In this document: piece after piece, positions 1 to 64,000 of the stretch
Layout of the letters: each line of letters begins with the position of its first letter
Numbering within the stretch: the first letter of the stretch is position 1
Assembly (NCBI GenBank): GCA_003349885.1
Contig: QFXC01000013.1
Coordinates: 62,001 to 126,000 of the forward strand
Length of the DNA: 64,000 nt
Direction: 5' to 3'
Source: an endosymbiont of Galathealinum brachiosum
Lineage (GTDB): Bacteria > Pseudomonadota > Gammaproteobacteria > SZUA-229
Program-made: the position numbers and the translations under genes
Notes under the pieces: model-generated
Told to the model about the DNA's origin: nothing
What the model saw: only the letters and a program-made list of their open reading frames with translations
Databases searched by the model: none

Positions 1-37
1 ACCCTCAACTCTTAAAGCTGTAAAGAACAATACTGAG

Positions 38-466
38 TCATTCATATATAGTTTTTAATTCCTTATCAGCCCACTTTAACGGGTCGGTTATAGGAAGACC
101 ATCTCTATCCTCTTTTGTCACTTTGTCGTGAGCAGAACCTGATGCTCCTTCAAAAATACGACCAATAGCAAAATCCGTTGTTGGACCTGACAAACGCATT
201 AAAATACCGATTGGTGTATTTTCTGCCTCAGAATCAGGGATTGTTTTATTCTTTATACCATTTATAAACTCTCTGCCAACTTGAAAGCCAACTTCAAATA
301 GTCGCTTTTGTTCATTTCTATTGCCATAAATCCCTGCATATTCTGAACAAACGAATGCAGACCAGATTACATTTCCGAGATTTGGCTGAGTATTAGAAAA
401 TACACTCTGACTAAACAACAACAAATAAACTAATGTAATAGATAAATTTATTCTACTTTGTTTCAT
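38..466 (-). CDS. Exported protein of unknown function
   Basis: This 142-residue protein starts with a clear signal peptide: lysine and arginine at positions 2-6, then a hydrophobic run to about residue 24 ending Ser-Phe-Ser-Asn. The mature part has one cysteine near residue 40 and is mostly charged and helical. I recognise no domain, but the overall pattern recalls small secreted proteins I associate with integron cassettes. That impression fits the attC-like site just upstream (524-610). Function unknown. Confidence 0.6.
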   Translation of the reverse strand: MKQSRINLSITLVYLLLFSQSVFSNTQPNLGNVIWSAFVCSEYAGIYGNRNEQKRLFEVGFQVGREFINGIKNKTIPDSEAENTPIGILMRLSGPTTDFAIGRIFEGASGSAHDKVTKEDRDGLPITDPLKWADKELKTIYE

Positions 467-523
467 TCCTTATTCTCACCTTGTATGTTCGTGCAAAAAT
501 ATTAATGATGAACTACATTTTTC

Positions 524-610
524 ACCTAACGCTGAGTTAAACGGTAAGCCGCTTTTTACTTGTCCGAGCTGTGCGCTTTTTTGCACAGCGATATAAACGT
601 TTTGTTAGCC
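524..610 (-). other. attC-like (59-base element) recombination site
   Basis: On the minus strand, 87 bases open with GGCTAAC and close with GTTAGGT, which matches the integron R' consensus GTTRRRY. Inner boxes AAACG and CGTTT can pair. The centre holds a 7-bp hairpin, GCTGTGC with GCACAGC. Size and box order fit an integron attC site. It lies directly after the stop codon of the minus-strand gene at 621-1118, where a cassette attC should be. No integrase gene is in the window. Confidence 0.55.
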
Positions 611-620
611 ATTTGTGTTT

Positions 621-1118
621 TTAAGTGAAAAAATGAATAGAAGATCTTTTTACATTATAAAGCATTGGTGGGTACTTGTTTTCCATATGTTCTTCGAAGC
701 CTTTAAAGTCATTAACTGGTAGACTTGCTAGTATAAGGTCTTTATCTTGTAATGACTTATAAAAACGAAGTCCAATACAACCAGCTTTTGGTTTTTTATT
801 TAGTATATGTCGATAAAGCCTATAGCCTACAGCCGCATCTTTACCCCAATATAGTGGTATCAATTCATTATTATTTTCGATTTTAATTCGCTTAATGTTT
901 TTTATTTTAGTTTTAAGACTGTTTTTTGATATGGCTTCATTTTCAAGTTCTACTTGCTCATCTGCAGATAATATAACAGCCACACAATAAACTGAGCCGT
1001 ACAAAACACCTTCCGCATCTTTATTCTCAGAAATCTTGAATGTCCTACTTGTTGATTTTGGTTTGAAGCCTGATGCCAGTGCTTCATCAGCAAGAAAGCT
1101 TAGTAATTTATTGTTCAT
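621..1118 (-). CDS. Cassette-like protein of unknown function
   Basis: This protein has 165 residues, no signal peptide and no membrane segment. A stretch near residues 88-105 (Leu-Tyr-Trp-Gly-Lys ... Tyr-Arg-Leu-Tyr-Arg-His) resembles the second half of a GIY-YIG nuclease core, but the first half is not convincing, so I do not assign it. It sits between an attC-like site on its 3' side and a half attC on its 5' side, as expected of an integron gene cassette. Confidence 0.55.
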   Translation of the reverse strand: MNNKLLSFLADEALASGFKPKSTSRTFKISENKDAEGVLYGSVYCVAVILSADEQVELENEAISKNSLKTKIKNIKRIKIENNNELIPLYWGKDAAVGYRLYRHILNKKPKAGCIGLRFYKSLQDKDLILASLPVNDFKGFEEHMENKYPPMLYNVKRSSIHFFT

Positions 1119-1131
1119 TATTTTGTCTTTT

Positions 1132-1161
1132 GGCTAACAGCTGATTAATGGAATTAACTCC
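1132..1161 (-). other. Possible right half of a second attC site
   Basis: On the minus strand this reads as an L'-like box (CCATTAATCAG) followed by GTTAGCC, 13 bases before the start codon of the 621-1118 gene. That is where the preceding cassette's attC should end. The matching left half was not found further upstream, so the site is degenerate or chance. Confidence 0.3.
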
Positions 1162-1328
1162 TATTATCTCACAGCATCCTCTCACCAATCATACTTCCAA
1201 GACTATTGACCTATACAAGCCATTTAGAATTATGACTTGATCGTGATCTGATAAAAAGATACATGGGGGTATTGAATTGTATTAGTTCCGAATTAATCTA
1301 GCACTTAACAAACATCATCCCCAGCCCT

Positions 1329-1649
1329 TCAGTTCACTGAACCTGTAGTAGCGATACAAATACCATAGACTTCTTCGGATGCTTGTTTTGCCGACTTTAG
1401 ATTTGATGAGCTGTAAGTATGATGGAGATACTGGCGGAGCTCGTTAGGTACTTCAAGTCCGGAGTTTACGAGCTGCGTCATTAATGCTGACAATGAAACA
1501 CCTGCTTCTTTTTGCTGCCACCCAAAGGCAGCAAAATCTCCTGCACTTTCACACATATTTATAATATTCTCAGTTTCAGATTTGGCATAAGATACTGTCG
1601 ACGCACTCATCAAAACTCCTATCAATGCCGTTTTAAGAACCCTGTTCAT
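1329..1649 (-). CDS. Small exported protein of unknown function
   Basis: This 106-residue protein has a typical signal peptide (basic start, hydrophobic core, Ser-Tyr-Ala-Lys cleavage region near residue 23). The mature part carries two cysteines, near residues 33 and 98, which could form a disulfide in the periplasm. No family recognised. It is one of four small exported proteins encoded on the minus strand in the first 4.5 kb. Confidence 0.55.
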   Translation of the reverse strand: MNRVLKTALIGVLMSASTVSYAKSETENIINMCESAGDFAAFGWQQKEAGVSLSALMTQLVNSGLEVPNELRQYLHHTYSSSNLKSAKQASEEVYGICIATTGSVN

Positions 1650-1741
1650 GATTATCTCCCATAGATTATTATTCTTAAATTATTTGATACTTTCTTCAAC
1701 ACTACTACAATTTTACAAAGAATTAAAAAATATAAAGTTAC

Positions 1742-2101
1742 CTATAATGTAGACTCTAAATACTCTACTTTACATAGCATTCCCGCTTGTCGAACACTCA
1801 TAGGCTTTCTATTTTGCCAACGCTCACTCAGAGCCTCTACTCCAGCCAACAAATCATACACTGCATCTGCACTTATCCTATAATACTTTTCATGAAAAGA
1901 ATCAACATTATCAATCCACATTTTAACTCTTGATATTGCTGTCTTCTTAGATAATCTATCTCCAGACCTGCTGAGCTCGTCAGCAATTAAGCCAGCTATC
2001 TTTTCACAGTTATTACCAACATTTGATGCATCAGCAATGTTTCCTGAGAAGACTAAACCTGACAAGGTCAAACCAAATACAAAAATTAAAATCTTTCCCA
2101 T
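1742..2101 (-). CDS. Small exported protein of unknown function
   Basis: This 119-residue protein has an N-terminal signal sequence to about residue 24. Two cysteines, near residues 32 and 109, suggest an exported, disulfide-stabilised helical protein. No recognised domain. It is followed upstream (2102-2902) by a long gene-free stretch, so it is probably transcribed alone or with the 1329-1649 gene. Confidence 0.5.
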   Translation of the reverse strand: MGKILIFVFGLTLSGLVFSGNIADASNVGNNCEKIAGLIADELSRSGDRLSKKTAISRVKMWIDNVDSFHEKYYRISADAVYDLLAGVEALSERWQNRKPMSVRQAGMLCKVEYLESTL

Positions 2102-2902
2102 GACACGCCTTTACTTCGTATTGATATTATCACCGCTAAAAATATATGGCTTACATTCGTTAGTCAACAAACAATTTAGAATCAAAAGAAAACCCTTAAA
2201 AATAATCGGTTATAGCGGTAGGGACAGCTAGTAAAATTTATGGGTGATTTGAAAATCAGGCTATATTGTAACTATTACAGGCTCAATACTATCAATATAT
2301 GGTTAATGATAAATTTAAAGAATTAGGATTAAAAACGTAGAGAGCACAGGTGCAAGCTCTCTTCTTGGCAACATTTTTACACCACTCTCACACACTAACT
2401 ATCATATACTTGTTTTCATCACATAACTTAATCAAACGATGAGCACCAAAACCCTTTACTCTGTCCTCAAATACTTATTCCACATGACACAACAACAATT
2501 AAAATCGCCACTATCGTAGTTAGACTATTTTTTTATTTGAATACCTTAATTGGTGAGGATTTATTTTTTTATAACATAAAACTTTAATGATTAGCATTAT
2601 TTTTATTGCTAGGATCTATTATTTTGAGATAGCAGACGGAAACGAAAGCTAAATTACCGCATAAAAAACCATGAGTGGACATATAACGTCCATTTTATAA
2701 AATCCAAATCAGTAAATGCAATTAAGTTAATTGATATTCATCATAAGTTAGTAACTGCGTATTTTTTATTAAATATATTATTTTATATCACAAAGATCTC
2801 TATGTGTTAGTTGTTACAGACAATAAAAACTCATTACAATAAACTGCTTGTAGTCTTGATGGGTATAGCACCAATCAAGCCCTATTAAACAAAAGGACTC
2901 AA
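2102..2902. other. Gene-free AT-rich stretch
   Basis: About 800 bases without a convincing gene; a 64-codon plus-strand frame across 2037-2231 has no ribosome site or protein-like composition. One short hairpin is visible at 2339-2362 (AGAGAGC with GCTCTCT). The sequence after it, CTCTTCTTGGCA, recurs loosely at about 4150. I see no RNA gene or operator I can name. Confidence 0.4.
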
Positions 2903-3088
2903 ATGAAAAAAATAACTATTCTACTGGCAGCCCTAACTCTTATAAGTGGTGTTGGTACGGTAATCGCTACCAACATCATTGCTACAAACCACATACATGA
3001 CAACAAATCTTCTATATCTCATAGCGGTAGAACCAATGCTGAAGGCTGTCATAACGATTATAAAAATAACTCCTATCACTGTCATTGA
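2903..3088 (+). CDS. Small secreted YHYH-domain protein
   Basis: This 61-residue protein has a signal peptide over residues 1-23. Its C-terminal motif runs Ser-Gly-Arg-Thr-Asn-Ala-Glu-Gly-Cys-His ... Tyr-His-Cys-His. This is the pattern of small YHYH-type proteins, where paired His and Cys residues suggest metal binding outside the cytoplasm. A good ribosome site (AAAGGA) precedes the ATG by six bases. The family's role is not established. Confidence 0.65.
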   Translation: MKKITILLAALTLISGVGTVIATNIIATNHIHDNKSSISHSGRTNAEGCHNDYKNNSYHCH

Positions 3089-3184
3089 AACACATTAGAC
3101 AAAAAAACAATCACCATCAAGTTTTCATTATTAGATTATGACGTGATCTAACACATAGCCATTAACCTTAATTAAGAGATAAAA

Positions 3185-3898
3185 ATGATATTAAAATTAT
3201 TAGCGATCAACCTTCTATTTATTTTTCTAGCTGCTTGTGGCGGTGGTGGTGGAGGAACCAGCACTACAACTATTACTGATGACAGTCCTGATGGTATATG
3301 GACAGGAACTATCAGTGACAGCGGGGCAACATTTGGACTAACAGCACTTGTTTATGATAATGAAATGTATGGCTTTAGTAACGATGGGGATGCACTCATT
3401 CAAGGAAGCTTATTTGTATCAGGAACTACAGTTTCAGGAACTGCTAAATCCTATGCAATATCAACAGGTGAATTTATTACTAACTCTACTATAAGTGGTA
3501 CGGTGCAGCAGGGTATATCATTCACTGGAAGTACATCTGGGGGCTCTACTTTTAATCTTACTTATGACGATTTTTATGATCGAGCTAAATCATTGCCTGA
3601 TACATCTGGTATTTGGTCAGTGACAAATGGATTTTATACCGCAACTATTACTGTCCAAAACGATGGGTCTTTTACTGGTTCTGATACAGAAGGCTGCGTA
3701 TTTTCTGGTAATCTAATTGATCCAGATTCTACAAAAAATATTTTTAATTCACTTATAAATGTTAGCAGCTGTGGCATTTTAAATGGCGCATACGGTGGTC
3801 TAGCTAGTCTGGGGGAAATAGTAGTAGCCGATGATGTATTAGTAATCACAGGAACCAATACTAACTTCACCTTTCTCTTTGGTTTCCAAAGACAATAA
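3185..3898 (+). CDS. Putative lipoprotein with beta-rich body
   Basis: This 237-residue protein has a lipoprotein signal: hydrophobic residues 4-16, lipobox Leu-Ala-Ala-Cys at 15-18, then a polyglycine linker typical of outer-membrane lipoproteins. The rest is rich in Gly, Ser and Thr with alternating beta strands in two halves that resemble each other (Gly-Ile-Trp-Thr/Ser near residues 37 and 141). Two cysteines near residues 173 and 198 may pair. Function unknown. A terminator hairpin follows at 3928-3960. Confidence 0.65.
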   Translation: MILKLLAINLLFIFLAACGGGGGGTSTTTITDDSPDGIWTGTISDSGATFGLTALVYDNEMYGFSNDGDALIQGSLFVSGTTVSGTAKSYAISTGEFITNSTISGTVQQGISFTGSTSGGSTFNLTYDDFYDRAKSLPDTSGIWSVTNGFYTATITVQNDGSFTGSDTEGCVFSGNLIDPDSTKNIFNSLINVSSCGILNGAYGGLASLGEIVVADDVLVITGTNTNFTFLFGFQRQ

Positions 3899-3927
3899 TG
3901 CTATTTATAATTGAATAAAACTTATTT

Positions 3928-3960
3928 ATTAAGAAGCCTGCTTAGATCGGGCTTCTTAAT
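3928..3960 (+). terminator. Terminator hairpin after the lipoprotein gene
   Basis: ATTAAGAAGCC and GGCTTCTTAAT form a perfect 11-bp stem with an 11-base loop, 29 bases past the stop codon. The U-tract is weak on this strand. Confidence 0.6.
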
Positions 3961-4208
3961 GGCATTTAAAAAGCACTAATCGTCAATACCTATCAGGCTG
4001 CAATATCGATAGATTTTGTAAATACCCCCCTTCCATAGTTAGTAGTTAATATAATAAATAAATTGGGGTACATCTGTGGGGTACACACATCACAAACAAA
4101 ACAATAACCTATTGATTTTGTTAGCAATATATTTTAATAGATAGAGTCCTCTTCTCGGCATCATTTTAAATATGTATTATTTATCAGTCTAGACGCAATA
4201 AACGGGGA

Positions 4209-4511
4209 TCAGGTTGTTGCTATCTCCTGTGCTTCTATATCTTCAATCTTCTTTAATAATTGCTGGGACTCGGGGTCATTATTTAATAATGATTGAATAA
4301 CTTTAGTGCTTAATTTTTTATAACAGGCATTTCTTAAATAGATATGTTGCTGATCAGTTTCCTTACCTAATGCTTCACCATGAGCCCAGTCACCATTATT
4401 AATCTCATTTAAATATGCCTGAAAATAATTACGATAGGCATCTCGACACTGGGTAGTATCGGCCTGAACTGAATTTGATAGAAATAAAATAGATAGTATT
4501 AACAATCTCAT
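4209..4511 (-). CDS. Small exported protein of unknown function
   Basis: This 100-residue protein has a short signal peptide (residues 1-17, ending Val-Gln-Ala-Asp). The mature part has cysteines near residues 22 and 63, aromatic residues in a helical pattern and a glutamate-rich tail. No family recognised. It stands alone: more than 100 bases separate it from the operon upstream on the same strand. Confidence 0.5.
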   Translation of the reverse strand: MRLLILSILFLSNSVQADTTQCRDAYRNYFQAYLNEINNGDWAHGEALGKETDQQHIYLRNACYKKLSTKVIQSLLNNDPESQQLLKKIEDIEAQEIATT

Positions 4512-4630
4512 GATGATGCCCCTTTATGAGTGAATCTATTATATAAGCCGATATTCCTGCTTACTGAGGCCTGCATCACATCAGCGACAATTAAACGCCG
4601 TTAGATGTAAGGAGCGTATTAGAATGTTTT

Positions 4631-5170
4631 TTACAGAATAACAGCCTGTATCACTTCAAACTCATCAAATGAACCTTCAAGATTTCTTCTAAATAACTGC
4701 CTTGACCAGTTTTCTATGCCTTTAAGATGCTGCTCTTTTTTAAGCAATGAAGCGACTACATCCAGTTTTACCGTATTGGGTGTGTAATGTTCCACCAGCT
4801 CATGCCAGGCATTTATTTGATTAGCCCGTACCCCGGGCATGGCATACGTTGTGCACTTCACCGATTGAAAACTAAGCTCTGAGAAAAATGCGCGTAGCTT
4901 TTTATTCACTTCCTCGCGAGCAAATTTACAGGCAAACCATGAAATGGTTTCTGTTGCATCTAACAGGTCCTGTTCAAGATCTCCCTGCTTTTCCAGAAAC
5001 TCTAATGCGGGAAAATAACTGAGTTTATGCTTTTTTACTGCGGTAATTACCTGCTCTGTCAAAGCCTCACCAACCACTTCTGCCGATGAAGGAAGATGAC
5101 GCTCCAGTAGTTCATGAGGAACTTTTATCTGCAGCGTAATATGGATTTTTGTTATGTGTAATGAGGGCAT
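4631..5170 (-). CDS. Unknown protein, last gene of the moxR-vWA-dsrS operon
   Basis: This is a 179-residue soluble protein with no signal peptide and no recognised domain. It starts 26 bases after the DsrS-like gene on the same strand, so it is probably the last gene of a four-gene operon (MoxR ATPase, vWA protein, DsrS-like protein, this one). It has three cysteines, near residues 80, 104 and 82-90 region to C-terminal half, none in a metal motif. A role alongside its neighbours is inferred from position only. Confidence 0.55.
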   Translation of the reverse strand: MPSLHITKIHITLQIKVPHELLERHLPSSAEVVGEALTEQVITAVKKHKLSYFPALEFLEKQGDLEQDLLDATETISWFACKFAREEVNKKLRAFFSELSFQSVKCTTYAMPGVRANQINAWHELVEHYTPNTVKLDVVASLLKKEQHLKGIENWSRQLFRRNLEGSFDEFEVIQAVIL

Positions 5171-5196
5171 ATTATTCTAATAATTATCAGCTAAAG

Positions 5197-6309
5197 CTAA
5201 CTTCTTAAAATTTTCGTTTGCTCTTTCATTGGGTCTGTCAGGTGTTTAATGCGTTTTCTCATTACAGAACCAATAGCATCTGTTTGACCAAACACCGGAA
5301 AAGTAAGCTCTTCACAATAACCTGAAAGAATCATCATCGCATTCAGGTACAACTCTGCTTCAGGCAGTATTGTTTTAACTTCTGCTAATTGCTCATCACA
5401 CTGTGAGCATTTTTCCTGTGCTTCATCCTTTATTAAATCAATATCGCGTCGATTTTCAAAACCGGGACAGATATCTTTAAAGTAGTTTTCTATAGTCATA
5501 AATAAAGATATAACTACATTTTGATCACTGGGGCGTTTAAGAGAAGCATCAATTGCATTTAAATAATTCTGCCCCGAAGCGGATAAAATTTTAATTAATA
5601 ATTTTGCCGGTTTATTACCTTTTTCTATTAAATCATTTAGCTTTTCTTTAAAGTTTTCATGATTTATATTTGCAGGCGCATCACCGGGCAGGTCATCAGG
5701 CATCGCCTGTAAGAAACCGACAAAATAAGCGCCTTTCATTTTAGCTTTTGCCCATAGGCTCTGCTTCTGCTCATCTGTAATCAGACCAAACTGCAATGAT
5801 GCCTTTACACTATCAATCATTGCCAGCGCATCTTCTTCAAAGGGTAAATGCTCTATTAGAAACTCGGACAATATCGGCCCCATTTCTCCCTTCACTACCG
5901 CTTCTTTTTCCAGCATTCGTCGCGCATTATCAGAGGTTGGCATACACCACCACGCACGGCGAGCCAGCTCATCAGTTAACCCCGGCGCATGCACTACCGC
6001 AACTACCGCTTCTTCTTCACCTAAGACTAATAACTGATCAAGGCTGTCATCCTTTGCCTGTCCCATGCGAGTCCAACGCTTTAAATAAACCGGATAACCA
6101 CCAGGAGAGCCGAGCGAATGAGATGATAATAGAGACTTAACATTACGAATATATTGTTCATCACGGCAATTAGAATTTAACGGCACTTTAGCTTCACCGC
6201 GTTCGGTTAATGCATAAACAACCATACGTGATTCATCAACACGTAAGGCCTGTAAACCCTGATGGAGTAATACATTTAATCGAAGACTGTCTTCGGGGGA
6301 GAGATCCAT
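5197..6309 (-). CDS. dsrS: DsrS-like sulfur oxidation protein
   Basis: This 370-residue soluble protein resembles, from memory of the family, the DsrS protein of purple sulfur bacteria. The match includes the N-terminal Met-Asp-Leu-Ser-Pro-Glu-Asp, the Gly-Ser-Pro-Gly-Gly-Tyr-Pro-Val-Tyr-Leu block near residue 70 and the Gly-Leu-Thr-Asp-Glu-Leu-Ala-Arg-Arg-Ala-Trp-Trp block near residue 115. In Allochromatium dsrS ends the dsr operon and its biochemical role is unsettled. Here it lies 13 kb from dsrA, on the other strand, between a vWA protein and an unknown protein. Its length fits the family. The assignment rests on recalled similarity. Confidence 0.65.
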   Translation of the reverse strand: MDLSPEDSLRLNVLLHQGLQALRVDESRMVVYALTERGEAKVPLNSNCRDEQYIRNVKSLLSSHSLGSPGGYPVYLKRWTRMGQAKDDSLDQLLVLGEEEAVVAVVHAPGLTDELARRAWWCMPTSDNARRMLEKEAVVKGEMGPILSEFLIEHLPFEEDALAMIDSVKASLQFGLITDEQKQSLWAKAKMKGAYFVGFLQAMPDDLPGDAPANINHENFKEKLNDLIEKGNKPAKLLIKILSASGQNYLNAIDASLKRPSDQNVVISLFMTIENYFKDICPGFENRRDIDLIKDEAQEKCSQCDEQLAEVKTILPEAELYLNAMMILSGYCEELTFPVFGQTDAIGSVMRKRIKHLTDPMKEQTKILRS

Positions 6310-6319
6310 ATAAAAAATC

Positions 6320-6357
6320 GTCTTAAGTCGTAAGCCTTAAGTCAAAATACTTAAGAC
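6320..6357. repeat. Short palindromic AAGTC-type repeat
   Basis: GTCTTAAGT and ACTTAAGAC form a perfect inverted repeat around a second CTTAAGTC copy. It fills the gap between the vWA gene and the dsrS-like gene. Related sequences lie at 17730-17753, 48291-48312 and 55449-55522. Confidence 0.45.
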
Positions 6358-6362
6358 TGGTT

Positions 6363-7712
6363 TTAATTTAGCTGTACTCGCTGCCCCCAGGGAACAGGTG
6401 TTTTACCTTTAACTAACCATACTACCGGAAATGCCGGTTCTTTTTCAGGAAATTCTCCCTGCGCATCGGTAAAATAAACAATTAAATTGGGCGCTTCATC
6501 CTGTTCTTCTGCCCATTCAATAACGGGTTTAAAACTGGTGCCACCACCGCCTTTAAATTTTTCAGGTAGTTTAAATTCATCCCAGGGCTCAAATAACCAG
6601 GGGCTACCTTCTGCCAGATTTGAGTCACAGGCCAGCAGGGTTATTTGCGCACGCATTTGCGCTTTAATTGAATCAACCTCTGACATGAATTCATTTATTT
6701 CATTATTTGAAATTGAACCACTGATATCCAGAGCAATTACAATATTTAATTGCGCACTACGCAAACTAGGATAAACAGCCGGATCACCCCGTCGCGATGA
6801 AGGACGCATATATGTGTAATCATCACGAGCCACCATGGTCATATATCGTGATAACAACATGCGCCAGGGCAACCTTGGTTGTAACAGATGATCAACCATG
6901 CGAGCCAAGGACCCACCCATTTTACCTGCCTGTATTGCTTGCTGTGCTGCACTTGCCATACGCTGCTGCCATTGCAAACTGAGTGATTCTATTTCCTGTG
7001 GCGTTAACGGATCAGGTTCGCCTTCACCCTCTTCAGGTGGACCTTCTTTCTTTTTGCCCTGCCCATCACCTTTATCTGAATTATCTTCTCGTACACCACC
7101 GTCCTCTTCACCCTGACCTTTGGAATCATTTTTTTGTTTTTGGTCACGGCCTTCTTTTTGATCGTGCTGATCAGGGCTACCACCCGAATCATCATCCTTA
7201 TCATTATCAGAATCCGGATTTAGTTCCTGTTCCAGTTCGCGTTCCTGGTCATTGTCATTATCCTGCAACATCGGATAGATTTCTTCCGCGGTCATACCAT
7301 CGTATTCACGCAAATAATTCGCATCAACAGGCGGTGTCATTCCGTCATTAATGAGCATGGGGTTAATGGCAAAATCACAGGCCATATCCCAACGATGTTG
7401 CACACGGTTTTGACGGCGTGCGAAATGAGACAAAGCACAATGCAAAGCTTCATGAGCTAAAACAAATTGCGTTTGTTCAGGGCTTAGAGCATCGATGTAA
7501 TGTTCGTTGTAATAGAACTTTTTACCATTACTAAACGTAGCATCACACCAGTCATCCTTGGCGCGAACCATAGGCAAACGCAAAACCAGCGCACCCAGAA
7601 AAGGTTTCTCCAGGATAAGTTTGGTTCGAGCAGTGGCTAGTTTTTTATCAAGATCTAATGGCATAATTCTAATACTAACTTGTATTCGTAAATTACTGTT
7701 CAGATTGCCCAT
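6363..7712 (-). CDS. vWA-like protein with HExxH motif (DUF2201 type)
   Basis: This is a 449-residue protein. Residues 20-150 form a metallopeptidase-like domain with His-Glu-Ala-Leu-His at 87-91. Residues 150-235 are a very acidic, low-complexity linker. The C-terminal half is a von Willebrand A-like domain whose metal site Asp-Ile-Ser-Gly-Ser is at 329-333. Such proteins typically pair with MoxR ATPases, here the next gene upstream, and are thought to act as chaperone or metal-insertion modules. A second ATG, 16 codons in (7664), is a possible start. The co-located dsrS-like gene hints at maturation of sulfur-oxidation enzymes, which is inference. Confidence 0.8.
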   Translation of the reverse strand: MGNLNSNLRIQVSIRIMPLDLDKKLATARTKLILEKPFLGALVLRLPMVRAKDDWCDATFSNGKKFYYNEHYIDALSPEQTQFVLAHEALHCALSHFARRQNRVQHRWDMACDFAINPMLINDGMTPPVDANYLREYDGMTAEEIYPMLQDNDNDQERELEQELNPDSDNDKDDDSGGSPDQHDQKEGRDQKQKNDSKGQGEEDGGVREDNSDKGDGQGKKKEGPPEEGEGEPDPLTPQEIESLSLQWQQRMASAAQQAIQAGKMGGSLARMVDHLLQPRLPWRMLLSRYMTMVARDDYTYMRPSSRRGDPAVYPSLRSAQLNIVIALDISGSISNNEINEFMSEVDSIKAQMRAQITLLACDSNLAEGSPWLFEPWDEFKLPEKFKGGGGTSFKPVIEWAEEQDEAPNLIVYFTDAQGEFPEKEPAFPVVWLVKGKTPVPWGQRVQLN

Positions 7713-7813
7713 TTTCGACTTCAGGACAAGGCGGAAAAGTGAGCTTACAAATGTAAGTGTCTATTTTTCAACGCAGGCGTGGAGTCACAAATGAGTGAGC
7801 TGGGCTGTAATTT
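7713..7813. other. Gap with inverted repeat between moxR and vWA genes
   Basis: A 101-base gap inside an otherwise compact operon. It contains CTTACA-AA-TGTAAG at 7744-7757, a perfect 6-bp inverted repeat. The remainder looks like a dispersed intergenic sequence rather than a promoter. Unexplained. Confidence 0.3.
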
Positions 7814-8854
7814 TTAGTAAATCATCAATTCCGCAATGTCGTTTGCCCAATCAGCAAACTCAGGCACTGCAAATATCTCTTCACCAATTGCACGATGCAA
7901 ATCAGACACCATCATCACACCCATCTCTTTCTGGCGGAAACTTTTTGCATACTTTAAAATATTGCCCAGTACTTTTTGTGAATCAGCTTCACCTTTAACA
8001 CGAATAGCACGACCTACTAATGCAGCCGCTACTGCATATTGCAAATCAATTTCTTTTGGTGAGCTAACTTTTTCACCCGCGACAATCGCATCTAAATCAG
8101 GCATCTGATCCAGGCTGTCAATAAATGCATTTAATTCAACACCGGCTGCCGGGCCTACACAGGCCTGTAAGGTACCTAACAATAAATCAGGGTGATCTTC
8201 AAATTTATGCAATGCATTATGTGCAAACTCCCACGAACGAGGTGACGGGAATGCAACCGGATTATGTGCCGGATCAAAATCAAATAATAAATCAGGACGG
8301 AAACGTAAAAAGCCAATCACTCTTTCATTGATATTATGTTCCCATGCCCATGCCACCCAGTCATCCAGATTCACATCCACTTCATAGTGTGAAAAACGAT
8401 TCGCTAAAGGTGCTGGCATTGTATAAGTTACACCCCTGTCACCCTGTCGGTTACCCGCAGCAAAAATAGCCCAGCCTTCTGGCACTTCATAGTTGCCGAG
8501 TTTTCTATCCAGAATCAACTGATAAGCTGCAGCAGAAACACTCGGTGGTGCAGATGTAATTTCATCGAGAAACAGAATACCTTTTTCTCCATGTCGCTCA
8601 GCATTAGGCAACATGGCGGGCACTGCCCATTCTACCGACTCACCTTTTTTAAAAGGTATGCCACGTAAGTCACTGGGTTCCATTTGTGAAAGACGAATAT
8701 CTATTACCGGTATATTATTTTTCTCAGCAACCTGGGACACCATTTGAGATTTACCCACACCCGGCGGCCCCCATAACATAACAGGGGTATGGTGACCGGT
8801 TGCTGTACTAATGAACTCTTTGTTTAAAACTGATAATAATTTAGCGGGACGCAT
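7814..8854 (-). CDS. MoxR-family AAA+ ATPase
   Basis: This 346-residue ATPase has Walker A Gly-Pro-Pro-Gly-Val-Gly-Lys-Ser at 29-36 and Walker B Ile-Leu-Phe-Leu-Asp-Glu at 93-98. A sensor region (Ala-Ala-Gly-Asn-Arg) follows near residue 133. This is the MoxR layout of AAA+ proteins, which work with vWA-domain partners in protein remodelling or cofactor insertion. The partner is the next gene downstream (6363-7712). It is the first gene of the operon that ends with the dsrS-like gene and an unknown gene. The client protein is not known. Confidence 0.88.
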   Translation of the reverse strand: MRPAKLLSVLNKEFISTATGHHTPVMLWGPPGVGKSQMVSQVAEKNNIPVIDIRLSQMEPSDLRGIPFKKGESVEWAVPAMLPNAERHGEKGILFLDEITSAPPSVSAAAYQLILDRKLGNYEVPEGWAIFAAGNRQGDRGVTYTMPAPLANRFSHYEVDVNLDDWVAWAWEHNINERVIGFLRFRPDLLFDFDPAHNPVAFPSPRSWEFAHNALHKFEDHPDLLLGTLQACVGPAAGVELNAFIDSLDQMPDLDAIVAGEKVSSPKEIDLQYAVAAALVGRAIRVKGEADSQKVLGNILKYAKSFRQKEMGVMMVSDLHRAIGEEIFAVPEFADWANDIAELMIY

Positions 8855-9183
8855 GCTCTTTCCGGTGAATCCTGAGGGTAAAATTGAGTCGGGAATATTA
8901 ACAGTTTTTAAGTGAATTTAAACCTACAGACACAAGGTCATAGAAAAACACCTGTTTTTTTGCCGCAGAAAAAATCCCTGACAGCAAATCGGATGTCACT
9001 TCATAGAAATTACAATACCCTGCCACAGGGCGATTTAAGCCCTTATAATAATATACCGCCTAACAGTTAACCAAAATTCATCACCCGTATGAGTTATGCC
9101 TTTTATCTCATTGGCATAGCTTATGCTTGATGATAAATATAATAAAAATTAGAATATACTTATATTTAACAAGGAACTTAAAA
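8855..9183. other. Divergent intergenic region
   Basis: A 329-base region between two divergent genes, so it should hold both promoters. An inverted repeat TATGCC ... GGCATA lies at about 9095-9118 and AT-rich -10-like runs precede the PEP-CTERM gene. I cannot place either promoter with confidence. Confidence 0.35.
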
Positions 9184-9813
9184 ATGAAAACCAACTATTG
9201 GAAAGCAGGCATTGCGTCTGCAGCATTACTTATCTCTGGAACCTCTCAGGCAGCACTGGTTACCCTTACTTATTCCGGCACTTATGAATCATTTGGTGGC
9301 GCTGCAATTGAAACCGTTATTACATTCGATACAAGCGTTTTACCAGAGACGCCTGTTATTGGCTCAGCCAATTTACAGCACATTGATATACTATCTGCTG
9401 AATACACAACTGGCGGTGTAACAACTCAAATCAATCTTGCTGGTGCAACATATGGAAATCCCGAATCAACAAGATTTTCTTTTGATTCGGGGTTTTATCA
9501 GGGCTCGTCAAATGGCTCAATGTTTTCACTTGATTCAGGCACAAACAATGTAACCTATGCTGGCCAATACAATCCAGGTAGCGGATTTACTGACTTTGCT
9601 TTTTCAGGAACTAGCTACGACGTTGATTTAACCAGCTCGGGTATTTTAACTGGCACATATGATTTTGAAGGTTATGCAAACGGTTATTTTATTGCTGAAA
9701 GCTTACATGTTGAAGTTAGTGGTGTTTCAGCGGTTCCTGTACCTGCAGCAGTATGGTTATTTGGTTCTGGTTTAATAGGTTTGGCAGGTATAGCGAGAAG
9801 ACGCAGCATTTAA
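9184..9813 (+). CDS. Exported protein with PEP-CTERM/VPxPA sorting tail
   Basis: This 209-residue protein begins with a signal peptide (residues 1-22). It ends with the sorting signature Val-Pro-Val-Pro-Ala-Ala-Val-Trp-Leu-Phe-Gly-Ser-Gly, a membrane segment and Arg-Arg-Arg. Such tails are recognised by an exosortase (none is in the window) and direct proteins to the surface, often with exopolysaccharide. The body is beta-rich with many Gly, Ser and Thr. The start chosen is the ATG after AAGGAA; an upstream ATG at 9127 would add 19 residues without a ribosome site. A strong terminator follows. Confidence 0.8.
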   Translation: MKTNYWKAGIASAALLISGTSQAALVTLTYSGTYESFGGAAIETVITFDTSVLPETPVIGSANLQHIDILSAEYTTGGVTTQINLAGATYGNPESTRFSFDSGFYQGSSNGSMFSLDSGTNNVTYAGQYNPGSGFTDFAFSGTSYDVDLTSSGILTGTYDFEGYANGYFIAESLHVEVSGVSAVPVPAAVWLFGSGLIGLAGIARRRSI

Positions 9814-9831
9814 TTACCGCCTTTAAACTGA

Positions 9832-9868
9832 GCATAAAAAAAGCCCCTGAACGGGGCTTTTTTTATGC
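9832..9868. terminator. Bidirectional rho-independent terminator
   Basis: AGCCCC-TGAAC-GGGGCT is flanked by runs of A on the left and T on the right, giving a strong hairpin with U-tracts on both strands. It sits between the convergent PEP-CTERM and Sel1 genes. Confidence 0.9.
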
Positions 9869-9903
9869 TCTGGAAAAATACTAGGGCATGATAATAATGT
9901 TTA

Positions 9904-10335
9904 TTAAAAACCAGCTTTTTTATACCATTCCTGTGCAATTTCCTGATTTTTCTCAACACCCTTACCTTCTTCATACATCATGGCAATCGTTGTCATTGAA
10001 CCCAGCATTTCCTGCTCTGCTGCTTTCTTGAACCAGACTAATGCTTCTGTGAAATCCTGAGCCACACACTCACCTTCCATATACATAAAGCCTAAACCAT
10101 GTTGCGCAATAGCATCACCTGCTTCTGCTGCTAACTTCATGTATTTAAACGCATTATCATCGTTAGCTACCACACCCAGACCATTCTGATACATAATGGC
10201 TACTTTATGTTGTGCATTTGCATCACCTTCATCTGCATATTGCAGTAACAGACGCATTGCCTGCGTAAAATCTCTTGATTCAAATGCCGCATAACCACTG
10301 GCCAGGCCAGGATCGATATTAGGTGCGTCAGACAT
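9904..10335 (-). CDS. Sel1-repeat (TPR-like) protein
   Basis: This 143-residue protein is almost wholly Sel1-type repeats of about 36 residues (Ala-Gln-His-Lys-Val-Ala-Ile-Met-Tyr, Ala-Gln-His-Gly-Leu-Gly-Phe-Met-Tyr and a third copy ending Trp-Tyr-Lys-Lys-Ala). These helical solenoids bind other proteins. There is no signal peptide, so it is likely cytoplasmic. It is monocistronic, converging on the PEP-CTERM gene. The partner is unknown. Confidence 0.8.
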   Translation of the reverse strand: MSDAPNIDPGLASGYAAFESRDFTQAMRLLLQYADEGDANAQHKVAIMYQNGLGVVANDDNAFKYMKLAAEAGDAIAQHGLGFMYMEGECVAQDFTEALVWFKKAAEQEMLGSMTTIAMMYEEGKGVEKNQEIAQEWYKKAGF

Positions 10336-10590
10336 GGGTAAACCTCTTTAACTATTAAAATTCAGTATGCTGGAAGTACAGAGAATAATTCTCATTTCAG
10401 CCAGCTATTTTAACAGAATTAATCCTGCTACATAAACTGATTGCTTGTGTGGATTAACTAATAAGTAAGTTGTTTCACTAAAAATACAGCTCAAAATCCC
10501 TAATCTGACTGACAATCATCAGATAGACCTTGATTTTTAGCTTTTTAACCTTAAAATTCCCACTCCAAGCAGGGATAGAGGGTATACCCT

Positions 10591-10631
10591 CCCTATAGGG
10601 ATATATAGACGGCTTATATGTCTGCTATAAT
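10591..10631 (+). promoter_or_regulatory. Putative activator-dependent promoter of the 64-aa gene
   Basis: A CCCTATAGGGATA box (10591-10603) is followed after 22 bases by an extended -10 (TGC-TATAAT, hexamer 10626-10631). No good -35 hexamer is present. The box would be centred near -41, the usual place for a class II activator. A second palindrome, GAGGGTATACCCTC, lies just upstream at 10579-10592. The same box and spacing recur before four other genes in this island. The remaining 10336-10590 shows no gene. Confidence 0.6.
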
Positions 10632-10743
10632 ACTGCCCATTACGAAATTGACTACTATTAGTTATTTCAACTTTTTTAATGTCGCTGGTACTAATATCAA
10701 CGACGTGACTTAAATAAACAAGATCCTTACCCAGGAGTAAGCT

Positions 10744-10938
10744 ATGAACCAAGAATATTACGATACAGTTGTTAAACTGGAAAAAGATGGTATCGATCCA
10801 GAGTATATCCAGGGCTGGCAGGGCGGTTATGTATGTAACCCAGAGCGTGAAGAGCAGCGTACTAACGATGCATATGATGCTGGTTTTGAAGACGGTAGCG
10901 ATCACAACACAGATAACGCTTCTAAATTTAAAGCTTAA
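10744..10938 (+). CDS. Small conserved-looking acidic protein, 64 aa
   Basis: This 64-residue, strongly acidic protein has no signal peptide. A Gly-Trp-Gln-Gly-Gly-Tyr segment and a Tyr-Asp-Ala-Gly-Phe-Glu-Asp-Gly segment loosely recall the repeated aromatic-Gly turns of ribosome modulation factor, but the basic character of that family is missing. An AGGAG ribosome site lies five bases before the ATG. It has its own strong promoter (10591-10631) with the box shared with dsr, and a strong terminator after it, so it is probably abundant. The longer opposite-strand frame across it is a shadow. Function unknown. Confidence 0.75.
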   Translation: MNQEYYDTVVKLEKDGIDPEYIQGWQGGYVCNPEREEQRTNDAYDAGFEDGSDHNTDNASKFKA

Positions 10939-10960
10939 TTTTAGCTTTTAGTTAGACGTA

Positions 10961-11002
10961 AAAAAGGCCGGGCCCTGTTATTAGGTAGCCCGGCCTTTTT
11001 TT
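10961..11002. terminator. Strong rho-independent terminator
   Basis: AAGGCCGGGC pairs with GCCCGGCCTT, flanked by A-runs and a seven-base T-run, 22 bases after the stop codon of the 64-aa gene. Confidence 0.92.
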
Positions 11003-11035
11003 GTGCGTGAAATAAAATTATTAGCTGGTAAATTG

Positions 11036-11195
11036 CACTGTTCAGCCACATCTTCTCCGCTCTGTCACCTGTTGTGATGCCATCAAAAGTTTTACGGAGC
11101 GACTTACTACACTGTCAGCTCCTGATGGTATGGGTTAAGGGGACAGGGCTTAAAAAGCAAGACTTATCCCCGATGGAGATGTGCCATGACAGTGT
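11036..11195 (+). repeat. Structured repeat, copy 1
   Basis: First of four related elements in 5.7 kb. The outermost arms CACTGTT/GACAGTG and CACATCT/AGATGTG pair, and CTGTCACC faces GGGGACAG with one mismatch. An inner hairpin is ACTGTCAG-CTC-CTGATGGT, allowing G-U pairs. The long CGGGGA-type 5' arm seen in copies 2 and 4 is missing. It lies between the 64-aa gene's terminator and the 3' end of the gene at 11207-11785. Confidence 0.7.
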
Positions 11196-11206
11196 AAGTT
11201 AGTTTC

Positions 11207-11785
11207 TTACCCCAGCTTCGCTGTACTTCGTCCATCCACCATTTCGTATTTAGATTTCTTCAGATTTTCTATCATCTCCGGCACTTCAATCTCGATAATC
11301 TGGTCTGTAATCCATTTATTATCTCTGGCACCCATTTCAGCACTGATAAAATCACCAAAATCACGCTTATATTGAAAACCCGGCATTTCTTTATCATCTA
11401 TCCATGAACACTCGGCATAAGCATTCAGACGTTTATTCAGTGTATCTATAAAGTCTTTTTTATAATCGACATCTCTACCAAGTAAATCCTCACAGTTTTC
11501 CTGAAAGGTTTTTGAGAGTTTAATAGCATATTTAGCAACAAACTCCTGACGCTCCTCAGCACTCATCTGTCCTGCAACTAAACGATCAGTAACAGACACT
11601 AAAAATGCCAGTGCTTCACGTATCACATCCAGTCTTTGCTTATGTGTATCAGTCTGAAAATTTTCATTCTCAAGGTTCAATACTAGTGCCGCAGCAATAC
11701 GCCATGAAATAAAGGCCATGGTATTGGCTTTTTCATCAACAGACACGGTGCGTTCTTTATCGTGCCACTTGGTTCTCATTCTCAT
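11207..11785 (-). CDS. Unknown cytoplasmic protein in the sulfur island
   Basis: This is a 192-residue soluble, helical protein without signal peptide, membrane segment or recognised domain. It is divergent from the Sfum_1244-like gene. Its promoter (11829-11869) carries the same box and spacing as the dsr promoter. That suggests co-regulation with sulfur oxidation, which is an inference from sequence pattern. The 3' end abuts structured repeat copy 1 by 11 bases. Confidence 0.65.
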   Translation of the reverse strand: MRMRTKWHDKERTVSVDEKANTMAFISWRIAAALVLNLENENFQTDTHKQRLDVIREALAFLVSVTDRLVAGQMSAEERQEFVAKYAIKLSKTFQENCEDLLGRDVDYKKDFIDTLNKRLNAYAECSWIDDKEMPGFQYKRDFGDFISAEMGARDNKWITDQIIEIEVPEMIENLKKSKYEMVDGRSTAKLG

Positions 11786-11828
11786 GGTGTGTACTCTTAA
11801 TGCTTACGGAAGATATTAATGATTAAAT

Positions 11829-11869
11829 AGTATACTATTTAAGTCAGGAATTATGCTATCCCTAATAGG
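11829..11869 (-). promoter_or_regulatory. Divergent promoter with shared box
   Basis: On the minus strand CCTATTAGGGATA is followed after 22 bases by TATACT, upstream of the gene at 11207-11785. The -10 lies inside a perfect 16-base palindrome AAATAGTATACTATTT (11825-11840). The same bases therefore give a TATACT -10 on the plus strand, about 37 bases before the Sfum_1244-like start. One palindrome may serve both directions. Confidence 0.6.
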
Positions 11870-11872
11870 TAT

Positions 11873-12904
11873 ATGAAAACAATTGCCCAACAAATTCAGC
11901 AAAACTGTCATATTTCGGATGCTCAATATGCAGGCAACTACACCCTGTGTATCTACTTACTAAAAATGCGTGAATTTTATCGCTGGGAATCACAATTACC
12001 CTTCTCCCAGAAACTTGATAATAATGATATTGGTGACTGGCTCACTCAACGAGAAGGGCTTTGGGATGAAATTGATGAACAACCGCTTACAAACCTGTTA
12101 ATTGATAATGAAAAATTTAACTGCTTTGAAAGTGACAAAATAAATAAACAACTGGAAAAGCATAAACTGGTTTATAGCGGCGGTTATGGTTTATATGGAA
12201 AACCGGTTTTCTTTTTAGGGGAGTTACTACATAAGGAAGCGCATGATGATTACACCCTTTATATTTCCGGTAAAGAACTAGCCAGAGATTTAGCTGCACC
12301 GCCTGGCATGGCTCAGGATAAAACAGTTTATATAAGGCGTGAATCATTACGCAGATTTATCTGGGAAAAGTTTGAAGAATCTCACTGGCACAAACAGGAA
12401 AACCCCTTATCAAGAGCCCTTGCCTGTTATGATTTCAACAATCAGCCAGAATATGCTTTAGAAAAAATGACTGATAATGAAGTAAATACGGTTTTACAGC
12501 ATGAAATAGGTGAGATTCAGGCGGGTAAAATTTTAGGTGACCAATGGGAAGAAATGTTAATTAATCTGCCCCACTCTCAGGCAGAAATTATGGCCCGGGC
12601 AGTACGTGATAATATTGCTGATATGCTCTCTACCCTGCCAAAATTACTGGATAAAAATGAAGCAGCACAAATACATTTTTATTTTGCCAATATGAGTGCC
12701 ATGCGTAAAATGATTTTCCCGGGACTACCCGATGCTTATAAAAGCTGGCTTGTAAAAGGTGATTCAAAAGAATTTAAAAACATGTTTTCTGTTGCCAGTA
12801 GTCACTGGATCAACATGGCAGAACAGATGCTTGGCATTTACAAACAGCACGGTGATAAAGCCCATACTAAAATAGAAACATTGATTAATAACAATTACCT
12901 TTAA
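11873..12904 (+). CDS. Sfum_1244-family protein
   Basis: This 343-residue soluble protein matches my memory of the Sfum_1244 family. The matches are an N-terminal Asn-Cys-His-Ile-Ser-Asp-Ala, the block Leu-Lys-Met-Arg-Glu-Phe-Tyr-Arg-Trp-Glu near residue 30, Gly-Lys-Glu-Leu-Ala-Arg-Asp-Leu-Ala-Ala-Pro-Pro near 140 and His-Glu-Ile-Gly-Glu near 210. The family's function is not known to me. It occurs here in a sulfur-oxidation island. Its start lies within the shared-box region, and a GGTATATG sequence gives a weak ribosome site. Confidence 0.7.
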   Translation: MKTIAQQIQQNCHISDAQYAGNYTLCIYLLKMREFYRWESQLPFSQKLDNNDIGDWLTQREGLWDEIDEQPLTNLLIDNEKFNCFESDKINKQLEKHKLVYSGGYGLYGKPVFFLGELLHKEAHDDYTLYISGKELARDLAAPPGMAQDKTVYIRRESLRRFIWEKFEESHWHKQENPLSRALACYDFNNQPEYALEKMTDNEVNTVLQHEIGEIQAGKILGDQWEEMLINLPHSQAEIMARAVRDNIADMLSTLPKLLDKNEAAQIHFYFANMSAMRKMIFPGLPDAYKSWLVKGDSKEFKNMFSVASSHWINMAEQMLGIYKQHGDKAHTKIETLINNNYL

Positions 12905-13039
12905 TCAATAACAGATAAAATCGAATAACTTACCTACCACCCTGAACCTGATGAAGGGTCTGGTGTAATGATTTATTACTAAAGAGCACGAAATCAGAAC
13001 CTTCGGTTTCGCTCGGAATGACAAAGAAGAAACTTAACT

Positions 13040-13648
13040 ATGTACCACGACTCTACACAAAGAAAACCACTCGTTAACTTTAAAGAAGTTAAAGAAAACA
13101 GCTTTATTTTTATCAATGAGAATGCCCTTCCTAAAGATATATGCAGGGAAATGATTCGTCGGTTTGAAAGTGATAAAGAAGCGCAATATCGAGGGCGTAT
13201 AGGTCAGGATTTTAAAGAAGATCATAATATAAAAAAATCAACTGATTTAGCTATTCATGCACATGAGCACTGGCGCGATATCTCACAGGAATTGATGCGC
13301 TCTTTAGGCCAGTCTTTACGTGAATTCTCAGATGCTTTTCCCTTTTTCAAAGGCCCGTTTAAAGACGTTGGTTACAATATGCAGCGTACATCTGAAGGCG
13401 AGTATTATAACTGGCACATTGATGGTGGCAGCCATGAATTTGCTGATAGACAGTTAGTCGCATTATGGTACCTGAATGATGTTGAAGGCCCGGGTGGCGC
13501 TACGGAATTTATGTTTCAGGATGTTGCAGTACAACCCAAAGAAGGTGCTTTAGTATTATTTCCTACATTCTGGACACATGAACACAGAAACTCACAATTA
13601 GAAAAAGGCGTGAAATATGTAGCCACAACCTGGTTATCTTTTGCTTAA
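13040..13648 (+). CDS. 2OG-Fe(II) dioxygenase-like protein
   Basis: This 202-residue protein has the double-stranded beta-helix metal triad His126-x-Asp128 (in Trp-His-Ile-Asp-Gly-Gly) and His180 (in Phe-Trp-Thr-His). A basic residue follows near 192, as needed to hold 2-oxoglutarate. This fits the prolyl-hydroxylase-like Fe(II) oxygenases; the substrate is unknown. The 135-base gap before it has a small hairpin (ACCCT/AGGGT) but no clear promoter. A GNAT gene follows after 16 bases, probably co-transcribed. Confidence 0.8.
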   Translation: MYHDSTQRKPLVNFKEVKENSFIFINENALPKDICREMIRRFESDKEAQYRGRIGQDFKEDHNIKKSTDLAIHAHEHWRDISQELMRSLGQSLREFSDAFPFFKGPFKDVGYNMQRTSEGEYYNWHIDGGSHEFADRQLVALWYLNDVEGPGGATEFMFQDVAVQPKEGALVLFPTFWTHEHRNSQLEKGVKYVATTWLSFA

Positions 13649-13664
13649 ATTTTAAGTTCGTATT

Positions 13665-14093
13665 TTGAAAATAACATCACCAAAAACTGAAGAAGAATTT
13701 CGACAATACTATAATTTACGCTGGCGTATTCTACGTAAACCCTGGAACCAGCCTGAAGGAAGCGAACGAGATAAATCAGATACTGATTGTTATCATATTA
13801 TCGCCATTGATAATAAAATTATTTATGGCGTTGCTCGTTTAGAATTCCCGACAAATACAAGTGCACAACTTCGTTATATGGCTGTAGATGATTCATATCA
13901 GGGCCAGGGTATAGGTCGCCATATCGTTACACACATGGAACAGTATGCTAAGAATAACAATATGGATAAACTGTTTTTGAATGCCAGAGAAAATGCCGTG
14001 GGTTTTTATGAAAAACTAGGGTATAAAATAACTGACAAAACTTATATTTTATTTGACTCGATTCAGCATTATAAAATGATAAAAAAATTATAA
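13665..14093 (+). CDS. GNAT-family N-acetyltransferase
   Basis: This 142-residue GNAT enzyme has the acetyl-CoA loop Gln-Gly-Gln-Gly-Ile-Gly near residues 84-89 and the C-terminal Asn-Ala-Arg-Glu-Asn-Ala-Val-Gly-Phe-Tyr-Glu-Lys-Leu-Gly-Tyr block. The start codon appears to be TTG with a poor ribosome site, so translation may be coupled to the dioxygenase 16 bases upstream. Substrate unknown. Confidence 0.82.
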   Translation: MKITSPKTEEEFRQYYNLRWRILRKPWNQPEGSERDKSDTDCYHIIAIDNKIIYGVARLEFPTNTSAQLRYMAVDDSYQGQGIGRHIVTHMEQYAKNNNMDKLFLNARENAVGFYEKLGYKITDKTYILFDSIQHYKMIKKL

Positions 14094-14147
14094 ATATATT
14101 TTCACGAAGAAAAAATTCACAGTTTAATTTTCTAGTGATAGTACATG

Positions 14148-14323
14148 CTGTTAAGGAACATATCCCTCGGGGAAAGAGCATCTTTCCCGCTCTGTCCCCT
14201 GTTGTGATGCCATCAAGCGTTTTGCGGAGTCGGCTCACTACACTGTCAGTGCATAGTGGTATGGATTAAGGGGACAGGGCGCAGAAAACGCGACCTTTCC
14301 CCGAGGGAGATGTGCTTTAACAG
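14148..14323 (+). repeat. Structured repeat, copy 2
   Basis: This is the most complete copy. The outermost CTGTTAA/TTAACAG pair, then CCCTCGGGGAAAG pairs perfectly with CTTTCCCCGAGGG (13 bp). CTGTCCCC pairs with GGGGACAG, TGATG with CATCA, and CACTA with TAGTG. GCG-CAGAAAA-CGC forms a small 3' hairpin. It lies between convergent gene ends (GNAT and the 14365-14685 gene). Confidence 0.75.
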
Positions 14324-14364
14324 GGCACAGATATTAAAAAATAAACCTGATTAAATTATATATT

Positions 14365-14685
14365 TTACACTTCAATATCTATATCACTTATTTCAAAATC
14401 TGAGCTTACTGTTACTCTTTTTAAATCAGGAAACTTACTTAAAATATAAGAAGCCTGTAAATAAAAATCACGAATTTTTTCCTGGTGTATCGCACTTACA
14501 ACATTATTAGCTGTAAATTGACAGCGCTGCTCTAAATCTGGAGTATCAATCCAGTAACGACCTAACTGTATACCCTTATCAAACTCTGCATCCATATCGT
14601 TATGAACATTTTGCAACTCCTGCATAAGTTCATCTTTCACTTCCAGTGTATAAGACTCTTCATCGATGGTAATATTAAAGTTCAT
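14365..14685 (-). CDS. Small unknown cytoplasmic protein
   Basis: This is a 106-residue acidic protein, beginning Met-Asn-Phe-Asn-Ile-Thr-Ile-Asp-Glu-Glu. I chose the ATG at 14685 because the longer frame (to 14811) would run into the start of the divergent hydroxylase gene and lacks a ribosome site. One cysteine near residue 55. No domain recognised. Confidence 0.6.
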   Translation of the reverse strand: MNFNITIDEESYTLEVKDELMQELQNVHNDMDAEFDKGIQLGRYWIDTPDLEQRCQFTANNVVSAIHQEKIRDFYLQASYILSKFPDLKRVTVSSDFEISDIDIEV

Positions 14686-14772
14686 AAAGTTAACTCTGCT
14701 CAATGTCGAAATTTTATTTGATGCTATTATACCAGAGTAAAACACCTCTAAATACATTAAAAAGAGAAGATT

Positions 14773-15447
14773 ATGCTTGTTATTGTTCCTGAAGTTTTGA
14801 ATACAGATCAATTAAAAAAAGTGCGGGACCTTTTACAAAACGCTGATTATGTTGATGGAAGATTAAGTGCGGGTAAAACAGCACGTAAAGTTAAAAAAAA
14901 TCACGAATTAGCTGCAGACTCAAAACTACATGGTCAGTTAAATAATATTGTAATGAATTCACTATATAACCACCCTGTTTATCAGGCGGCTGTATTACCG
15001 CATCGATTAGCAACTCCTTTCTATGCACGTTACGAACCGGGTGAAACTTATGGTCAGCATGTGGATGACCCCATTATGGGACCAATGCAGGGGCGTTACC
15101 GTACAGATGTTTCTACAACCATTTTTATAAATGATCCTGAAGACTATGAAGGTGGAGAAACAGTTATACAAACCCAGGCAGGTGAACAACGAATCAAATT
15201 AGCCGCTGGCAGCGCTGTAACCTATCCTTCTGGTTCACTGCACTATGTAGCTGAAGTAACCAAAGGAACCCGTCTGGTGGCTGTTACATGGGCGCAAAGT
15301 TTAATAAGAGAAGCTGAAAAACGTGAATTGCTGTTCAATTTGCATAAAACACGTGAAGCGTTACAGAAAAAATACCCGGATGATGAAGAAGTGGTGAAAG
15401 TTGATCATACGTATATTAATTTGATGCGTATGTGGGCTGAGATTTAG
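14773..15447 (+). CDS. PKHD-type Fe(II)/2OG hydroxylase (YbiX/PiuC family)
   Basis: This 224-residue enzyme matches the PKHD-type hydroxylases. Its metal ligands are His96-x-Asp98 (Gln-His-Val-Asp-Asp) and His157 (Gly-Ser-Leu-His-Tyr), with Arg167 as the 2-oxoglutarate anchor. Length and the Tyr-Glu-Gly-Gly-Glu-Thr block agree with the family. Elsewhere these proteins are often tied to iron supply. An AGAGAAG ribosome site precedes the ATG. Here it lies among sulfur-oxidation genes with no siderophore receptor nearby. Confidence 0.9.
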   Translation: MLVIVPEVLNTDQLKKVRDLLQNADYVDGRLSAGKTARKVKKNHELAADSKLHGQLNNIVMNSLYNHPVYQAAVLPHRLATPFYARYEPGETYGQHVDDPIMGPMQGRYRTDVSTTIFINDPEDYEGGETVIQTQAGEQRIKLAAGSAVTYPSGSLHYVAEVTKGTRLVAVTWAQSLIREAEKRELLFNLHKTREALQKKYPDDEEVVKVDHTYINLMRMWAEI

Positions 15448-15470
15448 TCGTACATTTGGAAATAATTAGC

Positions 15471-15626
15471 CTGTCATGGAACATCTTTCCCGCTCTATCC
15501 CCTGTTGTGATGCCATCAAGAGCTTTACGAAGTCAACTCACTACACTGTCAGTACATAGTGGTATAGGTTAAGGGAACAGGGCGCAGAAAACGCGACCTT
15601 TCCCCGATGGAGAAGAGCCTAAACAG
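15471..15626 (+). repeat. Structured repeat, copy 3
   Basis: This copy shares the core CATCTTTCCCGCTCTATCCC through GATGCCATCA, the CACTA/TAGTG hairpin and the GCGCAGAAAACGCGACC block with copy 2. As in copy 1, the long 5' outer arm is shortened. CCCTGTT/AACAGGG pairs perfectly and replaces the inner stem. It sits between convergent genes, 23 bases after the hydroxylase stop codon. Confidence 0.72.
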
Positions 15627-15664
15627 TACAACCTACCAAAACATAAATCACTTTATTTTTCCCA

Positions 15665-15696
15665 CAAAAAAGGCCGGAACTAGTCCGGCCTTTTTA
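15665..15696. terminator. Bidirectional rho-independent terminator
   Basis: AAAAAGGCCGGA and TCCGGCCTTTTT form a perfect 12-bp arm with a short ACTAG-region loop. It lies 21 bases after the stop of the minus-strand gene 15717-15920 and resembles the terminator at 10961-11002. Confidence 0.9.
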
Positions 15697-15716
15697 ATCA
15701 ACATTAAGATTAGATC

Positions 15717-15920
15717 TTAACGATGAGAACCTTTATCAGCATGAGCTGCATCAACAAGAGCCTGTGACTTCTCGTTGAAAGATTCACGGTAACCGTCAAG
15801 TACTGAACCAGACTCTGGTGTGAAATATTTCTCAGCACTGTAACCGTTCTTGTGCTCATCTTCGATGAATTTCTTCTGCATATCGATCAGTTCTTTGATC
15901 ATTGCATCTCTATCAGCCAT
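15717..15920 (-). CDS. Small conserved-looking protein, 67 aa
   Basis: This 67-residue charged, helical protein has no cysteines, signal peptide or membrane segment. GAGGG lies seven bases before the ATG. It has its own promoter with the shared box (15974-16015) and a strong terminator, the same arrangement as the 64-aa gene at 10744. Both are probably well expressed together with dsr. No recognised domain. Confidence 0.7.
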   Translation of the reverse strand: MADRDAMIKELIDMQKKFIEDEHKNGYSAEKYFTPESGSVLDGYRESFNEKSQALVDAAHADKGSHR

Positions 15921-15973
15921 GGTATTACCCTCATGAATTCTTTTGTTTGCGTATTAACCGCATCGTGTGACGG

Positions 15974-16015
15974 ATTATAGACGCATTTATAGTAAAAAGC
16001 CTCTACCCCATTAGG
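15974..16015 (-). promoter_or_regulatory. Putative promoter with shared box
   Basis: On the minus strand CCTAATGGGGTA (16004-16015) is followed after 24 bases by a consensus -10 TATAAT (15974-15979). No -35 hexamer is visible, as in the other members of this set. It drives the 67-aa gene. Confidence 0.6.
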
Positions 16016-16046
16016 AATAGAGACTATATTTTTTGCAAAACAGCTA

Positions 16047-16370
16047 TTAATAGCCGCCTTTACGAGTCGACATTGGGCAACCACCGATTTTCAGGCCTTG
16101 CTTAGATGGCATACCAGGAAACATTTCATACATTTCCTTAGACTTAACCTTACGACCCCAGATTTTGCCCATAGCTTTCATAATGCCACGCTCATTTGGC
16201 TCATCACCACCAACCACTTCTTCACGAACGTACTTAACTACATCCCAGTGCTCTTGTGTTGGATCGATTTCTTCTTCAGCGAAAAGCTCAGCTGCGATTT
16301 CTTCGTTCCAGTCGTTAATGTCAACTAGGTAACCTTTTTCAGTTCTTTCAACAGAATCAAGTGCTGCCAT
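16047..16370 (-). CDS. DsrC-like protein lacking both C-terminal cysteines
   Basis: This 107-residue member of the DsrC/TusE/RspA superfamily has the Tyr-Leu-Val-Asp ... Trp ... Glu-His-Trp and Tyr-Glu-Met-Phe-Pro-Gly blocks. DsrC carries two redox cysteines at the C-terminus. Here the first position is Leu93 and the tail ends Arg-Lys-Gly-Gly-Tyr. The only cysteine, Cys98, lies where DsrC has a leucine. It therefore cannot act as a normal trisulfide carrier. The Cys-less RspA group has been proposed to be regulatory. It has its own shared-box promoter. Confidence 0.85.
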   Translation of the reverse strand: MAALDSVERTEKGYLVDINDWNEEIAAELFAEEEIDPTQEHWDVVKYVREEVVGGDEPNERGIMKAMGKIWGRKVKSKEMYEMFPGMPSKQGLKIGGCPMSTRKGGY

Positions 16371-16423
16371 GATATTGCCTCAATTTTAATAAATTCGTTA
16401 AATGTGTAAAATTATGGGGTCGT

Positions 16424-16465
16424 ACTTTAAGACAAAATAATGAAAAAGTCGATTATCCCATTAGA
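16424..16465 (-). promoter_or_regulatory. Putative promoter with shared box
   Basis: On the minus strand TCTAATGGGATA (16454-16465) is followed after 24 bases by TAAAGT (16424-16429), about 54 bases before the DsrC-like start codon. A GATATATATC palindrome overlaps the upstream side of the box. The rest of 16371-16716 is taken by structured repeat copy 4. Confidence 0.5.
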
Positions 16466-16533
16466 TATATATCAGGATAAGTTGTGTTAATACCGAAAAC
16501 AACAAATGGCTATGAACTGTAAGATTTTACACC

Positions 16534-16702
16534 GTTAAGGCTTATCCATCGGGGAGAGAGCATCTTTCCCGCTCTGCCCCCTGTTTTTAGACCACTAGAA
16601 GTTTTCAGAGTCTGTTCATGACACTATCAGCTCTTGGTGGTATCAATAAGGGGGACAGGGCGCAAAAAGCTGCGACCTTTCCCCGATGGTTATGCTCCTA
16701 AG
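16534..16702 (+). repeat. Structured repeat, copy 4
   Basis: CCATCGGGGAGAG pairs with CTTTCCCCGATGG. Compared with copy 2, a C-G pair has become A-T, so both arms changed together. The inner hairpin ACTATCA/TGGTGGT holds with G-U pairs although its sequence differs from the other copies. CCCTGT/ACAGGG is retained. It starts 15 bases downstream of the stop codon of the Cas6-like gene, counting along that gene's strand. Confidence 0.72.
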
Positions 16703-16716
16703 CAATAAATCGTTTG

Positions 16717-17427
16717 TTACGTTCCATCAAAATGCTGCATTTCCGACATATCACCTACTGCTTTTATGCCCTTATGCGCTAAAAACAGACCAAATCCAGC
16801 TTTACGCCCCTCTCCAATCCCTTCCACCTGAAGCGTTACTGCATCCTCCGGGTCCAGATCAGCCACCATGATACTCATCGTTTTAACTGGGCCAGCTGTC
16901 ATGTTGAACGTATGCCCCATACCGCAAAGCGCCTTGGTTAAATTAATACCCATGGCTTTCATTTCTGTCGCCACACGACTCACAAACTCATCTTCAGTTT
17001 CTTCATTACCTACAATGACATAGCGACAAAACAAAGTTCCTAATGGCGAAAATGGTTTTACCTGATAATCACCAAAAGTAACATCATGACCATTTAACTG
17101 AATCGTTTTACCAATTAATTCATCCATATCCGCATGGCGCACTTTCGGTACACGAATCAACATTTTTGAACGTTTTGAAAGATATATACACGCATCATCA
17201 CAATCATCTTCTGGACGATTCCAGCCATTACCTGTAGTTGCCCCATGAATCATATGCACACCCGCATGAGGGTCATCATCTATCCAGGGCAGTATTCTCA
17301 AAATTTCATCTGAGAGCTGTTGCGCATGATCCAGAGGCACCTGCTTACTAATTAATTTAAACGATAGATCAGCTACCGTATCCGGCACTGAAAAAGGCGC
17401 TGCTTTTTTATCTTCTTGCCATAACAT
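16717..17427 (-). CDS. Orphan Cas6/Cmx6-like RAMP protein
   Basis: This 236-residue protein matches the layout of type I-MYXAN Cas6 (Cmx6): Val-Pro-Leu-Asp-His-Ala near residue 30, Gly-Val-His-Met-Ile-His-Gly-Ala near 56, Leu-Ile-Arg-Val-Pro near 89, then a C-terminal glycine loop Gly-Ile-Gly-Glu-Gly-Arg-Lys-Ala-Gly-Phe-Gly near 205-215. Cas6 proteins cut CRISPR repeat RNA. No CRISPR array or other cas gene is present, so its RNA target, if any, is elsewhere. A 63-aa gene lies 29 bases upstream and a structured repeat lies just downstream. Similarity is from recalled family pattern. Confidence 0.7.
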   Translation of the reverse strand: MLWQEDKKAAPFSVPDTVADLSFKLISKQVPLDHAQQLSDEILRILPWIDDDPHAGVHMIHGATTGNGWNRPEDDCDDACIYLSKRSKMLIRVPKVRHADMDELIGKTIQLNGHDVTFGDYQVKPFSPLGTLFCRYVIVGNEETEDEFVSRVATEMKAMGINLTKALCGMGHTFNMTAGPVKTMSIMVADLDPEDAVTLQVEGIGEGRKAGFGLFLAHKGIKAVGDMSEMQHFDGT

Positions 17428-17456
17428 AATTTCAAATTCTCTTTAAATACAGTCAC

Positions 17457-17648
17457 TTATCTATTCGGAAATGTAAATGCCATTTCTATCTGATTTTGCC
17501 AGTCTTTTGGAGCTTCATTAAATGGGGGTTTAATATCCACATCCAGATGTATTTCACCATCACGTGCTTTTTGCCTTACTATTTCCAGCAAACCCTCGAA
17601 TGTTTCGAGTTCATGCTCCTGGGTTAATATGTCACTTAAATATATCAT
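17457..17648 (-). CDS. Small acidic partner gene of the Cas6-like protein
   Basis: This 63-residue acidic protein without cysteines is encoded 29 bases before the Cas6-like gene and is likely co-transcribed with it. An AAGAGAA ribosome site precedes the ATG. No domain recognised. A function together with the RAMP protein is suggested only by position. Confidence 0.6.
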   Translation of the reverse strand: MIYLSDILTQEHELETFEGLLEIVRQKARDGEIHLDVDIKPPFNEAPKDWQNQIEMAFTFPNR

Positions 17649-17729
17649 TCATGTTTCTCTTAATTTTCATTCCTGCTCTTAAGTCACTGTATTCCTGTCT
17701 TCTTACAGATATCCGAAACACATTTTATT

Positions 17730-17753
17730 GACTTACGATTGACGACTAGCGAC
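17730..17753. repeat. Short AAGTC-type repeat overlapping a gene end
   Basis: GACTTACGATTGACGACTAG and following bases belong to the same degenerate repeat family as 6320-6357 and 55449-55522. On the minus strand it supplies the last residues and the stop codon of the TauD-like gene. Confidence 0.4.
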
Positions 17754-18632
17754 TTCATTCACTCTGTCGTAATACCGCGCCCGATACAGCAACCGTTTTT
17801 CATCCACCGCCTCAGAATCAATAAATGCAGTGCGATTATGCAGTACATTATTAGCAATTATACCTTCTCCAGCCTGCATTCTATAGGTAATAACATAGGG
17901 GTTATTACTGTTCAACAGGCCTTTCATACAATCAACAGCTTCCCCGGTGATACTGTTATCTTTCCATTCAATATTTCGAGTTCGAGCAGAAAAACGCATA
18001 TGCAGGCTTGAACTTTGCGAATCCATAGTAAAAACAGGACCACTTTGTGCACCCCGTATCTCTTTGCCACTCTCAATGTTAGGAGGGATAGTCAAAGCAT
18101 CTGACTGCAAAAACGCCTCGATAAACCGGGGATTTTCATCACGAAGCTGAATATAGGCCATTTCGTGATCAAGCATTAAATTCTCACCACCACTTTGAGC
18201 GGGTCTGACACAATGAAGTATCATTGCACGTATGGTTTTTGACTCTTTATTATAATAACCATCCGTGTGCCAGGTTAATTTTCTGTCGGTATACGGGATA
18301 TAAACCGCATGCCTTCCCTTATCCACGACCTGTATAGAGGTAATATTATCTTCATCAGAACACAAATTACCGTCCAAATGCTGTAATCCTAGCAATGACC
18401 CAGTTTCATGCACAAAATGCTTGGTTCCAGATTCAGCATTATTCAATCTATAAATAGAATAATTAAACTGACTACATGCTGATTGAATTTTATGTAATTC
18501 AGCGGGATCAGGTTTATCACCCTCTATATCCACGATAGATTCATGCCCACCACAACTGTAAGCACGTAACTTGAGCTCACGCCACTTCTGGTAAGCAGAT
18601 TCATCACTTAAATTGAGCGGGTCAAATATCAA
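17733..18632 (-). CDS. TauD/TfdA-family dioxygenase
   Basis: This 299-residue Fe(II)/2-oxoglutarate dioxygenase has the triad His122-x-Asp124 (Trp-His-Thr-Asp-Gly) and His265 (Val-Leu-His-Asn-Arg), with Arg284 as anchor. The family includes taurine and other sulfonate dioxygenases, so release of sulfite is possible but not shown. The start codon seems to be TTG (18632), since no in-frame ATG occurs before residue 137 and a stop codon lies just upstream. Its last codons fall inside a short repeat. It is divergent from dsrA. Confidence 0.82.
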   Translation of the reverse strand: MIFDPLNLSDESAYQKWRELKLRAYSCGGHESIVDIEGDKPDPAELHKIQSACSQFNYSIYRLNNAESGTKHFVHETGSLLGLQHLDGNLCSDEDNITSIQVVDKGRHAVYIPYTDRKLTWHTDGYYNKESKTIRAMILHCVRPAQSGGENLMLDHEMAYIQLRDENPRFIEAFLQSDALTIPPNIESGKEIRGAQSGPVFTMDSQSSSLHMRFSARTRNIEWKDNSITGEAVDCMKGLLNSNNPYVITYRMQAGEGIIANNVLHNRTAFIDSEAVDEKRLLYRARYYDRVNEVASRQS

Positions 18633-18901
18633 CGTAATAAATTCTCATAAATAAAGGTATATATAGTATCTAAACTCATCGCCCCTGGTGCAATACCCAC
18701 TTCAGGCAGATATAACACTTAATATTAGACATGAGTGATAGATGTGGTCTGCTTGAGGTAAAACAAGTAGGGAATGAACACCAAAAAAAAATTTATAGTT
18801 GGATTAACGAAATAACAAATATTGTGCTATATTATTGCACCGAATTTTTATGCGGAATGTAAGTATTTAGGGCGTGTTGCGTAATTAGCACCAAACAGCC
18901 C

Positions 18902-18979
18902 TATCCCATTTGGGATAGATAGAACTTCTTACACCCTCCCAAGGGATAGATGTTCTGAATGCTCAACTGCCCCTAAACT
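18902..18979 (+). promoter_or_regulatory. dsr operon promoter region with two shared boxes
   Basis: The 520-base gap before dsrA contains TATCCCATTTGGGATA (18902-18917) and CCTCCCAAGGGATA (18935-18948). The second is followed after 25 bases by a -10-like TAAACT (18974-18979). The box and spacing match the promoters of four accessory genes nearby. The resulting leader of about 170 bases is long enough for further control. Nothing else in 18633-19153 could be named. Confidence 0.55.
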
Positions 18980-19153
18980 ACATCCACTAAATTTGGGCGG
19001 CTCGTGTGCGTAAGCATTTGAGTCAAACAAAAGAATTTTTAATCGTATGGATTAAGTCTATTTAGACGAAACCATATATTTAAACTTAGCTAAGGGTAAG
19101 GCAGTAGCCCCCCCTATTTATAATAAACTGTCTTCCCTACTACGGAGATCGCC

Positions 19154-20404
19154 ATGGCAGCAAAGAAGATTTATCCAACACCAATGCTTGATGTACTTGA
19201 AGAAGGTCCTTGGCCCTCATTCATTACAGGTATTAAAAACTTACGTGATAACCACGAAAACCAGTTCATCGCTGATGTAACTAGCTCACTTTTAGGTCAG
19301 CTTGAGCATTCATATGAAACTCGTAAGGGTTACTGGAAAGGCGGCACAGTTTCTGTATTCGGTTACGGCGGTGGTGTTATTCCTCGTTTCTCTGAAGTAG
19401 CGGATGCTTTCCCTGAATCTAAAGAGTTCCATACCATTCGTGTACAGCCTACTCCAGGTAACTACTACACAACTGATATGCTGAACAAGCTTGGCGATAG
19501 CTGGGAAAAGAATGGCTCAGGCCTTCAAACTTTCCACGGTCAGACGGGTAACATCATGTTCATCGGTACAACAACTGATGGCACACAGAAATTCTTTGAT
19601 GATATCAACGACTACGGTTGGGATATGGGTGGTGCGGGTCCTTGTGTACGTACTGCTATGTCATGTGTTGGTGCAGCTCGTTGTGAAATGTCTAACTGTA
19701 ATGAGCATGCTGCTCAGCGTTGGTTGGTTAACAACTTTACAGATGACGTTCATCGCCCAGCTCTTCCTTACAAATTTAAATTCAAAATCTCTGGTTGCCC
19801 TAACGATTGCCAAAATGCTATCGAACGTGCTGACTTTGCTGTTATTGGTACATGGCGCGATGATATGCGTGTTGACCAAGGCGAATTCAAAAACTACGTT
19901 GAAGCTAAAGGCCGTCAATACATCATTGATAACGTAATTACTCGTTGCCCAACTCAGGCACTTGCACTTAACGATGACGACACAATTGCTGTTGATAATC
20001 GTAACTGTGTACGTTGCATGCATTGCATCAACGTTATGCCTAAGGCACTTCGCCCTGGTACTGACAAGGGTGTAACTATCCTTATCGGTGGTAAGCGTAC
20101 ACTGAAAATCGGTGACCTTATGGGTACAGTTGTTGTTCCATTTAGAAAGCTTGATACTCGTGAAGATTACGAAGAAATGGTTGAGCTTGCTGAAGAAATC
20201 ATTGATTTCTGGGCAGAAAATGGTCTTGAGCACGAACGTTGTGGTGAAATGATCGAGCGTATCGGTCTAGTTAACTTCCTTGAAGGTATCGACGTTGAAG
20301 TTGATCCGAATATGGTTAGCTCTACACGTCAAAGCTCTTACGTTCGTATGGACGGATGGGACGACGAAGCTATCAAATGGTTTGAGCGTAAAGCTGAAGC
20401 ATAA
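19154..20404 (+). CDS. dsrA: Reverse-type dissimilatory sulfite reductase, alpha subunit
   Basis: This 416-residue catalytic subunit of the cytoplasmic alpha2beta2 sirohaem enzyme oxidises sulfur to sulfite in this lineage. Sirohaem-coupled [4Fe-4S] ligands are Cys171, Cys177, Cys215 and Cys219. A second ferredoxin domain has Cys285-xx-Cys288-xx-Cys291 plus Cys265. The start has a good GGAG site. It heads the dsr operon, and an attenuator-like hairpin (20425-20453) separates it from dsrB. The gene order and the presence of dsrL and dsrEFH indicate the oxidative enzyme rather than sulfate reduction. Confidence 0.98.
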   Translation: MAAKKIYPTPMLDVLEEGPWPSFITGIKNLRDNHENQFIADVTSSLLGQLEHSYETRKGYWKGGTVSVFGYGGGVIPRFSEVADAFPESKEFHTIRVQPTPGNYYTTDMLNKLGDSWEKNGSGLQTFHGQTGNIMFIGTTTDGTQKFFDDINDYGWDMGGAGPCVRTAMSCVGAARCEMSNCNEHAAQRWLVNNFTDDVHRPALPYKFKFKISGCPNDCQNAIERADFAVIGTWRDDMRVDQGEFKNYVEAKGRQYIIDNVITRCPTQALALNDDDTIAVDNRNCVRCMHCINVMPKALRPGTDKGVTILIGGKRTLKIGDLMGTVVVPFRKLDTREDYEEMVELAEEIIDFWAENGLEHERCGEMIERIGLVNFLEGIDVEVDPNMVSSTRQSSYVRMDGWDDEAIKWFERKAEA

Positions 20405-20424
20405 GTAGCCGTTAAAAAAATCGG

Positions 20425-20453
20425 ATAGCCGTGGCTTACCACGGCTATTTTTA
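20425..20453 (+). terminator. Stem-loop with U-tract between dsrA and dsrB
   Basis: ATAGCCGTGG-CTTA-CCACGGCTAT is a perfect 10-bp stem with a 4-base loop followed by five T. It has the form of an intrinsic terminator inside an operon whose two products form a 1:1 complex, so it may instead protect the dsrA 3' end or partly attenuate. Confidence 0.75.
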
Positions 20454-20489
20454 TAAGTTTAAATTTAAATATTTTTTGAGGAAATAATC

Positions 20490-21566
20490 ATGGCAATGGC
20501 AGATATGCGTCCACCCATCGAGTCTGGATGCCCAGACGGTTTCCAGTACATGCATCCTACGATGCGTCGTAACTTTGGATTATGGAAATACCACACAGAC
20601 CCTAAGCCTGGTGTTTTACGCCACGTTGCTGAAAGCGGCGAAGAAATCTTCACTGTTAAAGTAGGCACTCAACGTATCCTTGATATCTTTTCACTACGTG
20701 AACTGACTTCAATTGGTGATGAGTTTGCAGACGGTTACATTCGTTTCACTATCCGCTCTAACATCGAGTTTTACGTAACAGACGAATCTAAGGTTGACCC
20801 TTTGATCGAAGCTGTTGAAAAGCTAGGTTATGTTGTTGGTGGTACTAAGAACTCAGTAACTTCACTATCTCATACACAGGGCTGGTTACATTGTGACATC
20901 CCTGGTACTGATGCATCTGGCGTTGTTAAGTCAATGATGGATGAACTAATCGGTGAATTTAAAGCCTGGAACATGCCTAACCGTGTTCATATCACAACTT
21001 CTTGCTGCCAGATCAACTGTGGTGGCCAGGGTGATATCGCGATTAACGTACAGCACACTAAGCCACCTAAGATTGACCATGCACAAGTTTCAAACGTTTG
21101 TGAGCGTCCATCTGTTGTGGCACGTTGCCCAGTAGCTGCGATTCGTCCAGCAATGGTTGACGGCAAACCTTCATTAGAAGTTGATGAGAAGAAATGTATC
21201 TGTTGTGGTGCATGTTTCCCTCCTTGTCCTCCAATGATGATCAATGATGCTGAGCACTCTAAACTAGCTGTATGGGTTGGTGGTAACCACTCAAACGCTC
21301 GTGGCAAGCCTACTTTCCAGAAGCTTGTTGCTTCAGCTATTCCTAACAACCCACCTCGCTGGCCTGAAGCTGCGGGCATCGTTAAGTTAATTCTTAAATG
21401 CTACAAAGAAGATGCGCGCGACTGGGAACGTGTTGGTGAATGGGTTGAACGTATCGGCTGGCCTCGTTTCTTCGAGCTAACTGGCTTACCGTTCACTAAG
21501 TACCACATTGATAACTGGCGCGGAGCTCGTGCTAGCCTTAATGCTTCTACTCATATCCGTTTCTAA
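20490..21566 (+). CDS. dsrB: Reverse-type dissimilatory sulfite reductase, beta subunit
   Basis: This 358-residue partner of DsrA has the Ser-Cys-Cys-Gln-Ile-Asn-Cys-Gly-Gly motif at 171-179 and a [4Fe-4S] ferredoxin motif with Cys236, Cys239, Cys242 and Cys246. Together with DsrA it forms the sirohaem active sites and receives sulfur from DsrC. A GAGGAAA site precedes the ATG. Spacing to dsrE is eight bases. Confidence 0.98.
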   Translation: MAMADMRPPIESGCPDGFQYMHPTMRRNFGLWKYHTDPKPGVLRHVAESGEEIFTVKVGTQRILDIFSLRELTSIGDEFADGYIRFTIRSNIEFYVTDESKVDPLIEAVEKLGYVVGGTKNSVTSLSHTQGWLHCDIPGTDASGVVKSMMDELIGEFKAWNMPNRVHITTSCCQINCGGQGDIAINVQHTKPPKIDHAQVSNVCERPSVVARCPVAAIRPAMVDGKPSLEVDEKKCICCGACFPPCPPMMINDAEHSKLAVWVGGNHSNARGKPTFQKLVASAIPNNPPRWPEAAGIVKLILKCYKEDARDWERVGEWVERIGWPRFFELTGLPFTKYHIDNWRGARASLNASTHIRF

Positions 21567-21580
21567 GAGGTTTTATGAAG

Positions 21581-21973
21581 ATGAAATATAGCATTATGGT
21601 CAATGAGGGCCCTTATACTCATCAGGCATCTGATACTGCTTTGCAATTTTGCAAAGCGGCGTTAGACGCTGAACATGAAATCTTTCGAGTTTTCTTTTAT
21701 CACGACGGCGTGAACAACGGTACTCGTTACACTGTTCCACCTCAAGATGATCGCAACATCCAGAAAGAATGGTCAAAACTTGCTGAAGCACATGAAATTG
21801 ATTTAGTTATCTGTATTGCAGCGGCTCAACGCCGCGGCATCATGGATGCTGATGAAGCAAAACGTCAAGGTCTTGATGGCGATAACATCGCTCCTGGCTT
21901 CCGTATTTCTGGTTTAGGCCAGTTAATTGAAGGCGGCATCATTGCTGACCGTCAGTTAGTGTTTGGAGATTAA
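21581..21973 (+). CDS. dsrE: Sulfurtransferase subunit DsrE
   Basis: This is a 130-residue subunit of the DsrE2F2H2 hexamer, which passes persulfide sulfur towards DsrC. The active cysteine is in Val-Ile-Cys-Ile-Ala-Ala-Ala. Starting at the second ATG (21581) makes it Cys78 and the length 130, as in Allochromatium DsrE; the ATG at 21575 is six bases earlier. AAGAGG serves as ribosome site. The presence of dsrEFH marks the oxidative Dsr pathway. Confidence 0.95.
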   Translation: MKYSIMVNEGPYTHQASDTALQFCKAALDAEHEIFRVFFYHDGVNNGTRYTVPPQDDRNIQKEWSKLAEAHEIDLVICIAAAQRRGIMDADEAKRQGLDGDNIAPGFRISGLGQLIEGGIIADRQLVFGD

Positions 21974-21974
21974 G

Positions 21975-22379
21975 ATGGCGACTAAAAAATTCATGTTTGT
22001 AAATAGAAAAGCACCATACGGAACAGTGTATGCGCTTGAATCTTTAGAAGTTGTGTTAATCGGTGCTGCTTTTGAGCAGGACGTATCTTTAGCATTTATT
22101 GGTGACGGTGTTTTCCAGATTGCAAAAGGTCAGTCTACTGATGGCATTGGCATGAAGAACTTCTCTCCTACGTATAAAGCGTTAGGTGATTACGAAGTTA
22201 CTAAACTTTATGTTGAAAAAGAGTCTCTTGAAGCTCGCGGACTAACATTAGACGATCTAATGCCTCTAGTCTGGGAAGATGAAGATGACGATTACGCTGA
22301 AAAGCCTTCTATTCGTCTAGTAAGCGCAGCAGAACTTGCTGAAGTTTTCGACGAACAAGACGTTGTTCTAAGCTTCTAA
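21975..22379 (+). CDS. dsrF: Sulfurtransferase subunit DsrF
   Basis: This 134-residue DsrF-family subunit of DsrEFH shares the fold of DsrE but lacks a conserved active cysteine, as expected. The ATG lies one base after the dsrE stop codon, and the GGAG within the dsrE end is its ribosome site. An apparent upstream TTG extension overlaps dsrE and is not needed. It has a short acidic insertion near residues 100-107. Confidence 0.95.
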   Translation: MATKKFMFVNRKAPYGTVYALESLEVVLIGAAFEQDVSLAFIGDGVFQIAKGQSTDGIGMKNFSPTYKALGDYEVTKLYVEKESLEARGLTLDDLMPLVWEDEDDDYAEKPSIRLVSAAELAEVFDEQDVVLSF

Positions 22380-22391
22380 GGGGTAATAGAT

Positions 22392-22700
22392 ATGTCAACT
22401 TTACACACAGTAAATAAATCACCTTTTGAGCGTGACTCTCTGTCAGCTTGCATTCGTTTAGCCTCTAAAGGCCACGCGATTCTTCTTATTGAAGATGGCG
22501 TTTTCGGTGCACTAACAGGTACTGACCATTCTGATATGGTTTCAGGCGCAATGAAAGATGCATCAGTTTATGTATTAGGTCCCGATCTTGCTGCTCGCGG
22601 TATGAGCGAAGATCGTATAATCGACGGTATTCAGGTAGTTGATTATAGCGGATTTGTAGAACTAACGGCGAAGCACGACACGTGTCAGTCCTGGTTATAA
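22392..22700 (+). CDS. dsrH: Sulfurtransferase subunit DsrH
   Basis: This 102-residue third subunit of DsrEFH has its conserved cysteine at position 20 (Ser-Ala-Cys-Ile-Arg-Leu), as in Allochromatium DsrH. It follows dsrF by 12 bases with a GGGG-type ribosome site and precedes dsrC. The tail Cys-Gln-Ser-Trp-Leu is an extra cysteine near the C-terminus. Confidence 0.95.
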   Translation: MSTLHTVNKSPFERDSLSACIRLASKGHAILLIEDGVFGALTGTDHSDMVSGAMKDASVYVLGPDLAARGMSEDRIIDGIQVVDYSGFVELTAKHDTCQSWL

Positions 22701-22733
22701 ACCTGTTTAACATTTCATACTTGGAGTATAGAT

Positions 22734-23066
22734 ATGCCTTTTGAAGCAAACGGTAAAACTTTTGAAACAGACGAAGAAGGTTACATGGTTGACCTACTAT
22801 CTTGGGAACCTGATTGTGCAACTGTAATGGCTGAACTTGAAGACCAGCCTTTAACAGAAGCTCACTGGGAAGTTATTAACTTCTTACGTGAATACTATGA
22901 CGAATACCAGATCGCTCCTGCAGTACGTGTACTGACTAAAGCGATTGGTAAGAAGCTTGGTAAAGATAAAGGTAACAGCAAGTACTTATACGAGCTATTC
23001 CCATACGGTCCTGGTAAGCAAGCATGTAAATATGCTGGTCTTCCTAAGCCAACTGGTTGCGTTTAA
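22734..23066 (+). CDS. dsrC: Sulfur carrier DsrC
   Basis: This 110-residue protein is the substrate-carrying partner of DsrAB. It has both redox cysteines, Cys98 and the penultimate Cys109, in the flexible tail Gln-Ala-Cys-Lys-Tyr ... Gly-Cys-Val. These form the trisulfide that DsrAB processes and that DsrK is thought to handle. A TTGGAG ribosome site precedes the ATG. A terminator-like hairpin and a large inverted repeat follow, so dsrC probably ends an upstream, more abundant transcript segment. Confidence 0.98.
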   Translation: MPFEANGKTFETDEEGYMVDLLSWEPDCATVMAELEDQPLTEAHWEVINFLREYYDEYQIAPAVRVLTKAIGKKLGKDKGNSKYLYELFPYGPGKQACKYAGLPKPTGCV

Positions 23067-23091
23067 TCTTAAACGTAATTAGATAAAGTTG

Positions 23092-23115
23092 GGGGAGATT
23101 CGTCTCCCCTGCTTT
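23092..23115 (+). terminator. Stem-loop after dsrC
   Basis: GGGGAGA-TTCG-TCTCCCC, a 7-bp stem closed by a UUCG-type loop, is followed by TGCTTTTATTT. It lies 25 bases past the dsrC stop codon and is likely a partial terminator or mRNA stabiliser. Confidence 0.8.
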
Positions 23116-23171
23116 TATTTATTAAATATATTTTTTACAGATGTATTTAATAAGTAAAAGAAAACAAACTA

Positions 23172-23232
23172 AATCGTCAGCTGAAGCTAACATCTGCAGA
23201 ATAACTGCAGGAGTTAACTTCAGCTGACGATT
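23172..23232 (+). other. Large inverted repeat between dsrC and dsrM
   Basis: AATCGTCAGCTGAAG and CTTCAGCTGACGATT form a perfect 15-bp stem. The stem continues inward with TAAC/GTTA and CTGCAG/CTGCAG, so 61 bases fold into an almost uninterrupted hairpin. No U-tract follows, which argues for an RNA processing or protection element rather than termination. Confidence 0.8.
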
Positions 23233-23284
23233 GGTGTACCCATAATTAATTTAACTGAATGAAGTAGCGGAGTACGACTAAAAC

Positions 23285-24094
23285 ATGTCAACTTTTATTG
23301 CATTACTTTTATCTGCAGCCACCGTATTTATGATACTTGGCCTGATGAGAAAAGCTCGTCAATATCGTGCAACCCCTGCACCTCTAAAAATCCCTGTTAC
23401 TCCTGCACCAAAAACAACAGGTGGTGTTGTTCTTCGTTTAGCAAAAGAAGTTGTCTTGTTTGCATCTCTTTTCCGCTCAAACAAATGGACATGGTTATTT
23501 GGCTGGTTATTCCACGTCTCTCTATTATTGGCATTTGTACGTCACCTGCGTTACATCATTGATCCTGATGGAATGTTTGGTTTTATGATGCCAGTTATTG
23601 GTTTATGGATTGTACAAATTGCAGGCCAGTATGCAGCCTTCGGTATGCTTATTGGTTTAGGTGGTTTGTTAGCACGTCGCTTCCTGGTTGCACGTGTACG
23701 TTATATCTCAGCGCCTTCTGATTACCTGATGCTCATTTTAATTATGATGATTGCTTTTAGTGGTTTCTTAATGAGCTTCGTTTCTGGTTTTACTGTTGAT
23801 ATTGTTGCTGTAAAAGTATTTATGCTGGGAATTATGAATTTTGATTTACAAAATTTGCCTGAAGGCACAGCCCTTCTTGTACATTTATTATTAGTTGCTG
23901 TCTTAGGGTTTGTATTACCCATCAGTAAGCTGTTACACATTCCGGGCGTATTTTATGCACCGACTCGTAATCAGGTTGATAACCCTCGTGAAAAACGTCA
24001 TATCGCTGACTGGGCAAAACCACTTGATGAAACACGTGAAAATTATCCAGAATTAGTAGCTGCACGCCAGCCTAAAACTGAAGAAGCTAAATAA
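23285..24094 (+). CDS. dsrM: DsrM, haem b membrane subunit
   Basis: This 269-residue NarI-like integral membrane protein has about five membrane segments and histidines for haem b (for example in Phe-His-Val near residue 76 and Arg-His near 86). It belongs to the DsrMKJOP complex, which links the quinone pool to cytoplasmic DsrC through DsrK. The nearest ribosome site (CGGAG) is unusually far, about 14 bases, from the ATG. Hairpins lie on both sides of the gene. Confidence 0.95.
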   Translation: MSTFIALLLSAATVFMILGLMRKARQYRATPAPLKIPVTPAPKTTGGVVLRLAKEVVLFASLFRSNKWTWLFGWLFHVSLLLAFVRHLRYIIDPDGMFGFMMPVIGLWIVQIAGQYAAFGMLIGLGGLLARRFLVARVRYISAPSDYLMLILIMMIAFSGFLMSFVSGFTVDIVAVKVFMLGIMNFDLQNLPEGTALLVHLLLVAVLGFVLPISKLLHIPGVFYAPTRNQVDNPREKRHIADWAKPLDETRENYPELVAARQPKTEEAK

Positions 24095-24101
24095 GAATTT
24101 T

Positions 24102-24132
24102 TAATCTGAAGTTATTTAAAAGCTTCAGATTA
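24102..24132 (+). terminator. Stem-loop between dsrM and dsrK
   Basis: TAATCTGAAG and CTTCAGATTA form a perfect 10-bp stem around an 11-base AT-rich loop. There is no U-tract beyond ACTTAAAA, so it may act in mRNA stability rather than termination. Confidence 0.65.
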
Positions 24133-24183
24133 CTTAAAACGAATTAAAACGAACATAAGGTTCGTATAACGAGGAATCCAATA

Positions 24184-25725
24184 GTGGCTGATTACGAAGT
24201 TCCTGAAGTCAAAGAGTATGCGGTAGTACCATTGCCGAAAGATGATGTAACAAATCATCTTAAACCTTTTGTGGCAAAACCGGAATTCCAGGAAGCGATG
24301 GGCTATGAAGGCAAAAAAGTTCATGATGACCCTAAAGAAATGCCTGAATATGTTTTAGTTGATGGCTGGAAAGATAAAGCACTCGATAAAATGGGTGATC
24401 TTCTAGGTCGTTACCGTAGTTTGCAGGTTTTTATGGATTCTTGCGTTAAGTGTGGTGCCTGTACTGATAAGTGCCACTACTTTTTAGGCTCGGGCGATGC
24501 GAAAAACATGCCTGTTGCACGTCAGGATTTACTGCGCAGCGTTTACCGTCGTTACTTTACTTTTGCCGGTAAGTACTTCCCTAAACTGGTTGGTGCAAAA
24601 GATTTAACTGAAGACGTTATTGATGACTGGTACAGCTACTTCTACCAGTGTTCAGAATGTCGTCGTTGTGCAGTTTTCTGCCCATACGGTATTGATACCG
24701 CTGAAGTGACTATGGCTGCTCGTGAGATCCTGTCGCACATTGGTAAAGGCATGAAATACTCTAACGAGATCATCGGTAAAGTATTCACCATTGGTAACAA
24801 CCTTGGTTTACCTGAAAAAGCATTAAAGAATGTACTTGAAGGTCTTGAAGAAGACGTTGAGTATGATATCGAAGTGGAAGTTAAATTCCCACTTGATGAA
24901 AAAGGTAAAGACGTTCTATTGGTTACACCTTCAGCTGACTTCTTCGCAGAACCTCATATTGATGGCTTGATTGGTTACGCAAAAGTATTCCACCAGACTA
25001 ACACTAGCTGGACATTAAGTTCGATTGCATCTGAAGCCGGTAACTTTGGTTTATTTGTCGGTTCTTACGAAAATATGCAGCGTATTTCAATGCGCGTTCG
25101 TGAAGCAGCATTACAGCTTGGCGTTAAACGTATTGTATATGGTGAGTGTGGTCACGCATGGCGCGTTGGTTACAGCTTCTTAAATACATTAGCCGGCCCA
25201 TTTGATTTCTTAGATCAAAACTACCCTATTCCTCAGCATATCTGCGAGTTTACTTTAGATAAACTTGAGAAAGGTGAGCTGACAATTGATAAATCACGTA
25301 ACGATGATAAAACCGTTACTTTCCACGATTCATGTAATGTGGCACGTGGTTCAGGCATGGGTACCGAGCCTGGTGGTCAATTTACAATTCCTCGCGCAGT
25401 TATTAAAGCAGTATGTAATAACTACGTTGATATGGAAAAAGACACAATCCATGATGCTACTTTCTGTTGTGGTGGTGGCGGTGGTCTGTTAACAGACGAC
25501 CTGATGGAAATACGCGTTAAGGGTATTTTACCTCGTGCAACTGCACTGATTAATGCGAAAGAAGAATCTGGTGTGACTCACATGGCGGCAATTTGCGCTA
25601 TTTGTAAGAGTCAGTTCACCAAAGTACTGCCATATTATGGCTTTACAATGGACCAGATAGTGAGTGTTCACCAATTAGTAAGTGATGCGATTGTTCTGGA
25701 AGGTCAGGTAGACCCTGAAGATTAA
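24184..25725 (+). CDS. dsrK: DsrK, iron-sulfur catalytic subunit
   Basis: This 513-residue HdrD-like protein is the catalytic subunit of DsrMKJOP that interacts with DsrC. It has two [4Fe-4S] motifs, Cys87-90-93-97 and Cys156-159-162-166. The C-terminal CCG-type motifs (Asp-Ser-Cys-Asn near 382, Cys-Cys-Gly-Gly-Gly near 430, Ile-Cys-Ala-Ile-Cys near 465) bind the noncubane cluster of heterodisulfide reductases. The start codon is GTG, supported by GAGGAA seven bases before. Confidence 0.97.
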   Translation: MADYEVPEVKEYAVVPLPKDDVTNHLKPFVAKPEFQEAMGYEGKKVHDDPKEMPEYVLVDGWKDKALDKMGDLLGRYRSLQVFMDSCVKCGACTDKCHYFLGSGDAKNMPVARQDLLRSVYRRYFTFAGKYFPKLVGAKDLTEDVIDDWYSYFYQCSECRRCAVFCPYGIDTAEVTMAAREILSHIGKGMKYSNEIIGKVFTIGNNLGLPEKALKNVLEGLEEDVEYDIEVEVKFPLDEKGKDVLLVTPSADFFAEPHIDGLIGYAKVFHQTNTSWTLSSIASEAGNFGLFVGSYENMQRISMRVREAALQLGVKRIVYGECGHAWRVGYSFLNTLAGPFDFLDQNYPIPQHICEFTLDKLEKGELTIDKSRNDDKTVTFHDSCNVARGSGMGTEPGGQFTIPRAVIKAVCNNYVDMEKDTIHDATFCCGGGGGLLTDDLMEIRVKGILPRATALINAKEESGVTHMAAICAICKSQFTKVLPYYGFTMDQIVSVHQLVSDAIVLEGQVDPED

Positions 25726-25936
25726 CGCTTATTATTTGGGGTAAAACTCAAAAAAACAGAATTTTATAAACGATTTTGTTGCAGTACATCATCTGAAATT
25801 AACGGATGGTCAAATTTGGAAAAGGTTTTTTTACAAAAGTAAATACCTCTTTTTCAAAAGAGACATATCCCTATAAACCAGTATGATACGCCGCAACTTA
25901 ATTTTTAACTATACGTTTAGCCTATAGGAGAACAGC

Positions 25937-27907
25937 ATGGCAACTTCAAAAGAAGACATGCAGACTAACAACTTGACTACTCGCCGCTATAAAGAAGGCG
26001 ATTCAGAATGGTCAAGCATGCACGATAAGATATTTTTAGAAGACACTTCATATAAGTGTCCTACATACGTGCACCGCACTCCACCTTGTCAGGGCAGCTG
26101 TCCTTCAGGTGAGGATATTCGCGGTTGGTTAGATATCGTTCGCGGTATCGAAACTCCACCAGAAGGCATGACTAAAGAAGAGTATGCATTCCAACGCTCA
26201 ACAACTGCTAACCCTTTCCCTGCAATGATGGGTCGTGTTTGCCCTGCTCCTTGTCAGGACGGTTGTAACCGTAATGATCTTGATGACTTCGTTGGTATCA
26301 ACTCAGTTGAGCAGTACATTGGTGACAGTGCATTCTCTGAAAAATATAAATTTGCTGGTCTTCCAGACTTAGGTGATAAGAAAGTTGCTATCATCGGTGG
26401 TGGTGTTGCCGGTATGTCAGCTGCATATCACTTACGTAAGTTTGGTATTGCTTCTACTATCTTTGACGATCACGCTGAACTTGGCGGCATGATGCGTTAC
26501 GGTATCCCTGGCTACCGTACTCCACGTGATGTAATGAATCACGAATGCATGCGTATCCTTGATATGGGCGGCATTGAAACTAAATTAAATACACGTGTTG
26601 GTAAAGACGTTCCTGTTGCAGATCTTGAAAAAGATTACGATGCAGTATTATGGGCATTAGGTTGTAAGAATGGCCGTGGTCTGTTTATCGAAGACTGGAA
26701 AGACGTTCCTAACTGTGTAACTGCTGTAGATTTCCTTGAGCAATTTAACCTGGGTGAAATGAAGTACACAGGTAAAAAGATTGTTTGTGTAGGTGGTGGT
26801 GATACCTCTATCGATGTTGTTTCAGTATCACGTCGTATCGGTACATTAAAAGCAATGGGCGACGAAAAGCCTGAAGATTCAGCAGAAGGTCGTGTTAAGC
26901 ACGGTGATATAGCTGATGCAGATAAAGAGCCATGCACAAATGTTACGCTAACTGCACTTTTCAAGCAGGAAGAAATGACTGCTGCAGAGCACGAAGTTAA
27001 TGATGCGCTTGTAGAAGGCGTAACAATCATGAACGAAGTAATGCCTGTTGAAATCATTAAAGATGCTGATGGCCGTGCAACTGCACTTAAATTAGTAGAC
27101 AGCAAGTTCGAAAATAATGCACCTGTTGCAGTTGAAGGCGGCAAAGAGTACATCGTAGAGTGTGATCTTATCGTTTCTGCAATCGGTCAGTTTGGTGACC
27201 TTGAAGGCACAGAAGACATGGACAACGGTCGTTCATTAATCGACGCTGACAAGTTCTTCCAGGTTCCTGGTAAGCCGGGTCACTTCGTTGCTGGTGATAT
27301 TGTTCGTCCTCACCTGTTAACAACTGCGATTGGTCAGGGTTCTGTTGTTGCTGAAACTATCAAGCAATTCATTGAACAGAAAGAAGTTAAGAAACGTCCT
27401 AAAGTTGATGTTCATCACTTCAATATTATGAATAAGTTAAACGAAGCTGATCTGGCACCAACCGATTATAACTACGGTTTATCAGAAGATGAGCAACGTG
27501 GTACTGATAGCAGTGATTATGCTATTCATAACTACCAGGATCGTTCTGAAAAAGAAATTATATCTACTGATAGAATGTTCATGGGACATTTTGAAGCTGA
27601 AGCTCGTAACCTACGTACTGAAGATGTTCCATCATCAGATGCGGTATTAGGTCACTTTGCTGAACGTATGAACGGTCTGGCTGAAGAAGGCGCTGTTGCT
27701 GAAGCAAATCGTTGCATGAGCTGTGGCATGTGCTTCGAATGTGATAACTGCGTTATCTTCTGTCCTCAGGATGCTGTATTCAGAGTGAAGAAAGATCAGG
27801 CTACTACTGGTCGTTATGTAGACACTGACTACTCTAAATGTATCGGTTGTCACATCTGCTCAGACGTATGTCCTACTGGTTACATCGACATGGGTATGGG
27901 TGAGTAA
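25937..27907 (+). CDS. dsrL: DsrL, NAD(P)H:acceptor oxidoreductase
   Basis: This 656-residue iron-sulfur flavoprotein is related to glutamate synthase small subunits and acts as electron partner of DsrAB. An N-terminal cysteine domain (near residues 52-110) comes first. An FAD-binding Gly-Gly-Gly-Val-Ala-Gly follows near 155 and a nucleotide-binding Gly-Gly-Gly-Asp-Thr near 290. A C-terminal ferredoxin domain has two Cys-xx-Cys sets near 592-608 and 635-650. TAGGAGA precedes the ATG. The 211-base gap before it has a CTCTTTT/AAAAGAG hairpin and a TATCCCTATA sequence resembling half of the shared box. A strong terminator follows. Confidence 0.97.
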   Translation: MATSKEDMQTNNLTTRRYKEGDSEWSSMHDKIFLEDTSYKCPTYVHRTPPCQGSCPSGEDIRGWLDIVRGIETPPEGMTKEEYAFQRSTTANPFPAMMGRVCPAPCQDGCNRNDLDDFVGINSVEQYIGDSAFSEKYKFAGLPDLGDKKVAIIGGGVAGMSAAYHLRKFGIASTIFDDHAELGGMMRYGIPGYRTPRDVMNHECMRILDMGGIETKLNTRVGKDVPVADLEKDYDAVLWALGCKNGRGLFIEDWKDVPNCVTAVDFLEQFNLGEMKYTGKKIVCVGGGDTSIDVVSVSRRIGTLKAMGDEKPEDSAEGRVKHGDIADADKEPCTNVTLTALFKQEEMTAAEHEVNDALVEGVTIMNEVMPVEIIKDADGRATALKLVDSKFENNAPVAVEGGKEYIVECDLIVSAIGQFGDLEGTEDMDNGRSLIDADKFFQVPGKPGHFVAGDIVRPHLLTTAIGQGSVVAETIKQFIEQKEVKKRPKVDVHHFNIMNKLNEADLAPTDYNYGLSEDEQRGTDSSDYAIHNYQDRSEKEIISTDRMFMGHFEAEARNLRTEDVPSSDAVLGHFAERMNGLAEEGAVAEANRCMSCGMCFECDNCVIFCPQDAVFRVKKDQATTGRYVDTDYSKCIGCHICSDVCPTGYIDMGMGE

Positions 27908-27919
27908 TTAATTAACCTG

Positions 27920-27955
27920 CACCTGGCAAACAGTTTGTTTGTCAGGTGTTTTTTT
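27920..27955 (+). terminator. Strong terminator-like hairpin between dsrL and dsrJ
   Basis: CACCTGGCAAAC and GTTTGTCAGGTG form a 12-bp stem with one G-U pair, followed by seven T. This has the full form of an intrinsic terminator inside the operon. Confidence 0.85.
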
Positions 27956-27992
27956 ATTAATTATTAATTATTTTTAACTTTTGGAGTTACTA

Positions 27993-28478
27993 ATGCAGCA
28001 GTTGAAAAAACGCATGCATAACACTTTAATCACAATCGCGGGATTAGTCGTACTGGCTACTTCCGCTTTTGCGTTTGCAGGTGAAAAACCATCTTTTGCA
28101 CCTAAAGTTCCACATCCAACAAATGGAACTACGGAATGCGTGCAACCTGAAGATGAAATGAAAAAGAATCACATGAATTACATACTTCATCAACGTGATG
28201 AAACTATGCATAATGGGATTCGCACTGAAACTTATAGCCTTAAAAAATGCATTAACTGTCACGTGCCTGAAAATTCAACAGCACGCTTTGGTGATGACAA
28301 GCATTTTTGCAGTAGTTGTCATAACTTTACTGGCGTGAGCATTGACTGCTTCCAGTGTCATATGGATCGCCCCATGAAAAATAAAGCTATGGGCAAAAAC
28401 CCACATAACGCGCAAGTTTCAAAACCTGTATCAACTGTCATAGCAGACACTTCAAAAGAGGGAGATAACAATGAGTAA
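27993..28478 (+). CDS. dsrJ: DsrJ, periplasmic triheme cytochrome c
   Basis: This 161-residue protein has an uncleaved or cleavable signal segment (residues 10-29) and three CxxCH haem sites (Cys-Ile-Asn-Cys-His, Cys-Ser-Ser-Cys-His, Cys-Phe-Gln-Cys-His). Cys49 corresponds to the unusual cysteine that ligates one haem in Allochromatium DsrJ. It is the periplasmic electron-transfer subunit of DsrMKJOP. The start used is ATG 27993, six bases after GGAG; a TTG four codons earlier overlaps that ribosome site. The 3' end overlaps dsrO by eight bases. Confidence 0.96.
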   Translation: MQQLKKRMHNTLITIAGLVVLATSAFAFAGEKPSFAPKVPHPTNGTTECVQPEDEMKKNHMNYILHQRDETMHNGIRTETYSLKKCINCHVPENSTARFGDDKHFCSSCHNFTGVSIDCFQCHMDRPMKNKAMGKNPHNAQVSKPVSTVIADTSKEGDNNE

Positions 28479-29214
28479 TACTGACGTTAATATTTCCCGC
28501 CGAAGTTTTGTAAGTAATTCAGCAACTGCTGCAGCAGCTTTAACCATTGCACCAGGTGTGTTTTTGCATACAGTAGCTGAAGCAAAACCTGCTGATCAGG
28601 CTGTTACCAGTGATGTTCGCTGGGGTATGCTGATTGATACGGCTAAATGCGCTTCTGGGTGCACCGCTTGCGTAAGTGCCTGTAATACTGAAAACGGTAT
28701 TGCATCACACGACCGTCCAAGAACTGACCAGCAGTGGATTCGTAAAGTAACACTTCGTGACAAGCAAACTAAACACGAAATTTCACTTCCAATGATGTGC
28801 CAGCACTGTGAGTCACCTCCATGTGTTGATGTATGCCCTACTGGTGCTTCAATGAAGCGTGCTGATGGCATTGTACTGGTTGATCGTCACATCTGTATTG
28901 GTTGCCGTTATTGCATGATGGCCTGCCCATATAAAGCGCGTTCATTTGCACATGAAACAGTTGAAAATGTCGTTGATTACCAACCACGTGGTAAAGGAAC
29001 AGTTGAATCCTGCACGATGTGTGTTCACCGAGTTGACGAAGGCGGTACACCTGCCTGTGTTGAAGCCTGTTCAGAAGCTGAGCACGGTGCAATGATCTTT
29101 GGTGATATTAAAGATCCTGATAGCGAAATATCTAAGCAGTTAGTTGAACACGGTGGTAAGCAAATCCGTGCTGATCTGGGCTTAAATACAGGTGTTCGTT
29201 ACCGCGGTATTTAA
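28471..29214 (+). CDS. dsrO: DsrO, periplasmic ferredoxin subunit
   Basis: This 247-residue protein has a Tat signal (Ser-Arg-Arg-Ser-Phe at 9-13). It carries four cysteine clusters of the DMSO-reductase iron-sulfur subunit type (Cys-Ala-Ser-Gly-Cys-Thr-Ala-Cys, Cys-Gln-His-Cys ... Cys, Cys-Ile-Gly-Cys-Arg-Tyr-Cys, Cys-Thr-Met-Cys). It forms an electron wire between DsrJ and DsrP. The start overlaps the dsrJ end by eight bases, so the two are translationally coupled. Confidence 0.96.
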   Translation: MSNTDVNISRRSFVSNSATAAAALTIAPGVFLHTVAEAKPADQAVTSDVRWGMLIDTAKCASGCTACVSACNTENGIASHDRPRTDQQWIRKVTLRDKQTKHEISLPMMCQHCESPPCVDVCPTGASMKRADGIVLVDRHICIGCRYCMMACPYKARSFAHETVENVVDYQPRGKGTVESCTMCVHRVDEGGTPACVEACSEAEHGAMIFGDIKDPDSEISKQLVEHGGKQIRADLGLNTGVRYRGI

Positions 29215-29220
29215 AATATA

Positions 29221-29245
29221 TTTGCCACAGCCAGTCTGTGGCAAA
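29221..29245 (+). terminator. Stem-loop between dsrO and dsrP
   Basis: TTTGCCACAG-CCAGT-CTGTGGCAAA is a perfect 10-bp stem six bases after the dsrO stop codon. No long U-tract follows. Confidence 0.7.
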
Positions 29246-29287
29246 GCTTTAAACAAATTTACAGGTATTAGAGATTAGTTGAAGACT

Positions 29288-30511
29288 ATGAAAAAAATAC
29301 ATTTAGAACATATAGAAGGTAAAAGCACTGGCTATCTGGGTTTAATCGCTCTATTGGGCATGTTTATACTAGGCGCAATTGGCTCAATGCTTTATATGGA
29401 GCATGAAGGCCACTGGGTTTCAGGCATGGACAACCAGATAGTATGGGGTCTGCCTCATGTATTTGCGGTTTTCTTAATCGTTGCTGCATCTGGTGCACTT
29501 AACGTTGCATCTATCTCTTCTGTTTTCCAAAAGAAAATATATAAACCCTTAGCACCGCTATCCACGTTAGTTGCTCTTGCACTACTAACCGGTGGTTTAA
29601 TGGTACTGGTACTCGATTTAGGTCGCCCGGATCGTTTAATCGTTGCTATGACTTACTATAACTTCAAATCTATCTTTGCATGGAACATGATTTTATATAA
29701 TGGTTTCTTCGTGATAGTCGGTGTTTATGCCTGGTTTATGCTTGACCGTACAATGAAAAAATATAGCCGCTACGCGGGTATTGCAGCATTTGTATGGCGC
29801 TTAGCATTAACAACTGGTACTGGTTCTATATTCGGTTTCATCGTTGCACGCTCTGGTTATGACATGGCAATGATGGCGCCTATGTTTGTGATTATGTCGT
29901 TCTCATTTGGTCTGGCATTTTTCATACTTGTATTACTTGCCTCTTATAACGGTACCGGTCGCCCACTCGGTGATGCTGTCGTTAACCGTTTACGCAGCCT
30001 GCTAGGTACGTTTGTATTCGCAACACTTTATTTTGTAATCGTATATCACTTATCTAACCTGTATGCGACAGAGCATCATGGTTATGAAGCCTTTATTCTT
30101 TTAGGTGAAAGTGGTGGCGAGACTTACTCTAATATATTCTGGATCGGTCAGATTTTCTTAGGCAGTCTTTTACCCATTGCTATGATATACGCACCTGGTG
30201 TTAAAAACTGTCGTAAAACATTAGCCGCTGCATGTTTACTGGTTGTACTGGGTGGTTTTGCTGCAATGTACACAATCATTATTGCAGGTCAGGCATACCC
30301 AATGGAAATGTTCCCGGGAATGGAGGTAGTAAGTACTACTTTCTTTGATGGCGCAACTACACAATATTCAGCTAGTCTACCTGAGTTATTATTAGGTTTA
30401 GGCGGTTTAGCCATGACACTGATTATGATTGCACTGGGCATTAAAGTGCTGGGTTTCTTACCTGCAACTTTAGAAGACTCGGTTGCTGATCCACACCATA
30501 AGGCTGACTAA
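29288..30511 (+). CDS. dsrP: DsrP, NrfD-like membrane subunit
   Basis: This 407-residue integral membrane protein of the NrfD/PsrC family has about ten hydrophobic segments. It is the quinone-interacting subunit of DsrMKJOP paired with DsrO. The ATG at 29288 follows GAAGACT; an upstream TTG at 29279 is possible but less likely. A terminator follows at 30543, which ends the structural part of the dsr operon before dsrN. Confidence 0.95.
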   Translation: MKKIHLEHIEGKSTGYLGLIALLGMFILGAIGSMLYMEHEGHWVSGMDNQIVWGLPHVFAVFLIVAASGALNVASISSVFQKKIYKPLAPLSTLVALALLTGGLMVLVLDLGRPDRLIVAMTYYNFKSIFAWNMILYNGFFVIVGVYAWFMLDRTMKKYSRYAGIAAFVWRLALTTGTGSIFGFIVARSGYDMAMMAPMFVIMSFSFGLAFFILVLLASYNGTGRPLGDAVVNRLRSLLGTFVFATLYFVIVYHLSNLYATEHHGYEAFILLGESGGETYSNIFWIGQIFLGSLLPIAMIYAPGVKNCRKTLAAACLLVVLGGFAAMYTIIIAGQAYPMEMFPGMEVVSTTFFDGATTQYSASLPELLLGLGGLAMTLIMIALGIKVLGFLPATLEDSVADPHHKAD

Positions 30512-30542
30512 GGTTTAGTACACTTTTTCAAGCTTTAAGCAG

Positions 30543-30568
30543 ACGGCTCGAAGATTACTTCGGGCCGT
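30543..30568 (+). terminator. Stem-loop between dsrP and dsrN
   Basis: ACGGCTCGAAG and CTTCGGGCCGT form an 11-bp stem with one G-U pair and a four-base loop, followed by TTGTGTTTT. Likely a terminator or attenuator. Confidence 0.75.
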
Positions 30569-30606
30569 TTGTGTTTTAGATTCTGCGAGATAACGTAAAT
30601 AAAGAT

Positions 30607-32001
30607 ATGTCACATTTCTTAATTTCAGCGGCACATAAGTCCTCAGGCAAAACGACCCTGAGCATAGGGTTATGTGCCGCATTAGCCGAATCCGGTTCTA
30701 TTGTTCAACCATTTAAAAAAGGCCCTGACTATATTGATCCAATGTGGTTAAGCAAAGCAGCTAATCGCCCCTGCCATAATCTTGATTTCTACACTATGCA
30801 GGAAAGTGAAATCATAGAGACTGTAGCAAGATATTCAAACGATGCAGATATAACGGTTATTGAAGGAAATAAAGGTCTGTACGATGGCCTTGACCTGGAT
30901 GGTAGTAATTCAAATGCAGCCCTCGCTTCACTCGTTAAAGCACCTGTCATTCTCGTTTTAGATGCTCGTGGTATGACCCGGGGAATAGCACCATTAATTC
31001 TCGGTTATCAGGCTTTTGACAATGATATAAATATTGCAGGGGTGATATTAAATCAACTGGGCGGTAGTCGTCACGAAAGTAAACTTCATGCGGTTATAGA
31101 ACATTATACTGATGTAAAAGTTATTGGTTCAGTGTATAAAAACCCTGCCCTGTCAATTGATGAGCGTCATCTAGGTTTGATGCCGAGTAATGAAGATGAT
31201 TCTGCCGATGTTAAAATCAGGCAGATTCGCGACATTGTTAAAGATCAGGTAGATTTAGATTTATTACGCTCTATTGCAAATAAAGCCCCGGCATTACCTG
31301 AGTCTGACATTCAGAAACAGGAAACAATACAAATCACTTCACCACTTAAAATTGGTATTGTCGAAAATGATGCATTTGGTTTTTATTACCCTGACGACCT
31401 GGATGCCATTCGTGAAACCGGTGCTGAACTAGTCAGTATCGACAATATACGTGATAAGTCACTACCAGAGATAGACGCTTTATTTATCGGCGGCGGCTTC
31501 CCTGAAACTCGCATCAATGAACTTCAGGAAAATCGTGTTATACGCGAACAAATAAAACAGTCTTTAGAAAATGGCCTGCCCTGTTATGCCGAATGCGGTG
31601 GTTTAATGTATTTAAGCCGCAGCCTCAGCTGGAACGAGCAGAAAGGTGATATGGTTGGATTCATTCCAGCTGATTGCGTTATGCACAAAGCGCCTCAGGG
31701 CCGTGGTTACATTAAACTCGAAGAAACAGCCCATCACCCATGGGCAACATTTAAACCTACTCCAGAGCCTGTTATCGCGGGCCATGAATTTCATTATTCT
31801 GCGCTTGAAAATCTCGATGCGAATGTTAAATTTGCTTATCAGGTAAAGCGTGGTTCAGGTATCAATGGTAAGTCTGATGGAATCGTAATCAATAATACAC
31901 TGGCCTGTTATGCTCACTTGCGCGACACAGCCGCCAACCACTGGGCACAACGTTTTATTCAGTTTGTGCAAGATTGTAAACAAAAAAACCGGAATTCTTA
32001 A
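30607..32001 (+). CDS. dsrN: DsrN, cobyrinic/hydrogenobyrinic a,c-diamide synthase-like
   Basis: This 464-residue CobB/CbiA-type amidase has an ATP-binding loop Ser-Ser-Gly-Lys-Thr-Thr near residue 12 and a class I glutaminase domain with catalytic cysteine in Glu-Cys-Gly-Gly-Leu near residue 338. In the Dsr pathway it is proposed to convert sirohaem to sirohaem amide, the cofactor of DsrAB. The start has only a weak ribosome site. dsrR follows one base after its stop codon. Confidence 0.95.
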   Translation: MSHFLISAAHKSSGKTTLSIGLCAALAESGSIVQPFKKGPDYIDPMWLSKAANRPCHNLDFYTMQESEIIETVARYSNDADITVIEGNKGLYDGLDLDGSNSNAALASLVKAPVILVLDARGMTRGIAPLILGYQAFDNDINIAGVILNQLGGSRHESKLHAVIEHYTDVKVIGSVYKNPALSIDERHLGLMPSNEDDSADVKIRQIRDIVKDQVDLDLLRSIANKAPALPESDIQKQETIQITSPLKIGIVENDAFGFYYPDDLDAIRETGAELVSIDNIRDKSLPEIDALFIGGGFPETRINELQENRVIREQIKQSLENGLPCYAECGGLMYLSRSLSWNEQKGDMVGFIPADCVMHKAPQGRGYIKLEETAHHPWATFKPTPEPVIAGHEFHYSALENLDANVKFAYQVKRGSGINGKSDGIVINNTLACYAHLRDTAANHWAQRFIQFVQDCKQKNRNS

Positions 32002-32002
32002 T

Positions 32003-32320
32003 ATGAATATGATCAAATTAACACCCGCAGCCGCCAAGATGATAAAACATTCGGCCAAAGAAGGTAATCTGGATGGCTTACCACTACGCCTCGCCTGCAC
32101 AAAAATGCAGGACGGTAGTTATCATTACGGCATGGGTTTTGATGATGTAAAAGAAGATGATATTACTCATACGTCTGAAGGCATTGACCTGATCGTATCA
32201 GTGACTGCCAATGAATTTATGAATGGCATGACCATTGATTATGTTGAAATTGAAGAAGGTAAAGAACAGTTTATTTTTATGAACCCGAATGATCCAGCTT
32301 ACGTTAAACCAGCTGAATAA
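32003..32320 (+). CDS. dsrR: DsrR, A-type scaffold-like protein without cluster cysteines
   Basis: This 105-residue protein has the IscA/ErpA fold pattern (Leu-Thr-Pro-Ala-Ala-Ala-Lys at the start). It lacks the C-terminal Cys-Gly-Cys and has only one cysteine, near residue 33, so it should not hold an iron-sulfur cluster. This is the known feature of DsrR, implicated in post-transcriptional control of dsr expression. The ATG one base after dsrN was chosen; a longer frame from 31910 overlaps dsrN. Confidence 0.93.
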   Translation: MNMIKLTPAAAKMIKHSAKEGNLDGLPLRLACTKMQDGSYHYGMGFDDVKEDDITHTSEGIDLIVSVTANEFMNGMTIDYVEIEEGKEQFIFMNPNDPAYVKPAE

Positions 32321-32347
32321 AAATGAGCTTTTGAGTAAACAGATAAC

Positions 32348-33763
32348 ATGTCATTTTCAGAACGTATTTATTATGAGGTTAAACAAATGTCCAACCGGCA
32401 TTTGTTTAACTGTATTTCTGCGTTATTTATATTATTGCTTTCTCTGATACTTAGTAGTTTCTGGTTAGCAAATACAGAAACCAGCAAATCACTTGCTCTG
32501 AGTGTTCAGATAACATTAATCATTTCAATCTTTATCAGTATTTCCTATATAGCCCTGACTAATCAGAAAAAACAGTCATCAAATAGTCAGCAGCAACACA
32601 GGGCTCAACAAATTCTTTATAACATCACTACCGCTGTTAATACGGGACGTGAATTAAAAGAAATTTTGGGCCTTTTCTGCAAAAACACATACGAAGAATT
32701 ACAGGCACTAAATGTTTCTGTGTGGCTAATCACTGAAAATAACTGGCTTGAATATATTACTGGCTCCGGAATTGATCCAAACATAGTCTCTCAACAAAAA
32801 CGAATTAAAATTACCCGCGAACTCGCCAGTACATTAATTGAAAATTCGATTATTCATGACAATGAACACGTTACCCGCCTGGCTGAAATACTGCAGTGTG
32901 ATGTTTCTGATGATAACCGTTCATATTATTTACCTCTGCACCACAATAATCGTACGTTAGGTGTTGTCAGAATAAAATCAAACCAGTTACCTATTATCAA
33001 TCAAAACAATTTATATGAACTATTTTCTACATTAGCAGAGCAACTTTGCAACTCGATAGAAAAAGCCAAGCAGGATCAGGAATCTCGTCGCATGATCATT
33101 ATGCAGGAACGTAGTTTGATTGCGAATGAACTACATGACTCATTGGCTCAAACACTGGCAAGTTTACGTTTTCAGGTGCGAGTACTTGATGAAACATTAC
33201 AACCAACAGCTGAATATCAGTCCATTCGAGGTATAGAACAAGTTGAGAATAGCCTTGATGAAGCCTATTCTGATTTACGTGAATTAATAGCACATTGTCG
33301 AACACCTATAGATAAGCAGGGCCTCATACCTGCTGTTGAAAAAATTATTTCTCGCATGCGTAAAGACTCTGGAACACATATTCTACTGCAGAAAGAATGG
33401 GATGATTCTGACTTACCACCAAACCTTGAAATGCATATATTCCGTATTGTTCAGGAAGCGATGAACAATATTCGTAAACACAGTAACGCTCAAAATGTTC
33501 GCCTGATGTTTCGCTGTGATGAGCATGGACATCATCATATTTTGATAGAAAATGATGGCCGAGGATTTAAAATTCCCAAAGAAAATGACCACCCGGGAAA
33601 ACACGTAGGTCTGAGCATTATGAGTGAACGTGCAAACTATCTGGGCGGTGAATTGCGGGTAGAAAGCGATCCGGATGAAGGCACTCGTATCGACCTTAAT
33701 TTTACATATAGTAGTGATACAGATCATGACCCACTACAAAGACTATCGGAGATAAGCTCTTGA
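32348..33763 (+). CDS. NarX-like sensor histidine kinase
   Basis: This 471-residue kinase has two membrane segments (about 19-40 and 52-70) with almost no periplasmic loop, a GAF-like domain (about 90-235), and a HisKA_3 box with His263 in Asn-Glu-Leu-His-Asp-Ser-Leu-Ala-Gln. An HATPase domain follows (Asn-Asn-Ile-Arg-Lys-His near 380). The nitrate-binding P-box of true NarX is missing, so the signal is probably cytoplasmic. It lies 27 bases after dsrR and overlaps the response regulator gene. Confidence 0.88.
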   Translation: MSFSERIYYEVKQMSNRHLFNCISALFILLLSLILSSFWLANTETSKSLALSVQITLIISIFISISYIALTNQKKQSSNSQQQHRAQQILYNITTAVNTGRELKEILGLFCKNTYEELQALNVSVWLITENNWLEYITGSGIDPNIVSQQKRIKITRELASTLIENSIIHDNEHVTRLAEILQCDVSDDNRSYYLPLHHNNRTLGVVRIKSNQLPIINQNNLYELFSTLAEQLCNSIEKAKQDQESRRMIIMQERSLIANELHDSLAQTLASLRFQVRVLDETLQPTAEYQSIRGIEQVENSLDEAYSDLRELIAHCRTPIDKQGLIPAVEKIISRMRKDSGTHILLQKEWDDSDLPPNLEMHIFRIVQEAMNNIRKHSNAQNVRLMFRCDEHGHHHILIENDGRGFKIPKENDHPGKHVGLSIMSERANYLGGELRVESDPDEGTRIDLNFTYSSDTDHDPLQRLSEISS

Positions 33764-34425
33764 GTATGCGCGTATTAATTATTGATGACCACGCACTATT
33801 TAGAGTTGGCTTACAGGGCCTGCTTGAACAGCGAGGAATTGAAGTTATCGATGCGGTAGCTGAAGGATCAAAAGGCCTCATCCTAATTGACGAACTAAAA
33901 CCGGATATCGTACTGCTTGATTTACGTATGCCGGATATGAGTGGTCTTGAAGTTTTACAGAAAGCCAAAGAACAAAAAGTTGAAATACCGATTGTAATGT
34001 TAACAACAAGTAATGAAGAGCAGGACCTTGTTGAAGCACTTAGAAATGGTGCTCAGGGTTACCTGTTAAAAGATATGGAACCGGATGAACTGGTTAGCGC
34101 TTTACGTGACATTGAAAAAGGTAAAAGTGTTGTTGCTCATGGACTCACTGATGTACTGGCCAAAATGGTTCAGGGTGACCCTATTGAAGTTAAACAAAAA
34201 GAAACGCCTTTCTCGGCACTCACTCCACGAGAACTTGAGATTTTATGTTTACTTGCTGACGGACAAAGCAATAAAGTAATCGCCAGAAATCTGGGCATAT
34301 CAGATGGCACGGTAAAACTTCATGTTAAAGCAATACTCAGAAAGCTGGAAGTACACTCACGAGTTGAAGCCGCTGTAATAGCCGTTGAGCAGGGTCTCAG
34401 ACAAAAGCAGAAAAAAGATAGCTAA
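33760..34425 (+). CDS. NarL/FixJ-type response regulator
   Basis: This 221-residue regulator has a receiver domain with phosphoacceptor Asp54 (Leu-Leu-Asp-Leu-Arg-Met-Pro) and a C-terminal LuxR-type helix-turn-helix (Leu-Thr-Pro-Arg-Glu ... Ser-Asp-Gly-Thr-Val-Lys-Leu-His-Val). The TTG start overlaps the kinase stop codon by four bases and has GGAG eight bases before it, better placed than for the ATG two codons later. It is the partner of the kinase above. Targets may be dsr, nap or the molybdoenzyme nearby. Confidence 0.92.
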   Translation: MSMRVLIIDDHALFRVGLQGLLEQRGIEVIDAVAEGSKGLILIDELKPDIVLLDLRMPDMSGLEVLQKAKEQKVEIPIVMLTTSNEEQDLVEALRNGAQGYLLKDMEPDELVSALRDIEKGKSVVAHGLTDVLAKMVQGDPIEVKQKETPFSALTPRELEILCLLADGQSNKVIARNLGISDGTVKLHVKAILRKLEVHSRVEAAVIAVEQGLRQKQKKDS

Positions 34426-34438
34426 GCAGGGTATAAAA

Positions 34439-34906
34439 ATGAAAACGTTCAGATCACTTATTGATGATGTACTACCTAATATAAACGAAATATTTCCCTG
34501 GGATCTGGAAGAAAAACTGAATGAGTCAGAAGAAATTCTGCTGATTGATATAACCGAAGCAACTGAATATGCCACAGTGCATATTCACAATTCAATTAAC
34601 CTTCCACGCGGCGTTCTTGAATCTGGTTGTGACTGGGGTTACACAGATACCCTGCCTGAACTCGCTTCAGCGAGAGATAAAGAGGTTATTGTTATTTGTC
34701 GATCAGGTAATCGTAGTGCCCTGGCCGCATTTACAATGCAACTTCTAGGTTTTACTAATGTAAGCTCATTAAAAACCGGTTTACGCGGCTGGTTTGATTA
34801 TGAACTCCCCCTTTATGATAACAATAATAATGAAGTAGATGAAGATGATGCTGATGCATATTTCAGTCAAACCCCTTCGGCCGAACAGATGGGGCCAGGT
34901 GAGTGA
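34439..34906 (+). CDS. Rhodanese-domain protein
   Basis: This is a 155-residue single-domain rhodanese. The active-site loop is Cys87-Arg-Ser-Gly-Asn-Arg-Ser, and an acidic tail rich in Asn and Asp follows. Rhodaneses carry persulfide sulfur. It follows the response regulator by 13 bases, so a sulfur-transfer function is linked to the two-component system. The start at 34439 has CAGGG before it; a longer frame overlaps the regulator gene. Confidence 0.88.
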   Translation: MKTFRSLIDDVLPNINEIFPWDLEEKLNESEEILLIDITEATEYATVHIHNSINLPRGVLESGCDWGYTDTLPELASARDKEVIVICRSGNRSALAAFTMQLLGFTNVSSLKTGLRGWFDYELPLYDNNNNEVDEDDADAYFSQTPSAEQMGPGE

Positions 34907-35148
34907 TATAACGAAAATAGATAATATCAGCAAATAATTAAAAATTATTTCGTCTATTTTCGTTCATTTTTTTTAAACCAGACAATTTAACATCAAATTT
35001 TATTATTATTTTCAAACAGTTATAATTCATATCTATTTTAATTGCCGCACTGAAAATTGAACTACCTTTAAGGGTGGTTTACATCAATTCTTATACACCT
35101 AAACTATAAAATATAGTCATTAACTGAATCATGGTGTAAGAATTATAT

Positions 35149-36792
35149 ATGGTTAATACAAGCCTACACACTAGACCTGGAGCAATCAAACTACTGCTGG
35201 TCATTGGTTTTTCTCTGGTTCTTTTCATACTACTAGTCATTGCTTTACTAGGCTTAAGCAGTGCATCATCATTTTCCAATAAACTAACCCAGACGGTCCA
35301 AAATAATAATATCCGAACACAATACGCAAATAAAATGCGTAACTCATCATACGAACGAATTAATCTATTACACCAGATGGTACGTACCGTAGATCCATTT
35401 GAGCGAGATGCACTCTTTATAAAATTTCGTGAACGCGGCAGTGTATTTTTAGAGGCCAGAGAGAAAATCATCCAATTGGGTCTAAACAGGGAAAGCCAGA
35501 AACTTATAGACCTACAACGTAAATTCTCCTCTATTGCTGGGCCAATTCAATATAAGGTTATTGAGCTATTAAATGTAGGTCAAACAGAAAATGCTATTAA
35601 TATTTTAATTAACAAGGTTATTCCTGCACAGGATAATGCAATTAAAAAAGTAGATGAATTCATTCATTTACAGCAACTATATAACAATAATTCACTGCTC
35701 TTAACGAATAAAGAGTTTAAAAAATCATTTGAAATAATTACATTACTAACAATACTGAGTATTCTGATTGCTATATTAGCATCTGGATTTATACTGAAAC
35801 GCACTAATCTCATCTTCAAAGCTTTATACAATAGCGAGTTACGTGAGAAGGTAATACGAGAAAATATTGTTGATACCGTAGTCACATACAATGACCTGGG
35901 AATCATAAAATCATGCAACAAAGCTGTCAGCCATGTATTTGGGTATAAAGCAGAAAATATTATTGGCGAACAGATTACCAGACTTGTATCAGCCGATGAT
36001 ATTATGCATACCGACATTGAGCTGGAAACATCTCAGACAGATAACATAGTTAACACTTCACGCCAGATCACCAGCTTCCATAAAGATGGTACTCAAATAT
36101 ATCTGAATATTGGCATCAGTAAAGTCATTGTTAATAACAAGGTATTATATATCGCTATATTAAGCGATATCACCGAACAAATTCATGCTGAAGAATCACT
36201 GCGAAAACTAAATGAAGACCTTGAGACAAGAGTTGCAGATAGAACAACCGAACTGCAACTAGCAAATACACAATTAAAATATCAGGCAAATCACGATACT
36301 GTCACTAACCTTCCAAATAGAATTTTCCTTAATGAACATCTGCAAAAAACCTTGATCAACGCAAGAAGACAGAACAAAAAAACGGCTGTATTTTTTCTTG
36401 ATATTGATGGATTCAAAAACATTAATGATACCCATGGCCATGAAACCGGCGATCTACTTCTAAAAGAAATTGGTAAGAAAATCACTAGTTCACTTCGCCT
36501 GTCAGACGTTGTTGCACGTGTTGGTGGTGATGAATTTATAGCTATATTAGACGACATATCTAACACTAGCCCGGTTGAATTAATAGCACATAAAATAATT
36601 GATGCCATCAGCACACCTTTCAATATAAATAATAATTTTTGCAACATTGGCGTTAGCATTGGTATCAGCATTTATCCAGATGACGGGCGCGACATGGACA
36701 CGCTAATAAAACATGCTGATCAGGCTATGTATAAGATAAAAAGTACTGGTAAAAACAATTTGTATTTCTATAAAAAAATAGCTGGATGTTAG
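35149..36792 (+). CDS. Membrane diguanylate cyclase (PAS-GGDEF)
   Basis: This 547-residue protein has membrane segments near residues 13-36 and 193-215 enclosing a helical periplasmic sensor. A PAS domain follows (about 240-350), then a short coiled coil and a GGDEF domain. The Gly-Gly-Asp-Glu-Phe motif is intact near residue 460, with an inhibitory Arg-x-x-Asp site five residues earlier. It should make cyclic-di-GMP under product inhibition. No EAL domain. The upstream gap has an AACTACC/GGTGGTT inverted repeat near 35060. Confidence 0.9.
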   Translation: MVNTSLHTRPGAIKLLLVIGFSLVLFILLVIALLGLSSASSFSNKLTQTVQNNNIRTQYANKMRNSSYERINLLHQMVRTVDPFERDALFIKFRERGSVFLEAREKIIQLGLNRESQKLIDLQRKFSSIAGPIQYKVIELLNVGQTENAINILINKVIPAQDNAIKKVDEFIHLQQLYNNNSLLLTNKEFKKSFEIITLLTILSILIAILASGFILKRTNLIFKALYNSELREKVIRENIVDTVVTYNDLGIIKSCNKAVSHVFGYKAENIIGEQITRLVSADDIMHTDIELETSQTDNIVNTSRQITSFHKDGTQIYLNIGISKVIVNNKVLYIAILSDITEQIHAEESLRKLNEDLETRVADRTTELQLANTQLKYQANHDTVTNLPNRIFLNEHLQKTLINARRQNKKTAVFFLDIDGFKNINDTHGHETGDLLLKEIGKKITSSLRLSDVVARVGGDEFIAILDDISNTSPVELIAHKIIDAISTPFNINNNFCNIGVSIGISIYPDDGRDMDTLIKHADQAMYKIKSTGKNNLYFYKKIAGC

Positions 36793-36831
36793 TAACCCTT
36801 AATTAAACTACATTATAAATATTTAAATAAT

Positions 36832-37605
36832 ATGAAATATACAACAATAAATCTAAAGCAACCAACATTATCAACAGGAGATGCCGGGCCATGCCTGAGC
36901 AAACCAGCATCAATTAGATGTGCTTCCTGTATTATGGATACATCATATTACTTTGATGAACTAAGCATAGAAGCGAAACGTGATTTGCAACCAAGTCTTA
37001 ATCTGAAACTTTTTAACAAAAAAGATTTTCTATACAAGGAAGGAGATAAAAGCAAACATCTTTATATTTTGTTATCAGGTGAAGTTAAAGTATTCAAAAC
37101 TCTCCAAAATGGAAACCAGCAAATCCATAAACTGGTACAGATTCCGGGGGATTTGATTGCATGTGAAGATTTATATCTTGAATCTCATGGAAGCACAGCC
37201 GAGGCACTAAATGATGTTAGCGTATGCCACTTGAGGTGTGATGACCTACATAGAAGCACTGAACGTTACCAGGAGATAGCATCCACCCTGATGCAGGCCA
37301 TGTCACGAAATTTAAACTCTTACATTAAACATATCGCAAATCTTGGCCAAAAAAATGCACTTGAACGACTTGCATCATATCTTGTTTATTTAATTGACAC
37401 ACATCATGAACGACATTTGAAAAATCATTATCTGCATGACTTATTATCCAGAATTGAACTGGCAGATATGCTTGGTGTTACACAAAGAACACTTATTAGA
37501 AGCATCAAACAACTTGAATCCAATCATTATATTAAAATAAATAAAGACGGGTTTGTTATTCTCAATCAGCAAGCACTTGAAAAAATAAGCTCTGGAAATA
37601 ACTAA
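36832..37605 (+). CDS. FNR/CRP-family regulator with N-terminal cysteines
   Basis: This 257-residue regulator has N-terminal Cys21, Cys30 and Cys33 plus further cysteines in the cyclic-nucleotide-type beta-barrel (Ile-Ala-Cys-Glu-Asp and Ser-Val-Cys-His-Leu), as needed for an oxygen-sensing [4Fe-4S] cluster. The C-terminal helix-turn-helix reads Glu-Leu-Ala-Asp-Met-Leu-Gly-Val-Thr-Gln-Arg-Thr. That is not the E-x-x-S-R of E. coli FNR (Thr-Gln-Arg-Thr instead), so its DNA target may differ. It precedes the molybdoenzyme gene. Confidence 0.85.
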   Translation: MKYTTINLKQPTLSTGDAGPCLSKPASIRCASCIMDTSYYFDELSIEAKRDLQPSLNLKLFNKKDFLYKEGDKSKHLYILLSGEVKVFKTLQNGNQQIHKLVQIPGDLIACEDLYLESHGSTAEALNDVSVCHLRCDDLHRSTERYQEIASTLMQAMSRNLNSYIKHIANLGQKNALERLASYLVYLIDTHHERHLKNHYLHDLLSRIELADMLGVTQRTLIRSIKQLESNHYIKINKDGFVILNQQALEKISSGNN

Positions 37606-37844
37606 TTTACTAAACATACTCCACCCCTAACATTATTTTTTAAATTCATCTGTGCCATATACACTCTAATAGAATATATTTTTTTTAACACAAGTGACAT
37701 TTTTCATTGCTGACACTTTCCCTCTAAGTAATTATTAATTTGCATTGATTAAAAGATACTGGCTGCTTGCTTTCATACAGGTTTAATCCCAACGACATAA
37801 CAATGCATCTTTATATTTCTTAAATGAATAGCGGGTGAAGTGTT

Positions 37845-40319
37845 ATGGCATCAAATAAAAATGAAATTACCGTCAAGGTATTCAGCAAACAGGATATTGA
37901 GGATCTAAAAAATGATCCCAATATCGCAAATCATGGTCGGCGTAGCTTTTTAAAATGGAGCGCAATCGTTTCATCACAGGCAGTGATTGGTGGTGGCATA
38001 GTCAACTTATTAGCCAGCGGTAAAGCTCAAGCCAATGATACATTTGATAACGTAACAGAATGGGTTTATTCCGTATGTGGTTATTGTTCTTTTGGTTGTG
38101 GGCTTAACATTGGCGTTAATTCAACGGGTGAAGCGGTTGCAGTACGCGGCAACTCTAATCACCCGACCAATAAAGGTCGCGTTTGCGTTAAGGGCCTGTA
38201 TGAACACAAAATTCTGGAAGCACCGGATCGTGGTAAATGGCCACTAATCAGGGATACCAATGGTGACTGGAAAAAAATTACCTGGGATGAAGCAACCACC
38301 ATACTTAGTCAGAAAATAATTGATGGTGTTGATGCTAAAGGTAAAGATTCCATAGCAACTTACAATACCGGTCAATGGACACTGGAAGAATATTATGCTT
38401 TTGGCAAGCTGGGTAAAGGCGCAATTGGTACTGGCACCATGGATTCCAATACACGTTTATGTATGGCTGCAGCAGTAGTTGGTTACTTAACTACTTTTGG
38501 TTCCGATGGTCCTCCAGGTTGTTATGATGATGTGGAAAATACCGATTGTTTCTTTGTTATTGGTATGAATCCCGCAGAGATGCATCCACAACTCTGGCGT
38601 CGCATTGCACTTGCACGCTCAGGTAGTCGGGCACCAAAATTGATCGTGGTTGACCCACGCCGAACACTCACTGCCCGCAGTGCTGATTTGCATCTGGCGC
38701 TTAAACCCGGTACTAACCTGGCGTTAATGAATGGTCTGATACAGCAAATTATTGCAAACAACTGGACTGACAGTGCTTACATTAATGCACATACTCGTAA
38801 CTATGATGCTATGGCTGCAACAGTGGCTAAATACACGCCTGAGTATGTATCAAACATTACCGGTTGCCCTGCTGCTGATATTGCACTGGCGGCAAAATGG
38901 ATAGGTGAATCACCTGAAGCCCTGTCGTTATTTATCCAGGGTGTATATCAATCTATGGGTGCCACCGATACGGTACGTATGATTTGTGCCATGCATCTAA
39001 TCACAGGCAAAATTGGTCGCCCGGGTTCTGCACCATTTAGCATCACGGGTCAGGCCACCGCCATGAGTAATCGTGAAGCCGGAGCTTCATCTGCGTTGGC
39101 GGGTTACAGAAACCCTTACAATCCTGCCCATACAGGTTGGCTGGAAGATTTCTGGAATGTAGACAGGGGTAAAATTCCACCACGTAAACCAACGCCAATA
39201 ACATCTAATAAAGAGTATCAGGATATCAACAGCCATGTGGAAATGATGAAGAATGGTGAGCTGAGTCTTTTCTGGATTCAGTGCACCAACCCGGCGGTTA
39301 CATTGCCGGATTTGAATAAACTGTACTCCTACATGGATTTCGATAATCCAAACCGCCCCTACATTGTAGTGCAGGATATTTATGAACCGATGGAATGTAC
39401 ACACTTTGCTGATATGTTCCTGCCCGCTGCTATGTGGGGTGAAAAAACCGGTACGTATACCTGCTCTGAACGCAAAGTAAACCTGGGCCGTCAGGCAGTA
39501 CAACCCGCCGGTTATGATTTACGTGCAGATGGTTATGGAGCTTATGCGGATCTTGAGATTACCAAAATGATGGCAGATAAAATCGCTTCCATGGATTCAC
39601 GTTTTGCCGATAAAGACGGTAACTCAGTGATTGGCTTTAATTCATATGAAGAAGCCTTTGAAGAATGGAAACAGGTATCCACAGGCACCATCTGTGATAT
39701 GAGTGGTATGACTTATGATCGCATTGAAGCCAATGAGGGTATTCAGTGGCCATCCACCCCATCAGATATTTATGGTGGTACTCGTCTGTATTCCGATGGA
39801 CGCTTTAATACCAACTGGGATGATACGCAGGGCGGCACTTCAGATGCCCTGTGGGTTGATCCGGATAATCTAAGCCGAGCTTATCTATGGGCAAAAGATT
39901 ATATCGAAGCACCAGAAGTGCCAGATGTTAATTATCCATTCTGGCTTATCACGGGGCGTGTCATCGAACATTTCCATAGTCGAACCAAAACTAAACGTGT
40001 GCCTCAATTACATGAAATGGTGCCGGAAAACTATGTTGAAATGCATCCAGCTGATGCTGCAGCAATGAATATTTCTCAGGGCGATCTGGTTCGCCTGACA
40101 ACACGTCGAGGTGAAATTGTAATCAAAGCACTGGTTGTTAGCACTGTACGACAGGGACAGGTATTTGTTCCTATGCACTTTGCAGATCTCGATCCGCAGG
40201 ATGTTGCACAAAATGGAGGACGCTTAACTGCAACCAACCGACTCACCATGAACTGGGTCGATCCGGATTGCAAACAACCTATCTATAAACACTGTGCCGT
40301 TAAACTAGCTAAGGCTTAA
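37845..40319 (+). CDS. Tat-exported NapA/NasA-like molybdenum oxidoreductase
   Basis: This 824-residue molybdo-bis-MGD enzyme has a Tat motif Arg32-Arg33-Ser-Phe-Leu-Lys after an unusual 30-residue extension. The [4Fe-4S] ligands are Cys78, Cys81, Cys85 and Cys114, and Cys206 in Asn-Thr-Arg-Leu-Cys-Met is the likely Mo ligand. The Arg-Leu-Cys-Met and Gly-Pro-Pro-Gly-Cys-Tyr blocks are nearer to assimilatory NasA/NarB than to the NapA at 55528. Yet it is exported and paired with a multihaem cytochrome gene nine bases downstream. Nitrate is the likely substrate by family, but another oxyanion is possible. Confidence 0.85.
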   Translation: MASNKNEITVKVFSKQDIEDLKNDPNIANHGRRSFLKWSAIVSSQAVIGGGIVNLLASGKAQANDTFDNVTEWVYSVCGYCSFGCGLNIGVNSTGEAVAVRGNSNHPTNKGRVCVKGLYEHKILEAPDRGKWPLIRDTNGDWKKITWDEATTILSQKIIDGVDAKGKDSIATYNTGQWTLEEYYAFGKLGKGAIGTGTMDSNTRLCMAAAVVGYLTTFGSDGPPGCYDDVENTDCFFVIGMNPAEMHPQLWRRIALARSGSRAPKLIVVDPRRTLTARSADLHLALKPGTNLALMNGLIQQIIANNWTDSAYINAHTRNYDAMAATVAKYTPEYVSNITGCPAADIALAAKWIGESPEALSLFIQGVYQSMGATDTVRMICAMHLITGKIGRPGSAPFSITGQATAMSNREAGASSALAGYRNPYNPAHTGWLEDFWNVDRGKIPPRKPTPITSNKEYQDINSHVEMMKNGELSLFWIQCTNPAVTLPDLNKLYSYMDFDNPNRPYIVVQDIYEPMECTHFADMFLPAAMWGEKTGTYTCSERKVNLGRQAVQPAGYDLRADGYGAYADLEITKMMADKIASMDSRFADKDGNSVIGFNSYEEAFEEWKQVSTGTICDMSGMTYDRIEANEGIQWPSTPSDIYGGTRLYSDGRFNTNWDDTQGGTSDALWVDPDNLSRAYLWAKDYIEAPEVPDVNYPFWLITGRVIEHFHSRTKTKRVPQLHEMVPENYVEMHPADAAAMNISQGDLVRLTTRRGEIVIKALVVSTVRQGQVFVPMHFADLDPQDVAQNGGRLTATNRLTMNWVDPDCKQPIYKHCAVKLAKA

Positions 40320-40334
40320 TGGAGGAGAATGAAC

Positions 40335-41285
40335 ATGAAATATTTAAATAAATCCATTAAATCGTTACTGGCTTGTCTGGTGATTCTAGCCCTGGGTTCT
40401 TCAACTGCTCTTGCAGCAAAAGTAAGAGTCAGTTTGTCGGCGGCACCTTCAACCATTGATACAGGTCAGTCAACAACACTGAGCTGGAGTGCAACCAGTG
40501 CAACCAGTTGTTCCGCAAGCTGGACAAGCAGTACTGCAACAAGCGGCTCGCAGTCTGTTAGCCCGAGTACAACTACAACTTATAGTATTAACTGTACAGA
40601 TGGTCGTAGAAGTACAGGCGAGAGTGTAACAGTGACAGTGAATGTACCGCCACCAACAGCCAGTCTATCGGCCTCACCTTCAACCATTGATGAGGGGCAG
40701 TCAGCAACATTAAACTGGAGCTCAACCGATGCCAGTAGTTGTTCAGCAAGCTGGACAAGCAGTACCGCAACTAGTGGTTCAGAATCTGTTAGCCCGGTTG
40801 CAACCACAACTTATAACATCAGCTGTGATGGTGATGGTGGTAGTGCAAGCAACAGCGTAGATGTGACAGTAAATACGGCTGGCGGTGGTTATGATCTTGT
40901 TGGAGATTATATTGGTGGAACCCATGATACACAGGTCTACGATACCAGTTTCGCAGTAGAATTCAGCTATTCCTGTTTAACTGGTGGCTGTCATGAAAAT
41001 GATCAGCAGTTAGTGGATGAATATGCAGCAGCCAATATGACTCATACCATGGTCAAGTGTAATGCCTGTCATGGAACACATACGGCCGATACAGTGGGGC
41101 TTGAAAAGCCTAATCTTACAGGTCATTACCCAGGTATCGGAGCGACTGGTTATATAGTTGGCACCGATCGTTGCAAAACGTGTCACAGCAACCAGCATAC
41201 CGGAGGAAGAGCGAGTAAAAATGACTGTAAGAGCTGTCATACACCACATGTGTTTGCGCCACCCAATGGTGGTAGCAGATGGTAG
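40335..41285 (+). CDS. Exported Ig-domain multihaem cytochrome c
   Basis: This 316-residue protein has a signal peptide (1-28) and two similar Ig-like beta domains of about 72 residues, each with Ser-Cys-Ser-Ala-Ser-Trp and two cysteines. A C-terminal haem domain has three CxxCH sites (Cys-Asn-Ala-Cys-His, Cys-Lys-Thr-Cys-His, Cys-Lys-Ser-Cys-His) and one C-x4-CH (Cys-Leu-Thr-Gly-Gly-Cys-His), so three or four haems. It is very likely the electron donor or acceptor of the preceding molybdoenzyme. GGAGGAGA six bases upstream supports ATG 40335 over 40329. Confidence 0.85.
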   Translation: MKYLNKSIKSLLACLVILALGSSTALAAKVRVSLSAAPSTIDTGQSTTLSWSATSATSCSASWTSSTATSGSQSVSPSTTTTYSINCTDGRRSTGESVTVTVNVPPPTASLSASPSTIDEGQSATLNWSSTDASSCSASWTSSTATSGSESVSPVATTTYNISCDGDGGSASNSVDVTVNTAGGGYDLVGDYIGGTHDTQVYDTSFAVEFSYSCLTGGCHENDQQLVDEYAAANMTHTMVKCNACHGTHTADTVGLEKPNLTGHYPGIGATGYIVGTDRCKTCHSNQHTGGRASKNDCKSCHTPHVFAPPNGGSRW

Positions 41286-41391
41286 AAACAACGCAGACTC
41301 CAGCTTCCAAAGTTAGATAAAGAAGTCTGGTAAAAAAGGATTTAAATAATAACTACCGGTATTTAAAGGAAGCCACAGGTATTTATTTTAA

Positions 41392-41429
41392 CCGGGGATA
41401 GAACGCCAATATGTGTGATCTATCCCCGG
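41392..41429. terminator. Long hairpin after the molybdoenzyme operon
   Basis: CCGGGGATAGA and TCTATCCCCGG form a perfect 11-bp stem around a 16-base loop. There is no clear U-tract on either strand. It lies between convergent genes. Confidence 0.55.
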
Positions 41430-41507
41430 GGAAGGATACCTGAATCTGGCAAAAATATGTGATTTACACTTCTGGCGATACAGAAATTAAATACCACACT
41501 GACAATA

Positions 41508-41822
41508 CTAGTAAAATTTTCGATCTTTACGGCGTTTACCTGCCTGCTGAACAACGACACCTTTAATATGTGTTGGCCCTTTAAATTCTTCAGTTTCATA
41601 TAGATCATTTAAAGGCACGAGAAAATGTTTTTCATCATGCTCTCTATACTGTCGAAATGTATACTCTTCTTTCAAATCCAGTGCAACTACATAACAGCCA
41701 TCACGGATAACACCTTCCGGGTCTACAACAATAACAACCCCATCCATAAATTCAGGTTGCATAGAATCACCTAAAACTTGCAATGCAAAAGGTTCGGCTT
41801 TACTACAGGATGATGCTTCCAT
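41508..41822 (-). CDS. Stand-alone S24 (LexA/UmuD-like) peptidase domain
   Basis: This 104-residue protein is only the C-terminal protease fold of LexA-type repressors, with Gly-Asp-Ser-Met-Gln-Pro (catalytic Ser near residue 20) and Asp-Gly-Val-Val-Ile-Val. No DNA-binding domain is present. The position of the catalytic lysine appears as Arg in Thr-Phe-Arg-Gln-Tyr, so self-cleavage may be lost or altered. Function unknown. Confidence 0.75.
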   Translation of the reverse strand: MEASSCSKAEPFALQVLGDSMQPEFMDGVVIVVDPEGVIRDGCYVVALDLKEEYTFRQYREHDEKHFLVPLNDLYETEEFKGPTHIKGVVVQQAGKRRKDRKFY

Positions 41823-41927
41823 AGGGGACTCGTTTTGGTAATGAATTAACTGGTCAATAATTATACACTAATATTGCAACTGTAGGCAGAACCACCTGAT
41901 AAGAGATTGATTATATACTCTGACTAT

Positions 41928-41977
41928 CACCATATTAATGGTGCTAATTATGGTGTATCAATTAATAAAGGTATAAT
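41928..41977 (+). promoter_or_regulatory. Promoter with operator-like palindrome before the FKBP gene
   Basis: CACCAT-ATTA-ATGGTG (41928-41943) is a perfect inverted repeat, and ATGGTG repeats again at 41950. A consensus -10, TATAAT, is at 41972-41977, 35 bases before the start codon. The -35 is poor, so a bound regulator is plausible. Confidence 0.5.
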
Positions 41978-42011
41978 AAAACCCAATTCCGTTAAACACA
42001 GTAGTTAGATT

Positions 42012-42500
42012 ATGCCAGCACAGAAAATATGTAGAAATAAAGCAGTCCAGTTCACCTATACCATTAAAGATGACGAAGGAAATGTCGTCGAACAGGTAGA
42101 TTTACCTGTTAATTATGTTCATGGCGCTGGCAATATGGGCCTTATAGACCAACTTGAGCGAGCAATGGAAGGCCGCACAATGGGTGATAGCATTGAAGTT
42201 GAGATTCCACCCGCCGAAGGTTTTGGTGAATATGATCCTGATTTGACATTTACCGACGATCTGGAAAATGTCCCTCCCCAATTTAGAAAAGTTGGTGCAC
42301 AGGTTGAAATGGCTAATGGTGCGGGAGAAACTAAAACGTTTATTGTTTCAAAAATTGAGGGTGACAAATTAACGGTTGATGGTAACCACCCTCTTGCAGG
42401 TAAAGTGGCTACATTTACAGTTAAAGTGCTGGAAGTACGCGATGCAACTGCAGATGAAATTCAAAATGGCATCGCAAACGCTGATACATCAGTACATTAA
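42012..42500 (+). CDS. SlyD-like FKBP peptidyl-prolyl isomerase
   Basis: This 162-residue FKBP-type isomerase is of the SlyD class. Val-Asn-Tyr-Val-His-Gly-Ala-Gly and the Pro-Pro-Ala-Glu-Gly-Phe-Gly-Glu-Tyr-Asp motif frame an inserted flap domain (about 70-120). The long His/Cys metal tail of E. coli SlyD is missing. It is a cytoplasmic folding helper. A strong terminator follows. Confidence 0.9.
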   Translation: MPAQKICRNKAVQFTYTIKDDEGNVVEQVDLPVNYVHGAGNMGLIDQLERAMEGRTMGDSIEVEIPPAEGFGEYDPDLTFTDDLENVPPQFRKVGAQVEMANGAGETKTFIVSKIEGDKLTVDGNHPLAGKVATFTVKVLEVRDATADEIQNGIANADTSVH

Positions 42501-42519
42501 ATTAGAAAAAGCCGTAAAC

Positions 42520-42556
42520 ACACTGTCATGTCATGACAAATATGACATGACAGTGT
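42520..42556 (+). terminator. 15-bp perfect hairpin after the FKBP gene
   Basis: ACACTGTCATGTCAT and ATGACATGACAGTGT pair without mismatch around a 7-base loop, 19 bases after the stop codon. The following run is AAAATG, so it ends transcription better on the minus strand. Confidence 0.7.
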
Positions 42557-42684
42557 AAAATGTCACTTCAACAATTAATCATAATAAATCTAACTTATTG
42601 ATTAGTCAGTCAAAATAAACTTGGCCTGATACTTGTAATGTTCCTTAGTCATTATTCCCTCATGACACACCAAGGACATATCTA

Positions 42685-43959
42685 ATGGCACATATTGCAA
42701 TAATCGGCGCAGGCGTAGGCGGACTTCCCTGTGCATATGAGATGCGTGAAGAGTTAGGCAACGAACACACCATCACCGTTATCAATAATCGCGACCACTT
42801 TCAGTTCACCCCGTCTAACCCATGGGTTGCCGTTGGCTGGCGTACAGCTAAAGATATTGCCGTGCCATTAAAACCGATACTTGATAAAAAAGGCATCGAA
42901 TTAATCGTTGATACAGTAACTGAGCTTGATGCGGAAAATAACATGCTCAAGTTCACCACTACTGCACCACTTCAGTACGACTATCTGGTTATCGCAACCG
43001 GGCCAAGACTGGCATTTGAAGAAGTTCCCGGCTCAGGCCCTGATGGCGGTCACACCTCATCCATCTGTACATCTGAACACGCTTTGACTGCATATAAACA
43101 ATTTCAGGACTTACTGGATAACCCGGGCCCGATTGTTATCGGTGCTATGCCGTTTGCAAGTTGTTTTGGACCCGCTTATGAATTTGCATTCATTGTTGAT
43201 GCTGAATTACGTAAACGTAAAGTTCGTAACAAATTCCCTATGACATATGTTACGTCTGAACCCTACATTGGTCACCTTGGTCTTGGTGGCGTAGGCGACT
43301 CCAAAAGCATGCTTGAATCTGATTTACGTGCGCATGACATTAAATTCATTACAAATGCTAAAACGACCAAAGTTGAAGAAGGAAAGTTATTTGCTGAAGA
43401 ACTTGATACAGCAGGAAATGTATTAAAAGAGCATGAAATTGATTTCAACTTCTCTATGATGTTACCTGCATTTAAAGGTGTAGATGCTATTGCTAATGTA
43501 GAAGGCCTATGTAATCCACGTGGTTTTGTACTCATCGATGATCACCAACGCAACCCGAAATATAGTAATATTTACTCAGCTGGTGTTTGCGTTGCGATTC
43601 CGCCTGTTGAACCAACACCCGTACCAACGGGTGCACCTAAAACCGGTTATATGATTGAAACCATGGCAACCGCTATTGTTAAAAACATTGGTCATGAACT
43701 AAAAGGTGAAGCACCAGAAAAATGTGGCACATGGAATGCTATTTGTTTAGCTGATATGGGTGACACCGGAGCCGCATTTGTAGCAATACCTCAAATACCA
43801 CCTCGCAATGTTACCTGGTTCAAGAAAGGAAAATGGGTTCATCAGGCAAAAATTGGTTTTGAAAAATACTTCTTACGTAAAATGCGTAAAGGTAAAACAG
43901 ATTCTGTATTTGAAGTATTTATTTTAAAAGCACTAGGCATTGAAAAACTTGAAAAATAA
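42685..43959 (+). CDS. sqr: Sulfide:quinone oxidoreductase
   Basis: This 424-residue FAD protein has a dinucleotide-binding Gly-Ala-Gly-Val-Gly-Gly at residues 8-13, the quinone-side Pro-Thr-Gly-Ala-Pro-Lys-Thr-Gly-Tyr near 315-323, and Cys128 and Cys160 (Ala-Ser-Cys-Phe-Gly-Pro-Ala-Tyr-Glu). The Phe-Gly-Pro-Ala-Tyr-Glu-Phe-Ala-Phe block is typical of Sqr proteins, probably type VI (SqrF). It oxidises sulfide and reduces quinone at the inner membrane. It is monocistronic between two terminators. A flavocytochrome c-like enzyme is the main alternative. Confidence 0.8.
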   Translation: MAHIAIIGAGVGGLPCAYEMREELGNEHTITVINNRDHFQFTPSNPWVAVGWRTAKDIAVPLKPILDKKGIELIVDTVTELDAENNMLKFTTTAPLQYDYLVIATGPRLAFEEVPGSGPDGGHTSSICTSEHALTAYKQFQDLLDNPGPIVIGAMPFASCFGPAYEFAFIVDAELRKRKVRNKFPMTYVTSEPYIGHLGLGGVGDSKSMLESDLRAHDIKFITNAKTTKVEEGKLFAEELDTAGNVLKEHEIDFNFSMMLPAFKGVDAIANVEGLCNPRGFVLIDDHQRNPKYSNIYSAGVCVAIPPVEPTPVPTGAPKTGYMIETMATAIVKNIGHELKGEAPEKCGTWNAICLADMGDTGAAFVAIPQIPPRNVTWFKKGKWVHQAKIGFEKYFLRKMRKGKTDSVFEVFILKALGIEKLEK

Positions 43960-43988
43960 CTTTTAACTATCAATTTTTTTCATGAAGT

Positions 43989-44028
43989 AATACCAGCGAT
44001 TAGAAATAATCAGCTGGTATTATTTTTT
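43989..44028 (+). terminator. Rho-independent terminator after sqr
   Basis: AATACCAGCGATT pairs with AATC-A-GCTGGTATT, with one bulged base, followed by ATTTTTTGG. It is 30 bases past the stop codon. Confidence 0.85.
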
Positions 44029-44251
44029 GGGCTATCTAATCACACCACCCTCTTGATCCACATCAATAACATCAATCTTGACGAATCGCATTACTTGTAT
44101 TGTTTGAATATTAATTTATTCTAATGGTTAAATTTAATTCAACAACAAATGATCACAGTAATTGTTTATTCCTGATACAAAAAAGGGAAGTTCTATTAAT
44201 TACATAATCGATTAATAGATTTTTAATTCAGCAATATAGGTGATTGTTATC

Positions 44252-45031
44252 ATGTCTAAATTATACAAATTTCTATCTTCGTTTATATTATTGTTTTGTC
44301 TGTTACTACCGACAAACAGTTCAGCCGAAATTAGTAGTTTATCGTCTGCTATTAACAAAGCAGGCAGACAGCGAATGCTTAGCCAACGTATAGTGGCAAC
44401 TTATAGCCAGGTAGGTCAGCAGATACAAACCAAAAAGAGCAGAAAACAGTTAAAGAACGCAATTATCCTGTTCGATCAACAATTGAATGAACTCAAAAAA
44501 TACCAACCCATTGGCAGCATCAATAAACAACTTAAAAAAGTGGATGTATTATGGCAACCGATGCGCCTGATTGCACTTGCACCTGTAAACCGAAGTAAAG
44601 CTGAAGAACTCAGGGAGCACGCTGAAGATGTACTCAGAGCCTCTCATCGAGTTGTCATCATGCTTCAGGACAAATATGGTTCTCGGTTAGGCGAGCTGGT
44701 AAATATTTCTGGTCGACAACGTATGCTCTCACAACGAATGTCTAATTTATACATGTTACAAAGCTGGGGATTTTCCAGCTCTGAATATACGGGAGATTAT
44801 TCACGTGCATTAAATGAATTCAAAGGCGCATTATCTGAACTAAATAACTCCAGTTTGAATAGCAGCCAGATAAACAAAAAATTAAATAAAGTAAGAAAAG
44901 AGTTTGCCATGTTAGAAAGAAGCAACCATAAAGCAAATGGTGAATATATTCCTTTAATGATAAAGATGTCTACTGACAAACTTTTAATTATTATGAATGA
45001 CATTACTATGTTATACGAACAACTAGAGTAA
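44252..45031 (+). CDS. Secreted protein with two PilJ/NarX-type sensor domains
   Basis: This 259-residue protein has a signal peptide (1-25). Two PilJ N-terminal-type domains follow, each opening with Ala/Ser-Gly-Arg-Gln-Arg-Met-Leu-Ser-Gln-Arg, near residues 37 and 153. In NarX and related sensors this helix (P-box) binds nitrate or nitrite. There is no kinase, methyl-accepting or membrane output part, so it could be a free periplasmic binding protein. ATG 44252 has TAGGTGAT seven bases before it; the GTG at 44240 overlaps that site. Confidence 0.8.
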   Translation: MSKLYKFLSSFILLFCLLLPTNSSAEISSLSSAINKAGRQRMLSQRIVATYSQVGQQIQTKKSRKQLKNAIILFDQQLNELKKYQPIGSINKQLKKVDVLWQPMRLIALAPVNRSKAEELREHAEDVLRASHRVVIMLQDKYGSRLGELVNISGRQRMLSQRMSNLYMLQSWGFSSSEYTGDYSRALNEFKGALSELNNSSLNSSQINKKLNKVRKEFAMLERSNHKANGEYIPLMIKMSTDKLLIIMNDITMLYEQLE

Positions 45032-45065
45032 TTAAGATTTAGTTATATTTTTAAAATAGAATAAG

Positions 45066-45452
45066 CTAGTTCAAATCTACCGCATATTGACGCATTAATT
45101 CAATAGGAATAATTTCTAAAGCTTTAATATGTGTACGGGTCAAGTGCAGCCTCGGGGCTCTACTTTCTTTTTGGGCTTCCAACCATCTTGCCGCACATAA
45201 ACACCAGCTATCTCCCGGCTTTAACCCGGGGAAACCGTACTCGGGCATAGGTGTACTTAAGTCATTACCCTTAAATCGTGAGTATTCTAAAAATTCTTTA
45301 GAAACTTCTATACAAACCGTATGAGATCCCACGTCCTGTAAACAGGTATTACAAAATCCATCCCGATAATAACCGGTTAACGGATTATCTCCACATACTA
45401 TTAAAGGCTCACCGAATACATTTTTAGATTCATCCATTTCTGAATATGACAT
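45066..45452 (-). CDS. DUF2237 family protein
   Basis: This 128-residue protein has the family signature Asn-Val-Phe-Gly-Glu-Pro-Leu, Gly-Tyr-Tyr-Arg-Asp-Gly-Phe-Cys-Asn-Thr and Gly-Asp-Ser-Trp-Cys-Leu-Cys-Ala-Ala-Arg-Trp. Conserved cysteines at about 34, 37, 84 and 86 suggest a metal or redox role, but the function is unknown. It begins 10 bases after metA on the same strand and is likely co-transcribed. Confidence 0.88.
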   Translation of the reverse strand: MSYSEMDESKNVFGEPLIVCGDNPLTGYYRDGFCNTCLQDVGSHTVCIEVSKEFLEYSRFKGNDLSTPMPEYGFPGLKPGDSWCLCAARWLEAQKESRAPRLHLTRTHIKALEIIPIELMRQYAVDLN

Positions 45453-45462
45453 AACACACCTA

Positions 45463-46527
45463 CTACAAATTTAATGGATTCTTTATATCGATTTCATCCA
45501 TAAACGGTTTCTTACGATCAGAATGAGTTAACTGATAAACCAGGCCTACCCAGTTCCCCACCACTTCACCAGCTGTATCATGCCAGGTATTATCCAGATA
45601 ATGTACAACTAAACTTTCTGGAAATTCTGCCACATCCAGATTATTTTTTAGAGCATTCACTACCTGAGACTTATATTCACGTAAAATAGCTGAAGACTTC
45701 AAATTAAAATAGTGCTCAGGAAACGGAGGATAATCACTACGTAGACCTTCAATAAATAATAAGACTTCACGTTTATATTCTTTTAATAAAGAGATAGTAT
45801 CGTATTCAGGATGCCCCTGAAAAAAAATTGTCCGGAACCCATCTTCTGATGCTGCCAAATGCACACACTCATTATCACCTACAGCAAGCACTTTTAAATT
45901 AGCCTGCTCAAACTGCTGTCTACTTACATCATTCCATCGTGAATGAGGAACATCAAAACGTGTATTAATATCAGTAACCAGAGGATGCGATTGATCCGTA
46001 ACCCTATGAGGAAAAACACCCCACTTCTTACCTCCCTGAGGCACACGCTTTTGATTATAACGAAACTCCAGAACCGCATGCGTCGCGAGGCAGGAGCACA
46101 AAGTTGAAGTTACATTTTCATGAGCCCAGTCAGCAACTTCAATAAGAGGTTTCCAGAATTCCTGATTAGACAATTCTGAACCAATGACATTTGCACCGGT
46201 AATAATTAATGCATCTAAACCCTGTTCTTTTATTTGCTCAAACGTTTCATAGTATTGATCTATATGTAATTGAGTTTTCTCACTACGAGGTAATTCACTT
46301 AAAGTAAAAGGGTGCACATAAAACTGCGCGATAGGGTTGCTCTCACCAATGAGTCTAAAAAATTGACGTTCAGTTGCAGCAAGAGCAGCATCCGGCATCA
46401 TATTTAATAAACCGATATGCAATTCACGGATATCCTGATGTTGTGCAGCATCAGGTGCGAGCACTTTTATACCCTCGCCACGTAGGCGATTGAATGAGGG
46501 CAATTGATTATGGGCAACTAATGGCAT
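45463..46527 (-). CDS. metA: Homoserine O-succinyltransferase (MetA family)
   Basis: This 354-residue MetA-family acyltransferase acts in the first committed step of methionine synthesis. The nucleophile is Cys146 in Ser-Thr-Leu-Cys-Ser-Cys, and the family His and Glu are in Gly-His-Pro-Glu-Tyr-Asp. The Leu-Asn-Met-Met-Pro block is present. Whether it uses succinyl- or acetyl-CoA cannot be read safely from the sequence. It carries an N-terminal region and a C-terminal tail somewhat longer than E. coli MetA. Confidence 0.9.
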   Translation of the reverse strand: MPLVAHNQLPSFNRLRGEGIKVLAPDAAQHQDIRELHIGLLNMMPDAALAATERQFFRLIGESNPIAQFYVHPFTLSELPRSEKTQLHIDQYYETFEQIKEQGLDALIITGANVIGSELSNQEFWKPLIEVADWAHENVTSTLCSCLATHAVLEFRYNQKRVPQGGKKWGVFPHRVTDQSHPLVTDINTRFDVPHSRWNDVSRQQFEQANLKVLAVGDNECVHLAASEDGFRTIFFQGHPEYDTISLLKEYKREVLLFIEGLRSDYPPFPEHYFNLKSSAILREYKSQVVNALKNNLDVAEFPESLVVHYLDNTWHDTAGEVVGNWVGLVYQLTHSDRKKPFMDEIDIKNPLNL

Positions 46528-46629
46528 TTTGATTACTTAACTTAATATTTATTTAAATGAGAATACATTGTTTTGACAAAGACACTGAGTTTTTAAAAAG
46601 AAGATACTCTGTGTCTCAGCATCAATAAT

Positions 46630-47475
46630 TTATTCCGTGCGCTTAATTGCCATTTCTAACAATTTAAGAAAATCATCTTCATTTTTTACTTTAGAAACTT
46701 CTTCAGACGTTACTGTATACCCTTGCTTAGCAATTTCTTCATAACGAGGAATACGCGAATGAAATAATCGTGGAAATACCCAGCGGGTAAATTCATCAGG
46801 ATCCATTTCCGCAGCATATTGCAACTTGTTTTCTTTAAGATAAATTGCAAGCTGCTCCTGTAAAAACTCAGCTCTGTAATATAGTGGCTTGGGAGCACTT
46901 TGCGCCCTTGCTATGAGCTTCTCTTCCTCTTCCTTATTGGTTACCTGAATATAGAGCATCAATGTGTGCTCTGCTAGTGTATCAATAACCCCCGGCTCAT
47001 CCAGTTCACACAAACTACCACCCACATCATTAATGAAATGCTGATAGCCATAAATGCTTTGTGCTTTCTCAATAAAATCAGGTACGTCAAACATCGTTGC
47101 CACTTCCGCTTCACGATAAAGAGACTGATGTCTTACAAAGTCATCCAGTTCTACACCACCTAATTCAGGGTTACCCAGCTTACCAACAAAACTTAGAACC
47201 GGCCCAAGGTCATGCACTTTGATATTATTTCGAATATAGATCCAGTCATTGCGTAATAGCTCATTTAAGAATGGAACCTGCATTGCCTGCTGTTTGATCA
47301 TATCCAGAATTGGCTCATCCAGATAACGGGTACCAATACGGTAGTCACCTGAAAAGTGAAACCAGTGACTGTCTCGCAACATGCTTGATAAATACGTTTT
47401 ACCTACCCCGGACATACCTAACAGGGTGACCTTCTTGTTTTCCCAGGCCCGAAATTCGTCAACGGTGAACTTCAC
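46630..47475 (-). CDS. P-loop ATPase/kinase-like protein
   Basis: This 281-residue cytoplasmic protein has a Walker A loop Gly-Met-Ser-Gly-Val-Gly-Lys-Thr at about 19-26 and a possible Walker B region at Ile-Asn-Asp-Val-Gly-Gly near 146. The N-terminal layout resembles small nucleotide or shikimate kinases, but no substrate motif is evident. It precedes metA by 102 bases on the same strand. Function unknown. Confidence 0.72.
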   Translation of the reverse strand: MKFTVDEFRAWENKKVTLLGMSGVGKTYLSSMLRDSHWFHFSGDYRIGTRYLDEPILDMIKQQAMQVPFLNELLRNDWIYIRNNIKVHDLGPVLSFVGKLGNPELGGVELDDFVRHQSLYREAEVATMFDVPDFIEKAQSIYGYQHFINDVGGSLCELDEPGVIDTLAEHTLMLYIQVTNKEEEEKLIARAQSAPKPLYYRAEFLQEQLAIYLKENKLQYAAEMDPDEFTRWVFPRLFHSRIPRYEEIAKQGYTVTSEEVSKVKNEDDFLKLLEMAIKRTE

Positions 47476-47658
47476 TCAATAATCTCCAGTTTTATATACT
47501 CAACCACCAGCAGCTTAACATACCGACCAACGGTTTTTTATTTAATATTTTCAATAACTTATATCAAAATATGTGTTCAATACCACATATATAAGCATTT
47601 TATTATATTCTAATCAGTGATAATCTCTCGCCACATAATTTAACAGAGGACGGTATTT

Positions 47659-48234
47659 ATGCAAAAGCGTACACGATTAGCCACATTTGGCGTTATTTTA
47701 CTATCATCAAGCATTCTTTTCACGGCATCAACAAAAACTGCAAATGCATGGTTTTTTGACCCATTTGAAAATATGGTTGATCAGTCTCTCGCCACAATTG
47801 AAAACTTAATAACAACCCTGTCCAATGATATAGGTACGATGGCAGATCGCATCTTACTCATGTCTGATGATATCGGATTAATGGCAGACCGTATCGGCGA
47901 AATGGCAGACCGCATTGTTCATACTGAAGAGATGATATTGGCTTCAACTACAGATAGCGGTATTTCAAGTGTAATTACCTACCCTACAGAGGGCACAGTA
48001 GTAAATTCTGTTACACCTGTTAACATCACATTATCCAGCCAGAACCCTGATTACATATTATACATTTCAAATAATGCTGATATGTCTGGCTCTACAAACG
48101 CGTTAGTTCAAAACAATGATACATCTATCGCCTGGAGCAGAGTGACTGATTTTGCTACTGGAAATAAACTATATATCGCAGTTCGCACAACTAACAGTGA
48201 ATACTCAAATACTGTGATGCTTAATCTTCAATAA
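47659..48234 (+). CDS. Exported protein with coiled-coil repeats
   Basis: This 191-residue protein has a signal peptide (1-30, Ala-Asn-Ala-Trp). A helical region (about 38-92) contains three or four copies of an Asp-Arg-Ile ... Met-Ala-Asp-Arg-Ile heptad pattern, which suggests oligomerisation. A beta-rich, Ig-like C-terminal domain starts near residue 105. Surface or periplasmic, function unknown. GAGGA lies nine bases before the ATG. Confidence 0.65.
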   Translation: MQKRTRLATFGVILLSSSILFTASTKTANAWFFDPFENMVDQSLATIENLITTLSNDIGTMADRILLMSDDIGLMADRIGEMADRIVHTEEMILASTTDSGISSVITYPTEGTVVNSVTPVNITLSSQNPDYILYISNNADMSGSTNALVQNNDTSIAWSRVTDFATGNKLYIAVRTTNSEYSNTVMLNLQ

Positions 48235-48255
48235 GACATACTTTTAAGTCATAAG

Positions 48256-48290
48256 CAGCCTCTCCCAAGGGAGAGCTGTTTATATTTTTT
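48256..48290 (+). terminator. Rho-independent terminator
   Basis: CAGC-C-TCTCCC-AA-GGGAGA-GCTG forms a 10-bp stem with one bulge, followed by TTTATATTTTTT. It lies 22 bases after the stop codon of the coiled-coil gene. Confidence 0.88.
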
Positions 48291-48312
48291 GACTGACGAC
48301 TAATGACTATCT
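48291..48312. repeat. Short AAGTC-type repeat
   Basis: GACTGACGACTAATGACTAT, followed by CT, is nearly identical to one arm of the inverted repeat at 55505-55526. It directly abuts the stop codon of the Omp85-like gene. Confidence 0.45.
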
Positions 48313-49557
48313 TTAAAACGGATGCCCGTACATAAACCAGAAAGCGGCCCCTTCATCAGACCATGCTATATCAAGCCGTCCAATATCATGATTCGCCATT
48401 ACCCGTAAACTAATCCCAAAATCTGATTTCATTGATTGATGTAATTCAGAGACATCCCAGTCCGGCGCTACTCTGCCTATTTCATAAAAACCTGCAATTT
48501 CCCACCATTCTAAATTTGCAAATTCAAGAAAGGTTATTTTTCGTAACAAATTTGAGTTAGGAATTATCCTGTACTCAGCAGAGTAATAAATTGCACTGTT
48601 ATCATGAAAACGCTCTATAGGGTAAGCCCGCATTCGATACAGGCCCCCCAGAGTTACTCCATAATAATGGGGCGGTGGTGCGTCACTCAGTGTATGAGCT
48701 GTCCATGTATTGAACGCGATTACCTGTTGATCAATTTGCGAAGTGGTCGGCAATGTAAAAAACTTACTATATTCCAGCTCAACCAGACTCCAGGATTCAT
48801 TATCACCAAAGCCCGGATCATGCTTTAATCCAACATTCAAAATACTGCCTTTACTCGGATTAACCGGAAAATCAGTATTATCATATTTAAAAGATAAACC
48901 CATTCCGGTTGTGGATAATGGAAATTCAGAATCCACATCATAATCACGATTATGATGAAAAAAAGTAGTTTGAAGATAAGTACGTCCGGATTTAAATGGA
49001 TTAAACACCTCCCCCCCGCTTGCACCACCCACCAGTAAACCTTCACTCAGTGTATAAATATTAACCGGGTTTGATTCTGCACTGCCAATATCAAAAACAT
49101 ATTTAAAATCAATTTCAATCCAGTTAGAAAAACCTTCTGCATCAAAATAATTATCCGCTGTAGAGTCATTACTTCCTGCTGGTGGGTTATTAACGGGAGG
49201 TGATGTATCAAGGTAAGCTCTTTGCTGTGGAAACTCACCTAACCCCATACTGGCGTCCATAAAAAAATGAGAGTTTTTCTTAAACTGATAATTATTAAAA
49301 AAGGCATACACTGCGGCAGCACCTTCATTACTGACAAGGGCCGTTACAACAAGGCTATTTTGCTCCTGAGGTAAACCACTAATTCCACCGGCAACTCCCG
49401 CAACAAACCCCATTGCATCAGAAGCAAAACCATAAGGAAACACATAGGGTTCAGGTTCACCATCGACACGCCCCAACTCGCGAATAACCCTGTCAGCAAA
49501 AACATTATCACTAACACATAACAGTAATAATGTTGTCCAAATTTTTCTATATTTCAT
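48313..49557 (-). CDS. Omp85/BamA-like outer-membrane beta-barrel protein
   Basis: This 414-residue protein has a signal peptide (1-21) and no POTRA domains. The C-terminal half looks like a bacterial surface antigen barrel, with a loop-6-type motif Arg-Met-Arg-Ala-Tyr-Pro near residue 306 and amphipathic strands ending in Phe. It is probably a short Omp85-superfamily barrel in the outer membrane. It follows the HD-GYP gene by three bases, so the two are likely co-transcribed. Cargo or function unknown. Confidence 0.7.
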   Translation of the reverse strand: MKYRKIWTTLLLLCVSDNVFADRVIRELGRVDGEPEPYVFPYGFASDAMGFVAGVAGGISGLPQEQNSLVVTALVSNEGAAAVYAFFNNYQFKKNSHFFMDASMGLGEFPQQRAYLDTSPPVNNPPAGSNDSTADNYFDAEGFSNWIEIDFKYVFDIGSAESNPVNIYTLSEGLLVGGASGGEVFNPFKSGRTYLQTTFFHHNRDYDVDSEFPLSTTGMGLSFKYDNTDFPVNPSKGSILNVGLKHDPGFGDNESWSLVELEYSKFFTLPTTSQIDQQVIAFNTWTAHTLSDAPPPHYYGVTLGGLYRMRAYPIERFHDNSAIYYSAEYRIIPNSNLLRKITFLEFANLEWWEIAGFYEIGRVAPDWDVSELHQSMKSDFGISLRVMANHDIGRLDIAWSDEGAAFWFMYGHPF

Positions 49558-49560
49558 AAT

Positions 49561-52476
49561 TTATGGCGATGATAGGTACTGAGTAATATCCACTGCATCA
49601 ATCTGATCTTGTGAGAGAAATTTTTCTGCATATTCCAGATAAACGCCCGAACGTAAAAAAAGGTCAAACAGATCAGTATCAATATGTTTTCTATCTCGCA
49701 TACCCGACATGATTTTTAAAGAAACGGTTAATGATTTTGCTTTTTTATAAGGGCGATCTGAAGCGGTTAATGCTTCAAAGATATCAGCGATAGCCATCAT
49801 ACGTGCCGTCAGTGACATATCATCTTTTGTCAGGCGCTTAGGATAACCCGTACCATCCATAGACTCATGATGCCCACCGGCAATTGCCGGCACCTGTTTT
49901 AAATGCGAAGGGAAAGGTAACTGATCTAACATTTTTATGGTTTGTACCATATGCTCATTAATTATATAACGCTCTTCATTCGTTAACGTGCCCGCTTTCA
50001 CAGACATATTATATAACTCACCACGATTAAACTTATATTCTGGAATATCCAGATTAAACCCCCAGGGGTTATCATCTGCTATTTTTTCAGAATCAGGACG
50101 TTCAATAATATGCTCAGCCTTATCGGCCAATAAATACTCTTCTACCGGCAATTTCTGTTCAGGAGTTGACTCCATTCGTTTTGCTTCTTCCCACGAAACA
50201 CCTAATCGATCATTAAGGGTTCTCACCCATCGTTTATCTGAAATTTCACTGAGACGAGCCAGTTTTTCATCTTCCATAAATTCACCACCCTGGTTACAGG
50301 TGGCAACAAATTCGAAATCATCATCTAGTTCATTAATTGTCTGCTGTAGTGAAATTTTGAGTTTATCAATATCACCTCCTTTAGATACGGCCTTCCAGTA
50401 CTCTATTTCAGCATCTCTTTTCAAAACTTCAAATCGAGTTCGAATTTCATGAATACGATCATAAATAGTTTCAAGTTTGGTGGATTTATCCACAACATAT
50501 TCTGGTGTAGTTACCTTTCCACAATCATGTAACCAACTCGCTATATGTAATTCCTGCCATTGCTCATCATCTAATGAATAATCAATAAAAAACGGCTCAC
50601 TTGAATCACAGGCGGCTTGAGCAAGCATTTTTGCAATTTCTGGTACACGCTGGCAATGACCTCCTGTATAAGGCGATTTAGCATCAATTGCTCCGGCAAT
50701 TAATTTTATAAATGCGTCTAATAATTCTTCCTGCATTTTTAATAACTGTTTGCTCTCTAATGATACTGCTGCAAACCCGGAAAAAGCCTGTATAAAGGAG
50801 AGTGACTGCTGATTTGTCTCAGCTGCTTCATCACTGTGAGGATAAATCAGGGCAATCATGCCCATAAACTCAGCCTGACGGTTTCGCAGTGGCAATAAAA
50901 TAACATTTATTACTGGTTCATTTAACTGACTAGCGAATTCAACCCAACACTGATCATCATTCGAATTCTGTTGAAAATACTTACACTCCTGAGATATAAA
51001 TAGATCTGATATTTTTTCATTTGATTCTAAAGAAAACACAGGAAGTTTTTTAGAATCTAAATTAACACCCATGCCAGTCTTTAATGAATCAACCCGTAAT
51101 GTAATCTCTTCTTCATCAATCAGGTAGGTCGCAACTGCCATCGCTTTACTTGCATATAAGGTTTCTACTGTGATTTTATCTAATAACGATTCAAAATCTT
51201 TCTCAATAACCAGAGAATTAATCAAACTCATAAATTGACCTAAACTCGATTTCATCAATCCTTGTGCTTTTGCCAGGTCATCAACCTCTTCAATTTTACT
51301 TTTTGGCGAGTTTGAATCTGAAAAATCAAAATTCATTATTTGTTTTGCATCTACTCCCAGCTGATGCATAGATATTGACATTCTTTTTGATATATACCAG
51401 ACAACAGGTAAAGCAAATAAGATAATCACAAATAAAAGATAAATACTCATTAAACCTATTTCAACAGCATCCTTTAACAGCTCCCTAACAGGTGTCATCG
51501 ATAACAAATACAGATCATCACCTCCAAGCGCCCCTACCCGTTTAATTACGCCTTGCCAATATTTCCCCTGATACTTGAAGCTAATCTTTTTTTCTTCATA
51601 TTTATTGTTAGCTACCAGATAAGAAAGCAATTCATTTGATGATTCACTTACATTTTTAAGAATTACATTATCTTTAATTGTTTTTATTAACTTATCATTA
51701 GTATTAGTACTGGCAATCATTAAGCCTTTTTCTGTTACCAGATACATTTCTGAAGCAGGCGTCATCTTTGATTCAATCAAATGATTTGACATATTTTCCA
51801 ATGTCAAATCAGTAGCGATAACTGTATTTGATTGATACATTTTCATAGTTACTGTCGTTCCCACTTGATGCATAAAAAAGAAATAATAGGGGGCTATAGC
51901 ATGTGGTTCCTGCGACGCCTGCTTAAACCATGGACGCGTTCTTGGGTCATACGTCGTCATCGTATCTTCAACACGTTTTATTACATGTAAATTTTTATTC
52001 AGGAATACTCGAGATAACAATATACTCCCGGCATCATCCTCATTCGTGTTATCCACTACAAATTCAGCGTCTTCAGGTGCACTAAATTTTTTCTTCAAAT
52101 TTTCAGTATTAATTTTTCTAACTATAAAATAATCACCATTTTCATAACCAAACTGCATTGCCGTTATGGTATCTTCTGTATCCATTGCTTCTGTTATAAG
52201 GCCGATATAACCTAATCGTTGCTTAAATGTCGTACTATTTGAAATATCTGAATGTGATAATAGTTTTATAGAATTTCTTACCGGGCTATAGGTATTCTGA
52301 AAGTTTAATACAAACTCAGTAGCCACCCTGTCATATATATTATCTGCTGCTGAAAGTAGAAGTTTAGTAATTTGTGTATAATTTAAGCTAGCAATGACTC
52401 CGCCTACGCAAAGCATTAATATTGTAAATAAACTTGTGAGTATAAAGCGAAGGGAATATTTTTTAGATTTTGTCAT
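49561..52476 (-). CDS. Large membrane HD-GYP phosphodiesterase
   Basis: This 971-residue protein has an N-terminal membrane segment, a long periplasmic Cache-type sensor (about 35-340) and a second membrane segment near 345. HAMP and GAF-like regions follow. An HD-GYP domain has His-Asp-Cys-Gly-Lys near 650 and His-His-Glu ... Gly-Thr-Gly-Tyr-Pro near 865-875. About 150 extra residues separate the two halves of the catalytic domain. It should degrade cyclic-di-GMP in response to a periplasmic signal, opposing the diguanylate cyclase at 35149. Confidence 0.87.
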   Translation of the reverse strand: MTKSKKYSLRFILTSLFTILMLCVGGVIASLNYTQITKLLLSAADNIYDRVATEFVLNFQNTYSPVRNSIKLLSHSDISNSTTFKQRLGYIGLITEAMDTEDTITAMQFGYENGDYFIVRKINTENLKKKFSAPEDAEFVVDNTNEDDAGSILLSRVFLNKNLHVIKRVEDTMTTYDPRTRPWFKQASQEPHAIAPYYFFFMHQVGTTVTMKMYQSNTVIATDLTLENMSNHLIESKMTPASEMYLVTEKGLMIASTNTNDKLIKTIKDNVILKNVSESSNELLSYLVANNKYEEKKISFKYQGKYWQGVIKRVGALGGDDLYLLSMTPVRELLKDAVEIGLMSIYLLFVIILFALPVVWYISKRMSISMHQLGVDAKQIMNFDFSDSNSPKSKIEEVDDLAKAQGLMKSSLGQFMSLINSLVIEKDFESLLDKITVETLYASKAMAVATYLIDEEEITLRVDSLKTGMGVNLDSKKLPVFSLESNEKISDLFISQECKYFQQNSNDDQCWVEFASQLNEPVINVILLPLRNRQAEFMGMIALIYPHSDEAAETNQQSLSFIQAFSGFAAVSLESKQLLKMQEELLDAFIKLIAGAIDAKSPYTGGHCQRVPEIAKMLAQAACDSSEPFFIDYSLDDEQWQELHIASWLHDCGKVTTPEYVVDKSTKLETIYDRIHEIRTRFEVLKRDAEIEYWKAVSKGGDIDKLKISLQQTINELDDDFEFVATCNQGGEFMEDEKLARLSEISDKRWVRTLNDRLGVSWEEAKRMESTPEQKLPVEEYLLADKAEHIIERPDSEKIADDNPWGFNLDIPEYKFNRGELYNMSVKAGTLTNEERYIINEHMVQTIKMLDQLPFPSHLKQVPAIAGGHHESMDGTGYPKRLTKDDMSLTARMMAIADIFEALTASDRPYKKAKSLTVSLKIMSGMRDRKHIDTDLFDLFLRSGVYLEYAEKFLSQDQIDAVDITQYLSSP

Positions 52477-52548
52477 ATATGGACCATTACCAATTTTTAT
52501 ATGACTATATCATAGGTTGATATCTACATTTACTGAAAGGGAAATATC

Positions 52549-52584
52549 AGGTATCGGAGCCGTGTGAAACAGGATCCGACACCT
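52549..52584 (-). terminator. Terminator after napC
   Basis: AGGTGTCGGATCC and GGCTCCGATACCT on the minus strand pair over 13 positions with two mismatches. It lies 11 bases past the napC stop codon, ending the nap operon. Confidence 0.7.
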
Positions 52585-52594
52585 TAATTATATG

Positions 52595-53194
52595 CTAATG
52601 CCCTGCACTACCGGTCACAGCACTCGGATCAACTTCATACAATGCTGGTAGTGAATGCGCTATACCTTTGTGGCAATCAATACAGGTCTCGCCTTCTGAA
52701 AGACCTTTATCATGACTTGCAACCGCTCGACGCTGCTGTTCACCAAAGTCCATAGACTCATAGTTATGACAGTTACGGCATTCACGCGAATCAGTTTGTT
52801 TCATAGAGCGCCATACATTCTGAGCCAGCTGTAAACGTTTCTCTTCAAACTTTTCAGGTGTATCAATTGTACCCAGGGCTTTATGTAATAACTCATTACT
52901 TGCCTGTACTTTACGAACCATCTTATGTATCCAGGGTTTAGGCACATGACAGTCAGGACATGTTGCTCTTACACCGGTACGATTTGCATAATGAATGGTT
53001 TCTTTATATTCCTGATACACGTTATCTTTCATTTCATGACAGCCAATACAGAATTTTTCTGTATTCGTTGCTTCCATGGCCGTATTAAATCCACCCCAGA
53101 AAATAATACCGGCTACAAAACCAGCTATTAGCAGACTCCCAAGAGTTGCTGTACTAGGGCGTCTCATTTTATTTATCAATGATTTTATACTCAT
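52595..53194 (-). CDS. napC: NapC, tetrahaem quinol dehydrogenase
   Basis: This 199-residue NapC/NirT protein has one N-terminal membrane anchor (about 17-37) and four CxxCH sites (Cys-Ile-Gly, Cys-Pro-Asp, Cys-Arg-Asn, Cys-Ile-Asp). It takes electrons from quinol and passes them to NapB and NapA. It is the last gene of napFDAGHBC, 17 bases after napB. Confidence 0.96.
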   Translation of the reverse strand: MSIKSLINKMRRPSTATLGSLLIAGFVAGIIFWGGFNTAMEATNTEKFCIGCHEMKDNVYQEYKETIHYANRTGVRATCPDCHVPKPWIHKMVRKVQASNELLHKALGTIDTPEKFEEKRLQLAQNVWRSMKQTDSRECRNCHNYESMDFGEQQRRAVASHDKGLSEGETCIDCHKGIAHSLPALYEVDPSAVTGSAGH

Positions 53195-53211
53195 TGTTAT
53201 ACCCTTTTATC

Positions 53212-53655
53212 TTAGTGAATTGTTTTTACAGGCTGAAACGAATTTTCTACTAATGGTTTAGCATCCGCCTGAGGAACATGACATTGATTACAGAAATATC
53301 GTCTTGGCGCTATATTCGACATCGCTTCCCCATCACGTCCTGAAAAATGTGTTTGAGATACCTTTGTCGCACCTGCCTTCCGATAATTTGCCCAGCTATG
53401 ACATGTCAGGCATTTATTAAACTTCATATTAATTTTGTAACCTTTTGTTTTATGCGGAATCAATGGAGGCTGTTGCACATAATCACGAATGATAGGCGCC
53501 TGATCATTAATATTCTTTTTAACAACTATTTCATTCGAGTTTGCTTCAATATCAGATGCTCCCCTTAACGAGGTAACTCCACTCGCGCCTGAGGTTGTTG
53601 ATATCAGCACTGATGAACCCATCAGTATTAACCCTGCCAAAATTGAATTTTTCAT
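53212..53655 (-). CDS. napB: NapB, dihaem cytochrome c
   Basis: This 147-residue periplasmic subunit has a signal peptide and two CxxCH sites (Cys-Leu-Thr-Cys-His and Cys-Asn-Gln-Cys-His). The conserved Pro-Pro-Leu-Ile-Pro-His block precedes the first. It donates electrons to NapA. The start overlaps the napH end by four bases. Confidence 0.95.
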   Translation of the reverse strand: MKNSILAGLILMGSSVLISTTSGASGVTSLRGASDIEANSNEIVVKKNINDQAPIIRDYVQQPPLIPHKTKGYKINMKFNKCLTCHSWANYRKAGATKVSQTHFSGRDGEAMSNIAPRRYFCNQCHVPQADAKPLVENSFQPVKTIH

Positions 53656-54551
53656 AAGTGAACCTCGTGTTGTGAAGTTAATAAGTTAGATTTTACGAAT
53701 CTATGTTTTATTGTGAATACATCTTCTGCACAGACATCGATACAACGACCGCAGTTTGTACAATTTCCTGAATTTATTATCGGGCTGCTATCAGCATCAC
53801 CCTTAAGGGCCGGTTTAATTACCTGTGGCTCCGGGCAAACTGCGAAACAATCCATGCAGTCATTACAGGCTTCTCGGTTTAACGCATTTACTTTTATTAA
53901 ACTAAATTGTCCCAGCCCACTATAAAAGGCCCCCATTGGACACAGGTGACTGCACCAGGCACGTCGACTAACAAAAGCATCAAGAATAAATATGCCAACA
54001 ATAAATAACCAGGATAAACCCATGCCAAAAACCAGTTCTCTTTGAATCATAGTAACCGGGTTAACCAGTTCCCAGACCAACATACCCGTCACAGAAGCAA
54101 GCAGTAGTGAAACCATTAACAAACCATATCGGCCCATTCTGGAAAAACTCAGCGAAGTTTTAATTTTTAAAACTCGTCTTAACCAGTCGGCTACATCGGT
54201 AACAATATTTATCGGGCAAACCCAGGCACAATATACCCGTCCACCCACGATAAAATAAAACAGGGCTACTATCGCCGCACCGGTAACCACCGTTAACTCA
54301 GGTATATAACCGGTAAATAACGTTTGTAAAAACACAAACGGGTCGGTTAATGGAATAGTATCCAACGTTAAACTGGACGACATATTACCTTTAATAATCC
54401 AGATCCCAAACAAGGGCCCTAATAAAAATAAAAAGAGAATACTCAACTGGCTAAACCGTCTAAGTAATAACCACTTATGTGCCTGTAACCAGCCTTTTTT
54501 AACGATTGCATCCTGGCCAATTATTTTATCTGCTCTTTTAGTTACCATCAC
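53652..54551 (-). CDS. napH: NapH, membrane quinol dehydrogenase subunit
   Basis: This 299-residue membrane iron-sulfur protein has about four membrane segments, two Cys-x3-Cys-Pro motifs (Cys-Ala-Trp-Val-Cys-Pro and Cys-Ser-His-Leu-Cys-Pro) and two ferredoxin clusters near the C-terminus. With NapG it forms an alternative quinol-oxidising route into Nap. Start and stop overlap napG and napB by four bases each. Confidence 0.95.
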
Positions 54552-55390
54552 AGACGACCTTTATTCAAACGATCAAGAGCACTTTCATTAAATGGGCTAT
54601 CGTCAGGCTGTATCAAGCCCTCACCCTGAAAATCATAACGAGTGCCTTCAGGCAAATTATATTTATGTTCTAAATCTGGAGTAACCAGACTGCCACCCGC
54701 TTTCTGCTTTTCTTCCCAGCCCAAACGATAATGTTTACCCAATTCACCTTTGGCTAACTTAGCTGGCAATACTTTAATTGCTGCTTCATCCAGAATACAG
54801 GCATGCTCACATTTTCCACATCCCGTGCAATCAGATGAATGTACAACCGGAATAAACAAAGCATGTTTACCCGTACGCACATTATGTTGACGATCAAGTG
54901 TGATTGCTTTATCCATTACCGGGCATACGTTATAACAAACCTCACAACGTAAACCCTGAAAAGCGATGCATGCTTCCTGATCAATTAAAACTGCCAGCCC
55001 CATACGTGCATCGTCAATATTCGTTAACTCGGGGTCGAGTGCACCTGTAGGACAAGCCTTAACACAGGGAATGTCTTCGCACATTTCACAGGGAATGTCT
55101 CTGGCATCAAAATAAGGAGTACCCAGTGCAACAGACTCACCTAACTTTGAAAGTTTTAATGTGTCATATGGGCAATCACGCACACATAAACCACAACGCA
55201 CACAGGCCGATAAAAAATCGCTTTCATCTTTTACACCCGGCGGGCGTATTGCTGTTGAAGGTAATGATTTTGTTTGCTGTGAATACAAACCCAGCCCAAT
55301 TCCAAACAAAGCAGCACCACCAGCCGCTCTGGAAATATTTTCCAGAAAGCGGCGACGGCTTTGTAATGTTAGGTTGGTTGGGTTACTCAC
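54548..55390 (-). CDS. napG: NapG, periplasmic ferredoxin
   Basis: This 280-residue protein has a Tat-type signal (Arg-Arg-Arg-Phe-Leu at 12-16) and four [4Fe-4S] motifs (Cys-Val-Arg-Cys-Gly-Leu-Cys, Cys-Glu-Met-Cys, Cys-Glu-Val-Cys, Cys-Thr-Gly-Cys-Gly-Lys-Cys). It is the partner of NapH. The 137-base gap to napA holds a repeat (55449-55522). Confidence 0.95.
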
Positions 55391-55448
55391 TGTTCTATTT
55401 TTCCAATTTGTTTTTTAACTACAAGCTTAAATCAAGTCATTAGTCTTT

Positions 55449-55522
55449 AGTCAGAAGTCGTTAGTCAAAGCGGTAGGCTGCGCCTGTTTTTGCTTTTGAC
55501 TTAAGACTAACGACTTCTGACT
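55449..55522. repeat. 18-bp perfect inverted repeat between napA and napG
   Basis: AGTCAGAAGTCGTTAGTC (55449-55466) and GACTAACGACTTCTGACT (55505-55522) pair over all 18 bases around a 38-base loop. It is the strongest member of the short AAGTC repeat family in this window. It may lower read-through to napGHBC or mark the site of a small mobile repeat. Confidence 0.75.
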
Positions 55523-55527
55523 ATCTT

Positions 55528-58065
55528 TTATGCTTTTTCAATCTTGATAGCACACTTCTTATAATCCGTTTCTTTTGAAAGCGGATCAGTCGCATCAAGT
55601 GTTACCTTGTTAATCAAACGACCGGCATCAAACCAGGGAACAAACACCAGACCTTTAGGCGGTCTATTACGTCCACGTGTTTCTACCTGACATTCTATTT
55701 CGCCACGACGAGAAATAATCTTCGCAGTTAAACCTCGGCGTAAACCACGAGCTTTAGCATCATCAGGATGCATAAAAACAACCGCATCAGGGAATGCCCG
55801 ATACAACTCGGGAACACGACGCGTCATAGAACCTGAATGCCAGTGCTCTAATACACGACCGGTTGATAACCATAAATCGTATTCTGCATCAGGGCTTTCC
55901 GCTGCAGGCTCATAAGGTGCGGTAATAATATTAGCGCGACCATCTTTCTTACCGTAGAACTTAAAACCTTCGCCTTTTTTAACATATGGGTCATAACCTT
56001 CCGCATAACGCCATAATGTTTCTTTACCATCAATAACCGGCCATCTCAAACCACGAGTTTTATGGTAAACATCAAAGTCTGCCAACTCATGACCTTTCTT
56101 TGTACCTTCCAGCTGGAAGCGACGATACTCTTCAAATAAACCTTTCTGTGGATAGAAACCGAAATCATCCATCTCATCATTCTGGTATGAATTTCCACGG
56201 TCATCCATTACCACCTGTTTCTTAAACTTATCTACCTGACCGTTTTCAAACAGTACATTAAATAATGTTTTGCCTTTGTATTGTGGCGATTTAGCTAACA
56301 GATCAGCAGGCCATACTTCTTCCATCTTGAAACGTTTTGCAAACTCCATTAATTGCCACAAATCAGATTTCGCTTCACCTGGAGCACCAACCTGTTGACG
56401 CCAGAACTGTGTACGACGTTCCGCATTACCATAAGCTCCTTCTTTCTCAGTCCACATGGCTGTTGGCAATATTAAATCGGAAGCAATAGCCGTTACCGTT
56501 GGATAAGGATCAGAAGTAACAATAAAGTTATCGGGATTACGGTACCCCGGCATTGTTTCTTCATTAAGATTAGCCGCCGCCTGCACATTGTTATTACACA
56601 TAACCCAATACACATTTAGCTTGCTGTCTTTTAACATACGGTTTTGTAAAACCGCATGATAACCTGGCTTACCTGGAATCGTACCTTCAGGTAATTCCCA
56701 GATTTTCTCTGCAAAATCACGATGCGCTTTTTTCTTAACAACATAGTCAGCAGGTAAACGATGAGAGAAAGTTCCTACTTCACGAGCTGTACCACACGCT
56801 GAAGGCTGACCCGTTAATGAGAACGGACCATTACCAGGTTGTGAAATTTTTCCGGTTAATAAATGCACGTTGTACATCAGGCCATTAGTCCATACACCAC
56901 GTGTATGTTGATTGAAACCCATGGTCCATAAAGAGGTTATTTTCTTTTTAGGATCTGCATAAAGTTTGGCTAAACGCAGTAAGTTCTTTTCTGGAACACC
57001 AGAAAGTTTGCTTGTATATTCAAGTGTATATTCTTCAACACTCTTCGCATATTCATCAAATGATATACCGCTTAATTTACCACCTGTACCTGTTCTCTTT
57101 TTTTCAAGCTCATGCTCAGGACGTAAACCATAACCAATATCTGTAGTGGTTTTCTTAAAGTTAACATGCTTGTCCATAAAGCTTTTATCATAAGCTTTAT
57201 TCTGAATAATATAATTCGCAATATAATTCAAAATAACCATATCAGTTTGTGGTGCAAACACCATACCGTTATCAGCCAGATCAAAACTACGGTGTTTGAA
57301 GGTTGAAAGTACGTGTACTTCACTCCCCTCTTTGGTTAAACGTGTATCGGTAATACGTGTCCAGAGAATAGGATGCATTTCAGCCATATTAGAACCCCAA
57401 AGCACAAATGCATCAGCGTGTTCTAAATCGTCGTAACAACCCATAGGTTCATCGGAACCAAAACCACGAATAAATGCACCTACAGCAGACGCCATACAAT
57501 GACGTGCATTGGGATCAATGTGGTTTGAACGGAAACCGGCTTTCATTAATTTAGATGCGGCATAACCCTCAAAAATAGTCCACTGGCCTGAACCAAACAT
57601 ACCCACTGTAGACGTTATTTTATCTGCAGGTTTACCTTTATTGGCAGCCATATCATTCTTAAGCGCTTCTTTCCACTTAACGGCCATGATATCAAAAGCT
57701 TCATCCCAGCTTACTTCTTCAAACTCACCTTCTTTATCATACTCACCACCTGTTTTACGCAACAGAGGTTTAGTTAAACGGTCTTTTCCGTACATAATCT
57801 TCGAAAGAAAATAACCTTTAATACAATTAAGGCCTTTGTTTACCGGTGCATCAGGGTCACCCTGAGTCGCTACAATCTTGCCATTTTGTGTACCTACCAA
57901 TACTGAACAACCTGTTCCACAAAAACGACAGGGAGCTTTGTCCCATCGAATTTTATCTTCAGAGGCTGCCAATACATCTTTAATACCAGGTATGGTTACA
58001 CCCGCTGCAGTAGCAGTGGCTGCTATTGCATTATTTTTTACAAATTCGCGTCGCGTCATTTTCAT
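55528..58065 (-). CDS. napA: NapA, periplasmic nitrate reductase catalytic subunit
   Basis: This 845-residue molybdo-bis-MGD enzyme has a Tat motif Arg5-Arg6-Glu-Phe-Val-Lys. The [4Fe-4S] ligands are Cys46, Cys49, Cys53 and Cys81, and Cys190 in Asn-Ala-Arg-His-Cys-Met is the Mo ligand. Length and all NapA blocks fit. It reduces nitrate to nitrite in the periplasm with electrons from NapB. The start overlaps napD by four bases. Confidence 0.98.
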
Positions 58066-58358
58066 GCTGACATCCTCTCTTCAGTAGATTGTAATTCTAT
58101 AATTTCTTGTTCGTTAAATTCGTCATCACTAAACTGGTAAATCATCGAAGCAGATAACACACCATCAATTTCATAAAAACCCATAATGCGTTCACCTACC
58201 TCTTTACGATACTCATCTTCAACGGTCACGATTATTCTCCCGTCTTCTGAAACCGCATGCACCTCTACACCTTGCTGCTGTTCCAGTGTCTGCTTAACAG
58301 AATCAATCATGCCCTGCTTTGCATGCACTAACACACTGCAAATATTGTACTTACTCAT
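58062..58358 (-). CDS. napD: NapD, NapA maturation chaperone
   Basis: This 98-residue NapD-family protein binds the NapA Tat signal and delays export until the cofactor is inserted. The fold pattern Ile-Cys-Ser-Val-Leu-Val-His-Ala and Gly-Val-Glu-Val-His-Ala agrees. It overlaps napF and napA by four bases on each side. Confidence 0.93.
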
Positions 58359-58924
58359 AGGTTATCTCCACCTGGGTTTTCGCTAACTGGAATACGGCCA
58401 ACAGGGTTCATACCTGACCGGCTTTCTAAATTTATTTTCTGAACTTCAATAGCATGAGCCGGGCAAACATGAACACACTCACCACAACCGTCACAAACTG
58501 ACTCATTAATATTAATCTGACTATTACCACCCACTAGCAATTTAAATTCAATCGCATCTGCTTCACATACTTCACCACAGGAGCGACAAACAATACCTCT
58601 TGATGCAAAACACTGTTCATTAATAACAATGTGCTGCTGCCAGGGTGACTGCTGATTATCTTGTGTAAGTAATAAGGCGTTTTCAGGACAGGACTGAACA
58701 CAGGCTTCACAATAATCACACCCTTGTCTGAGAAAGCTCATTTCAGGAAATCCACTGGAGCCTTTAACAATAAGTTGTGACGGACAGGCTTCTGCACATT
58801 TAAAACAACGCGTACAGGTTTCCGTAAAGTGAGCTTCGCCAATAGACCAGGGCGGTCTGATTGCCTGTTCACCTTTAAGCTTTCCTTGCAGAAACTGTTT
58901 ACGATTTATTGCCTGTGTTTTCAA
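58355..58924 (-). CDS. napF: NapF, cytoplasmic ferredoxin
   Basis: This is a 189-residue iron-sulfur protein with four clusters of cysteines (Cys-Thr-Arg-Cys-Phe-Lys-Cys and similar), proposed to help load iron-sulfur into NapA. I place the start at a TTG (58924): it has AGAGAGG five bases before it and gives Met-Lys-Thr ... Asn-Arg-Lys, like E. coli NapF. A GTG at 58957 would add 11 residues with no good ribosome site and crowd the promoter. First gene of the nap operon. Confidence 0.88.
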   Translation of the reverse strand: MKTQAINRKQFLQGKLKGEQAIRPPWSIGEAHFTETCTRCFKCAEACPSQLIVKGSSGFPEMSFLRQGCDYCEACVQSCPENALLLTQDNQQSPWQQHIVINEQCFASRGIVCRSCGEVCEADAIEFKLLVGGNSQININESVCDGCGECVHVCPAHAIEVQKINLESRSGMNPVGRIPVSENPGGDNL

Positions 58925-58999
58925 TTTGCCTCTCTTTTGAGATCGTCTGGCTAACACTTTTATATGATTATGAGTAGAACATATTAGTGTAATATAATG

Positions 59000-59013
59000 T
59001 TGATATAGATCAA
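59000..59013 (-). promoter_or_regulatory. FNR box upstream of napF
   Basis: TTGAT-ATAG-ATCAA is a perfect FNR consensus. On the minus strand a -10-like CATAAT follows at the spacing expected for a site centred near -41 to -47. It predicts anaerobic activation of nap. An FNR-family gene is at 36832. Confidence 0.8.
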
Positions 59014-59084
59014 ATATGATCTAGCTCAAATTGCTTCCGCCTTAATTACGTATAAATTGTAAGGTATTAACCGGCTAAACCTTT

Positions 59085-59098
59085 TTGAAATAGATCAA
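59085..59098 (-). promoter_or_regulatory. Second, imperfect FNR-like box
   Basis: TTGAA-ATAG-ATCAA has one mismatch to the FNR consensus and shares the ATAG spacer with the first box 85 bases away. The remaining 58925-59389 sequence is AT-rich with no gene; this second site may serve an upstream activator role. Confidence 0.5.
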
Positions 59099-59389
59099 TT
59101 AAAATATCATTTTTTAATAATATTATTAAAAACCCTTATGAACGATAATTTCACTTATAAGTAAACTGAGCACAGGTATAAACACTGTTAAATTACCAAT
59201 TACGCTTATGCGTAAATTAGACACACCAGCAAAAGATTATTCAATCTGAGAAAGCATTCTGATCAAAAAAACACAGAGAATAGAAAAGAGAAATGAAATT
59301 ATATAGATAAATTAAAACAGCTACGAGAAACACAGCCAAAACAACCAGCTACCCGCGAGTAGCTGATATCTGGCTACTTTATATATTAC

Positions 59390-59713
59390 CTAAGCAACAC
59401 TACCAAATGAATGATCAACTGCACCCGCTGGCACATCAAGCCCGGCTAATTTACAACCTTCTGCAACCGGACCATCTGGTACCACCTGATGCAAATATTT
59501 AATACCACCCTGCATATGAAATTTTTCATCAAGCGCATCTTTTACCTGACGCAATTTAGGATGATCAACTTTTTTATAATATTCCTGCAAAGCACCGATA
59601 AGTTGCCAGTGCTCATCACTCATTGAAATCCCATCAGATTTAGCAACCGCTTGCGCAATTTCTATAGACCAGCCATGGGGGGCATTTGGAAATGAATCGA
59701 TTGATACATGCAT
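59390..59713 (-). CDS. TusE-like DsrC paralogue
   Basis: This 107-residue DsrC-superfamily protein has only one of the two redox cysteines: Cys87 in Glu-Gly-Cys-Lys-Leu-Ala-Gly is kept. The tail runs on as Pro-Ala-Gly-Ala-Val-Asp-His-Ser without the penultimate cysteine. One cysteine is the TusE pattern (tRNA 2-thiouridine sulfur relay), but the place next to nap and the extended tail may point to another role. It has its own AT-rich upstream region. Confidence 0.85.
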   Translation of the reverse strand: MHVSIDSFPNAPHGWSIEIAQAVAKSDGISMSDEHWQLIGALQEYYKKVDHPKLRQVKDALDEKFHMQGGIKYLHQVVPDGPVAEGCKLAGLDVPAGAVDHSFGSVA

Positions 59714-59876
59714 AACAGTCTCCCGTATTTAATACAATTGACATACTATGAATGTAGCTGAACTTACAGGTATTACTTATGAATCAGACGGAATGAATTT
59801 ATAGAATTTAGCATGAATAAGGGTGTTAACCGGAGCAACCACATAGGCACCCTGATTAACACCTCGAGTGCTTGTC

Positions 59877-61145
59877 CTATTTAACCTGATTAATAACCAG
59901 TTTAATTTTTTCCTGTGACTTAACATTGACTGGTGATAACTCTACAAATAAATCGCCAGATTGAACACCAGGCTGCCCTGATTTACTAATTGTCGCAGAA
60001 ATTTTAACCTGATCAAAACTGGATAATTTCATTTGCGGCATCATTGCCATAGCATCATTTAAACTAACTGTTATAGGAAGGTCTGCTGCGGTTTTCTTAA
60101 CTGCAGCCAAAGGCATAGGTGGGCCCTGCATAGCTTTGGCAAATATAAACAAAGTATCGTTAGCTGATACCTTATCTTTAAGTGCCGAATCCAGTTCAAC
60201 TGTTACTATTATTTCTGCTGCATTCGTTACCACTTTTGATTCTGCAGCCGGTGCCACCTTTTTAAGCTGTGCTACTTCATTTGCTGATAGCTGACTTTCT
60301 GCACCGCTAATCAACTGATCAAGCTGAGCCAGTGTAGCCGCATCCTCAATTAACATCGGGCGTAATTTGTACCAGTAGGTTAAAGCTTTACTAAAATTTT
60401 TCTGCTGATTTTCTGCTGTACCCGCCATCCATAAAACCGTTGGACTGTCTGGCATAAGAACAATCACTTTATCAACTATCGGTTTTGCAACACCGGTTAA
60501 TCGTCCGCCTTCCGTCATCGCTAAAGCATCTGCATAACGAATTAAAACTTCCGGTTCTTCACCAACCTGTTCAATGACTTTTTCATATGAAGATACCGCT
60601 TTGTGATATTGCTTCATCGTCATATACGTTTTTGCCAGCATAAACCAGCCTTCGGGATTTTCAGGCTCTTCTGCCAGACGCTGTTCAAGTTTAGCCACCG
60701 CATCTTCTATAGTCATTTCAGGGCGATCTTCACCTGCCGGAATAACCGTTGCTTCAATTCGTGTACCTGTAGCTGCCGCAAAATCACCTAACTGATAATA
60801 AATTGCAGCTGCTGCCAGAGGAATGATTGCCGCCAGTACAATTGGCATTAATTTACTGGTCTCTTTAGATTCCGATAATTCATTCTGTGACTGCGATTGA
60901 GGCACATCCGATAAATCCAGCGCTAATGTTGATTCAAGTTCGTCATGTAACTGCTGAAAAGTTTGCTGATTGATTTCACCCGCTTCAAGCTGAGATTTAA
61001 TTTCAGCTAAACGATCTTTTGCGATATCAACATTTAAATCATCATACTCGTCCGAAAACGCATAATTTTTCTTTTTTAATGCAGGCACAATAAAATAAAT
61101 AGCCATTAAAACTAGAATAACTGCACTTATAATAAAACTGATCAT
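59877..61145 (-). CDS. ccmI: CcmI, cytochrome c maturation TPR protein
   Basis: This 422-residue protein has two membrane segments (about 2-22 and 97-117) enclosing a cytoplasmic coiled-coil loop. A periplasmic tetratricopeptide region (about 140-290) and a C-terminal beta-domain follow. It brings apocytochrome c to the CcmFH haem ligation machinery. It lies 109 bases after ccmH in the ccm operon. Confidence 0.92.
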   Translation of the reverse strand: MISFIISAVILVLMAIYFIVPALKKKNYAFSDEYDDLNVDIAKDRLAEIKSQLEAGEINQQTFQQLHDELESTLALDLSDVPQSQSQNELSESKETSKLMPIVLAAIIPLAAAAIYYQLGDFAAATGTRIEATVIPAGEDRPEMTIEDAVAKLEQRLAEEPENPEGWFMLAKTYMTMKQYHKAVSSYEKVIEQVGEEPEVLIRYADALAMTEGGRLTGVAKPIVDKVIVLMPDSPTVLWMAGTAENQQKNFSKALTYWYKLRPMLIEDAATLAQLDQLISGAESQLSANEVAQLKKVAPAAESKVVTNAAEIIVTVELDSALKDKVSANDTLFIFAKAMQGPPMPLAAVKKTAADLPITVSLNDAMAMMPQMKLSSFDQVKISATISKSGQPGVQSGDLFVELSPVNVKSQEKIKLVINQVK

Positions 61146-61254
61146 AAAACTCTCAAATTATATATTCTTAACCTGCAGAAGCACGAAGAACACAGGGTAT
61201 TAATAATAAAACCTTTTGCTGTAAATTCAGGCTTTCTGTTTAAATTATTTTCTA

Positions 61255-61713
61255 TCAATCATCCAATAATGATTTGGCTTTTTTCTGCTGCGTTTTATTG
61301 ACAGCTTTTTCAACTTCTTTCTTTTGACTGCGCATATATGACACAACCACTAAACCCGCAACTACAAAAAATATAATTGGCCCATACCAGAGTATGTAGG
61401 TAGCCTTTTTAACCGGTGGCCTGTACATAACAAAATCGCCATAACGAACAATCATGAAATCAACGATTTCATCTTTGCTTTTACCTTCACTCAGTTTTTT
61501 ATAAACTAGCAATCGCATATCCTGAGCCAGCTCTGCATTAGAGTCAGCCAGATTCTGATTCTGACAAACCAGACAACGCAATTCCTGAACGAGTACGTTG
61601 TAATCGTTTTCCATTTGCGGCGTTGCGAAATCGTGAGTTTCAAAACGCGCATGAGCCTGTGAAGACACAGACAAAATGCACAGAATAAAAATAATATTTT
61701 TTAGTATTTTCAT
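61255..61713 (-). CDS. ccmH: CcmH, apocytochrome thiol oxidoreductase
   Basis: This 152-residue protein has a signal peptide and the family motif Leu-Arg-Cys-Leu-Val-Cys near residues 45-50. A C-terminal membrane segment (about 105-125) is followed by a basic tail. It reduces the CxxCH thiols of apocytochromes for haem attachment. It follows ccmG by six bases. Confidence 0.95.
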   Translation of the reverse strand: MKILKNIIFILCILSVSSQAHARFETHDFATPQMENDYNVLVQELRCLVCQNQNLADSNAELAQDMRLLVYKKLSEGKSKDEIVDFMIVRYGDFVMYRPPVKKATYILWYGPIIFFVVAGLVVVSYMRSQKKEVEKAVNKTQQKKAKSLLDD

Positions 61714-61719
61714 ATTTAA

Positions 61720-62247
61720 TTAGTTTTTGAAATGTTTTTTAAACTTCTTTTCCCACACGGCCGGTGTTATTCCACCCGCATGTTTAGCGACAACAACACC
61801 TTCAGCATTAATTGCAAACGTTTCAGGCGCACCATACACACCCCATTCAATTGCCACCGAACTTTCTGGATCAAAACCAATTTTTAAAAATGGATTTCCC
61901 ATTTTAGTTATCATGGCTTTTGCTTCAGGACGTTCATCACGCCAGTTCAATCCAACAATCGGTATACCTAACTGGCTTAATTCCATTAGAAAACGATGTT
62001 CACGCCAACACTCGGGACACCAGGTACCCCAGACATTAAACAACCAGACCTGACCTAACATATCAGCAGTTTTAACCACTTCAGATTCATTATATAAATC
62101 AGGTACATTAATGGTGGGTGCTGCCCGACCTATAAATTCTGTTGGAATATCTCGCGGATTATATTCACCTGTATTGGTCTTGTTTAACATAAAAGCAAAA
62201 CCGCCTATCATGATAAAAAAACCAGCTAATAGTAAATAACGAGCCAT
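61720..62247 (-). CDS. ccmG: CcmG/DsbE, periplasmic thioredoxin
   Basis: This 175-residue membrane-anchored thioredoxin has an active site Trp-Cys-Pro-Glu-Cys near residues 76-80 and a single N-terminal membrane helix. It supplies electrons for the CcmH step. It shares one base with ccmF (start/stop overlap). Confidence 0.95.
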   Translation of the reverse strand: MARYLLLAGFFIMIGGFAFMLNKTNTGEYNPRDIPTEFIGRAAPTINVPDLYNESEVVKTADMLGQVWLFNVWGTWCPECWREHRFLMELSQLGIPIVGLNWRDERPEAKAMITKMGNPFLKIGFDPESSVAIEWGVYGAPETFAINAEGVVVAKHAGGITPAVWEKKFKKHFKN

Positions 62248-64000
62248 TACACAGTCACCGTATTATTACTCTGAACTTCAGATGTTTTTAGCGCTTTACG
62301 ATAACGCTTATCCGTCGCAGCGAGTAAACCACCAAATGCCATAATTAAAGAACCTAACCAGATCCAGCGAATAAACGGCTTGTGGTATAAACGTACACTC
62401 CAGGCACCTTTACCATCCAGGTCTTCACCCAGTGATACATATAAGTCACGCCAGAAGCCCGGGTCAATACCGGCCTCTGTCATAGGCATACCACCGGCGT
62501 TATACAAACGTTTTTGCGAATGTAATCGACCAATTTCCTTGCCCTGATAAAATGTTGTAAACCAGCCTTCTGCTGCTTTATAGTTAGGTCCGACTGCATT
62601 TTGAACACCTTCAAAAAGGAATTCATATTCACCGATGCTATAGGACTGCCCTTTAACCAGGCGAATATCTTTTTCTGTGCTGTAAAGCGTTGTTAATGTA
62701 ATGCCCACTACAAACATCGCTACGCCCATGTGGGCAAATGTCTGACCATAGAAACCACGAGGCGTATTAAGTAATGCCTGTAATTTATTCTGCTTACCGG
62801 ACACCCTGTCAACGATACCTTGAGCACTGGTCATAGTTATCCAAACGGCTAACATAATTGCAACCACCGCACCCCACTTCACATCATCTATTAATGAATA
62901 TGGAATGGCAGCGCCTAGAACAACACTCACTACAAATGGAATAAGTAATTTCTTACCCATTCTTTCCAGACTATCCTGTTTCCATCTAGCCAGTGCTGCC
63001 ACACCCAATAACAATGCAATAGGTATAGTTAATGGAACAAATAACGCATTAAAGTACGGAGGGCCTACTGAAATTTTACCTGCATCTAAAGCATCTAATG
63101 CTAATGGATAAAGCGTTCCCAATAAAATCGAAAATGCAGTAACGACTAGTAAAATATTATTAATTAATAAACCACCTTCTCGGCTCATCATATTTAACTT
63201 CACTGCACTACGAATTTGCGGTGCGCGGTATGTATACAGCGCAAGTGAACCACCCACAACCACAGCAAGGAATATTAAAATAAAGATACCTCGCTCCGGG
63301 TCATTCGCAAATGCATGCACTGACGTTAATACACCGGAGCGCACTAAAAATGTGCCTAATAAACTTAACGAGAACGCAAAGATTGCCAGCAATACCGTCC
63401 ATGCTTTAAACACACCGCGTTTTTCAGTTGCGGCTAAAGAATGTATTAATGCGGTACCGACTAACCAGGGCATAAAGGATGCGTTTTCTACCGGATCCCA
63501 GAACCACCAGCCGCCCCAGCCAAGCTCGTAATAAGCCCACCAGCTTCCAAGTGCAATACCAATGGTTAAAAATACCCAGGCAATGTTTGTCCAGGGGCGC
63601 GACCATTTAGCCCAGGCCGAATCAAGACGACCACCTAGCATCGCAGCTATAGCAAAAGCAAATGCCACAGAAAAACCAACATAACCCATATACAACATAG
63701 GCGGGTGAATGATTAAACCAAAATCCTGTAATAATGGATTTAAACTGCGACCTTCTAAAGCAGCAGGAAACATTCGATCAAATGGGTTAGACGTAAGTAA
63801 TGTAAATAATAAAAATCCGACACTCACTAGCCCCATAATGGCAATCACTCGACCGCGCATAATTAAAGGCATCGCACGACTAAACAACGCAACGGCTGCT
63901 GTCCACATTGCCAGAAACATAGTCCACAATAATAATGAACCTTCGTGGCCACCCCAGACAGATGATATTTTATAAATAACAGGTAATTCAGTATTAGACT
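62247..64000 (-). CDS. ccmF: CcmF, haem lyase (5' end beyond the window)
   Basis: This partial CcmF has its stop at 62247 and an open frame that runs through the window edge at 64000. Reading on past the first start-like codon gives Val-Trp-Gly-Gly-His-Glu-Gly-Ser-Leu-Leu-Leu-Trp, a CcmF block, so 63929 is not the real start. The haem-handling WWD motif (Gly-Gly-Trp-Trp-Phe-Trp-Asp-Pro-Val-Glu-Asn) is present. Many membrane segments. Roughly 65-75 N-terminal residues are missing. Confidence 0.96.
   Translation of the reverse strand, partial: SNTELPVIYKISSVWGGHEGSLLLWTMFLAMWTAAVALFSRAMPLIMRGRVIAIMGLVSVGFLLFTLLTSNPFDRMFPAALEGRSLNPLLQDFGLIIHPPMLYMGYVGFSVAFAFAIAAMLGGRLDSAWAKWSRPWTNIAWVFLTIGIALGSWWAYYELGWGGWWFWDPVENASFMPWLVGTALIHSLAATEKRGVFKAWTVLLAIFAFSLSLLGTFLVRSGVLTSVHAFANDPERGIFILIFLAVVVGGSLALYTYRAPQIRSAVKLNMMSREGGLLINNILLVVTAFSILLGTLYPLALDALDAGKISVGPPYFNALFVPLTIPIALLLGVAALARWKQDSLERMGKKLLIPFVVSVVLGAAIPYSLIDDVKWGAVVAIMLAVWITMTSAQGIVDRVSGKQNKLQALLNTPRGFYGQTFAHMGVAMFVVGITLTTLYSTEKDIRLVKGQSYSIGEYEFLFEGVQNAVGPNYKAAEGWFTTFYQGKEIGRLHSQKRLYNAGGMPMTEAGIDPGFWRDLYVSLGEDLDGKGAWSVRLYHKPFIRWIWLGSLIMAFGGLLAATDKRYRKALKTSEVQSNNTVTV

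Follow-up and report, generated by a model that had tools for sequence, protein, structure and literature searches.

Which kind of element is the structured repeat that occurs four times near the dsr genes of a sulfur-oxidising bacterium? The stretch of DNA analysed here, 64,000 nucleotides in length and hereafter called the window (G000:C13:62001-126000), comes from a genome of 3.77 Mb (G000) and includes the dsr locus, with DsrC at 16047 and DsrA at 19154. An earlier note on this DNA had proposed that the repeat could be a noncoding RNA family, a non-autonomous mobile element or a HEARO/omega-RNA-like relic. On the analysis reported below, the repeats are probably mobile DNA of a palindromic, non-autonomous type, related to the REPINs but larger, that a TIRYT/RAYT HUH transposase would mobilise in trans; this reading draws on the dispersal of the copies, an empty site, covariation within the hairpins, inversion of the centre, single-hairpin derivatives and a preference for gene 3' ends.

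The four copies, with their common core, were recovered where the earlier note had placed them, both by a repeat search and by a covariance model (98-147 bits). The features of the window are as follows, where z compares folding with that of shuffled sequences.

11018-11200, plus strand: copy 1, the whole insertion, left hairpin truncated (empty site in G001, 2 nt versus 183; covariance model, 98 bits at 11025; z -4.4)
14148-14323, plus strand: copy 2, complete element (covariance model, 147 bits at 14167; z -9.5)
14148-14168, plus strand: copy 2, left strand of the outer stem, pairing with 14303-14323
14169-14199, plus strand: copy 2, left hairpin GGGGAAAGAGC...GCTCTGTCCCC (sequence; covariation)
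14200-14269, plus strand: copy 2, centre, with GATGCCATCAAG...TAGTGGTATG (alignment)
14270-14302, plus strand: copy 2, right hairpin GGGGACAGGGCGC...GCGACCTTTCCCC (sequence; covariation)
14303-14323, plus strand: copy 2, right strand of the outer stem (covariation and folding analyses)
15471-15627, plus strand: copy 3, left hairpin without its 5' half, right hairpin intact at 15573-15605 (covariance model, 105 bits at 15470; folding, z -0.3)
16534-16704, plus strand: copy 4, complete, with its left hairpin at 16551-16581 and its right hairpin at 16651-16684 (covariance model, 125 bits at 16549; z -6.6)
16717-17427, minus strand: orphan Cas6 of the type I-MYXAN kind (PF09559, 2e-51; TIGR02807 above cut-off)
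41326-41429, no strand assigned: possible fifth, degenerate single-hairpin relative CCGGGGATAGAACG...GATCTATCCCCGG, weak (covariance model, E 7e-4)

The architecture is complete in copies 2 and 4 alone, and the nested helices that had been described for all four hold for these two; copy 1 folds more weakly and copy 3 no better than shuffled sequence, because the 5' half of the left hairpin has been lost. The difference between copies 2 and 4 in the outer helix (CCCTCGG/CCGAGGG versus CCATCGG/CCGATGG) is real, and across 51 aligned copies the variable position forms A-U in 20 and C-G in 13, the other 18 being unpaired there. The placement at gene 3' ends was also correctly described, since copies 1-3 lie between convergent genes and copy 4 follows the 3' end of the cas6-like gene and is upstream of dsrC.

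Several neighbours in the window are worth recording in their own right. The orphan Cas6 gene adjoins dsrC in the dsr region, and no CRISPR array, sought as closely spaced direct repeats, was found within the window. All 14 genera of the bacterial family have members of this Cas6 family, almost never in more than one copy (35 of 54 genomes), a pattern suggestive of a domesticated RNA endonuclease; a link between Cas6 and the repeat was considered and is unsupported, as the former occurs in all 14 genera and the latter in three. Two 2OG-Fe(II) oxygenase genes (13040-13648 and 14773-15447, the latter with a PKHD-type hydroxylase C-terminal domain) lie near the dsr genes, with a GNAT gene and copy 2 between them. 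Further downstream, positions 40424-40874 hold two units of ~231 bp in tandem with 75% identity, and the hairpin at 41326-41429, CCGGGGATAGAACGCCAATATGTGTGATCTATCCCCGG, resembles one arm of the repeat; it may represent a degenerate solo relative or, alternatively, an ordinary terminator.

The full element is ~178 bp long and lacks coding capacity. Two ~33-nt GGGG...CCCC hairpins and a ~75-nt centre are enclosed by an outer inverted stem that is imperfect, and the consensus of the aligned copies reads TTACcCTGTTcAGGCACATCTCC[AC]TC - GGGGAAAG...CTGTCCCC - TGTTGTGATGCCATCAAGAGTTTTACGGAGTCGACTCACTACACTGTCAGCTCYTGGTGGTATGGGTTAA - GGGGACAGGGC...CTTTCCCC - GA[TG]GGAGATGTGCCTgAACAGgGTAA. The two GGGG...CCCC units are inverted with respect to each other, and each forms a local hairpin. 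A second type of centre, GAGACCACCAAGAGCTGTACGGAGTCGTTCATCGC...GATCGGAATCACCACATGGGAC, is found in G003 and in some copies of G000. At L064/L090 and at L034, L047, L050 and L073, the inverted repeat extends ~25-50 bp further outward (TTTTACAGATTTATAAACTGGTGAG), so these elements may sit inside, or run into, a second, larger palindrome.

Comparison of the 51 copies revealed which of these parts are conserved as structure. Pairing is retained in 92% and 96% of the cells of the two local hairpins; the left one has 35 double-changed cells against 10.6 in shuffled alignments and the right one 42 against 10.3, levels reached in none of 1000 shuffles in either case, and the excess persists when G000 copies alone are used. 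Covariation is modest in the outer stem (62 double-changed cells versus 48 shuffled; 24 versus 12 in its innermost 8 bp) and absent in the central stem (4 versus 4.8). Pairing across the arms showed no excess of double changes either (14 versus 13 and 2 versus 5 shuffled), and long-range arm-to-arm pairing was therefore rejected as a conserved structure. Both hairpins carry GGGGACAG, which fits the motif GGGGWSAS, on the strand facing the centre. The exact motif occurs on that strand in 34 of 51 left and 41 of 51 right arms, most of the others having one mismatch, and on the opposite strand in only 4 and 7 of 51, respectively; the hairpin strand opposite GGGGACAG drifts, often leaving a single mismatch. 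Taken together, the hairpin-specific covariation and the retention of GGGGACAG indicate that the two hairpins have been shaped independently of each other, either by selection or by a copying process with hairpin repair.

The four window copies are local members of a family dispersed over the whole genome. A DNA search with copy 2 matched 40 distinct places in G000, and searches with the end pattern and the covariance model added at least 17 more, giving at least about 55 copies in total; these copy numbers are lower bounds, and the covariance-model run over the family scored at most 60 candidates per genome. The end pattern matched 34 times in G000 and never in a reversed control. Within the genus, each of the five genomes contains the family; outside it, matches were found in only two of 49 genomes tested, belonging to two of 13 other genera; G061 has one locus and G063 three compact loci of 87 nt. 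Among GTDB species genomes, exact core matches were limited to the gammaproteobacterial MAGs N3S-Bin_1 and N1D-Bin_4, and searches of IMG/VR and of PLSDB plasmids for the repeat returned none.

Orthologous sites in the genus record how the element changes. The site of copy 1 is empty in G001, with 2 nt in place of 183 nt and both flanks aligning, as would be expected of the mobile element that the earlier note had listed among its options, an option further supported by the tens of dispersed copies, the inverted ends and the zero coding capacity. No target duplication is visible at this site, the only clean empty one; the sites L102/L169 and L068/L042 are not clean. Many other sites are common to several species and are thus old. 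A comparison of strands showed the centre to be inverted in 5 of 14 orthologous pairs at common sites; at the site of copy 3, the G001 element has the opposite orientation, and in L066/L094 and L073/L091 the outer ends are fixed and the inversion affects nothing but the sequence between the arms, its breakpoints falling within the arms. Single-hairpin forms with an intact outer stem occur at L240, at L245 and at L089 of G001, where G004 has a full copy; they appear to have arisen by deletion between the GGGGA direct repeats that start both hairpins. A search for an autonomous element with matching ends found none, and 18 further G000 loci are full, partial or single-hairpin copies.

These data also bear on whether the repeat is a conventional MITE, i.e. 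a DDE transposon that has undergone internal deletion, with its transposase sites in the outer inverted repeats CCCTGTTcAGGCACATCTCC and with hairpins that are incidental. The outer ends are indeed inverted and conserved in most copies, the outer stem shows weak covariation in its innermost part, and the size of the element is within the MITE range. However, the sole clean empty site lacks a visible target-site duplication, none of the 34 ends found in G000 was seen to bound a longer coding element or a transposase gene, and it is the internal hairpins, not the termini, that are under the strongest constraint; we therefore consider a conventional MITE unlikely.

The position of the repeats relative to genes raises a second alternative. 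A simple ORF rule was used to call genes, and 73 copies have one on either side; 33 of them lie between convergent, 37 between codirectional and 3 between divergent genes, compared with 19%, 60% and 21% of intergenic bases, respectively (p 4e-9). The nearest stop codon is mostly a few tens of bases away, and this distribution at gene ends matches that published for REPs. The repeats are likely to be transcribed within mRNA 3' ends, and they might be exapted host elements whose transcribed hairpins protect mRNA 3' ends or block convergent read-through and are kept by selection. Apart from the marked preference for gene 3' ends and convergent pairs, and the compensatory changes that maintain the hairpins, this alternative could draw on a comparison of G002 and G004, in which the elements at common sites are 96-99% identical and their 60-bp flanks 74-96% in three of five pairs; orthologues more conserved than their flanks could argue for a host function and against mobility. 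In the other two pairs, on the other hand, the elements are 86% identical and the flanks no worse, and in this small sample the conservation may reflect selection, recent conversion between copies, or chance. Moreover, element orientation at codirectional sites is only mildly biased (24 versus 13), the left hairpin is broken in copies 1 and 3, the sites occupied change from one species to another, and the purging of insertions from promoters would give the same positional bias. A host 3'-end element, which would in any case be compatible with a mobile origin, is thus rather improbable as the explanation of the family. A combination of the two is also conceivable, if doubtful: a once-mobile TIRYT-type double hairpin may have been domesticated and kept across species at gene 3' ends as a two-way insulator of transcript ends, its centre free to invert and its hairpins held by compensatory mutation.

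A noncoding RNA family, the first proposal of the earlier note, is not needed to account for the repeat. The two hairpins are independent and inverted, strand bias relative to genes is weak, and the centre inverts in place, so REP-type DNA hairpins fit better than a strand-specific RNA. As for a HEARO/omega-RNA or another noncoding RNA relic of an IS200/IS605 element, a structured, dispersed sequence of ~150-180 nt in a genome with Y1 transposases is what it would predict, but it is very improbable, as no Rfam family scored above its threshold over the region when gathering and relaxed thresholds were used (the better weak matches being ordinary terminator hairpins), HEARO was absent even at E up to 5, the arms are inverted repeats of each other, and the centre lacks covariation and flips in place.

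Mobilisation by a TIRYT/RAYT transposase, the preferred reading, directs attention to the transposases of these bacteria. GGGGWSAS is the published motif of the inverted repeats around TnpA_REP/TIRYT transposase genes (PMC3733652; PMC6006769), and TIRYT is TnpA_REP subclass 2.1, in which the partner transposase has a C-terminal HTH (PMC6006769). Y1/HUH transposases (PF01797) are encoded by all five genomes of the genus, in G000 at C8:220433-221122 and in G001 on C11, and by most genomes of the bacterial family. They score 70-83 bits against the NCBIfam model of REP-associated tyrosine transposases (NF047646, cut-off 80), and Pfam found Y1_Tnp alone in four of them, a divergent HTH being possible. 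Within the bacterial family, inverted GGGG[AT]CAGA repeats often bracket Y1_Tnp/RAYT genes (0.48/kb versus 0.036/kb), and GGGG[AT]CAG inverted repeats bracket Y1 genes in several genera (L180, L182, L187, L190, L193, L194, L197 and L201), those of L197 being perfect hairpins. One RAYT gene of G001 has hairpins resembling the arms immediately before its start (E about 1e-9). In a RAYT gene region of that genome (L146, G001:C11, 367-2700), parts of the sequence are duplicated in tandem and there are several GGGGTCAGAGCACAATT ends along with four hairpins of the arm type, which looks as though a transposase unit was rearranged in place more than once. Several observations speak against this reading. 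The sole intact RAYT gene of G000 is bracketed by the variant GTGCCAGAGCACAATT instead of GGGGACAG and has no element nearby, and no transposase gene bracketed by the exact arms of the repeat was found in that genome. The mere presence of a RAYT is uninformative as a predictor of the repeat, as RAYTs occur in nearly all genera, including repeat-free ones. The motif points inward from the terminus in RAYT units; in the repeat it is on the strand facing the centre. We infer the link between the repeat and TIRYT/RAYT from the motif, the architecture and the one G001 locus, all read from sequence.

A possible mechanism would run as follows. When the element becomes single-stranded, e.g. in the lagging-strand template, its two hairpins could serve as recognition sites for a Y1/HUH transposase of the TnpA_REP/TIRYT type acting in trans; this enzyme would cut the element and rejoin it elsewhere. 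Insertions would be retained chiefly downstream of stop codons, the positions at which they are least harmful; recombination between the inverted arms would flip the centre, and the short direct repeats (GGGGA) could lead to the loss of one hairpin together with the centre.

TIRYT/RAYT transposases are widespread, and their relation to dispersed repeats is poorly known. Here the arms can be compared over tens of copies in several species, which shows that each hairpin is conserved, not a terminal inverted repeat, and orthologous sites provide intact, flipped and single-hairpin forms as defined substrates for testing the movement of REPIN-like units by such transposases. For genome annotation, the family accounts for structured gaps that could otherwise be mistaken for noncoding RNAs.

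Among known systems, ERIC/RU-type repeats and the Thiomargarita MITEs (PMC2759123, PMC4853749) resemble the repeat, by description, in being small, intergenic, palindromic and non-autonomous, the latter also in occurring in sulfur bacteria; unlike the repeat, however, the Thiomargarita MITEs end in TATA or carry a 10-bp direct repeat. REPINs (Bertels and Rainey 2011, PMC3116915) are closer, as their mobile unit is likewise a pair of inverted hairpin-forming repeats that is extragenic, undergoes compensatory changes and gives rise to single-repeat derivatives. The repeat differs from them in its longer spacer, its extra outer stem and its far fewer copies; furthermore, GTAG is found within 8 nt of the hairpin foot in none of the 51 copies, the feet being CATC/CCTC outside and AACA/TTAA inside, so membership of the GTAG-REP superfamily was rejected. 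The TIRs of TIRtrons (Di Nocera et al. 2013, PMC3733652) have GGGGWSAS and the inverted arrangement in common with the repeat; some are self-complementary and found as dimers, and Y1 transposases bracketed by the same motif exist in the bacterial family of the host. In contrast to these TIRs, the repeat has its motif on the centre-facing strand, no transposase gene with its exact arms was found, and it is a ~178-bp unit that combines two hairpins with a long conserved centre and an outer stem. The repeats are thus a new genus-level palindromic family of the REPIN/TIRYT kind, for which we infer the transposase.
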